DNA of 37,132 nt from Candidatus Desulfaltia bathyphila (GTDB taxonomy: Bacteria > Desulfobacterota > Desulfobacteria > Desulfobacterales > ETH-SRB1): the NCBI GenBank assembly GCA_014381545.1, contig JACNLL010000072.1:1-37132 (forward strand). Direction: 5' to 3'. Under the pieces are notes generated by a model. That model made no database searches. It was not told the origin of the DNA and worked only from the letters and a program-made list of their open reading frames with translations. The stretch's first letter is position 1. Every line of letters begins with the position of its first letter. Below, one piece after another: positions 1-37,132 of the stretch. The translations under genes were made by a program, and so were the position numbers.

Positions 1-2
1 GC

Positions 3-233
3 TATGACAACGGGGATGGAACCATTACCTGCGAGGGCGGCTTTTCCGATGGATCCTCGGCTGCCGGTGTCAAGATGAGCGTTACGGAAGCCGGCGGAAA
101 GGTCCTCATAGAAGGAAAAATGAATGAGGATAGTGAGTTTACCTTTAAAAAGCCTGAAGGTGATTACACGGTTATTTTTGATGCTGGTCCAGGCCACGCC
201 GTGAAGGTTCCGGGTTCAGAGATAACGGAATAG
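3..233 (+). CDS. 3' end of a periplasmic NikL/DUF4198-like protein (partial)
   Basis: The frame is open from the left edge to a TAG at 231-233, about 76 codons. It begins YDNGDGTITCEGG and continues with GFSDGSSAAGVKMSV and a Gly/Asp-rich beta-type segment ending PGSEITE. This looks like the small beta-sandwich (carboxypeptidase-regulatory-like) domain found in periplasmic accessory proteins of nickel/cobalt uptake systems, next to which DUF4198 proteins such as the following gene are often encoded. No membrane segment is visible in the part present. The N-terminus and any signal peptide lie outside the window, so the family call is tentative. Codon use is like the downstream genes. Confidence 0.55.
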   Translation, partial: YDNGDGTITCEGGFSDGSSAAGVKMSVTEAGGKVLIEGKMNEDSEFTFKKPEGDYTVIFDAGPGHAVKVPGSEITE

Positions 234-309
234 AGAGGTAGGCCCCGGTTAAATAAAACAATAAAGGCATTAAACGGGGTAAAGATTGAGGGATTGATGA
301 TTGATGGAA

Positions 310-428
310 TCGTAAAAAGTCGTCACTCCGGTGAAAACCGGAGTCCAGAGGGTCTGCAACTGCTTGAGAATACTGGATTCCGGCTTTCGCCGGAATGACG
401 GGAAATGGTATTTTTCGACTTTTTACGA
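310..428. repeat. Hairpin repeat with inverted ends TCGTAAAAAGTCG (family H, copy 1)
   Basis: The ends are perfect 13-bp inverted repeats, TCGTAAAAAGTCG at 310-322 and its complement at 416-428. Inside are two smaller hairpins of the type CTCCGGTGAAAACCGGAG and TTCCGGCTTTCGCCGGAA. A relative with the same outer ends lies at 25396-25514. No open reading frame is inside, so it looks like a non-autonomous MITE or REP-type element. It fills most of the 259-base gap between the first two genes; the rest of that gap shows nothing else. Confidence 0.75.
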
Positions 429-492
429 GTTCGTCATGATTGGGGGATTGAACAATTAATTAACAAATAACGATGAGATAAGGAGAAGAACA

Positions 493-1308
493 ATGAAGAA
501 ATTGATGTTTATTTTTGTTGGATTGGCAGTATTATTTTTAAGCGTTCCTGCTTTTGCGCATTTTCAAATGTTGTACACTCCTGAGATTGCGCTGGAAAAG
601 GGTGGAACAGTAAATTTTAAGATCGTCTGGACTCATCCTTTTGCTGATGAGCACACCATGGAAATGACCGCTCCCAAGGCATTTTATGTTCTCTCCCAGA
701 GAGGCGAAGGGAAAGTAAAGAAAACGGACCTGAAGGGCAAACTGAAACCCATTACCTGGACGGGAAAGGCGAATGCTGCCAGGGCCTATGAGGCGACCGT
801 TAAAGTCAGAAGCATGGGCGATCATATGTTTTGTTTTGTTCCCGGGCCTTACTATGACAAGCATGAAGAAGCCTGGATGCAGCAGATCACAAAAACCATC
901 GTCAATGTCGGAGGTATTCCGGGTAACTGGGCCGAGCCCGCAGGTCTGGAAACCGAAATTGTTCCTTTGGACAAGCCCTATGCCCTGTGGACAGGCAATG
1001 TATTTCGCGGAGTTGTTCTCAGCAAAGGCAAACCTGTTCCCGATTGCGATATTGAGGTGGAATATATCAATCATGAGGTACTCATGAATTATAACGCCTT
1101 TGCCAGGTCCAATTATGTTGAGGCCCCCCAGGACGCCTTTGTCACCATGACCATTAAAGCCAATGCAAACGGCGAGTTTTCTTTTGGCATCCCCAGAGCT
1201 GGCTGGTGGGGTTTTGCAGCCCTTGGTGTGGGCCCTGAAAAAGAACATAAAGGTGAAAAATTCAATGCAGATGCGGTCATCTGGATCAAGGCAGTGGATA
1301 TGAAATAA
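493..1308 (+). CDS. DUF4198 (NikK-like) periplasmic protein
   Basis: A 271-residue protein with a clear signal peptide (MKKLMFIFVG to VPAFA, cleavage near residue 22) followed by HFQMLYTPEIALEKGG, the usual start of mature DUF4198 proteins. The WTHPFADEHTMEM stretch and VPLDKPYALWTGN are further conserved-looking blocks. DUF4198 proteins are extracytoplasmic accessory components, often encoded with NikM/CbiM-type nickel or cobalt transporters; here no ECF transporter is in view. The start is supported by AAGGAG at 480-485. A second DUF4198 gene lies on the other strand at 5423-6214, so the island carries at least two. Metal specificity cannot be read from the sequence. Confidence 0.8.
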   Translation: MKKLMFIFVGLAVLFLSVPAFAHFQMLYTPEIALEKGGTVNFKIVWTHPFADEHTMEMTAPKAFYVLSQRGEGKVKKTDLKGKLKPITWTGKANAARAYEATVKVRSMGDHMFCFVPGPYYDKHEEAWMQQITKTIVNVGGIPGNWAEPAGLETEIVPLDKPYALWTGNVFRGVVLSKGKPVPDCDIEVEYINHEVLMNYNAFARSNYVEAPQDAFVTMTIKANANGEFSFGIPRAGWWGFAALGVGPEKEHKGEKFNADAVIWIKAVDMK

Positions 1309-1323
1309 GTGAAAGGGTCGGCA

Positions 1324-1427
1324 AGGGGAAATCGGTTTGGCGGCCATTCCCCTCGCAGACCCCTCGTAAGTCCTCAAAGGCAAATTTTCCCGAAGGAGAG
1401 TTCCGTGCCTTTTTGGGCTCTTTTTTT
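1324..1427 (+). terminator. Weak terminator-like inverted repeats after the DUF4198 gene
   Basis: Two short inverted repeats follow the stop codon: AGGGGAA/TTCCCCT (1324-1330 with 1347-1353) and AAAGGCA/TGCCTTT (1376-1382 with 1406-1412), the latter followed by a T-rich tract at 1421-1427. The stems are short and the loops long, so this is a possible rather than a clear intrinsic terminator. The 201-base gap holds nothing else I recognise. Confidence 0.35.
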
Positions 1428-1509
1428 AAATAAGAGTCTTCTTGAAAAATGTCAAAGAAAAAGCACGAGGATTAAGTAAAATCAATAAAAATCAGGAGGA
1501 GGAAACCAA

Positions 1510-2766
1510 ATGAAGAAATTAACAGTTATTGCTGTGGCCGCGGTCATGCTCTTTGCCATACCCGCCATGGCGTTAGACGTCGAGTTCAGCGGTTCCTATG
1601 AGGCAGCGGGTTATTATATGGACAATACAGACCTGAATGACAAAGAAGGAGCCTCTACTGCTTACATGGACATGGCCCTTGGCCTTGATATGGTCTTTAA
1701 GGTATCGGATAAGCTAAGTGTAACCACGGCAATGGATATTCTGAAAGACAAGAAGTGGGGTGGAGATCCTGACCCGGCATCCGGTATCGACTGGACCAAG
1801 GCGTATCTCACAGCCAAATTTGACATGTTTAATCTCTATGTGGGTCGCATGGGCGGTGGCATGTGGGGGACTGAATTCGGCAATTCTGAGACCGAGGAAG
1901 ACAAGATCAAGGCGGTAAAGAAGTTCGGAAAGTTAAAGTTGACAGCCAGTCATACGAAAAAAACAGAGCAAGATGCAGATACAGACACCGCCGACAGTGA
2001 CAAGGACTGCTATGGCGTCAACGCCAAGTATGCTGGTGAAGGCTACAAGGTTGGCTTCAAGGTCAGGTACCTGCGGGACATGACCAGTTCAGATCTAGCC
2101 TCGCCGAATAACTTCAAGAAGACAGATATGCTATACAGCCCGTATATCGTTGCTTCGGTTGGACCTGTTGATCTTGAGGCTGAAGTTGCATACAAAAACG
2201 GCGAAAAAGACTTTTATCACAGCTCAAAGCAAGACCAGGACATTAAGGCGTTGGCATATCATGCAAATGCCGCTTTCAACGCAGGGCCTGCAAATCTGAG
2301 CATAGGTTACGCTTTTGTTGAAGGTAATGACACAACCGATAACAAAAAGAACACCGCTTATGGCTACTGCGTAGACTTTCAGCCCCTCATCATTCTCTTT
2401 AATGATAAGGTGGGCGGAGATCTTGCCGGCATTGGTAACCTCAACTCTGATGGTGCATATGGCAATATCATAAAAAACGCAGGCTACAAACTTCTTTATG
2501 CCACAGCTTCTTTTTCACCACTTGAAAATATAACCCTTAACGCGGCTGCTGGCAAGGCAGTTGCTGATGAAACAAATGCGGGTTGGAATGATAGTTATGG
2601 TGTAGAGTATAATCTGGGTGTTGAGGTTGCTCTTATGGACAACCTGACATACAGTGCCACATTTGGCTATCTTTCTGCCGGTGACTTCTGGAAACAGGGC
2701 GACGCCAGTTCCAATGTGGATGATAACACATACGCCCTTATTCATTCGCTGACAGTAGAGTTTTAA
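1510..2766 (+). CDS. Outer-membrane beta-barrel (porin-like) protein
   Basis: A 418-residue protein with a signal peptide (MKKLTVIAVAAVMLFAIPAMA, cleavage near 21-22) and a mature part of alternating hydrophobic/polar strands separated by Asp/Gly/Asn/Lys turns. It ends in the aromatic C-terminal signature SLTVEF expected for BAM substrates. The length and strand pattern fit a general diffusion or substrate-selective porin of the type common in sulfate-reducing Desulfobacterota; the substrate is unknown. A strong AGGAGG at about 1495-1502 supports the ATG. Its placement between a DUF4198 gene and a metal-type binding protein suggests, but does not prove, a role in metal or metallophore passage. 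Confidence 0.7.
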   Translation: MKKLTVIAVAAVMLFAIPAMALDVEFSGSYEAAGYYMDNTDLNDKEGASTAYMDMALGLDMVFKVSDKLSVTTAMDILKDKKWGGDPDPASGIDWTKAYLTAKFDMFNLYVGRMGGGMWGTEFGNSETEEDKIKAVKKFGKLKLTASHTKKTEQDADTDTADSDKDCYGVNAKYAGEGYKVGFKVRYLRDMTSSDLASPNNFKKTDMLYSPYIVASVGPVDLEAEVAYKNGEKDFYHSSKQDQDIKALAYHANAAFNAGPANLSIGYAFVEGNDTTDNKKNTAYGYCVDFQPLIILFNDKVGGDLAGIGNLNSDGAYGNIIKNAGYKLLYATASFSPLENITLNAAAGKAVADETNAGWNDSYGVEYNLGVEVALMDNLTYSATFGYLSAGDFWKQGDASSNVDDNTYALIHSLTVEF

Positions 2767-2813
2767 GATCAACTTGCCGCAAACTGGGCAGGCGTGAGCG
2801 GAACGGCCTGGAT

Positions 2814-2915
2814 ATGTTGTAATAGTTCAACGCCCATTGCTTTTTCTGTCATTTCAACCAACAAGATTTCTCACATTTGTTCGAAATGACAATATGGGCT
2901 GAACTATTACAACAT
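2814..2915. repeat. Short element with 22-bp inverted ends
   Basis: The outer arms ATGTTGTAATAGTTCA.. (from 2814) and ..TGAACTATTACAACAT (to 2915) are complementary over about 22 bp with one small indel. An inner pair TGTCATTTC/GAAATGACA is nested inside. No coding potential and no clear target duplication. It may be a REP/MITE-type hairpin and could also fold at the end of the porin mRNA. Confidence 0.65.
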
Positions 2916-2936
2916 GATTATGTGAAAGAGTAGTAT

Positions 2937-3101
2937 CTAAGGGCTCGCTCAAAAATAACTTCACATTTTAAGCGCCGATGCATCCCGCCTGGCTGCGTTG
3001 CGAAAGCTCGGAATATGCCTGATATTCCTGCGCTTTCGCGCCTTGCCGGCCGGGCGCCTCAACACTTAAAATTGCGAACTTATTTTTGAGCGAACCCTAA
3101 G
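2937..3101. mobile_element. MITE-like element with 5-bp target duplication CTAAG
   Basis: A 155-bp element (2942-3096) with imperfect inverted ends GGCTCGCTCAAAAATAA and TTATTTTTGAGCGAACC, flanked by direct repeats CTAAG at 2937-2941 and 3097-3101. The centre carries the near-palindrome GGAATATGCCTGATATTCC. No ORF is inside. The right copy of the duplicated pentamer forms the start of the AAGGAGG ribosome-binding site of the next gene, so the insertion landed exactly at the translation start region without destroying it. The element at 19450-19613 has the same architecture and the same length of target duplication. Confidence 0.75.
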
Positions 3102-3112
3102 GAGGAAGAACT

Positions 3113-4090
3113 ATGCTTAAGATTTTCAGGAAAAATTTTGTTTTTAAACTGGTCCTTGGTTTATTCCTTTTCACTGCGCTGAGTCTTTTTTTACTTCCAC
3201 CTGCTCAAGCAAAACCCCGGTTAGGTAAGGAGCAAATAAAGGTCATCATGATTGGAGATAGATTGGTGGATATTGCTTACAACCTCGGTGTTGTGCCGGA
3301 AGCGATGGCCATCAGATGTTCCTGGCCTGCTGCATCCAACCAACTGAGTACTGTAAGGCATCTTGGTTGTCCGAAGCGCGTCACCGTTAAGAAGAAAGGT
3401 GTTGTTGCCAAAGTAGCCAGGAAACGAGGAATCAAGAAGATCATGGTGGAAAAGAGCAAAAATTTCTGCCTTTACAGGCCTGAGATGGATCCGATGAAGA
3501 TTCTACCCTTGCTGGAAGGAAAAGGGTTTGAAGTACAGGTCGTAGATTTTTCGCAGGGGATTGAATCGGCCATCAGGCAGACAGCCAAGCTGGTAAATCG
3601 TGAAGAAAAAGCCGAGGAGTTAATCAGGACCTACAAAAGAGTTCTGCAAAAATTCCAAAGCAAGATGCCTGAGACAAAACTGAACAAGAAGGTTCTGGTA
3701 CTTAATGGCATCGTTCAGAAAGGCACAGGCAAAGCATTTATTCAGGTTCTTGCTCCAAACGGCTACGAAGATCGCTTTTTTCTGAAACCGATGGGGTGCA
3801 CGAATGTTGGCAATCTGATTAAACCAGAGGGTGCAAAAGTCAAAAAAGGAGTCTTCCCACTGCAACGCCTTAAAAAGATAGGCAAGTCAAATCCTGATAT
3901 AATCATCATAACAGGAAAGGCTTTTGCTGTGCAAAATGCTTTATACAAGGCTTTGAAAAAGAATCCTTCGTTGAGTGAAGTCCCTGCTATCAAGAACCAT
4001 GAAATATACTCCCTTCCCCGTTATATTGATTCATCCGTGATAGAGTATCCACAGATTTTGCGCTTATGGACGCGAGCTCTGTACAAATGA
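3113..4090 (+). CDS. BtuF/FepB-like periplasmic ABC substrate-binding protein
   Basis: A 325-residue protein with a signal sequence (hydrophobic core 12-30, ending PPAQAK). The mature part starts with IKVIMIGDRLVDIAYNLG and has two alpha/beta lobes joined by a long helix near residues 150-190 (EKAEELIRTYKRVLQKF), the layout of helical-backbone metal receptors (PF01497, cobalamin, siderophore and metal-chelate binders). No permease or ATPase partner is next to it, so it may work with a transporter elsewhere or be an orphan. The start is fixed by AAGGAGG at 3099-3105, which abuts a MITE. The ligand is unknown; context suggests a metal or metallophore. Confidence 0.65.
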   Translation: MLKIFRKNFVFKLVLGLFLFTALSLFLLPPAQAKPRLGKEQIKVIMIGDRLVDIAYNLGVVPEAMAIRCSWPAASNQLSTVRHLGCPKRVTVKKKGVVAKVARKRGIKKIMVEKSKNFCLYRPEMDPMKILPLLEGKGFEVQVVDFSQGIESAIRQTAKLVNREEKAEELIRTYKRVLQKFQSKMPETKLNKKVLVLNGIVQKGTGKAFIQVLAPNGYEDRFFLKPMGCTNVGNLIKPEGAKVKKGVFPLQRLKKIGKSNPDIIIITGKAFAVQNALYKALKKNPSLSEVPAIKNHEIYSLPRYIDSSVIEYPQILRLWTRALYK

Positions 4091-4133
4091 TTTTGCCACT
4101 ACCATCATGGTTGAATATCGCGGAAACAATTAC

Positions 4134-4213
4134 AGAGATTCAGAAGTCAGAGGGCAGAGATCAGAAGTCAGAGGTCAGAAGTCAGAAGTCAGCGGTCAGT
4201 AGTCGGGGATCAG
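4134..4213 (+). repeat. Degenerate short tandem repeat (AGAAGTCAGAGGTC type)
   Basis: Repeated units such as CAGAAGTCAGAGG, GATCAGAAGTCAGAGGTC and AGAAGTCAGAAGTCAG follow each other with small changes. It is non-coding, lies just after the binding-protein gene and marks the start of a decayed stretch reaching to about 4870. Confidence 0.7.
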
Positions 4214-4286
4214 GGAAGAGGAGAAGTTTGGCCCTGCTTAAACTGGTCCCTGACAGGCCGACTCCCGATAACTGGAAGGAGGGAAC

Positions 4287-4527
4287 ATGTCAAAAAAAAT
4301 ATTGAATGCATTCAGAGTACAGGAAACATTCAACATACTTGAACTGCAATAGCGAGCGCATTCCTTGCAGTCGAAGATTCCCTGCAGCTTGCTGCAGGGT
4401 TCTTCAATTGATGCTGAAGCTGGATGTTGATAAAAACTGACTAAAAGAGGCGTTAAATACTCTTATTGATCAAGGAAAAGTTAAAGTTGGAAAAAATGTT
4501 TTCCGAGAGACGATTTTATGCCCATGA
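4287..4527 (+). pseudogene. Small winged-helix-like gene split by a REP element
   Basis: An ATG at 4287 preceded by GGAGGG opens MSKKILNAFRVQETFNI, which then runs into repeat sequence and stops. After the repeat (about 4340-4408) coding-like sequence resumes in one frame: LMLKLDVDKN, a TGA, then LKEALNTLIDQGKVKVGKN to a stop at 4525-4527. Joined without the repeat the two halves give a protein of about 60 residues with the look of a small FeoC-type or other winged-helix DNA-binding domain. The extra in-frame TGA means the gene was probably damaged twice. Function is inferred from appearance only. Confidence 0.5.
4340..4408 (+). repeat. REP-like element family R, copy A (short version)
   Basis: It contains the family landmarks TTGAACTGCAATAGCGAGCG, TCGAAGATTCCCTGCAG and the terminal CTTGCTGCAGGG..TTCTTCAAT hairpin but lacks the middle segment found in the other copies (13457-13573, 14217-14322, 26963-27081). 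It interrupts a small gene, which is direct evidence that the family can insert. Confidence 0.7.
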
Positions 4528-4561
4528 GAAAATTTACGGGACGGAGAAAATTTACGGGACG
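4526..4561 (+). repeat. Perfect 18-bp tandem duplication
   Basis: GAGAAAATTTACGGGACG is present twice in a row (4526-4543 and 4544-4561). It lies in the decayed region just after the broken small gene and reads as a local slippage or repair scar. Confidence 0.85.
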
Positions 4562-4749
4562 TTGGTGCAGAGCGTGCAGGGGGAGGCGTTTAACACAATT
4601 CTGGCCTTTGTACTGGCTGCGCTTGTTTTTCAAATTGGTTCTGCCATGAGTATATAGGTCGGTCCCGGTGTAAAGTGACCGTTTTTGAGTATAACTTCTT
4701 CATCTCCGTCCACGATGCCGATGACGGGAATCTGGAACCAGTATAGGAT

Positions 4750-4854
4750 ATGACTCACACGCATGAGCACGGCCACGAGCACAATGGTGACCACGGACCG
4801 CACGAACACGACCATCCCGGTCATGAAACAGAAAATCATACCCATGATTTGTAG
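4750..4854 (+). CDS. His-rich 34-aa mini-ORF or tail of a decayed metal-binding protein
   Basis: ATG at 4750 to TAG at 4852-4854 encodes 34 residues of which 12 are His, in patterns such as MTHTHEHGHEHNGDHG and PHEHDHPGHETENHTHD. Such His/Asp/Glu runs bind Ni, Co or Zn and occur as tails or linkers in metal transporters and chaperones. The same frame upstream reads KVTVFEYNFFISVHDADDG.. up to a TAG six bases before the ATG, so the ORF may be the surviving tail of a longer gene. No good ribosome-binding site is visible. A strong terminator follows at 4870-4907. The opposite strand also has an open frame here (4638-4845) with the plausible stretch PVIGIVDGDEEVILKNG, so which strand was coding is not settled. 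Confidence 0.4.
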   Translation: MTHTHEHGHEHNGDHGPHEHDHPGHETENHTHDL

Positions 4855-4869
4855 AAAGGTTGTGATTTG

Positions 4870-4907
4870 AAAAACGCGAAGGTATCTTCTAATGTCTTCG
4901 CGTTTTT
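4870..4907. terminator. Bidirectional intrinsic terminator
   Basis: A perfect 12-bp stem AAAAACGCGAAG/CTTCGCGTTTTT (4870-4881 with 4896-4907) with a 14-base loop, T-rich on the right and A-rich on the left. It can end transcripts from both sides: the plus-strand His-rich stretch and the minus-strand Ton operon, whose last stop codon (4906-4908) overlaps the stem. Confidence 0.85.
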
Positions 4908-5397
4908 ATTTATGGCGCCTCCCAAGCTCTTCCTTATCCCTTTTATAACTTCTCCTACCTCTCCACCAAAAGAAAATCCCTGAGATTCCAAAGATAATAG
5001 AGATACCCATTAACGCCTTTTCGCACCTGGAAAGGGAACATTCAGCCTTGCCCCCGTGCCTTTTATCTGTTTTCAATTCCATTGCCTCATTCACAGGTAC
5101 CATAACCTCCAGCCGGTGGCCTATCTCATCGTCTACTACCACCTTCCACTCGCCTAGGACGTCAGGGAAAAAGCAGAACCGACCATTTCTATCTGTCCTG
5201 CCCGACTGAAAAGGGAGCTTGGCAGCCGGAGCCGCGATGTTCACCCTGGCGTAACTCATGGCCTCGCCGGTGTCATACTGGGCCGTGACTACCAAGCCTC
5301 CGTTTTCCACGCTGCCTTGAACGCCGTGGGCATGAATGAGACGAGGCATGATGGCTGTCATGATGGAAACAAAAATCGCTAAACTTGCATATTTCAT
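4906..5397 (-). CDS. NikL-like membrane-anchored periplasmic protein
   Basis: From the ATG at 5397 the product has 163 residues: a signal peptide (MKYASLAIFVSIM to LIHA, then HGVQGSVENGG), a small beta domain resembling carboxypeptidase-regulatory/NikL modules (YARVNIAAP.., GRTDRNGRFCFFPD, W-K-V-V-V-D-D), and a C-terminal transmembrane helix (ALMGISIIFGISGIFFWW) with a positively charged tail. The layout matches accessory components of nickel/cobalt ECF transporters. A longer frame from TTG at 5436 would overlap the upstream gene; the ATG gives a normal signal peptide and sits 25 bases after the upstream stop. It is the last gene of the minus-strand Ton operon, just before the bidirectional terminator. 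Confidence 0.65.
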   Translation of the reverse strand: MKYASLAIFVSIMTAIMPRLIHAHGVQGSVENGGLVVTAQYDTGEAMSYARVNIAAPAAKLPFQSGRTDRNGRFCFFPDVLGEWKVVVDDEIGHRLEVMVPVNEAMELKTDKRHGGKAECSLSRCEKALMGISIIFGISGIFFWWRGRRSYKRDKEELGRRHK

Positions 5398-5422
5398 CCT
5401 TTGCCCTATTTTCGCTTGTTGT

Positions 5423-6214
5423 TTACCTGATTTCAAAGGTCAAGCTGGAGGTTAATTTATATTGGTCGCACTCCTTAGGATTCGGATAGGCATATATATG
5501 GTATGTCGTTATCAGCCAAACGCCCGATTTGAGCATCTTTATTTTTGCGATGCCCTCTTTGCTCGTTTTGGTTGCATAGGCAAAGGTATTTTTCTCAGTG
5601 GAAAACCCCACGTAGGTGGCAAACACGTGGGTGGATGAAAGCGGTTTGCCCTTGAATATGACCTTTATCGGCAGGTAATCACCCTGGGCCAAAGCTCCGG
5701 GATCTGCCAGCGGAAGGATCTCAAGGTCGTGGCCGAGTATTTCTGAGAAGATCTTCCCGCCTGCCTTTCCAGCATTGACAATAGCCTTAGAGCACTTTTC
5801 CGAGTAAGTGCATTTGATGACATTCTTTAGGCCCTTTTTTGTTTGACCCCTTTTGTATCCTTCGGTGGTCTTGGTAAAAAAGCCTCCTTTTTTCTTGGCC
5901 GCGATCAAGTATGTTCCTTTTTTCTTAAGAGGTTTATCTATCTTGAACTCCACGTCGGAATAGGATTTGATGCCTACCTTGTTTCCTTTCTGGTCCAGTA
6001 TATAAATCTCTTCCAGATCCTTCTTGTCCATAAACTCACGAGCTGGCAGATAATGACCATATCCGAGTGTAAATGTGATATCATCATCCACTTCCGGTGT
6101 ATAGTCCCTTACCTCCAACCACAAATCATGAGCAATTGCCTGGTGGCAAGCTGCTCCTAAAATCAGCGTCATAGATATAACTAAAAATCCCAATCGTTTT
6201 GCAAATTTTCTCAT
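5423..6214 (-). CDS. DUF4198 (NikK-like) periplasmic protein
   Basis: A 263-residue protein from the ATG at 6214, which has a good AAAGGAGAAAGG ribosome site just upstream; longer versions starting at 6316 add 34 residues that look non-native. Signal peptide MRKFAKRLGFLVISMTLILG to AIA, then HDLWLEVRDYTPEVDDD, the hallmark opening of DUF4198 proteins, and a second beta domain (LPIKVIFKGKPLSSTHVFATY). It follows the TonB-dependent receptor by 126 bases and precedes the NikL-like gene by 25, so the three are probably co-transcribed. DUF4198 plus a TonB receptor suggests outer-membrane import of a metal or metal chelate; the metal is not determined. Confidence 0.75.
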   Translation of the reverse strand: MRKFAKRLGFLVISMTLILGAACHQAIAHDLWLEVRDYTPEVDDDITFTLGYGHYLPAREFMDKKDLEEIYILDQKGNKVGIKSYSDVEFKIDKPLKKKGTYLIAAKKKGGFFTKTTEGYKRGQTKKGLKNVIKCTYSEKCSKAIVNAGKAGGKIFSEILGHDLEILPLADPGALAQGDYLPIKVIFKGKPLSSTHVFATYVGFSTEKNTFAYATKTSKEGIAKIKMLKSGVWLITTYHIYAYPNPKECDQYKLTSSLTFEIR

Positions 6215-6340
6215 TTTCCTTTCTCCTTTCTCTAATTTCGCGCGTGTTAAGTTCATGTGTCCCTCATTTTGTAGAAGTCGTATCGCTTTAAGACACGATT
6301 TTCTGTCCTTGTACACTGGTACACTTCAAGCATTTTCGGT

Positions 6341-8329
6341 CTAGAATTCCAGGCTGCATGATAACGTCACGTTAAATGGATCGGACGGGTAGTATGTACC
6401 GGAGGAACCTTGCAATTCCGCATATTTCTTGTCAAAGATATTGTTGGCAAACAGCGTGAATGTGACCTTTTCCATGGCATAGCGTGCTGAGGCATTGAAA
6501 ACCCAGAAATCATCCTCACGGGTTGTGTTTTCATTATCATGCCACCGTTCTCCTGTGTATTTCGCTGTTAGGCTGCCTCCAAGGCCCAGCTCCGGGAAAT
6601 ACTCTAACCCCGCCTTCGCGATCCATTCAGGGACTCTTTTTATGTCCTTTCCGCTAAAATTACCACTGCTGGTGTTGTAGTCGACATATTCTGCGTCCTG
6701 GTATGCACCGTTTACGTAAACCAGCAGGTCGGGCATCACATACCATTCCGCTGCAGCCTCGATTCCCTGCCTCCTTGTTTCTCCAGCATTTGTCTCTTCC
6801 AGGGTAATCGGATCTGTAATCACTTCATCTTCAGTGTCGATGCGGTATACTGACAATTGCAACAGCATTTCCGCTACGGGGAGGAACCTCACTCCCAGAT
6901 CGTAGGAGGTTATCTCGGATGGATCGAGCTGCGAATTCTCGAATTTTCGAAACCCCTTGGGCAGGACAAAACCGGTGCCAATGTTACCGTACAGATCAAG
7001 CCCCTCAAATGGCGTAACAAGGATTCCCCCCTTCGGGTTAAATACTTCCTCAGAGAAGGAGCTCTTTGTGCCTGTTAGGTTGTTTTTCAAGTCGCCAGCA
7101 TAGATCTCGTAACGGCCACCCAGAGTCAGTTTCATGAACGAAGCCGGCCAAAAATCCTCTTGGAAGTAGAACGCGGTATTCTGAAAATCGAAATCGCCGG
7201 ACAGCTTGTCGCTATCCCTTACTCTATTATCCGGGCTTTGGATATTCCATTTGCGTGCCTGAGAGTCACAATACTCGTAGTCCAGTCCCAACACCAGACC
7301 GTTCTTGAAACCTGCAAGGTCACTTGAGAGGTTATACATTGCGCGTGAGCCGAAGGTATTACGTTCGTCGTGCCTCTCTTCGTTCGCGCTGCCTACCCAC
7401 CTTGTGAAGTCACTGTCGTAAACATAACCAAGCAGGCTGATCTCTGAGGTTTGATTCAATTTGCGCCTATAGTCGAGACTAACCATGTTCTTCTCTTTGT
7501 CTCCTCCGCCGTCCGTTGTGGCTTTTGTCAAGTTGCCGGCGTCCCAGTCCGCCTGTGACAGAGGACCTGGCGCATCCCAAGTAGTCTTGTAAGAGTGCAG
7601 CGTAAGCCTGACGCTCGAGTCTCCATCGAGTTTGTAGCCGAACCGGGAAAAGATATTTCCACTGTTAAACTCACTGTGGTCTCTGTAGCCATCTCCTTGT
7701 TCAAAGCTTATCGCGTTATAGGTGAAGAAGCGGTCGTATTCACGGGCTATCTCGGCAACCCCCCTCTGATAATTCCATGAGCCGGTTGAAAGCTTAACTT
7801 TGTTGAAGTCACCCCTATCCTTCGTGATGTAGTGCAAGACTCCTGCTTGGGCGTAGCCTCCGTAGAGCGGGGAAGAAAGCCCTTTGATCACTTCAAGCCT
7901 TTCAATAGATTCTGGGAGTATGGTGTTGTAATCAGGATAACCATCACCATCCACATGGTTAATCTCATTGTAGGGGATGCCATCCAAATATGAGGCAGCA
8001 CCTACTCCATGACCAAGCCTGAACCCTCTGAAGGAATAGGCCGCGGCGACGCCCTGCTGATTGTAATCTTCCGCCGTTACCCCCGGAATTCTTCTAATAA
8101 GATCCAGGGTCCGTTTGACATCCATCTTCTCAATTTCGTCAGCAGATATCGAGTGAATGGTTGCCGGCTGTTCGTGCAGCTTTTCTTTGAAACCTTTAAC
8201 TAACCGATCTGCCCGAACCGTCACCTCCCCGAGGTGGACGGGTTCGTTCTCCTCTTCTTCAGCAAGAGCAAGGCCGGGAATGGTAAAAATTAGTCCAAGT
8301 AAACAGATTAACAACAAAAATCTTTTCAT
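6341..8329 (-). CDS. TonB-dependent outer-membrane receptor
   Basis: A 662-residue protein from the ATG at 8329 (GGAAG 7 bases upstream; longer starts at 8398 fall in the leader hairpin region). Signal peptide MKRFLLLICLLGLIF to ALA, a TonB-box-like segment VHLGEVTVRADR, a plug domain (HSISADEIEKMDV, RRIPGVTAEDY, SFRGFRLGHG, YEQ-type YGGYAQAG) and a 22-strand-type barrel ending PFNVTLSCSLEF. Such receptors import ferric or other metal chelates, cobalamin or nickel complexes using the Ton motor encoded just upstream. Substrate is unknown; DUF4198/NikL neighbours favour nickel or cobalt. The leader contains two terminator-like hairpins, which implies control at the level of transcript elongation. 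Confidence 0.9.
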   Translation of the reverse strand: MKRFLLLICLLGLIFTIPGLALAEEEENEPVHLGEVTVRADRLVKGFKEKLHEQPATIHSISADEIEKMDVKRTLDLIRRIPGVTAEDYNQQGVAAAYSFRGFRLGHGVGAASYLDGIPYNEINHVDGDGYPDYNTILPESIERLEVIKGLSSPLYGGYAQAGVLHYITKDRGDFNKVKLSTGSWNYQRGVAEIAREYDRFFTYNAISFEQGDGYRDHSEFNSGNIFSRFGYKLDGDSSVRLTLHSYKTTWDAPGPLSQADWDAGNLTKATTDGGGDKEKNMVSLDYRRKLNQTSEISLLGYVYDSDFTRWVGSANEERHDERNTFGSRAMYNLSSDLAGFKNGLVLGLDYEYCDSQARKWNIQSPDNRVRDSDKLSGDFDFQNTAFYFQEDFWPASFMKLTLGGRYEIYAGDLKNNLTGTKSSFSEEVFNPKGGILVTPFEGLDLYGNIGTGFVLPKGFRKFENSQLDPSEITSYDLGVRFLPVAEMLLQLSVYRIDTEDEVITDPITLEETNAGETRRQGIEAAAEWYVMPDLLVYVNGAYQDAEYVDYNTSSGNFSGKDIKRVPEWIAKAGLEYFPELGLGGSLTAKYTGERWHDNENTTREDDFWVFNASARYAMEKVTFTLFANNIFDKKYAELQGSSGTYYPSDPFNVTLSCSLEF

Positions 8330-8352
8330 AATTATCTTCCTTTCTTCAAAAT

Positions 8353-8395
8353 AAAAAAAGCCACCAAGGTTCCTGTCTTCTGGCCTTCGTGGCTT
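8353..8395 (-). terminator. Leader terminator-like hairpin 1 before the TonB receptor
   Basis: In the mRNA sense the stem is AAGCCACGAAGG/CCTTGGTGGCTT (8395-8384 with 8369-8358, one mismatch), loop of 14, followed by a U7 run and AUUUU. It lies about 24 bases upstream of the receptor start codon, so it can only end transcription inside the leader. It shares GCCANGAAGGC with hairpin 2 (8403-8462) and with the hairpin at 11951-11997. Confidence 0.75.
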
Positions 8396-8402
8396 CAAAA
8401 TT

Positions 8403-8462
8403 AAAAAAGGCCATACGACATTAAAAAGGAATCATTCCTCTTAAGCCTTCATGGCCTTTTTT
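8403..8462 (-). terminator. Leader terminator-like hairpin 2 before the TonB receptor
   Basis: In the mRNA sense AAAAAAGGCCAT pairs with ATGGCCTTTTTT (8462-8451 with 8414-8403); an inner hairpin AGGAA-TGA-TTCCT sits in the loop. The U run is inside the stem, so it resembles a terminator. It may end the upstream tonB transcript, act as an attenuator for the receptor, or both. The rest of the 351-base gap (8330-8680) is AT-rich without a supported gene. Confidence 0.7.
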
Positions 8463-8680
8463 GTATTATCCTATTTTTTCTACGCGCAGATGTTTAGCCT
8501 TCTTGACTAAACTTAAAATAAAATCTGTAGTGCGTGTACCACAAAAAAACTCTGATGTAAACCTTTTTCAAAAACCAATTTGTACAATTTATCCTGGATA
8601 TTCTTTGCTGTTTCAAATTCTTTGTTTGCTTTTCATTTTTGTTTTGGACAGTTTTAACCGAATGCCTGTTTTGGAAATTA

Positions 8681-9325
8681 TCATGTAAGCTCAAACATGA
8701 TGGTTATTTCTAATGGGATTGACCTTTTGAATAGATTCTTAGGTGGTCTTGGAAATGGTGACGCCTCTTTTACCGCGTTAAGAGCCGCTTGGTCCAGAGC
8801 TCTGTATCGCGTACTCTTGGCAATCTTAAGCGAGGAGATATGGCCGTCAAGTTCAATCACAAAACGGACCGTCACTCGACCTTCAATCTGTCTTGTCTTG
8901 GCCGCACTAGGATAGCTTTTGTGACTTTCTATCCTGAGCCGCACTATCTCGAAATAGTCATTGGAAGTTACGCAATCGCTCATATCTCCCGGATTATCCG
9001 GAATGATAGGCATGCTTACACTTTCCATAAGAGAGTCCGGCAAATTCTTCTCCACAGTATCCATCTTCATCGCTTTAAAACGCGGAATGATCCTCTTGCG
9101 TATATTCAGCTGTTTGATATCTTTTGGCTGTTTCGGCGTTTTAGGCCGGAATCGGGGCCTGGGGATATTTCTTGAAGGAGGTTTTGAAAAATCCCTCAGT
9201 GTTAATTCAATATATGTCAATACTTCCGACTGGTACACACCTGCAATATGCATGAATATTATCAGGTGAATACAGAGGGAAATACCGACCAGACTGCAAA
9301 GCAGCCAGTTGGGTTTTGTTTTCAA
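8681..9325 (-). CDS. tonB: TonB energy-transducing protein
   Basis: A 214-residue protein: N-terminal membrane anchor (LLCSLVGISLCIHLIIFMHIAG, about 8-29), a Pro/Lys/Arg-rich spacer (KPPSRNIPRPRFRPKTPKQP, about 47-70) and the C-terminal TonB domain (SYPSAAKTRQIEGRVTVRF, DGHISSLKIAKSTRYRALD, AALNAVKEASPFPRPP). It spans the periplasm and pulls open the plug of TonB-dependent receptors using the ExbB/ExbD motor. The start is a TTG that overlaps the exbD stop (TTGA) with AAGGA just upstream, a sign of translational coupling. The receptor it presumably serves is the next gene. Confidence 0.9.
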   Translation of the reverse strand: MKTKPNWLLCSLVGISLCIHLIIFMHIAGVYQSEVLTYIELTLRDFSKPPSRNIPRPRFRPKTPKQPKDIKQLNIRKRIIPRFKAMKMDTVEKNLPDSLMESVSMPIIPDNPGDMSDCVTSNDYFEIVRLRIESHKSYPSAAKTRQIEGRVTVRFVIELDGHISSLKIAKSTRYRALDQAALNAVKEASPFPRPPKNLFKRSIPLEITIMFELT

Positions 9326-9729
9326 AATTCCTTTTCCGTGGCCAAACAGAGTCTCCCGGCACCGGCTGCCTTGGCCACATCCATGACCTTAACCGCCTTA
9401 TTGAGAATCACGGACCGATCAGCCTTGATTACCACCAGTTTATCTTTCCGCCCGCCGATCATTTCCTTGAGCCTTTCAAAGAGATTGCCGAGAGGAACTT
9501 CCCGATTTTCTAAAAACGCCCTTCCCTCTCGATTTACGTAAATCGTAATCTCCTGCTCTGTCTGGGGCGCGGAGGTCTTGGCCTGGGGCAGCTTGATCTT
9601 GATACCTTCGTCCACCATAAAGTTGGTGGTCAACAGAAAATAAATCAGAAGCAAAAAAATGATATCAATCAGCGATATGAGAGGCATCTGTATCTGATAA
9701 CGGGACTTTTTTTCGCGGTGAACCAACAT
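9322..9729 (-). CDS. exbD: ExbD/TolR-family motor protein
   Basis: A 135-residue ExbD/TolR protein with one N-terminal transmembrane helix (MPLISLIDIIFLLLIYFLLT, about 15-34) carrying the essential proton-path Asp at residue 22, and a periplasmic beta domain (ITIYVNREGRAFL, LVVIKADRSV, VMDVAKAAGA). With ExbB it forms the proton-driven motor for TonB. The ATG has AAGGAAG 6 bases upstream. Gene order exbB-exbD-tonB with short gaps or overlaps shows a single operon. Lower similarity to TolR is possible, but tonB next door supports ExbD. Confidence 0.9.
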   Translation of the reverse strand: MLVHREKKSRYQIQMPLISLIDIIFLLLIYFLLTTNFMVDEGIKIKLPQAKTSAPQTEQEITIYVNREGRAFLENREVPLGNLFERLKEMIGGRKDKLVVIKADRSVILNKAVKVMDVAKAAGAGRLCLATEKEF

Positions 9730-9759
9730 AATATCTTCCTTATAGAGAAATATACCTTT

Positions 9760-10383
9760 TCATTTATCACCCCCCACCCTTACCCCTGTAATGGCCTTGA
9801 TAAAGGTCACAGATCCATCCTGAAGACGGGCTTCATATTTGTCCACCCGGGAGACCAGATAGCTATGGGCTACCATGGCGGGAAGCGCCACGGACAGACC
9901 CAGGGCAGTGGTCAACATGGCCTCCCAGATTCCACCGGCAAGAACTGCGGCATTGACTTTGCCGCCCATCTGCTGGATTACCATAAAAGCCTTGATCATA
10001 CCGATCACCGTCCCCAAAAGGCCGAGCAAAGGGGCTATGTTTGCGACGGTAGCAAGGACTTGGAGGTACCTGGAAAGACCTCGCACCTCTCCATCAGTGG
10101 CATGGACGATAACCGTCTCCAGGGTTTCCCGGTCTTGATCTTTGACCTCCATTGCGTGTGCCAGAATACGTCCCATGGGAGAATTGCTCGAACCGGCAAG
10201 GTCATAGGCCTGATGGTCTTCACCCATTTTCAAGTGATGAGCGATTTTTTCCGCCAAACCGGATCCCCGGCTACGCATACGTGCAAAACGGATCACACGT
10301 TCCAGAAAAATGGCCAGGGCCAGAACAGAACAAAAAAGGATGGGCGTCACAAGAACACCACCTTTTGCAAGAAAATCAATCAT
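9760..10383 (-). CDS. exbB: ExbB/TolQ-family motor protein
   Basis: A 207-residue three-helix membrane protein of the MotA/TolQ/ExbB family: first helix about 8-30 (GGVLVTPILFCSVLALAIFLERV), then a cytoplasmic loop, then two helices containing the family block APLLGLLGTVIGMIKAF (about 117-133) and MLTTALGLSVALPAMVAHS. It builds the pentameric scaffold around ExbD. GGGAGG lies 7 bases before the ATG, and the gene follows the repeat-protein stop by 11 bases, so all are on one transcript. The Ton module is complete here: motor, TonB and receptor. Confidence 0.92.
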   Translation of the reverse strand: MIDFLAKGGVLVTPILFCSVLALAIFLERVIRFARMRSRGSGLAEKIAHHLKMGEDHQAYDLAGSSNSPMGRILAHAMEVKDQDRETLETVIVHATDGEVRGLSRYLQVLATVANIAPLLGLLGTVIGMIKAFMVIQQMGGKVNAAVLAGGIWEAMLTTALGLSVALPAMVAHSYLVSRVDKYEARLQDGSVTFIKAITGVRVGGDK

Positions 10384-10394
10384 ATTATCCTCCC

Positions 10395-11927
10395 TTATTT
10401 TGACCTATCTTCAACGTCCGGTTTTCCATCAAAATCCAGATCTCGCTTACGCTTGATCAATGCCTCGGCATCGTCATATTCTTCCCATATATCCGGCTTC
10501 CCGTCGCCGTTTGTGTCTTCTTCAATGGCTGTTACACTATTTTTCCGATAAAAATACCAGGTATCTACCCGGCCATCTGCGTTATTGTCCTCTTCTGCTC
10601 TTACCGCCTCTTTGGAATCGTTATAAAACCAGGTAATATTAAGACGCCCGGAATTTGCGCCGTCCTCTTGGCTTTTTGTCAGCCTGCCGTTCTTATTGTA
10701 ATGTTCTCTCAGGTCAAGTCGGCTGTCGCTGTTTTCATCCACCTCTTTAAGCCTTAAGACCCCATCTTTGTAAAAAAAACAGGCATCCACATTGCCATCA
10801 TTATCTCCATCCACTTCCATAACCATGGTCCATTTCGGCCGGTCAAACCACTGGGTCGTTTCAAACCGCCCGTCATGATCATTATCCTTGATGAGTTTTA
10901 CTTTTTCACAGTTTTTGTAAAAAATTTTCAGGTCAACCTTCCCATTCCCCCCTTCGTCTTTCTCCATTCTGAAAAGGTGACCGTTTTTGTAAAATTGCCA
11001 GGCATCCATATTACCATTCAAGTCGGTATCACTTTCCACCCGTTCCTTTTCTTCTTTTTGGTTGAAAAATATTTTAACATCCGGTTTTCCGTCTTTATTT
11101 TCATCCTGGGTCTGAAGTGACATCTTCCCCTCTTTGAAAAATGAAATGGTTTCCATAAATCCGTCACAATCCGCATCATATTCGACCTTGACAGGCTCCC
11201 CTTTTCTGTAAATTCTGATTCTGTCAATACGTCCGGTGTATCTTGTATCCTCTTCGATCTTTTCGGGATAGCCCTCTGTATCAAAATAACAGAAAAAGTC
11301 TTTTTTGCCATCGAAATTGGTATCTTTTTCCTGGAAAAACGGTTTTCCATTTTTGTAACGGGTCATAATATCATATGTGCCGTCCCTGTTGGAATCTTTT
11401 GCCTGCTCAAACGGCTCGCTGTCTTTGAAACGGGTTACAACCTCAAACCGCCCGTCATGGTCCTGGTCCTTTTTCTGTGTTGCGACCTTTCCCTTTTGAT
11501 AAGTGCGAAAGGTGTCCATTTTGCCATCCCCGTCAAAGTCATGACGGCTTTCCTCAGGAAGGCCTTCTGTATTATAAAAGATGACTCCTTCTACCACTCC
11601 ATCCCCGTCATCATCCACCTTCCTCTCAACAGGTTTATCGTCCTTGTAGGTTTGCCAGATGTTTACCTTTCCGTCTTCATCCGTATCTCTGGTGCAAGAA
11701 GACAGCCGACCTTTCTGAAAACGGTAAATGGTGTCGAACCGGCCATCTCCATTACTGTCCACCTCCAGTTTGGAAATTTTTCCTGCTCGATCAAAATAGG
11801 CGATTCGGTCTATCTTTCCATCCTCATTGGTATCCCATGTCACGACTCTTTCCTCTGCGTTCACGGATTCAGGCCATAATGAAAAGACCGCTGTCAGTAT
11901 GAGAAGAAACCAGATAAAGTAGTTCAT
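10395..11927 (-). CDS. Secreted protein of ~20 calcium-type D-x-[DN]-x-D-G repeats
   Basis: A 510-residue protein from the ATG at 11927 (a GTG at 11945 is an alternative; neither has a clear ribosome site). A signal peptide (MNYFIWFLLILTAVFSLW to NAEE) is followed by about 20 head-to-tail repeats of roughly 24 residues with consensus D-x-[ND]-x-D-G-[KR]-x-D-x4-[YF]-x2-G-x6-[KE], e.g. DTNGDGKPDIWEEY and DFDGDGKMDTFRTYQKG. The loop looks like the Ca-binding loop of EF-hand, dockerin or thrombospondin type-3 repeats, while the Y-x2-G half recalls MORN/YwqK beta-hairpin repeats. Some copies (e.g. TRYTGRID, GANSGRLN) have lost acidic ligands. No anchor is seen, so it is periplasmic or exported. 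It heads the exbB-exbD-tonB operon, so a role in binding or delivering a divalent or trivalent metal to the Ton system is attractive but unproven. Confidence 0.8.
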   Translation of the reverse strand: MNYFIWFLLILTAVFSLWPESVNAEERVVTWDTNEDGKIDRIAYFDRAGKISKLEVDSNGDGRFDTIYRFQKGRLSSCTRDTDEDGKVNIWQTYKDDKPVERKVDDDGDGVVEGVIFYNTEGLPEESRHDFDGDGKMDTFRTYQKGKVATQKKDQDHDGRFEVVTRFKDSEPFEQAKDSNRDGTYDIMTRYKNGKPFFQEKDTNFDGKKDFFCYFDTEGYPEKIEEDTRYTGRIDRIRIYRKGEPVKVEYDADCDGFMETISFFKEGKMSLQTQDENKDGKPDVKIFFNQKEEKERVESDTDLNGNMDAWQFYKNGHLFRMEKDEGGNGKVDLKIFYKNCEKVKLIKDNDHDGRFETTQWFDRPKWTMVMEVDGDNDGNVDACFFYKDGVLRLKEVDENSDSRLDLREHYNKNGRLTKSQEDGANSGRLNITWFYNDSKEAVRAEEDNNADGRVDTWYFYRKNSVTAIEEDTNGDGKPDIWEEYDDAEALIKRKRDLDFDGKPDVEDRSK

Positions 11928-11950
11928 AGTAAATCTTTTGTGCACAAAAA

Positions 11951-11997
11951 ATAAAAAAAGCCGGGAAGACTACTGCCTATTAGCCTTCCTGGCTTTT
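11951..11997 (-). terminator. Leader terminator-like hairpin before the repeat-protein gene
   Basis: In the mRNA sense AAAAGCCAGGAAG pairs with CTTCCCGGCTTTT (11997-11985 with 11969-11957, one mismatch), loop of about 16, followed by a U7 run, A and U6. It lies about 25 bases upstream of the start codon, between a possible promoter (12064-12092) and the gene. Its 5' half shares GCCANGAAGGC with the hairpins in the TonB-receptor leader. Confidence 0.7.
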
Positions 11998-12062
11998 AAT
12001 TTTTAGTATGAATTAGTTATTATAAAAAGTTAGACTGTATCTTCTTGATACAATTATTAAAA

Positions 12063-12092
12063 TATTAAGGCGAAAACTAAAAATTTTGTCAA
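12063..12092 (-). promoter_or_regulatory. Possible sigma-70 promoter for the Ton operon
   Basis: On the minus strand TTGACA (12092-12087) is followed after 17-19 bases by CTTAATAT-type sequence (about 12069-12062). The -35 is perfect, the -10 is weak or slightly mis-spaced. The transcript would start about 60 bases before the terminator-like hairpin. Confidence 0.35.
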
Positions 12093-12135
12093 CCTTTTTC
12101 TGCTTATTTTCTGCCTTATGGGATATAATATTTAG

Positions 12136-12435
12136 TAACCGTTCACGGTTGTCGGTTCACAGTTCACAGTTTTTTCAATGAACTATACTTTGCATGGTTA
12201 TAAACTGCGTTTTTTATTAAGCTGGTTGTTCGTTACTGGTTACTGGTTACTGTACTTGACACGGTTATAATTTGCGTTTCCGTCATTCCGAATCCGCCAG
12301 AGCCCTTTGGCGGATGAAGGAATCTTAAGATTTCTCCCTTCAGTCGAAATGACAAATAAGCTCAATTTGAGGCAGTGCATAGCATATGCAACGACTGAAG
12401 CATTTTAACCGTTAACTGTTAACCGTGAACGGTTA
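12136..12435. repeat. Repeat-rich segment bounded by 15-bp inverted repeats
   Basis: The perfect pair TAACCGTTCACGGTT (12136-12150) and AACCGTGAACGGTTA (12421-12435) bounds about 300 bases of non-coding sequence. Inside are short direct repeats (GGTTCACAGTTCACAG; GTTACTGGTTACTGG at about 12231-12250) and a hairpin ATCCGCCAGAGCCCTTTGGC from about 12291. No ORF is supported. The 610-base gap between the two minus-strand genes is otherwise empty apart from the promoter and hairpin noted. Confidence 0.6.
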
Positions 12436-12536
12436 TAATGTTTGGAGGGATGTATTGTGGTTGCGCAATAGTTTAGTGCATTCCGCTAACACCGGCCCAA
12501 AGAAAATATTTTTTGAGGGATTTACCGAGCTCTTAA

Positions 12537-13448
12537 TCAAATAATGGCGGTCAAAAATAGCAATCCAAGGCATGTGATTACCAGTCCGGCGATTGTTTCA
12601 ATCAAATACTCAAGTGTAATTACCAGGCTGCTATTTTTGGCGACCATTCCAAGCGAGGCGGTTTTGCCTAATATGCCCATTACCACTACGCATGTGATGG
12701 TAAAGGCCATGCCGAGGGAAAGGGTAACCCCAAGCATGATGCCCAATCCGACCAGATTCATAGATAGAGCAAACAGCATAACCATTACTACCCCAGGGCA
12801 TGGGATCATACCGACCACCAATGCCGATAACAAAGGACTATTGAGATGCCGTTTATTGCTCTTATCGAAAGATGGGCGGCTGTTTTTTGCGCTTTTTATC
12901 CATCTGTAAATGCTTTTGATCAGAATACCCAAACCCAGGCAGGCAATCAGGCTGAAGCTGATGATTTGGGTGATGCGGGTCACATCTTCCAATGTTCCTG
13001 TGATACTCTTCTCCAAAATAATGCGGATAATCAGCACAAACAGGATTCCCGATAAGCCATGAAACAAGGCAATAAAATTGCCAAAAAGTATCCCCCGCAA
13101 TAATCTTGGACGCTGAGCTAAAATGTACGATATAGCAAATACTTTGCCATGCCCTGGACCGGCTGCATGGATTGCCCCATAGGCAAAGGCAATCACCAAT
13201 AGAAAGGCTAAAGGTTTCAGGCTGTTGGTCGCTTTAGCCTCGCGCATCAGATCCGCCATTTTCTGGTTGAGCCGGTGCTGCCACAAAGCGATCATGGACA
13301 GAAACGGATTCTTGGCAGCAGGATGCGTTGTCATACGATGGGCTTCTGATTTATGTTTGGCGGTAAACGGGTTCTGTGCAAAGACCAGCTGCGGCATAAC
13401 TGTTAGGTAAACAGTCAAAAGGCAAAGTAATAAAAATGTGGCTCTCAT
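12537..13448 (-). CDS. RcnA/NicO-family nickel-cobalt permease
   Basis: A 303-residue polytopic membrane protein with a signal-like first segment (MRATFLLLCLLTVYLTV) and about six further hydrophobic helices. The NicO/RcnA family block HAAGPGHGK is at residues 94-102 and the second block VGMIPCPGVVMVM lies near 210. Unlike many RcnA proteins there is no long His-rich loop; the central loop is Lys/Arg/Ser-rich. Members export Ni/Co (RcnA) or take part in uptake; direction cannot be told from sequence. The neighbouring broken DUF1007 gene is the usual partner of this permease type, and the preceding small ORF is translationally coupled to it. A REP element lies directly upstream of the start, leaving only a weak AGG ribosome site. 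Confidence 0.8.
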   Translation of the reverse strand: MRATFLLLCLLTVYLTVMPQLVFAQNPFTAKHKSEAHRMTTHPAAKNPFLSMIALWQHRLNQKMADLMREAKATNSLKPLAFLLVIAFAYGAIHAAGPGHGKVFAISYILAQRPRLLRGILFGNFIALFHGLSGILFVLIIRIILEKSITGTLEDVTRITQIISFSLIACLGLGILIKSIYRWIKSAKNSRPSFDKSNKRHLNSPLLSALVVGMIPCPGVVMVMLFALSMNLVGLGIMLGVTLSLGMAFTITCVVVMGILGKTASLGMVAKNSSLVITLEYLIETIAGLVITCLGLLFLTAII

Positions 13449-13456
13449 TACTTTAA

Positions 13457-13573
13457 CCTGAACCGCAAAAGCGAGCGCATTCCCCGCTGCTTGCGGCGGG
13501 GTTAGCGAGCGAATCCAAAAATAGCAAACTTCCTTACGGTCGAAGATTCCCCGCTGCTTGCGGCGGGGAGCTT
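13457..13573 (+). repeat. REP-like element family R, copy B
   Basis: Full-length copy with both hairpins: CCCCGCTGCTTGCGGCGGGG (about 13482-13501) and a second CCCCGCTGCTTGCGGCGGGG (about 13549-13568), joined by TTAGCGAGCGAATCC and AACTTCCTTACGGTCGAAG. It sits between the permease start and the 3' end of the DUF1007 remnant, whose reading frame now runs into it. Confidence 0.8.
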
Positions 13574-13911
13574 CAATTTCAGAAATAGCGCCCAGGGATT
13601 GAGCATACCAAAATAAATCGAGGTGGATTTGTCTTCTTTGATGGAGCTTTCAATCACAAATCGATCTCCATTCTCAACAAGTGCGGGCCGGTTTTGGGCA
13701 AAGAAAATGGCGGTATAATAGGAGCGATCATGCTGCTGAACATCTCATCGAAATTCCACTCGACCCAAAATCCTGACAGACCTTTATTGTCAAACACGAT
13801 ATTCAATCGCTGGACAATAAATACATGCGGATGGGCAATTACATTAGAGCCGATACACAAGACATTTAAAAAAAGAATCAGACATAATACCTGCTTTCCA
13901 AGCCGAATCAT
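13564..13911 (-). pseudogene. Broken DUF1007 gene (partner of the NicO permease)
   Basis: From the ATG at 13911 the frame encodes a signal peptide and a typical DUF1007 start (AHPHVFIVQRLNIVFDNKG, then FWVEWNFDEMFSSMI), but stops after 85 residues, while the family is about 200. A second fragment in another frame reads ENGDRFVIESSIKEDKS and IYFGMLNPWALFLKL, which resembles the DUF1007 C-terminus. So an internal deletion of roughly half the gene plus a frameshift has occurred, and a REP element occupies the 3' end. DUF1007 proteins are periplasmic and are usually encoded beside NicO/RcnA permeases, as here. Confidence 0.65.
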
Positions 13912-14084
13912 GCGGTTCGCAGCCCTATGTCGCGGCCAAGTTTTTCAGACATGAGCCACTTGTGTCGCAAAATTTTCGGCCAAAGCTCGGCAGCGACATC
14001 CGGGGCAAACTTCGAGTCGCTGAGCTCGAATATCTTGCCTGCACAGGCTTCTGGTAATAGCGTATCTGTATTATTTTCGTTCAC
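13908..14084 (-). CDS. 58-aa ORF coupled to DUF1007 (DUF4032-like stretch)
   Basis: A GTG at 14084 with GGAGG 6 bases upstream opens 58 codons ending in a TGA that overlaps the DUF1007 ATG (ATGA), so the two are translationally coupled. The sequence contains FELSDSKFAPDVAAELWPK and ILRHKWLMSEKLGRDIGLR. The second block resembles the H-K/R-W-x-L-S-E-x-x-G-R-D-V-G motif of DUF4032-type proteins, from memory. It is soluble, has no signal peptide, and may be complete or the remnant of a larger gene. Function is unknown. A possible promoter on the same strand (TTGCTG at 14178-14173, TATCAT at 14155-14150, 17-base spacer) lies upstream. Confidence 0.5.
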   Translation of the reverse strand: MNENNTDTLLPEACAGKIFELSDSKFAPDVAAELWPKILRHKWLMSEKLGRDIGLRTA

Positions 14085-14149
14085 GATTTACCTCCGGCGG
14101 TTTACCTGTTTTCCCCTCACCATTTAAATGCATTGTTTTTAGCAAAATT

Positions 14150-14178
14150 ATGATATAAAAACTTTATAAGTTCAGCAA
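14150..14178 (-). promoter_or_regulatory. Possible promoter of the 58-aa ORF/DUF1007/permease group
   Basis: TTGCTG, a 17-base spacer and TATCAT read on the minus strand within an AT-rich stretch, about 65 bases before the GTG start. The -10 is good and the -35 is poor. Confidence 0.3.
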
Positions 14179-14216
14179 GTATAATTATAATATCAAGTAT
14201 CAAGAAGCTTATTTTA

Positions 14217-14322
14217 TTGAAGAACCCTGTAGCAAGCTACAGGGAATGTTCTGCCTGACGGCAGTGCTTCGCAGCGACCGTAAGGAAGTTAGCCATTTTT
14301 AGATTCGCTCGCTATTGCGGTT
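14217..14322 (-). repeat. REP-like element family R, copy C (inverted)
   Basis: Read on the minus strand it has the family order: AACCGCAATAGCGAGCGAAT, TAAAAATGGCTAACTTCC, TTACGGTCG, and the terminal hairpin CCCTGTAGCTTGCTACAGGG followed by TTCTTCAAT. It lies 36 bases upstream of the reductase start and separates the divergent genes. Confidence 0.8.
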
Positions 14323-14357
14323 AAATATCGGATAACTCTGATAACAGGAAATAAAAA

Positions 14358-16271
14358 ATGAGCTTTTCTCATCTTTTTTCACCTGCCCAAATCGGCAAAT
14401 GCTCTCTCAAAAACAGAATCATCATGGCCCTTTTCCCCACAAAATACGCTACAGAAAGCAAGGTTAATCCCAAAATAAAGGAGTTTTACAGGGCAAGGGC
14501 AAAAGGCGGCGCTGCTCTGATTGTTCTGGACTGTCCCTGCCTCGATTACCCAAAAGCATATAAAGGGCCACATGAACTCCGCTTTGATCTGGAAGAATAC
14601 GCGACAGGCATAAAGGAGCTCCTCAACGTCATTCATGAAGAAGGCTCCAAGGCCTTTATGCAGCTCAATTATCCAAAAGAAAGAGTTGTCGGGCAAGAGA
14701 TTGCCGGCGCCAGGAAAAAAGGAGACGGCTGGGTAGTTTCTCTCGCTAATGCCATGTCTCTTGATGAGGCTGATGAGATACTTGAAATTATGGCCAACGG
14801 CGCCAAAAAAGCGAAAGAAACAGGTTACGACGGGGTGGAAATTCAGGCAAGCTATGGCGACCTTATTGCCCAGCTTCTTTCCCCGCTTCTTAACAAACGA
14901 AGCGATGAGTTGGGCGGGACCGTAGAAAATCGGGCTCGCTTCCTGACCCGGTTGATTAAAAAAGTCAAAGCAGCGGCAGGCAGAGACTTTCCGGTAATGA
15001 TAAAACTTGTCTGTGATGAATTTGTTCCCGGTGGATTGGGCATAGATGACAGCAGGAAGATAGCCGGACTCACGGAAGATGCGGGAGCTGACGCCATTGT
15101 GGCAAATGCAGGCAACAAATCCACGAAATTTATTACCATCCCCACCCAGGAGTCTCCTCCCGGGCCGTTGATCGATCTGGCCGCCCGGATAAAGGAGTCG
15201 ATCAGCATACCGGTTGTCGCCATAGGAAAGATAAACAGTCCTGATATGGCTGATAAGATCATTGGCAGAAAAAAGGCCGACTTTGTTGCTATGGCCAGGG
15301 AGCTGGTCGCTGATCCGGATCTTCCACAAAAAGCTGCATCCAACATGGTAGATGATATTAACAGATGCGTCTTTTGCCTGGAAGATTGCGCTGAAAAAGG
15401 GGTCCCTGGAATTGGAAGATGCTGCACGGTTAATCCATTTGCGGGTCTTGAATATTCATGGAAGATTTCACCGGCTTCAAAGAAAAAAAGACTGCTCGTA
15501 ATCGGTGGTGGACCAAGCGGCATGCAGGCAGCCATAATAGCGGACAAAAGAGGATACAATGTAGAATTATGGGAGCAGTCAGATCAGTTAGGCGGCCAGG
15601 CCAGGCTGGCAAGCATAGCCCCATTTAAAGAAGAAATGTCGGAGATACTCCGCTATCTGAAACACTCTCTCAATAAGAGCAAGGTAAGGGTTCGCCTCGG
15701 ACATAAGGCCGATCTTACTGAAATTATTGCTCTTGCGCCGAACGTGGTTATTGTGGCTACCGGTTCACGTTCGAGGCGTCCTCCTGTTCCCGGAATCGAC
15801 TCTGATCTTGTAACAGATGCCAGGCAGGTCTATGAAAGCCGGTCTGTCGCCGGCCAAAAGATAGTCATTATCGGTGGAGGCGACATCGGTTGTGAAACAG
15901 CGGACTGGCTTGCCGGGCCTGAAAAGAAAGTAACCGTGGTGGAGATACTGCCCAAACTGCTTACCAGAATGAAAAAAATCCCGAGAGAACGGCTATTATC
16001 AAGGCTTTCTGAAAAAAGGGTCGCCATTTTTACCGAAACCCAGACTACCTCTATTAAAGAAAACACGGTGTACCTCAGGAAGAAGGACGGTGAGGAATTG
16101 AGCATAGAGGCAGACAAGGTAATCATTGCTATACATCCGGAGCCGGAAGATAGCCTGTTTCAGGCTCTAAAAGATAAGATCAAACAGGTAATTGCCGTGG
16201 GTGATGCAGCATCACCGGGCAATATTGGTTCAGCTTTAAGGAGCGCCACCGACGCTGCACTGAAGATCTGA
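14358..16271 (+). CDS. OYE/2,4-dienoyl-CoA reductase-type Fe-S flavoprotein
   Basis: A 637-residue protein with the three-part layout of FadH/trimethylamine dehydrogenase relatives: an N-terminal FMN TIM barrel (about 1-330), a 4Fe-4S motif C337-x2-C340-x3-C344-x11-C356, then an FAD/NAD(P)H-binding half (LLVIGGGPSGMQAA near 380, IVIIGGGDIGCETA near 505, IAVGDAAS near 610). It should pass electrons from NAD(P)H via FAD and the cluster to FMN and reduce an enoate-type substrate. Oddly, the barrel block that is usually G-x-E-I-H-x-A-H-G-Y reads GVEIQASYGDLI, so the positions normally His, His and Tyr are Gln163, Tyr166 and Asp168. The substrate is therefore probably unusual. No operon partner is visible. 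AGGAAAT precedes the ATG. Confidence 0.8.
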   Translation: MSFSHLFSPAQIGKCSLKNRIIMALFPTKYATESKVNPKIKEFYRARAKGGAALIVLDCPCLDYPKAYKGPHELRFDLEEYATGIKELLNVIHEEGSKAFMQLNYPKERVVGQEIAGARKKGDGWVVSLANAMSLDEADEILEIMANGAKKAKETGYDGVEIQASYGDLIAQLLSPLLNKRSDELGGTVENRARFLTRLIKKVKAAAGRDFPVMIKLVCDEFVPGGLGIDDSRKIAGLTEDAGADAIVANAGNKSTKFITIPTQESPPGPLIDLAARIKESISIPVVAIGKINSPDMADKIIGRKKADFVAMARELVADPDLPQKAASNMVDDINRCVFCLEDCAEKGVPGIGRCCTVNPFAGLEYSWKISPASKKKRLLVIGGGPSGMQAAIIADKRGYNVELWEQSDQLGGQARLASIAPFKEEMSEILRYLKHSLNKSKVRVRLGHKADLTEIIALAPNVVIVATGSRSRRPPVPGIDSDLVTDARQVYESRSVAGQKIVIIGGGDIGCETADWLAGPEKKVTVVEILPKLLTRMKKIPRERLLSRLSEKRVAIFTETQTTSIKENTVYLRKKDGEELSIEADKVIIAIHPEPEDSLFQALKDKIKQVIAVGDAASPGNIGSALRSATDAALKI

Positions 16272-16318
16272 TACAGGAACTATTCCGTCGTAAATCAAAC
16301 ACAACTTCATTTATTTGC

Positions 16319-16347
16319 TTGACAAAATGGTTTAATATGTCTATTTT
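16319..16347 (+). promoter_or_regulatory. Sigma-70-type promoter for the EF-G gene
   Basis: TTGACA at 16319-16324, a 17-base spacer and TATTTT at 16342-16347. Transcription would begin near 16354 and include the hairpins at 16357-16421 in the leader. Confidence 0.55.
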
Positions 16348-16356
16348 TTAAAAAAG

Positions 16357-16428
16357 TTATACCAAAATAGACAGCAAAAAATCCCGCATCTGGTATAAAG
16401 TTTCCAAATGCGGGGTTTTTTATTTTTT
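16357..16428 (+). terminator. Terminator hairpin with an overlapping alternative hairpin in the EF-G leader
   Basis: The main stem AAAAAATCCCGCAT/ATGCGGGGTTTTTT (16376-16389 with 16408-16421, one G-U) is followed by another T6 tract, a classical intrinsic terminator. An 8-bp alternative stem TTATACCA/TGGTATAA (16357-16364 with 16391-16398) encloses the terminator's 5' arm in its loop. It can be the terminator of the upstream reductase, a leader attenuator of EF-G, or both; the promoter upstream of it favours a role in the EF-G leader. Confidence 0.7.
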
Positions 16429-16453
16429 ATAGATATAGAGGAAAAAAGCATAA

Positions 16454-18541
16454 ATGGAACACGATATCCAAAAAGTTAGAAACATAGGTATCAGCGCACA
16501 CATTGATTCGGGCAAAACCACCCTTACTGAAAGAGTTCTCTTTTACACAAAGCGTATACATGCCATCCACGACGTCAAAGGAAAAGACGGTATAGGGGCA
16601 ACCATGGATTCCATGGAGCTTGAAAAGGAGCGCGGAATTACTATAGCTTCGGCAGCCACATACTGTTCATGGCAGGGCCATGAAATCAATATTATCGATA
16701 CTCCCGGCCACGTTGACTTCACAATTGAGGTTGAACGATCTCTCAGAGTCCTTGACGGCGCCATACTGGTGCTGTGTTCTGTTGGAGGCGTTCAGTCCCA
16801 GTCGATTACAGTTGACATGCAGATGAAAAGATACAAAATTCCATGTGTTGCTTTTATCAACAAATGTGACAGAAGCGGTGCAAATCCTCTTCGCGTAATT
16901 GATCAATTAGAGGGAAAACTGGGTCATAATGCAATAGCAATGCAGATCCCAATCGGGATTGAAGCAGATTTTACAGGGGTTGTTGACCTTGTCTCCATGA
17001 AGGCAATCTATTTTGATGGCGACAATGGAGAAAATGTTCGCATAGAAGACATCCCGGAAAATCTTCTTGCCGAAGCTATGGAAAAACGTGAAGAGCTTAT
17101 TGATGCAGCCTCTATGTATTCAGACGAACTTACAGAAGCTATTCTGGAAGAGAAAGAAATCGCCGAAGACCTGATTATCGATGCAGTGCGCAAAGGAACT
17201 CTGAGCCGGGAAATGACGCCGGTTTTTATGGGATCGGCTTATAAAAACAAAGGGGTCCAAACTCTCCTTGATGCTGTAGTAAATCTTTTACCCTGTCCGC
17301 GTGATGTTGAAAACGAGGCGCTTGACATGGAGAAAAATGAAGCGCCGGTAATCATGAACAGTGATCCGGAAAAACCGGTTGTTGCCCTTGCCTTCAAGCT
17401 GGAAGACGGCCAGTATGGCCAGCTGACGTACATACGCGTATATCAGGGAACCCTTGCCAAGGGTTCTTCTGTCGTTAACATACGCAATGGCAAAAAAATT
17501 AAGATCGGCAGGCTTGTTCGCATGCACGCAGATCAGATGGAGGATATTGAGGCCATACCTGCCGGATATATCGGAGCCCTGTTTGGAATAGACTGTATTT
17601 CCGGAGATACATTTATTGCTCCCGGGCTGAACCTCAGCATGACATCAATGTTTGTGCCCAATCCTGTGATTTCCCTCGCCATTGCTCCAAAGAACAATAA
17701 TGCCAGAATAAATATGTCAAAGGCTTTGGGCCGGTTCACCAAAGAGGACCCGACCTTCAAGACTTATGTGGATGATGAAACCAATGATACTATTATTGAA
17801 GGTATGGGTGAACTCCACCTTGAAGTATATGTTGAAAGAATGCGCAGAGAATACAACGCCGAAGTAACAACAGACAAGCCTCGCGTGGCTTACAGGGAAA
17901 CTATTACCAGGATGGCCGAATTCAACTATATACACAAAAAACAAACAGGCGGCGCAGGGCAGTATGGCCGGGTTGCGGGTTACATGGAACCTGTTACCTC
18001 CGAAGATTTTGTATTTGAAAACAAAATCGTTGGAGGAAAAATTCCATCCCAGTTTATTGCCTCGTGTGAAAAAGGCTTCAGGAACTGCCTTGCAAAGGGG
18101 CCCAAAATGGGATTTCCTGTTACCGGCGTAAAGATAGTTATTAATGATGGGGCATCGCACTCTGTTGATTCTTCTGAAATGGCATTCCAGGCAGCCGCTC
18201 GCGGAGCTTTTCTTGAAGGGTATGCAAAGGCCAAAGCGGTTATTCATGAGCCGATAATGAAAGTGGTTGTTGAAACACCGACTGAGTTTCAGGGTTCAGC
18301 CATGGGTCTTTTAAATCAACGAAGGGGAATGATTATAAGCTGTCAGGATGAAGGAACCCTTTGCGCTATCGAAGCTCAGGTGCCATTAGCTGAAATGTTC
18401 GGTTTTTCAACTGTTTTAAGGTCGTCTACACAGGGCAAGGCTCAATTTACCATGGAATTTGCCATTTACAAGCAGGTGCCCCAATCGATTGCCGAAGAAC
18501 TGATCGAACAGGCAGCAAAAGAAAAAAAGAATACGGCATAA
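16454..18541 (+). CDS. fusA: Elongation factor G, mitochondrial-EFG1-like (spdEFG type)
   Basis: A 695-residue translational GTPase with all five EF-G domains. The P-loop AHIDSGKT is at 15-22 (bacterial EF-G usually has AHIDAGKT), G2 lies in RGITI (60-64), the DTPGH motif near 85 and NKCD near 138. The block [20 protein letters not shown] (41-60) is the hallmark of mitochondrial EFG1 and the related spirochaete/planctomycete/delta-proteobacterial EF-G, which work in translocation while a second paralogue handles ribosome recycling. It is not in a str operon with rpsL/rpsG/tuf; it stands alone behind its own leader and is followed after 29 bases by a P-loop ATPase gene. Confidence 0.92.
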
Positions 18542-18570
18542 ATTAAGATTACAAAGAAAGGAATTTTAAC

Positions 18571-19266
18571 ATGACAAAAAAGGATGTTAGCCTCTACAAT
18601 CCGTTAAGCTTTATAGGTTATGAAACCGAAAATATCATCCCTGAAGGAGGGTTTGGAGCCGTGCTTGCACGTGCTGGTGTTGGTAAAACAGCCTTTTTGG
18701 TGCAGATTGCAATAAGCGCCCTTCTTCAAGGCAAAAATGTTCTCCATATCAGCCTCGATAATCCTGTAGACAAGGTTAGTTTATGGTATAAAGAAGTTTT
18801 CAGCAACCTTGTAAAACAATGTAAAACAGACCGGCTATGGGAAAATATATTGCCGCACAGATTTATCATGACTTTCAAGGTTGAGGGCTTCAGCGTTCCC
18901 AAGCTTGAAGAAAGACTCACAGATTTAACCGAGCAGAATATATTTTTTCCGGATATGGTAGTTATTGATGGGCTTCCCTTTGATGAATCAACACGAAATT
19001 CTCTTCCTGATTTAAAGGCCCTCGCAAAAAAACACTCAATGCATGTCTGGTTTGCCGTACGCATACACCGTCATGAACAGCAGAACACGGACGGTATGCC
19101 GGTCCCTTTTTCTAAAGTGGCTGATCTGTTTGATGTCGCTATCCAGCTTAAACCTGAAGGCAGGGAAATACATGTGCGAACCTTAAAAGGAAGCGCTAAA
19201 GCTGTTGAACATCCCATATTGCTCTTAGACCCTTCTACAATGATGATAAAAAAGTCTTCATTGTAA
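18571..19266 (+). CDS. RecA/KaiC-like P-loop ATPase of unknown role
   Basis: A 231-residue soluble protein with Walker A ARAGVGKT at 33-40 and Walker B FPDMVVIDGL at about 126-135. Between them is LLQGKNVLHISLDNPVDKV, the strand-helix arrangement of RecA/DnaB/KaiC-fold ATPases. The C-terminal part (DLFDVAIQLKPEGREIHV) is typical of the last strands of this core, so it is essentially a bare ATPase core with no added domain. AAAGGAA precedes the ATG. It is 29 bases after the EF-G stop without an intervening terminator, so probably co-transcribed with it. I do not recognise a named family; a function in translation or in a motility/regulatory switch would be a guess. Confidence 0.6.
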   Translation: MTKKDVSLYNPLSFIGYETENIIPEGGFGAVLARAGVGKTAFLVQIAISALLQGKNVLHISLDNPVDKVSLWYKEVFSNLVKQCKTDRLWENILPHRFIMTFKVEGFSVPKLEERLTDLTEQNIFFPDMVVIDGLPFDESTRNSLPDLKALAKKHSMHVWFAVRIHRHEQQNTDGMPVPFSKVADLFDVAIQLKPEGREIHVRTLKGSAKAVEHPILLLDPSTMMIKKSSL

Positions 19267-19401
19267 TTTTAATCAGCCCCATCATTACCTGGTCGCATTT
19301 TGGAGATTATGATGTTATTGACATTTTGTCATTATTATGAAATATTATCAGTGAGATAAAATTACTTGTAATCGAACTGAATATAGGTTTAAGAAGGCCT
19401 G

Positions 19402-20164
19402 ATGCGTCCTTGTAATATTGAAGAAAAAAGCCTGGCAAAACAAAGATGCGAGACCCTTGAAAAATGTTCAATTTTGTTCGAGTACAAGGAAGGCGAAAAT
19501 TGAGCGCTGATGCTTCACTTCGTGTAACCAGAGGAATATATTGAATATTTCGAGGATTGAAATTTGAGCCTGACGCAGTAATCGGGCAAAAGGGGGCATT
19601 TTGCAAAGGTCTCGATGCAAATGGGCCGGTACAGATCTTCTTTATATTGAGTATCATGACAATGAATGGGGTATTCCGTTGCATAATGATCGCAAATTAT
19701 TTGAGCTTCTTATACTTGAAGGAATGCAGGCCGGATTAAGCTGGATAACCATCTTGAAAAAGAGACAAAACTATAGGAAAGCATTCAACAATTTCGATGC
19801 CGAACAAATCGCGGGGTATGATTCCAATAAAATCGTTCAACTTCTCTCAAACAAAGGAATCATTCGAAACAAACTAAAAATCGAAGCCACAGTTCAAAAC
19901 GCAAGAGCATTTCTATCTGTTCAAAAAGAGTTCGGCAGCTTTGATACATATGCCTGGCGGTTTATTGGCGGCAAACCGATAAAAAACGCGTGGAAAACTC
20001 ATGAGGAGATTCCTTCAAAGACGGATGCGTCAATAACTATGAGCGTTGATTTGAAAAAGAGGGGATTTAAATTTACAGGTCCGACAATCTGTTATGCGTT
20101 TATGCAGGCTGCAGGAATGGTCAATGATCATATTGTTGATTGTTTCAGGTATCATGAAATCTGA
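19402..20164 (+). CDS. tag: DNA-3-methyladenine glycosylase I, 5' end rebuilt by a MITE insertion
   Basis: The current reading frame runs from a TTG at 19601 (AGGGGG 5 bases upstream) and gives 187 residues: MQRSRCKWAGTDLLYIEY, then HDNEWGIP, EGMQAGLSWITILKKR, and ending NDHIVDC. Zinc ligands C6, H19, H177 and C181 of the Tag family are all present, so the enzyme can still excise 3-methyladenine. The ancestral start is probably the ATG at 19402 (MRPCNIEEKSLAKQ then RCKW after removing the insert); it is cut off by the 164-bp element at 19450-19613, which brings an in-frame stop and a frameshift. The present start codon and ribosome site lie inside the element's right end. The gene stands alone between the ATPase and the glycosyltransferase. 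Confidence 0.85.
19445..19618. mobile_element. MITE-like element with 5-bp target duplication GATGC
   Basis: A 164-bp element (19450-19613) with inverted ends GAGACCCTTGAAAAATG and CATTTTGCAAAGGTCTC (15 of 17 match), flanked by GATGC at 19445-19449 and 19614-19618. It carries the central near-palindrome GGAATATATTGAATATTTC and no ORF. It sits inside the 5' coding part of tag. The remaining non-coding sequence from 19267 to 19401 shows nothing I recognise. Confidence 0.85.
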
Positions 20165-20211
20165 AAAACATAAAAACAAAGGATCGCCAAGTTAAAAAGG
20201 GGTATAAAAAA

Positions 20212-21495
20212 ATGACTTGCAGTGCATCCTCAAGCAGAAGACAAAATATCGGATTTGTCTCAACCCGCATTGCGGGAACAGATGGTGTCTCCCTGGAAAT
20301 TGCAAAATGGGCTGACGTTTTTGAAAAGGAAGGATTTAACTGCTTTTATTTTGCCGGTGAGCTTGAACAACCTCCGGATTGTTCGTACCTTGCGGAAGAA
20401 GCCCATTTCAAACACCCTGACATCAAGCATATTAACCAAAACTGCTTTGGAGCCCGCACACGATCACGCTCCATAACAAAAAAGATTCATGAAACTTGTC
20501 AAAAAATAAAGGATCATCTTTATCAATTCATCGAAAAATTCAACATCGATCTTTTGGTCCCTGAAAATGCTCTGTCAATACCGCTCAATATTCCTCTCGG
20601 CATTGCCATTACAGAAGTAATATCAGAAACCGGAATGCCTGTAATAGCTCACCATCATGATTTTTTCTGGGAACGGCAGAATCTCATGACCAACACTGTC
20701 TGGGAATACATCAACATGGCCTTTCCGCCCCATCTGCCGTCAATCTGGCATGTGGTAATCAATTCTTCCGCAGCCAACCAGTTAAGTCTCAGAACAGGGA
20801 TTTCAGCAACTATCATCCCGAATGTAATGGACTTTGACAATCCGCCGGCTCCTCTTGATGATTATGCATCTGATGTGCGAGAAGCCCTTGGAATTGAAGA
20901 TGATGAGCTTTTTATTCTCCAGCCCACAAGGGTTGTAGAACGTAAAGGAATTGAACATGCAATAGAACTTATCAACAGGCTGGGAATGAAGGCCAAACTC
21001 GTTATTTCACACGCCTCTGGTGATGAGGGCCATGATTATGAACAGAGGCTAAAGAAATATTCAAAGCTGATGAATGTTAACACGGTTTTTGTTTCAGATA
21101 TTATTAATGAACAGAGAGGATATACCAAAACAGGAAAGAAAATCTACGATCTTAATGATATTTATCCACATGCCGACCTTGTCACTTATCCTTCCTATGT
21201 TGAAGGTTTCGGCAATGCTTTTCTTGAAGCAATATATTTCCGTAAACCGATAGTAGTAAACACTTATGCAATTTACACGATGGATATCAAGCCAAAAGGG
21301 TTTTCTGCAATAGAAATTAACGGGTATGTAACAGAAAAATCGGTTCGCGAGGCTAAAAAAGTTCTAACAGACCCGGAGTATTACAACAAAATGGTTACTT
21401 GCAACTATGAGATAGCCAGGCGTTACTATTCTTACTCTGTTCTTCATCAAAAACTTAAAAACCTTATTTTAGACTGCATGACTCACAAAGGCTAA
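20212..21495 (+). CDS. GT4-family glycosyltransferase (mannosylglucosylglycerate-synthase-like)
   Basis: A 427-residue GT-B protein. The N-terminal lobe opens IGFVSTRIAGTDGVSLE (donor-side glycine-rich loop) and contains AHHHDFFWERQNL; the C-terminal lobe has PTRVVERKGIEHAI and the GT4 nucleotide-sugar block SYVEGFGNAFLEAIYF. The pattern of the first half resembles, from memory, the family annotated as mannosylglucosylglycerate synthase, which makes a compatible solute; a generic retaining glycosyltransferase is the safer call. No other solute-synthesis gene is next to it. It is soluble, with no membrane segment. The selenoprotein gene follows after 13 bases, so the two may share a transcript. 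Confidence 0.7.
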   Translation: MTCSASSSRRQNIGFVSTRIAGTDGVSLEIAKWADVFEKEGFNCFYFAGELEQPPDCSYLAEEAHFKHPDIKHINQNCFGARTRSRSITKKIHETCQKIKDHLYQFIEKFNIDLLVPENALSIPLNIPLGIAITEVISETGMPVIAHHHDFFWERQNLMTNTVWEYINMAFPPHLPSIWHVVINSSAANQLSLRTGISATIIPNVMDFDNPPAPLDDYASDVREALGIEDDELFILQPTRVVERKGIEHAIELINRLGMKAKLVISHASGDEGHDYEQRLKKYSKLMNVNTVFVSDIINEQRGYTKTGKKIYDLNDIYPHADLVTYPSYVEGFGNAFLEAIYFRKPIVVNTYAIYTMDIKPKGFSAIEINGYVTEKSVREAKKVLTDPEYYNKMVTCNYEIARRYYSYSVLHQKLKNLILDCMTHKG

Positions 21496-21508
21496 GGAGA
21501 AATAAACC

Positions 21509-21736
21509 ATGGCAGAGAAAATTTTGATCTTTGGGAAAAATACTTGACCTTACACAACAGCGGCTCGTGAAGCTTTTGTGAAAAAGGGCAGAGAGGTGGA
21601 ATATTTTGATGTTTTATCAGATGCCGACAAACTAAATACAATGCTTAAATATTCTGATGGAACGCGGAAGGTCCCTGTTATTGTTGACCAGGGAAAGATA
21701 GCCATAGGCTTTAATGGAAGATCGTGAGGCGTTTAG
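21509..21736 (+). CDS. Glutaredoxin-like selenoprotein with two UGA-encoded Sec residues (Uxx-star type)
   Basis: Reading through two TGA codons gives 75 residues: MAEKILIFGKNT-U-PYTTA.., AAREAFVKKGREVEYFDVL, GTRKVPVIVDQG, GFNGRS-U-GV-stop. The first TGA (21545-21547) is at the place of the redox Cys of the thioredoxin-fold C-P-Y-T motif; VPVIVDQG is the cis-Pro strand of glutaredoxins. The second TGA (21725-21727) gives a C-terminal U-G-V-stop, which fits the family I recall as 'UXX-star (seleno)protein'. Each TGA is followed by a hairpin suited to be a bacterial SECIS (see the two entries). AAGGAGA precedes the ATG. SelA is encoded 3.8 kb away. It is 13 bases after the glycosyltransferase. 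A conventional gene call would miss it, as no frame over 60 codons is open. Confidence 0.85.
21553..21580 (+). promoter_or_regulatory. Putative SECIS hairpin for the first UGA
   Basis: CACAA (21553-21557) pairs with TTGTG (21576-21580) and AGC (21559-21561) with GCT (21572-21574), with a C/T internal mismatch and a 10-base loop GGCTCGTGAA. It begins 5 bases after the TGA, where bacterial SECIS elements lie, and its loop has G and U bases as expected for SelB contact. Confidence 0.6.
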
Positions 21737-21737
21737 G

Positions 21738-21761
21738 CATGCCGGCTGTATGCCGGCAATG
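21738..21761 (+). promoter_or_regulatory. Putative SECIS hairpin for the second UGA
   Basis: A perfect 7-bp stem TGCCGGC/GCCGGCA (21740-21746 with 21752-21758) with loop TGTAT, starting 12 bases after the second TGA and just past the final TAG. The loop contains GU. There is no T tract after it, so it is not a terminator. Confidence 0.55.
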
Positions 21762-21771
21762 ATATGTATTT

Positions 21772-22431
21772 ATGAAAAATATGGAAAAACAGTTTCTTAT
21801 CGACGACATTAAAACAGGCGAAGCATGGCGTCTCTTCAAGATCATAGGTGAGTTTGTTGAAGGTGTTGAAACCCTGCATAATGTTGGAGTTGCTGTTAGC
21901 ATATTCGGGTCGTCCAGAATAAAGCCTAATGATCCGATTTATAAAAAAACCGAGGAAATCGCCTCTCTTTTTGTGAAAAACGATTTTGCGGTAATTACCG
22001 GAGGCGGGGGCGGAGTAATGGAAGCGGCAAACAAAGGAGCTGCGATGGCAGGGGGAGCTTCTGTCGGGCTGAATATCGTTCTTCCGTTTGAACAAAAGCC
22101 AAATCAGTATTCCAATATCAAGCTTGAGTTTAACTATTTTTTTATCCGCAAGGTGATGTTTGTTAAGTACGCCACCGCTTACATAATAATGCCCGGAGGT
22201 TTCGGAACACTGGATGAACTGTTTGAATCGGTTACACTGATTCAAACCCATCGTATAAAACCATTTCCTGTAATTCTGGTTGGTTCCGACTACTGGTCCG
22301 GGCTTGTAGAGTGGGTTAAATCCCGTTTGCTTGAAAATAAAATGATATCACCGGAACATCTTGATATTTTACAGGTCATAGATGAACCAAAAGAAATTGT
22401 AAAAGCAGTAAAGAAGATTGTGCTTATCTGA
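21772..22431 (+). CDS. LOG-family (TIGR00730) Rossmann-fold protein
   Basis: A 219-residue protein with the signature PGGFGTLDELFE (near 142-153) and the nucleotide-binding block ITGGGGGVMEAANKGA (near 75-90). LOG-family enzymes are nucleotide 5'-monophosphate phosphoribohydrolases (cytokinin-activation type) or related Rossmann proteins often labelled 'lysine decarboxylase-like'. The catalytic Arg/Glu set appears present (F-I-R-K-V-M-F and the Glu of the PGG motif). It begins 35 bases after the selenoprotein stop with the SECIS-like hairpin between and no clear ribosome site, so it may be read with it. Confidence 0.8.
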   Translation: MKNMEKQFLIDDIKTGEAWRLFKIIGEFVEGVETLHNVGVAVSIFGSSRIKPNDPIYKKTEEIASLFVKNDFAVITGGGGGVMEAANKGAAMAGGASVGLNIVLPFEQKPNQYSNIKLEFNYFFIRKVMFVKYATAYIIMPGGFGTLDELFESVTLIQTHRIKPFPVILVGSDYWSGLVEWVKSRLLENKMISPEHLDILQVIDEPKEIVKAVKKIVLI

Positions 22432-22482
22432 TCTGAAGCCGTTGCTAAGGGTTGCTTGCGCTCCTTTTAAAGATGTTGCCTG

Positions 22483-23208
22483 TTATAAAACTGTCTCGAT
22501 TTCCTTCGCAATACAAACGGCAGCCTCCTGTGGATTCTTTGCATCCCTTATCGGTCTTCCGATCACCAGATAGTCTGATCCGTTTTGAATTGCCCGGGCA
22601 GGGGTAGTTATGCGTTGCTGATCATCCTTTTTCATGCTGCCGGCAGATGACCGTATCCCCGGAGTAACAACAGTAAATCCTTGCCCAAATTTTTCCTTTA
22701 TCATTCCGACCTCGAACCCTGAGCATACAACGCCCGAACAGCCCGCATCTCTGGCAGCGGCGGCTCTTTGCATAACAAGCATCGACATGTCGGAGGCAAA
22801 TTCCGGCCGCAGTCCTGCGGCATGAATATCACTGCTTGATACGCTTGTTAATACCGTAACCCCAAGGACTTTCACTCTTCCTTTGCTTCCGGCAACAGCG
22901 GCTTTGAGCATCTCTTTACTCTCTCCACAATGAACGGTCGTAAAGGCAACACCGAGATTCGCAATGCTTTCCATAGCTCGGAAAACAGTTTCCGGGATAT
23001 CATGAAGTTTTAAGTCCAGAAATATTCTCGTTGATCCGCAATCTTTTATATGCCTTATTATTTCAGGCCCTGAGCTGATAAAAAGCTCCAGCCCTACCTT
23101 GAACATGCCTACATGCTCTGAAAGAAGTTTTACAAATTGTTTTGCCTCTTTTAGAGACGAAACATCAAGCGGAAAAATTATATAATCTTTTGCCTGTTTC
23201 ATAATCAT
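22483..23208 (-). CDS. pyrF: Orotidine-5'-phosphate decarboxylase
   Basis: A 241-residue TIM-barrel enzyme that converts OMP to UMP. The catalytic block FLDLKLHDIPETV (Asp-Lys-Asp set) is near residue 60-72, and the phosphate-binding end TPGIRS and DYLVIGRPI are present. The chosen ATG at 23208 overlaps the stop of the upstream dehydratase gene (TAATG); upstream in-frame starts would overlap more. It is the last gene of the minus-strand trio; the 51 bases to the convergent LOG gene hold no clear terminator. Confidence 0.92.
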   Translation of the reverse strand: MIMKQAKDYIIFPLDVSSLKEAKQFVKLLSEHVGMFKVGLELFISSGPEIIRHIKDCGSTRIFLDLKLHDIPETVFRAMESIANLGVAFTTVHCGESKEMLKAAVAGSKGRVKVLGVTVLTSVSSSDIHAAGLRPEFASDMSMLVMQRAAAARDAGCSGVVCSGFEVGMIKEKFGQGFTVVTPGIRSSAGSMKKDDQQRITTPARAIQNGSDYLVIGRPIRDAKNPQEAAVCIAKEIETVL

Positions 23209-24269
23209 TACAAATCGTATTGCTGCTTGATCCACGACATATATTCGCCGCTTTTCACCCTGTTTGCCCAGCCTGAGTTATCAATATACCATTTAATGGT
23301 TTTCTTTATTCCGGTTTCAAACGATTCAGCAGGAATCCAACCCAGCTCTGTTTCCAGCTTGCTGAAATCAATGGCATACCTTTGATCATGGCCGGGCCTG
23401 TCCTTTACAAAAGCAATTAAATCTCTTCGCGGACTGTTGCCCGGCTTCGTGACCAGTTCGTCAATCATATCACATATAACACTTACTACATCTATATTGC
23501 GCATTTCGCACCTGCCGCCTATATTATATGTTTCAACGCGTTTTCCCTTTTGCATAATCAGCCATACAGCTATGCAATGATCGGTTACATATAACCAGTC
23601 CCTTACATTCAGACCCTCTCCATAAACCGGAAGCGGTTTTCCTTCAAGCGCATTTAATATAGTAAGAGGTATAAGCTTTTCAGGAAACTGATATGGGCCG
23701 TAATTGTTTGAACAATTTGAGATAGTTACAGGCAGGTTGTATGTTTTGCCGTATGATCTTACCAGGTGATCTGAGGCGGCCTTGGAAGCAGAATAAGGAC
23801 TGTTCGGGCTGTAAGCCGTTTTTTCGGTAAAATAGCCGCTTTCTCCAAGTGAGCCGTAAACCTCGTCAGTACCGATATGATGAAAAAGGATTATTCTGTC
23901 CTGATAAAACCTGGCTAACTCCAGCAGGTTAAATGTTCCAACAATGTTTGTTTTGATAAATGCATCCGGCTCTACAATCGATCTGTCAACATGGGATTCA
24001 GCGGCAAAGTGACATACAGAGTCGATCTGATATTTTTCAAAAACCATCTCCATTGCCTGCCGGTCGCATATATCGGCCTTTACAAAATGATAGCGCCCGG
24101 AAAACTGCTTATCAATTCCAGCTAAGTTTTCAGGGTTGCCGGCATAGGTCAATTTGTCCACATTGATTATCCGGCCTGTAAAATCGCTCTCTTCAAGCAG
24201 ATAACGGATAAAATTTGCGCCGATAAATCCGCACCCTCCTGTAACAAGAATGTTTTTCATGTTTTTCAA
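23208..24269 (-). CDS. rfbB: dTDP-glucose 4,6-dehydratase
   Basis: A 353-residue short-chain dehydrogenase-type protein. NAD-binding ILVTGGCGFIGANF starts at residue 7, the catalytic Asp-Glu is in GTDEVYGSLGE and the Tyr-x3-Lys pair in YSASKAASDH. SNNYGPYQFPEKLIP and RDWLYVTDHC are further family blocks. It makes dTDP-4-keto-6-deoxyglucose for surface polysaccharide. Usually it is clustered with rfbA/rfbC/rfbD, which are absent here. It follows the lipid kinase gene by 8 bases and overlaps pyrF. Confidence 0.92.
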   Translation of the reverse strand: MKNMKNILVTGGCGFIGANFIRYLLEESDFTGRIINVDKLTYAGNPENLAGIDKQFSGRYHFVKADICDRQAMEMVFEKYQIDSVCHFAAESHVDRSIVEPDAFIKTNIVGTFNLLELARFYQDRIILFHHIGTDEVYGSLGESGYFTEKTAYSPNSPYSASKAASDHLVRSYGKTYNLPVTISNCSNNYGPYQFPEKLIPLTILNALEGKPLPVYGEGLNVRDWLYVTDHCIAVWLIMQKGKRVETYNIGGRCEMRNIDVVSVICDMIDELVTKPGNSPRRDLIAFVKDRPGHDQRYAIDFSKLETELGWIPAESFETGIKKTIKWYIDNSGWANRVKSGEYMSWIKQQYDL

Positions 24270-24277
24270 AGGCCTCT

Positions 24278-25234
24278 CTATTTTGCTGTAATAATATTTA
24301 AGGCTTTCGGCACAACATCGATAACAACCGGCAGCGTTCCGGGTTGCTCTCCATCAACATCAAGAAGCACACGCTGATCAGATGTTACCTCAATTCTTTT
24401 TCCGGTAAAAGTGATTACTTTGTCAACCTGTTTTATCTTTCCGTTATAGAGTTTCGGAAGGTGTATAAACAGACCGGCAAGACTCAGGTCGCCGATGAGG
24501 GTTATATTTAACAGGCCGTCGTCAACAGATGCATCAGGAGCTACTAACATTCCTCCGCCGTGATACCGGCCATTTGCAACCGCCACATTCCAGATAGAAT
24601 ACATTTGCTGATTACCGTTATCTATCTTAAGGTATATCTGTTTTTTTCCATATAAAAAAATGGAAATAAGGGTAGCCCGGATAAATGAGAAAAATGGCCC
24701 AAAGAGCTTGGTTGTGTTGTTAACCCTTTGCGCCACCTCACCACCAAGGCCAAAGCTTGCTATGTTATGGAAATAGCGGCGGCATTCGCTACCCTTGTGG
24801 TCCCGAAAGACAAGCCTTCCCAGGTCGATCGAGCGCACATTGCGCGCGGCAATTATATCGATTGCCTCATTAATGTTTCTTGGTATTGCAACAGTTCTGA
24901 TAAAATCACAGCCGGTTCCGTTTGGAATAAAACCTATTGTTAAATCGGCCCTAAAGGATTCTTCATGTTCCATCAGACCGTTTACAACCTCGTTTAGAGT
25001 CCCATCCCCACCCACACAAACTATAAGAAAGATCCCTTTGGAAACAGCATCCTTTGCAAAAACAGTGGCATCGCCCGGCCCTGCAGTAATATGGGTCATA
25101 AAGGAACCCAGTCGGTTTTCGGCAAGGGTCTTTATAAAAGGCCATTTTGTTCCTGTTGAACCGTTCCCGGCATTTGGATTAACTATAAAAGCGGTTTTTG
25201 ACGAACTCATATTAGTTTGCTCTTTTGCAACCAT
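24278..25234 (-). CDS. YegS/BmrU-family lipid kinase (diacylglycerol kinase-like)
   Basis: A 318-residue protein of the DAGK catalytic family. The N-terminal domain has FIVNPNAGNG (nucleotide loop, near 16-25) and VCVGGDGTLNEVVNGL (the GGDGT signature, near 72-87), with FIPNGTGCDF after it; the C-terminal beta domain has DGLLNITLIGDLS and a final VDGEQ. It phosphorylates a lipid such as diacylglycerol or a sphingosine-like base at the membrane. ATG at 25234 is used; ATG at 25210 is also possible. It heads the operon with rfbB and pyrF. Upstream is a divergent intergenic region toward selA (25235-25543) that holds only a hairpin repeat. Confidence 0.85.
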   Translation of the reverse strand: MVAKEQTNMSSSKTAFIVNPNAGNGSTGTKWPFIKTLAENRLGSFMTHITAGPGDATVFAKDAVSKGIFLIVCVGGDGTLNEVVNGLMEHEESFRADLTIGFIPNGTGCDFIRTVAIPRNINEAIDIIAARNVRSIDLGRLVFRDHKGSECRRYFHNIASFGLGGEVAQRVNNTTKLFGPFFSFIRATLISIFLYGKKQIYLKIDNGNQQMYSIWNVAVANGRYHGGGMLVAPDASVDDGLLNITLIGDLSLAGLFIHLPKLYNGKIKQVDKVITFTGKRIEVTSDQRVLLDVDGEQPGTLPVVIDVVPKALNIITAK

Positions 25235-25378
25235 TCTTGTAAATAAAATTTTATATCAGATTTTAATGTAAAAGTATAACCTTTAAAGTTGAGCTGCTAT
25301 TAAAAGAAATCTATTGAAATGACTTATAAATAGATGATATGAAATCAATCCTATGTATAATTCAGCTTTTTATGAGTT

Positions 25379-25529
25379 CACCAAGAAAGATAGATTCGTA
25401 AAAAGTAGAATTTCTACCCTTTTTGTCATTCCCGCGAAGGCGGGAATCCAGTTCTTTCAAGCACTTATGGACTCCCGCCTTCGCGGGAGTGACTCGACTT
25501 TTGACTTTTTACGATGCCACCAAGAAAGA
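25379..25529. repeat. Hairpin repeat family H, copy 2, between 12-bp direct repeats
   Basis: The outer inverted ends TCGTAAAAAGT (25396-25406) and ACTTTTTACGA (25504-25514) enclose the hairpin arms CATTCCCGCGAAGGCGGGAA and CTCCCGCCTTCGCGGGAG. The 12-mer CACCAAGAAAGA occurs on both sides (25379-25390 and 25518-25529), separated from the ends by 5 and 3 bases. It sits between the lipid kinase and selA and ends 29 bases before the selA start, so it must affect the selA leader. The rest of 25235-25395 has no recognised feature. Confidence 0.7.
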
Positions 25530-25543
25530 GGATATTGGAAAAA

Positions 25544-26965
25544 ATGAAACTAAATGAAAAGAGGCAGGCTTTTTTAAAAATGCTTCCCGGCGTTGATCGT
25601 ATCCTTGAAATTTCAGGAATTGAACCGGCATTTAAAGATATTCCAAAATCTGTTCTGGTTCGGTGCATTCGCCTAATTATCGAAGATCTTCGCATAATTA
25701 TTCTTGACGATAAAATGGAGATTAAAGAAGAAGAGCTGTCTGAAGCCGCGATTCTTGAAAAGGTAAAAGCCGGCACACAGAATGCCATGACTCCAAATCT
25801 TTTGCGTGTAATTAACGCTACAGGCGTTGTTGTGCATACAAACCTCGGCCGGTCAATACTTGCCGCCGAAGCTGTTGCGAACCTATCCCTTATTGCCGGC
25901 AGCTATTCGAATCTGGAGTTTGATCTGTCAAAAGGTGTGCGCGGTTCACGATATAGCGCTGTTGAAGATCTACTGTGTGAAATTAGCAGCGCTCAGGCTG
26001 CCATGGTTGTAAATAATAACGCAGGAGCTGTCTTGCTCTGTCTGGAAACACTATCAAAGGGCAAAAAGGTTATTGTATCAAGGGGGGAACTTGTTGAAAT
26101 CGGCGGTTCATTTCGCATTCCGGATGTAATGGCAAAAAGCGGCGGAATTTTAAAGGAGGTCGGCTCAACAAACCGCACCCATCTGAAAGACTATGAAGCT
26201 GCAATAGAAAGCGATACAGGACTTCTCTTAAAGGTGCATAAAAGCAATTACAGCATAGTGGGTTTTACGGCTGAGGTTTCTGTCAAGGATATGGTTGAGC
26301 TCGGAAAGAAATATCATATTCCTGTCATGGAAGACCTGGGAAGCGGAACCTTTATTGATTTTTCACAATACGGTCTGTTAAAAGAGCCCACTGTCCAGGA
26401 GGCTGTGGCAACTGGTGCGGATGTTGTGACTTTCAGCGGGGACAAGCTCCTTGGAGGTCCGCAGGCCGGCATTATTGTCGGCAAAAAGGATATTCTTGAC
26501 CGGATAAAGCAAAATCCCCTTACAAGGGCGCTGCGGATAGACAAACTGACCCTTGCAGCCCTGGAAAGTACTCTGCGCCTGTATATGGATAAAGATAAAG
26601 CAATTGCCGCAATTCCTACTTTGCGTATGTTGACCCTTCCTTATGATGACATCGCAAAAAAGGCGGACAGGCTTGGCTATCTACTGAAAAATATTAACGA
26701 TGCCCGCCTTTCTATTAAGCTGATCGATCTATCTTCACGGGCAGGAGGCGGGGCGCTTCCGCTTCTTGACTTGCCCAGCAGGTGTGTTGGCATCAATGTG
26801 AAAGGGATATCGGTTAATGTCGTCGAAAGGTACATGCGCAACAATATTCCTCCAATAATAGGAAGGATAGAAGATGATTTGTTTATCATAGACCTCAGAA
26901 CCATACAGGAAGATGAATTGCAGTTTATAGAATCGGCTTTCTCCGGCATGCTCAGAGATCTTTGA
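25544..26965 (+). CDS. selA: L-seryl-tRNA(Sec) selenium transferase
   Basis: A 473-residue PLP enzyme that converts Ser-tRNA(Sec) to Sec-tRNA(Sec) with selenophosphate. Family marks are MLPGVDRIL near the N-terminus, NATGVVVHTNLGRS (near 95), VNNNAGAVLLCL, and the PLP lysine in FSGDKLLGGPQAG at Lys301. Length and order are standard. ATG at 25544 is chosen over 25514, because the earlier codon belongs to the repeat element and the later one has GGA 5 bases upstream and a normal N-terminus. The TGA stop coincides with the first bases of a REP element. It confirms that the organism decodes UGA as Sec, supporting the selenoprotein at 21509. selB and selC are not in the window. Confidence 0.95.
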   Translation: MKLNEKRQAFLKMLPGVDRILEISGIEPAFKDIPKSVLVRCIRLIIEDLRIIILDDKMEIKEEELSEAAILEKVKAGTQNAMTPNLLRVINATGVVVHTNLGRSILAAEAVANLSLIAGSYSNLEFDLSKGVRGSRYSAVEDLLCEISSAQAAMVVNNNAGAVLLCLETLSKGKKVIVSRGELVEIGGSFRIPDVMAKSGGILKEVGSTNRTHLKDYEAAIESDTGLLLKVHKSNYSIVGFTAEVSVKDMVELGKKYHIPVMEDLGSGTFIDFSQYGLLKEPTVQEAVATGADVVTFSGDKLLGGPQAGIIVGKKDILDRIKQNPLTRALRIDKLTLAALESTLRLYMDKDKAIAAIPTLRMLTLPYDDIAKKADRLGYLLKNINDARLSIKLIDLSSRAGGGALPLLDLPSRCVGINVKGISVNVVERYMRNNIPPIIGRIEDDLFIIDLRTIQEDELQFIESAFSGMLRDL

Positions 26966-27081
26966 ACCGCAATAGCGAGCGCATTCCCCGTAGCTTGCTG
27001 CGGGGTTAGCGAGCGAATCTAAAAATGGCTAACTTCCTTACGGTCGAAGATTCCCTGTAGCTTGCTACAGGGAATCTTCAA
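26963..27081 (+). repeat. REP-like element family R, copy D
   Basis: Full copy: TGAACCGCAATAGCGAGCGC, hairpin CCCCGTAGCTTGCTGCGGGG (about 26985-27004), TTAGCGAGCGAATC, AACTTCCTTACGGTCGAAG, hairpin CCCTGTAGCTTGCTACAGGG (about 27053-27072) and ATCTTCAA. Its first TGA is the selA stop codon. It fills the gap before the TPR gene. Confidence 0.85.
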
Positions 27082-27118
27082 AACTGCTCCATTTTGTTCA
27101 AGTTTAAGAAACCTGATC

Positions 27119-28468
27119 ATGAAACAGAATCAGCAAAAATTATTTCACGACCGCAGCTTAACGCATCAATTTCTATTTTCCAGAACAGATTCCAAACAGA
27201 TGCCTGATAAAGCAGATGCTGGATTGTTTCTTGATTTGGATGAACTGAAAAGAGAATTCCCGGATATTTTGCATAATAGATCTTTGATCGATTATGCCAT
27301 GAAAGCTTTTGATTCTTCATTGCAGTTCGGAGCAATGGTTGTCCAGATTGACAAGCCGTCTCATAAGGACAAACCATCAGATATAAACCAGGCTTCAAAT
27401 ATCCTGCTTGATGTTGCCAAAATAATCGACCTTATATGCGGAAGCAATAATGGTATCTGGGGACAGACAGGAAACAGTATGTTTGGATGTTTTTTTCCTG
27501 AAGCCGACGAACATCTTTGCCGGGATATTGCAAAAAAGATCAAGCGCAACCTCGCTGATGGTGGAAACAAAACGGTTACAATCGGAATAGCATTATATCC
27601 AACCATTAATTTCGATAAAGGAAAAATTCTTGACAACGCACACAAAGCGCTTCATCATGCCGCCTTTTTCGGCCCTGGCAGCGCTGTTTTTTTTGATACA
27701 ATCAGCTTAAATATCAGCGGCGACCGGCTGTATCAGGAGAATGATATCAATGGTGCGATCAAAGAGTTTAAAACCGCGCTTATGCTTGACCCGTTAAATG
27801 TGAATGTTCATAATAGTCTTGGCGTATGTTACGGGGCTTTAGGGGCTCTTGAAAAGGCTCTGGAACATTTTGAGCAGGCAATTCAAATTGATCCCAGAGA
27901 AATCATGGCCTTACATAACGCTGGGATTGTCAACATCCTGACAAACAGCAAGGATAAGGCTCTTGAATTGCTGCTTAAAGCAGAGAGTATGGGAGAGGAT
28001 ATATTTGAAGTGGCATTTCAGGCAGGCAAACTTTATCTTGAAAAGGGAGAATTCGGAAAGGCAAGACAGCTGCTTGAAAAGGCTGTAAAGCTCAGGCCAA
28101 AATCAGGCACAGCCTTTAGATATCTTGGTGAGTGTTATGCGGCTGCCCAAATGACAGATAAAGCGATTTTTGCATATAAAAAGGCAATAAAGCAAAATCC
28201 GAATGATGCTTATTCATTATCAGCCCTTGGCCATCTTTTTGATCTTCAGGGGGAAAACCCTGAAATTACTACAACATTCTGCCAACAAAGCGTAGATATT
28301 GCCCCTGAAAACGGCCTGTTCAGAAGCAGGCTTGGCAGGCTTTATTTAAAACAAAACCAGCTTAAAGAGGCTTTAACCGAGTTTGAAAAAGCACACGATC
28401 TTGGACATGATTCAATGGAATTTATTGAAAAGATCCAAGACATGTTGCAGGATGAACAAAACAGATGA
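27119..28468 (+). CDS. Degenerate GGDEF domain fused to TPR repeats
   Basis: From the ATG at 27119 the product has 449 residues. The first ~210 look like a GGDEF fold (VTIGIALYPTINFDKGK, AHKALHHAAFFGPGS, FFDTISL), but the catalytic loop that should read GGDEF reads WGQTGNSMFG, so it cannot make c-di-GMP and may be a sensor or scaffold. The rest (about 220-449) is five to six TPR units such as AIKEFKTALMLDPLNVNVHN and ALEHFEQAIQIDPREIMAL. No membrane segment. Its TGA overlaps the next gene's ATG (ATGA), so it heads the packed operon that runs into heme biosynthesis. The longer frame from a TTG at 27062 lies in the REP element and is rejected. Confidence 0.7.
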   Translation: MKQNQQKLFHDRSLTHQFLFSRTDSKQMPDKADAGLFLDLDELKREFPDILHNRSLIDYAMKAFDSSLQFGAMVVQIDKPSHKDKPSDINQASNILLDVAKIIDLICGSNNGIWGQTGNSMFGCFFPEADEHLCRDIAKKIKRNLADGGNKTVTIGIALYPTINFDKGKILDNAHKALHHAAFFGPGSAVFFDTISLNISGDRLYQENDINGAIKEFKTALMLDPLNVNVHNSLGVCYGALGALEKALEHFEQAIQIDPREIMALHNAGIVNILTNSKDKALELLLKAESMGEDIFEVAFQAGKLYLEKGEFGKARQLLEKAVKLRPKSGTAFRYLGECYAAAQMTDKAIFAYKKAIKQNPNDAYSLSALGHLFDLQGENPEITTTFCQQSVDIAPENGLFRSRLGRLYLKQNQLKEALTEFEKAHDLGHDSMEFIEKIQDMLQDEQNR

Positions 28469-29043
28469 AAAATATAATCTTAAATATACTTGAAGAAAGC
28501 ATTAACGTTAAAGACAGGTTTATTAAAGGCAATATTGATCTTATTGTCAAAGGGGCGGAAAGGCTTGCCACATGCGTTGCATCCGGGAAAAAGATTCTTA
28601 TTTTCGGCAATGGAGGCAGCGCCGCGGATGCCCAGCATATTGCGGCGGAATTTATCAATAGATTTCAAATTGAGCGGCCGCCGCTTGCCGCTATAGCCCT
28701 TACAACCGACACATCTGTAATCACAAGCATCGGGAATGATTACGGCTTTGATGAAATATTTTCAAAACAGATAACGGCTCTCGGCAAAAAGGATGACATT
28801 GCCTGGGGTATCAGCACCAGCGGAAATTCAGCAAATGTAATAAAGGCTGTAAATGCGGCAAAAGAGATCGGGCTCTTTACAATAGGCTTTACAGGACAAG
28901 GCGGCAAACTGGCCCAATGCGCTGATATGGTATTTCCGGTGGAATCTGATAAAACAGCAAGGATTCAGGAAGCGCATATTACACTGGGACATATATTTTG
29001 CGATATTGTAGAAAGAATCATTTTCCCTGAAGAGTTTGTTTAA
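28465..29043 (+). CDS. gmhA: Phosphoheptose isomerase (SIS domain)
   Basis: A 192-residue SIS-domain protein with KKILIFGNGGSAADAQHIA (near 42-60), GISTSGNSANVIKAV (near 112-126) and a C-terminal QEAHITLGHIFCDIVERI helix that carries the GmhA Glu/His residues. It converts sedoheptulose 7-phosphate to D-glycero-manno-heptose 7-phosphate for LPS core. The start overlaps the TPR gene stop by 4 bases and its stop touches the next ATG, so these genes are translationally coupled. Other heptose genes are not in the window. Confidence 0.85.
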   Translation: MKNIILNILEESINVKDRFIKGNIDLIVKGAERLATCVASGKKILIFGNGGSAADAQHIAAEFINRFQIERPPLAAIALTTDTSVITSIGNDYGFDEIFSKQITALGKKDDIAWGISTSGNSANVIKAVNAAKEIGLFTIGFTGQGGKLAQCADMVFPVESDKTARIQEAHITLGHIFCDIVERIIFPEEFV

Positions 29044-29988
29044 ATGTCAAATTCATTTATACCAATAGACTTAACAAATTTGAAAACATATCCGCTTGTA
29101 GATCGAAAAAGCAAGGTATCTGCTGACGATTTTGCAAAAAAATGGACAAAGGGATCATCTTTTAAGGATTTTCTTGACTCTTTGCCGAATATACTTGCGG
29201 GCAGTCACATCAAGGCGGTTATCTCTTCAATTGCATCGGCATATAAAATGGATAAAACCATTGTTCTGGCAATGGGGGCTCATGTAATTAAAGTCGGATT
29301 GAACCCTGTTGTGATAGACCTCATGGAACGCGGCATTATCAGCGCTGTTGCAATGAACGGAGCGGGAATTATTCATGATTTTGAAATCGCCATGACAGGT
29401 CGGACATCGGAAGATGTTGCAGCAGCCATTGGAGACGGCAGTTTCGGGATGGCCGGCGAAACATGCGATTTTTTAAACAATGCGATTATCAAAGCCCGTG
29501 AGCAATCAACAGGGCTCGGAAAAGCCGTAGGTATATCGATTATTGAAAAAAGCCTGCCGTTTATGGATAAAAGTATCCTTGCAGCAGGTGCCCGTTTAGG
29601 CATACCTGTCACAGTGCATGTTGCAATTGGAACAGATATAATTCATATGCACCCCGCTTTTGATGCAGAAGCGGAGGGCGGAGCGAGCCACAGAGATTTC
29701 AGAACCCTCGCCTCCGTGATAAGCGGCCTGGAGGGAGGGGTTTACCTGAATGTCGGCTCTGCGGTAATACTGCCGGAGGTTTTTTTAAAGGCAATTACAC
29801 TCGTGAGAAATCTGGGCCATAAGGTGGATAATTTTACAACAATCAACATGGATTTCATCAAGCAGTACCGTCCTATGACAAATGTTGTCAACAGGCCTAC
29901 GGCCAAAGGCGGGCAGGGTTTTAATCTTGTGGGTCATCATGAAATTATGTTGCCCCTTATAGCGGCCGGAGTGATCGAACAAATTTAA
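29044..29988 (+). CDS. Deoxyhypusine-synthase-like protein
   Basis: A 314-residue soluble protein with blocks typical of the bacterial DHS-like family: GAHVIKVGLNPVVIDLMERG (near 79-98), AVAMNGAGIIHDFEIA, TVHVAIGTDIIHMHP and NVGSAVILPEVFLKA. The Rossmann-type NAD-binding layout fits DHS, but bacteria lack eIF5A, and members in bacteria probably act on other amines, for example as homospermidine-synthase-like or unassigned enzymes. The DHS catalytic Lys is not clearly identifiable in this sequence. It sits between gmhA and an FmdB gene in a tight operon with hemC, so its function is not clear from context. Confidence 0.6.
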   Translation: MSNSFIPIDLTNLKTYPLVDRKSKVSADDFAKKWTKGSSFKDFLDSLPNILAGSHIKAVISSIASAYKMDKTIVLAMGAHVIKVGLNPVVIDLMERGIISAVAMNGAGIIHDFEIAMTGRTSEDVAAAIGDGSFGMAGETCDFLNNAIIKAREQSTGLGKAVGISIIEKSLPFMDKSILAAGARLGIPVTVHVAIGTDIIHMHPAFDAEAEGGASHRDFRTLASVISGLEGGVYLNVGSAVILPEVFLKAITLVRNLGHKVDNFTTINMDFIKQYRPMTNVVNRPTAKGGQGFNLVGHHEIMLPLIAAGVIEQI

Positions 29989-30003
29989 TCTGAGGAAATT
30001 ACA

Positions 30004-30234
30004 ATGCCTATTTATGAGTATCATTGTAATAATTGTGATAAAAATTTTGAACTCCTTATATTCGGGAAAGAAAAGCCGAGCTGTCCTTCATGCAGCAGCA
30101 AGAAGGTCAGCAAGCTTATGTCTGCCTGCGGATTCATGAGCAAGGGAAGCGGCGGCGAAACAGTAAAAACTTCTGCGGCTGACTCGTCGTGCACCGGCTG
30201 CACAGCTACCAGTTGTTCAAGTTGCAGTCTTTGA
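30004..30234 (+). CDS. FmdB-family zinc-ribbon protein
   Basis: A 76-residue protein opening MPIYEYHCNNCDKNFELL with a second knuckle CPSCSSKKVSKLMS, the standard FmdB putative regulatory zinc ribbon (C-x2-C ... C-x2-C at 8, 11, 27 and 30). The tail is Cys/Ser/Thr-rich (SSCTGCTATSCSSCSL), common in deltaproteobacterial members. GAGGAAA precedes the ATG. Its TGA overlaps the hemC ATG (TGATG). FmdB proteins are often next to heme or methylamine-related genes; the role is unknown. Confidence 0.85.
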   Translation: MPIYEYHCNNCDKNFELLIFGKEKPSCPSCSSKKVSKLMSACGFMSKGSGGETVKTSAADSSCTGCTATSCSSCSL

Positions 30235-31163
30235 TGAAAAGAAAAATTAAAATCGGAACAAGGGGGAGCAAGCTGGCGCTCTGGCAGGCCGGCTGGGTAC
30301 AAGAAGCTCTTTATAAAAAAGATCCCCTTTTGTCTATTGAAATTGAAATCATAAAAACCAAAGGCGACAAGATTCTCGATGTGCCTCTTGCCGTGGTTGG
30401 CGGCAAGGGGCTTTTTGTCAAGGAAATAGAGGAAGCTCTTTTAGACGGACGCATCGATCTTGCCGTGCACAGCATGAAAGACATGCCCGCCGAAATGCCG
30501 GACGGGTTGTGCATAGGCGCAATTCCGCAACGTGAAATATCGCAGGATGTTTTGATATCTCGAAACGGGCTTTCTTTCTCAGAGCTGGAAAACGGAGCCA
30601 GCATAGGCACCAGCAGCCTTCGTCGCAGCGCACAGCTTCTGCACGCAAGACCGGATATTGCAATACTGCCGCTTAGAGGCAACCTTGACACCCGACTTAA
30701 AAAGCTTGAATCCGGCGACATGGATGCAATTATATTAGCCGCTGCAGGAGTAAAACGGCTTGGTTTTGAACACAAAATTACCGAATACCTTGATAAAAAC
30801 ATAATGCTGCCTGCTGTTGGCCAGGGAGCGTTGTGCATTGAAACCAGGAAAAAAGATACAGATATTGCGCAGGTTGTTGCCTGTCTGGATCATCATCAGA
30901 CAAGAAGGATAGTTTCAGGCGAACGAGCATTTTTAAATTGCCTGGAGGGCGGATGCCAGATTCCGATTGCAGCAAGCGGCAGAATCAAAAAAAATATCTT
31001 TACAATAACCGGACTTGTCGCAACCGTTGATGGTGTAACTGTAATAAGGGATACAATGTCAGGCCCTGAAGAAGATCCGGAAAGGGTTGGGATAAAACTG
31101 GCAGAAAGCCTTCTTTCAATGGGCGCCAGGAAAATACTGGAAAATCTTAAAGACACTATATGA
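30234..31163 (+). CDS. hemC: Hydroxymethylbilane synthase (porphobilinogen deaminase)
   Basis: A 309-residue enzyme that polymerises four porphobilinogen units. KIGTRGSKLALWQAGWVQ at the N-terminus, AVHSMKDMPAEMPDGL (near 75), GTSSLRRSAQLL and the dipyrromethane-binding Cys241 in EGGCQIP are all present. The start at 30234 overlaps the FmdB stop; a longer frame from 30189 is an artefact. The stop overlaps the start of cobA-hemD by 4 bases. In Desulfobacterota this pathway feeds siroheme, cobalamin and heme by the alternative (ahb) route. Confidence 0.95.
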   Translation: MKRKIKIGTRGSKLALWQAGWVQEALYKKDPLLSIEIEIIKTKGDKILDVPLAVVGGKGLFVKEIEEALLDGRIDLAVHSMKDMPAEMPDGLCIGAIPQREISQDVLISRNGLSFSELENGASIGTSSLRRSAQLLHARPDIAILPLRGNLDTRLKKLESGDMDAIILAAAGVKRLGFEHKITEYLDKNIMLPAVGQGALCIETRKKDTDIAQVVACLDHHQTRRIVSGERAFLNCLEGGCQIPIAASGRIKKNIFTITGLVATVDGVTVIRDTMSGPEEDPERVGIKLAESLLSMGARKILENLKDTI

Positions 31164-32686
31164 AAAATATACAGGGCAAAGTATATCTGGTTGGCGCGGG
31201 GCCAGGCGATCCAGGACTTATTACAGTAAAAGGATTGGAATGTATTGAGAAGGCAGATGTTATAATTTATGATTATCTTGCATCTCCGATGTTTTTACAA
31301 CATGCCAAAAAAAATGCAGAAATTATCTATGTCGGCAAAAAGGGGAGCAAACATACTATACCACAGGACAAAATCAGCGCCCTGATCGTAGAAAAAGCAA
31401 AAACCGGTTTAATTGTTGCCCGGCTGAAAGGCGGCGATCCCTTTATATTCGGCCGCGGCGCGGAAGAAGCGGAAAAACTGATTAAAGCCGGTGTTTCCTT
31501 TGAAATTGTGCCGGGCGTGACATCCGCCATAGCTGCTCCGGCATATGCGGGGATTCCACTGACTCATAGAAGATTTACCTCTACTGTTGCCTTTGTAACA
31601 GGCCATGAAGACCCGACAAAAGAAGAATCAAGCATTAACTGGGCTGCCCTTGCAAAGGGGATGGGCACTATTGTGTTTCTGATGGGGGTTAAAAATCTTC
31701 CGAATATAACAGACCGCCTTCTTGGTCAGGGCATGAGCCATGATATGCCGGTAGCGCTGGTAAGATGGGGAACAACACACAAACAGATGACGGTTACGGG
31801 AACGCTCGACAATATTGTTGAACGTGTGAAATCAGCCGGTCTCAAGTCGCCTGCAATAATTATAGTGGGCGAGGTGGTAAAGTTAAGAAAAACAATGCAA
31901 TGGTTTGAAAAAAGGCCGCTGGCCGGAAAAAGAATCGTGGTAACCAGAGCCCGGGAACAGGCAAGTGAACTTGTTAAGGCTCTGTCTGATCTTGGCGCCG
32001 AATGCCTGGAATGCCCCACCATAAAAGTTATTCCGCCAGGCGACTGGAAACCGCTTGATACCGCGATAGAAAACCTTTCCTCATATGACTGGCTTATTTT
32101 TACGAGCGTAAACGGCGTAAACTTCTTTTTTGAGAGGCTTTTTAAACAAAACAGGGATGTGCGGGCTTTGAGCAATCTTCGCACGGCATCGATAGGGCCT
32201 GCAACCGCGAAAAGGATGTTTGATTTTGGATTAAAAAGCGATATTGTTCCCAAAAGTTACAGGGCTGAGTCTGTTATTGAAGCATTTGCACAGGAAGATA
32301 TAAAGGGGAAAAGGATACTGCTTCCCCGAGCAAAGGAGGCAAGGCCCATTCTTCCGGTTGAGCTGGCAAAAATGGGGGCTATAGTGGATGAAGTAACAGC
32401 ATATCGCACCAAAGAGGTTCGTGATAATGTTGATGCTTTGATGACGGGGCTGGAACAGGGAACTATAGATCTTATAACATTTACGAGTTCATCTACTGTA
32501 AAAAATTTTCATGCGCTAATACCGCCCGCAAAGTTCAACGATCTGATGAAAGGCGTGACTGTTGCAAGCATAGGGCCGATAACCGCCGACACCGCAAAAG
32601 AGCTTGGGATCGATGTTCATATAATTGCAAAATCATATACTATACCAGAATTTTGTGATGCAATTAAGGAATTCTATAATGATTGA
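31160..32686 (+). CDS. cobA-hemD: Fused uroporphyrinogen-III methyltransferase / uroporphyrinogen-III synthase
   Basis: A 508-residue bifunctional protein. Residues 1-245 are SUMT (VYLVGAGPGDPGLITVKG, LKGGDPFIFGRGAEEAE, PGVTSAIAAPAYAGIPLTHR, FLMGVKNL), which makes precorrin-2. Residues about 255-508 are HemD (KRIVVTRAREQASELVKAL, DWLIFTSVNGVNFFFERL, ASIGPATAKRMFDFG, ITFTSSSTVKNF). Such fusions are usual in sulfate reducers and clostridia and commit tetrapyrroles to siroheme and cobalamin. Coupled to hemC by a 4-base overlap. It ends the operon; a TPR-cyclase gene follows after 28 bases. Confidence 0.95.
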   Translation: MKNIQGKVYLVGAGPGDPGLITVKGLECIEKADVIIYDYLASPMFLQHAKKNAEIIYVGKKGSKHTIPQDKISALIVEKAKTGLIVARLKGGDPFIFGRGAEEAEKLIKAGVSFEIVPGVTSAIAAPAYAGIPLTHRRFTSTVAFVTGHEDPTKEESSINWAALAKGMGTIVFLMGVKNLPNITDRLLGQGMSHDMPVALVRWGTTHKQMTVTGTLDNIVERVKSAGLKSPAIIIVGEVVKLRKTMQWFEKRPLAGKRIVVTRAREQASELVKALSDLGAECLECPTIKVIPPGDWKPLDTAIENLSSYDWLIFTSVNGVNFFFERLFKQNRDVRALSNLRTASIGPATAKRMFDFGLKSDIVPKSYRAESVIEAFAQEDIKGKRILLPRAKEARPILPVELAKMGAIVDEVTAYRTKEVRDNVDALMTGLEQGTIDLITFTSSSTVKNFHALIPPAKFNDLMKGVTVASIGPITADTAKELGIDVHIIAKSYTIPEFCDAIKEFYND

Positions 32687-32714
32687 GGCTCTCAGATGAC
32701 AAAATCGGTATATT

Positions 32715-34874
32715 ATGACTTTTTATAAGTTCCTGGGTATATCTAAATTTTCTGATGGTCGCAGAAAGGCTTACAAAGAGCGTGACTGGGACAAGGTCAT
32801 CCAATACGGAGAAATGGAACTCAAACAGGATCCAGGGAATATCAAAGCCCTGAATGATCTTTCTTACGCTTACTATAACAAGCAAGATTATGACCGAGCC
32901 CTTTCCCTGTGCGAGAAGATTTATGAATTGAGCCCTCAAGAAGATTTGGCTGTCCAGGTTCAAAAGATTGGCGCCCGCTATATGCGACACCATGAGGTCC
33001 TCGGAGAAATCTACTATCTTCGCGGGAGGGACGACGATGCCTTAAAGATCTTTGAACGGCTTAAAACGCTTGGACTTCTCTTTTCAAAAAAATACAGCCT
33101 TTCAGCCGAGATCCATATACGCAGGAAAGATTACTGTGCCGCAGCAAAAGAATATTTGAACATGGCGGTCAATTGTCCCCGGCATTTTAACGAGGCCACC
33201 TCAGGCCTGCTTGATCTCGTTGATACGGACCCCCTTAACGATGCCTCCTACAAAGCCCTTTTTGAGATCTACACTGCATCAAACCAGCTCCAGGGCATTA
33301 TCTCAAGTTACGAAGCCTTGTGCAGAAGCGGGAAGGCAAAGGACAGGTTCCTGTTTACTCTGATTTACATGTATCACCTCTCGAATGAAAATGATAAGGC
33401 TTTGACGCTTCTACGAAAGGAGGTTGAACAAAGGCCTGATGATCCGCACCTCCAGGTATTTCTGTGTAAGCTTCTTCAGGCCCTGATGGAGTTTTCTCAG
33501 GCCGAAGCATGTCTCAAAAAGGCTATATCATTGGATTCACAAAATCGTGATCGATATAGCCAACTTTACCAAGCCCTGGTGGATGATCGCAAGGTGGCTG
33601 AGCAAAAGCTTAAGGCTGCTGTTAGCGATCATCTCAGGCACAAAAGATGCTCGGAGGCAATCAAAACCTGTGAGCAACTGTTGCAAATCAATGCCAAGAG
33701 CAAAGCCTACCAGATCGCACTCTCCAGCATAATTGACAAGTCAATTACCATCAAACTGGAGGAAGGGAAAATCGAAGCTGCCGTTATGCTCATTGACCGG
33801 TTGGCGACCTTAGAGGAAGTTAACCCTGATATTCCCAAGAAGGTAGAAACCTTAAGAGAGCAGCTTTCCGACCGCCGCATTAAGGTCTATGAAGGTATGA
33901 TATCCGGGGGAAAAATTAAAGGAGATGAATTGAACAGGGTTCGGTTCGAACTGTCCGGGATCTATATCGATAAAGACAGGGATACGGATCGAGCCGTAAG
34001 CTTGCTGGAGGAGGTAATCAAATCGGGCGGTCAATATGAAAATGATTCGCGATACCGGATTGCCATTCACCTGCTGAAGGCCAGGGATCTTGATTCCGCA
34101 GAGATGCATGTCCAGAAATTTGCAGCGCTCCAGTGCTCGGATGAACGAGTAAAGTCTCAGATGTATGAGTTAGGAGTAGTCTGTGAGAAAGTGGGTTTGA
34201 AACACCAGGCCCGCACCTTATTTAAGAAGATTCTCGCGAAAGACAAGGCGTTTAAGGATGTGGCGCAGCACCTGGAAATACTCAAGAGCCCGGATGGAGG
34301 CAGAGAGATCCCTGCGGCCATTATGGTGTTAGACATATGCGAATCATCCCGAATGATGGACCTTTACGGGGATAAAGCGACCTACCGGCTCAAGAATGCC
34401 CTTGAAGGGATTGCATTCCCCATTTTCAAAGATTGCAAATCAGATTTCTCCAAGAGCACCGGCGATGGCTTCTTGGTCACATTTCCCAATTCCAAGAATG
34501 CGGTGGATGCCTCGATACGGATACTGAAAAATGTCATGCGTTACAATTCTAAGATAGCTGATGGTCCTGAGATTCATTTGAGATTCGGTATTCACTTTGG
34601 AGCACTTCGGGTGCGGCCGGATGGAGACCGCCATGGCACCAATGTCAATATTCCCTTCCGTGTGGAGGGCCTCAAGGAAAAAGACTTGATTGAGGTTGAA
34701 GGTCGTATTTCGCAGAAAAACTTTCCGGTCAGGGACCGTATCTTGATCACCGAGGCGGTCAAGTACGACATTTCAAAGGATGAAAGGTATAATATCCGGT
34801 ACGTAGGGCTGTTTGAGCTTAGGAATATCACTGGAATGCATAAGATCTATGCAGTACTGGCAGAAGACAAATAG
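32715..34874 (+). CDS. TPR protein with a C-terminal class III adenylate cyclase domain
   Basis: A 719-residue soluble protein. Residues 1-~520 are TPR-like helical repeats (AYYNKQDYDRALSLCEKIY, YYLRGRDDDALKIFERLK, LLRKEVEQRPDDPHLQVF). Residues ~530-719 are a class III nucleotidyl cyclase: metal Asp residues 540 and 584 (VMVLDICE, KSTGDGF), transition-state pair Asn645 and Arg649 (NVNIPFR), and adenine-selecting Lys580 and Asp638 (K-x3-D and D-x6-N spacing). All catalytic residues are in place, so it should make cAMP in its active (dimer) form. TPRs would sense a protein partner. ATG at 32715 has only a weak upstream site. It ends directly against the convergent pabB-pabC stop with no gap. 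Confidence 0.8.
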   Translation: MTFYKFLGISKFSDGRRKAYKERDWDKVIQYGEMELKQDPGNIKALNDLSYAYYNKQDYDRALSLCEKIYELSPQEDLAVQVQKIGARYMRHHEVLGEIYYLRGRDDDALKIFERLKTLGLLFSKKYSLSAEIHIRRKDYCAAAKEYLNMAVNCPRHFNEATSGLLDLVDTDPLNDASYKALFEIYTASNQLQGIISSYEALCRSGKAKDRFLFTLIYMYHLSNENDKALTLLRKEVEQRPDDPHLQVFLCKLLQALMEFSQAEACLKKAISLDSQNRDRYSQLYQALVDDRKVAEQKLKAAVSDHLRHKRCSEAIKTCEQLLQINAKSKAYQIALSSIIDKSITIKLEEGKIEAAVMLIDRLATLEEVNPDIPKKVETLREQLSDRRIKVYEGMISGGKIKGDELNRVRFELSGIYIDKDRDTDRAVSLLEEVIKSGGQYENDSRYRIAIHLLKARDLDSAEMHVQKFAALQCSDERVKSQMYELGVVCEKVGLKHQARTLFKKILAKDKAFKDVAQHLEILKSPDGGREIPAAIMVLDICESSRMMDLYGDKATYRLKNALEGIAFPIFKDCKSDFSKSTGDGFLVTFPNSKNAVDASIRILKNVMRYNSKIADGPEIHLRFGIHFGALRVRPDGDRHGTNVNIPFRVEGLKEKDLIEVEGRISQKNFPVRDRILITEAVKYDISKDERYNIRYVGLFELRNITGMHKIYAVLAEDK

Positions 34875-36638
34875 TCAACCCAAATAGTCAACAATGACCT
34901 CTTGATTCTTGCGTACGGAATTAACGAGGTAAACATGAGAACTCGTTGCGAAGTCTTCTACCCTGATTACCCTTTCCCTGACTTTATCCTGTTTTATCAA
35001 ACCGGCTCGGAAAGTACCGGCAAGTAAGCCACTCTGAACCGGAGGGGTGTACAGTTCTCCGTCCATCTCAACCACAACATTGGCGATACAAGACTCGGTT
35101 ACTTCCCCCTTTTCATTCCACAAGATTACATCATCATATCCGGGGCATGCCGCCAATGCTTGATCATACACGCGTCGGTTGGTTGTTTTGTGATACAGAA
35201 AAAGATCTGAAGAATCGATGGGTGACTGTGCAAGACATACGCGCTGTATATGTGCAGAAGTAGAATGTCGCAGCGCTTCGGGTTTACAAGTAATATGTCC
35301 GTTTTTTGCCACTAATAAACGGACCTTATGCGCGGTATGTGGAAAAGCACGTGCCAAAGAGAAAAGTTTATCGCGTATCGCGTCAATATCAGCAGAAAAA
35401 GAAAAATAAATGGCAGAGTCCTTGAGACGCGCCAGATGCTGTTGCAGCAGATAATATCCATTTTCAGGCGTCCACAAGATCGTTTCAAGAAGCGAAAAAT
35501 CAGGCGATCTCTCAGTAAGTATCTTTGCCTTTGTTTGACATTCCTCAAATTCAATCGTCTCTGTGGAATCCCAGACAATGCCGCCGCCAACACCATATTC
35601 AGCCTGACCTTTGATTTTATCGACAAGTACCGTCCGAATGGCGACATTGAACTGCGCTTTGCGATCAGGGCTTATGAACCCAATACTGCCTGTGTATATT
35701 CGACGCGGACTTGTTTCAAGCTGTGCTATGATCTGCATAGTGCGAGACTTCGGAGCTCCCGTGATGGAAGCCGGAGGGAAAAGAGCTTTTAATATCTCGG
35801 ACAAACCAGCCTTTGTTTCCGCTGTGACCGTTGAGGTCATTTGCCATACGGTTGGATATTTTTCTATATCGTACAGGCTGCTTACCTGTACGCTCCCGGT
35901 GCGTGCGATCCGCCCCATATCATTCCGAACCATATCAACGATCATGATATTTTCCGCTCTGTTTTTTTCTGAATGACGGAGCCATTGGGCCTGCTTGATG
36001 TCGTCTTGCAAAGTCAGCCCCCTTGAGGCAGTTCCCTTCATGGGACGAGAATTCAGCTTATTACCATCGAGATGAAAAAACAGTTCGGGTGAAGCGGAGC
36101 AGATAGACCATTCTTCTGTATTCACGAAGGCTCCATACCGGGTATTTTGCGCTTTCACCAACTCAATGAAGTATTCCCATGGATCACCGATAAAGGGTGA
36201 CGTCAGGCGATAGGTAAAATTGACTTGATATGTATCGCCTTCTTCAATATTTTTTTTGATTTTAGCAATAGCGTCCTGGTAAGCATCTCGCGTCAACGAA
36301 GCCCTCCATGTTAGTGATCGGTCCGGGCAATATTTTCTCGCTGCTGGGAAGCGGAGCTGTCCGGGTTGGCTGTAGATTCCGAACCATATAAGGGGAAATG
36401 GACCATTCCTGTTTACTACAAGCGCCGGGTCAAAAGCCGGCGATGCCTCGTAAGCAATGAAGCCTGCCGCATAAAGACCATCTTTGTTAACTGTTTTTTC
36501 AATTGCGTTTAACGCGGGAATGACTTCTTCAACTCTATGTGCAGAAATAATCCGCCGAGGGTTGCGGAAATGCAGCCAATACTGCTGAGCGGCATCGTGA
36601 ATTACAACACCATTAATCATATCGTCAATATTTATCAT
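34875..36638 (-). CDS. pabB-pabC: Fused aminodeoxychorismate synthase component I / aminodeoxychorismate lyase
   Basis: A 587-residue fusion. The first ~380 residues are the chorismate-binding PabB part (GDTYQVNFTYRL, RPMKGTASRG with the active Lys, NIMIVDMVRNDMGRIA, TGAPKSRTMQII, YGVGGGIVWDS), and the remainder is the PLP-dependent PabC lyase (LFLYHKTTNRRVYDQA with the Schiff-base Lys, LWNEKGEVTESCIANVVVE, GLLAGTFRAGL). Together they make p-aminobenzoate for folate from chorismate; a PabA glutaminase must be elsewhere. The ATG overlaps the stop of the efflux remnant upstream (ATGA), so it may have been the last gene of an old efflux operon. Confidence 0.92.
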   Translation of the reverse strand: MINIDDMINGVVIHDAAQQYWLHFRNPRRIISAHRVEEVIPALNAIEKTVNKDGLYAAGFIAYEASPAFDPALVVNRNGPFPLIWFGIYSQPGQLRFPAARKYCPDRSLTWRASLTRDAYQDAIAKIKKNIEEGDTYQVNFTYRLTSPFIGDPWEYFIELVKAQNTRYGAFVNTEEWSICSASPELFFHLDGNKLNSRPMKGTASRGLTLQDDIKQAQWLRHSEKNRAENIMIVDMVRNDMGRIARTGSVQVSSLYDIEKYPTVWQMTSTVTAETKAGLSEILKALFPPASITGAPKSRTMQIIAQLETSPRRIYTGSIGFISPDRKAQFNVAIRTVLVDKIKGQAEYGVGGGIVWDSTETIEFEECQTKAKILTERSPDFSLLETILWTPENGYYLLQQHLARLKDSAIYFSFSADIDAIRDKLFSLARAFPHTAHKVRLLVAKNGHITCKPEALRHSTSAHIQRVCLAQSPIDSSDLFLYHKTTNRRVYDQALAACPGYDDVILWNEKGEVTESCIANVVVEMDGELYTPPVQSGLLAGTFRAGLIKQDKVRERVIRVEDFATSSHVYLVNSVRKNQEVIVDYLG

Positions 36639-37030
36639 GCGCCTGAGCTTTTTCCGGAGGTCTCTATCTTTAACTTTTTTCGTTCTAAAAGCGCGTAGAC
36701 AACTGGAACCAGCAGCAGCGTAGAGGGAAATGGTGTCAAAGTGTACTCGTTTTCTCTGGTGCTTTTCCGCTCCTGAAGATTTGCCCTGGCAACCTCCATT
36801 TCCGCCGCTGCCTGGCTGACCTTCTGGCGATATTCATCGTCGTCCAGCACGGCCACAAGCTGTCCGCCTTTGACCATATCGCCGATATGGACCAATATCT
36901 TTTCGAGCCGCCCTGCGATTTTCGGCGCTCGTGCTTGAAGCCTTTTCTGGAATCAGAGGCTTTTTGATAGATTTGCCAACCTAAAAAGCCGAGTCCCGCC
37001 AAAACAATAACAATGACAAAAAAAATTCAT
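36635..37030 (-). pseudogene. Chimeric remnant: efflux-adaptor N-terminus joined to an RND-pump C-terminus
   Basis: From an ATG at 37030 the frame reads a membrane anchor (MNFFVIVIVLAGLGFLGW) and QIYQKASDSRKG, then shifts near 36945 into ARAPKIAGRLEKILVHIGDM, VKGGQLVAVLDDDEYRQKV and VARANLQER, the usual HlyD-family barrel-sandwich and hairpin start. Near 36770-36735 this jumps to LTPFPSTLLLVPVVYALLER and a charged tail, which looks like the last helix of an RND pump. So a deletion fused the 5' part of an adaptor gene to the 3' end of a pump gene, and a frameshift followed. No function is expected. Confidence 0.65.
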
Positions 37031-37046
37031 AGTGACTTGTTCTGCC

Positions 37047-37132
37047 TTAAAGATCAACTTGGATCGTGATAGCCTGTCCTATACCCTCCATCTCAGTGGA
37101 GGAAATCGATCCTGCTGGATTGATTAGCCGCT
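37047..37132 (-). CDS. 3' end of an unidentified gene (partial)
   Basis: A frame open from the right edge to a TAA at 37049-37047 reads RLINPAGSISSTEMEGIGQ and AITIQVDL. It ends 16 bases before the start of the efflux remnant, so it may belong to the same old operon. Too short to identify. Confidence 0.35.
   Translation of the reverse strand, partial: RLINPAGSISSTEMEGIGQAITIQVDL

Follow-up and report, generated by a model that had tools for sequence, protein, structure and literature searches.

The closest described system for the gene considered here is UXX-star selenoprotein family 1 (NF041114), catalogued in a 2026 review as Distant Grx-like protein 1, with the motif UxxT and two Sec (PMC13188914). 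Because the family is listed there, double-Sec proteins of this type count as already known. The same review gives a model for the bacterial SECIS element (bSECIS), in which the loop lies 16–37 nt away, a G occupies one of the first two loop bases and the minimum free energy (MFE) is −7.5 kcal/mol or lower (PMC13188914). UXX-star families 2 and 3 (NF041211 and NF047338) are sequence-related and glutaredoxin-like. The family being catalogued, comparison of its members makes a testable case of a very small protein that usually carries two Sec as its sole chalcogens, the C-terminal one invariant. Added here are a codon comparison across 159 relatives, the covariation of both SECIS elements, the position of the second in the 3′ UTR and the description of members whose true stop is TGA.

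The locus and its assignment to UXX-star family 1

The window (the whole stretch of DNA that was analysed, 37,132 nt of Candidatus Desulfaltia bathyphila) holds on its forward strand a CDS at 21,509–21,736 that, with TGA read as Sec, translates into the 75 residues MAEKILIFGKNTUPYTTAAREAFVKKGREVEYFDVLSDADKLNTMLKYSDGTRKVPVIVDQGKIAIGFNGRSUGV, ending U-G-V before the true stop TAG (21,734–21,736). A ribosome-binding site, AAGGAG (21,494–21,499, forward strand), lies 9 nt 5′ of the ATG and overlaps the stop codon of the GT4 gene upstream. The first Sec codon (U13; 21,545–21,547) stands in T-U-P-Y-T at the classical glutaredoxin active-site position, and the second (U73; 21,725–21,727) is the third codon from the end, in the series TGA GGC GTT TAG. 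A preliminary description, made from the letters of the sequence, had proposed a good ribosome site and a 75-residue protein with both TGA codons read as Sec; the site is as described, and translation and a full-length family match bear out the protein. The gene placed by that description at 21,509–21,761 is real, but its coding sequence ends at 21,736. Standard gene-finders miss it because the two Sec are written as stop codons, and the standard listing of open reading frames has no gene of at least 90 residues covering 21,509–21,736 on the forward strand. An altered code (for instance, UGA for Trp) was considered and rejected, since TGA ends 13 of the 28 ordinary genes in the window.

The protein scores 105.5 bits against NF041114 (cut-off 72, E = 1.2e-30) over positions 1–70 of the 70-position model, and the 49 aligned relatives all match this model as well. 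The parent subfamily NF041212 is likewise above its cut-off (81.1 bits, cut-off 66), whereas families 2 and 3 give 50.1 and 48.3 bits, far under their cut-offs of 100 and 97. The models for glutaredoxin 3 (TIGR02181; 33 bits, cut-off 90) and for YruB-like glutaredoxins (TIGR02196; 36.1 bits, cut-off 88.55) also stay below threshold, and the Pfam match is Glutaredoxin at 42.2 bits. Both the UxxT motif (U13-P-Y-T16) and U73 are present, as is the layout of Sec (TGA), two residues and stop. Judged by its E-value and by relatives in several phyla, the match is not due to chance, and the name 'UXX-star (seleno)protein', given in the preliminary description, is the right one. The window protein shares with the family the full-length match, UxxT, two Sec and a Sec third from the C-terminus; no departure was seen, and by these sequence features it belongs, as a genuine and typical member, to a double-Sec family that was already known. 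That the locus encodes a double-Sec protein of UXX-star family 1 is, on sequence grounds, close to certain.

The machinery for Sec is found in the same assembly. The selA gene noted earlier as lying nearby encodes L-seryl-tRNA(Sec) selenium transferase (25,514–26,965, forward strand; TIGR00474, 607.6 bits, cut-off 267.9), and selB (374 bits), tRNA-Sec (selC, 76 bits) and selD (376 bits), whose absence the preliminary description had named as an argument against the gene, all occur outside the window. An in-frame TGA in the selD gene (locus L008, G000:C41) makes it probable that selenophosphate synthetase is a selenoprotein too.

Conservation of the two Sec positions

Relatives were gathered by searching whole genomes with the family model and by searching named species for a DNA pattern spanning the first TGA, giving 159 once identical proteins had been removed. 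All 159 have TGA as the second codon. As the first, 154 have TGA and five have a Cys codon, a ratio inflated by the pattern set, which was selected on the first TGA; the second codon was not selected on. Among the 117 stretches found by the pattern, the second TGA is present in all 114 that could be assessed, the other three (L109, without a family gene; L136, truncated; L173, masked) having been left out. The stop lies exactly two codons past Sec73 in 157 of the 159 relatives, at the place equivalent to the TAG of the window, with one extra residue in the remaining two; the stops are TGA (65), TAA (63) and TAG (29), and the final residue is V or I with few exceptions. No other Cys is present in 150/159, which usually leaves the two Sec as the sole chalcogen pair. 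Thus, in this comparison, the invariant feature is the C-terminal Sec and not the Sec of the redox motif. Homologues ending before the second TGA, or with neither Cys nor Sec at the two positions, had been named beforehand as grounds for doubt, and neither was found among the 159. Cys-containing homologues, which the preliminary description had proposed to look for, do occur at the first TGA site (5/159); at the second, every relative has TGA.

The relatives are spread over several phyla. A same-genus genome (G001) carries the gene, and another stretch from Candidatus Desulfaltia sp. (L175) encodes the same protein. A further set of whole-genome matches contained additional Cys-first proteins, and a plasmid search gave three matches, all distant. 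Just under the family cut-off stands L202, with Gly at position 13 and Sec last, and two low-scoring matches (L203 and L204) lack the tail and are ordinary glutaredoxins. Five other matches (L186, L194, L195, L198 and L199) make up a UXX-star-like variant whose tail is longer, approximately SLRGGIPLFGGTU followed by P, S or A, and does not always stop two residues past the Sec; the one such protein tested scored above the family 1 cut-off. L192 and L193 are glutaredoxins that combine a CPFC active site with a tail of UGV or UGI before the stop, and may stand as intermediates between YruB-like glutaredoxins and the UXX-star proteins.

SECIS elements and the choice between Sec and stop

The bSECIS features are present at both UGAs of the window. 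After the first, the upper stem-loop GGCU-CGUGA-AGCU (21,562–21,574, forward strand) lies inside the CDS, its loop CGUGA starting 18 nt past the UGA (MFE −12.5 kcal/mol); at the tip, the MFE fold of the window's own sequence departs slightly from the fold that covariation supports. Since this hairpin lies within coding sequence, its conservation is by itself weak evidence, and covariation is needed because folding-energy z-scores are weak (mean −0.55); RNAalifold predicted no consensus pairs for the region. Most informative is a pair formed by two synonymous third positions, that of an Ala codon and that of the second codon after it; the pair is UA in 27/57 and CG in 26/57, and it is able to form in 149 of the 154 Sec-first genes. 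The full upper stem is found in 117/154 Sec-first genes vs. 2/13 Cys-first genes (Fisher p = 2e-5, ignoring relatedness), a comparison by which genes with Cys at residue 13 have a degraded element. The hairpin reported earlier after the first TGA is thus present, and covariation supports it. These counts bear on the reading that Sec73 alone is functional, in peroxide, selenenyl or substrate chemistry with an external thiol resolving, Sec13 being accessory. Sec73 is present in 159/159 while residue 13 is Cys in some relatives and Gly in one borderline relative, as that reading would have it, but most members retain a costly Sec13 and its SECIS is maintained by covariation, and we regard the proposal as distinctly unlikely.

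After the second UGA, the hairpin UGCCGGC-UGUAU-GCCGGCA (21,740–21,758, forward strand) has its loop UGUAU starting 19 nt past the UGA and an MFE of −16.4 kcal/mol. It had been correctly placed after the TGA; a refinement is that all of it sits in the 3′ UTR, past the stop codon. Across relatives, the region after the second TGA is more stable than its shuffles (mean z −1.79; three control stretches, −0.43 to 0.03), and a hairpin of at least four pairs with its loop 16–37 nt downstream of the codon occurs in 147/158, of which 137 have a G at one of the first two loop positions (controls, 49/156 to 88/159). In a 50-sequence alignment, the covariation score is 0.470 against 0.197 ± 0.019 for shuffled alignments and all seven pairs show changes on both sides, in support of the earlier claim of a hairpin here. 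Stems begin past the stop codon in 96.5% of the hairpins found. Searched at curated thresholds, Rfam gave no match in the window, and a literature search for bacterial SECIS elements located 3′ of a stop codon returned nothing relevant. An intrinsic terminator was considered for this hairpin and rejected, as TTTT follows within 10 nt in only 7/143. The hairpin also sits in the short leader (21,737–21,780) of the downstream LOG gene, and may therefore affect LOG translation as well.

A TGA so near the end of a gene could be an ordinary stop, and standard calling of open reading frames gives no gene here, which would suit a pseudogene or a gene in which only the first TGA is decoded. Such an account is very improbable given that the second TGA is universal, that a stop lies two codons on in 157/159, that V or I almost always ends the protein and that a covarying SECIS follows. 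A choice between Sec and stop arises in the 65 members whose true stop is itself TGA, soon after the Sec TGA. In these, the median distance to the loop is 19 nt for the Sec UGA and 10 nt for the stop UGA; the latter falls below the 16–37 nt range, which would explain why only the first of the two UGAs is read as Sec. These features sketch a nearly Cys-free diselenide glutaredoxin family with an indispensable C-terminal Sec decoded via a 3′-UTR SECIS, in which ~41% of members would read one UGA as Sec and the UGA nine nt on as stop, loop distance (~19 vs. ~10 nt) deciding; we hold this composite picture to be about as probable as its negation. The arrangement is a natural experiment in Sec decoding, with a Sec-UGA and a stop-UGA nine nt apart and one SECIS outside the coding region, and the spacing bears on the reach of SelB and on how gene-finders handle C-terminal UGA codons.

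Fold, gene neighbourhood and proposed redox role

An AlphaFold2 model, built with Cys replacing both Sec and thus one that may favour a Cys–Cys contact, has a glutaredoxin fold (pLDDT 87.5) without the final helix. The predicted structure is a minimal glutaredoxin fold, beta-alpha-beta-alpha-beta-beta, in which a short Sec-bearing tail replaces the last helix. The best PDB matches are glutaredoxins (Z ~10, residues 1–71 aligned), in keeping with the glutaredoxin-like thioredoxin fold first proposed; none of the listed solved structures covers the tail, the aligned range ending at residue 71. Bridge residues in the model are 54–55, 68, 71 and 73–74, and removing the last six residues abolishes the bridges at 54–55 and 68. 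On the simplest reading of that loss, the cis-Pro loop of the active site seems to be where the tail docks, by pairing with the residues before Pro56, which we take from knowledge of the fold to be the cis proline. Thioredoxin-fold proteins hold substrate at the residues just before this proline, next to the active-site position.

The neighbours are variable. A LOG gene (TIGR00730) lies downstream on the same strand in 31/159 relatives and GT4 upstream in 12/159, so the adjacency to GT4 and LOG remarked on earlier is real at this locus but is not a conserved partner set. Divergent HPr/PtsI genes stand beside ~20 relatives and a nucleoside-diphosphate-kinase-like gene beside ~11 (both named by reading sequences), and neighbour clustering of the 159 relatives gave no universal partner. 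All four look like lineage-specific neighbours, and GT4 and LOG name no substrate or reductant. A Cys-type Uxx-star glutaredoxin-like gene on a Thermus thermophilus plasmid (L185:5995–6255, NC_017273.1) lies in the run hypC-hypC-hypD-hypE-SIS-Uxx-hypF-PIG-L deacetylase, a possible sign of a connection with hydrogenase-type maturation or some related pathway.

In the explanation we favour, both UGAs are decoded as Sec, each through its own bacterial SECIS ~18–19 nt downstream, the second past the stop; the comparison of relatives supports this part well. The tail would fold back to V55–P56, the substrate-holding place of glutaredoxins, setting Sec73 beside Sec13, and the protein would cycle between a diselenol and a Sec13–Sec73 diselenide (or, in members with Cys13, a selenenylsulfide) as a thiol/selenol oxidoreductase. 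Sec73 would be the primary reactive residue and Sec13 its partner, because Sec73 is invariant and residue 13 tolerates Cys. The diselenide or selenenylsulfide pair suggested in the preliminary description is made likelier by the 150/159 relatives without other Cys and by the predicted docking of the tail. Against pairing counts the borderline L202, which with Gly13 would function without a pair, and a neighbourhood that names no substrate counts against the explanation as a whole. For the diselenide cycle itself the chances appear evenly split; the whole, a two-Sec UXX-star family 1 protein with a SECIS for each Sec and a tail-docked diselenide oxidoreductase role, is somewhat favoured. The main rival is metal binding: the glutaredoxin scaffold would carry, in its two selenols, a site for a soft metal or metalloid (such as Hg, As or Cu), and the protein would be a chaperone or scavenger and not a redox catalyst. 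An invariant C-terminal chalcogen suits a ligand, but the classical redox position and cis-Pro loop are retained, and the largest neighbour clusters, inspected by eye and only partly model-annotated, hold no obvious metal-resistance or transport gene; this rival is possible, at a probability well short of the redox reading.

Compared with dithiol glutaredoxins (Grx3; cGrx1, PDB 7c10/7c12), the window protein has in common the fold of residues 1–71, the cis-Pro loop and the active-site position 13, whereas the second Cys of CPYC is Thr16 and a Sec-bearing tail stands in place of the last helix. Mammalian thioredoxin reductase, with its reactive Sec near the C-terminus, offers a comparison of working principle only: it is an unrelated large flavoprotein, and its Sec, the last residue but one, pairs with a neighbouring Cys.
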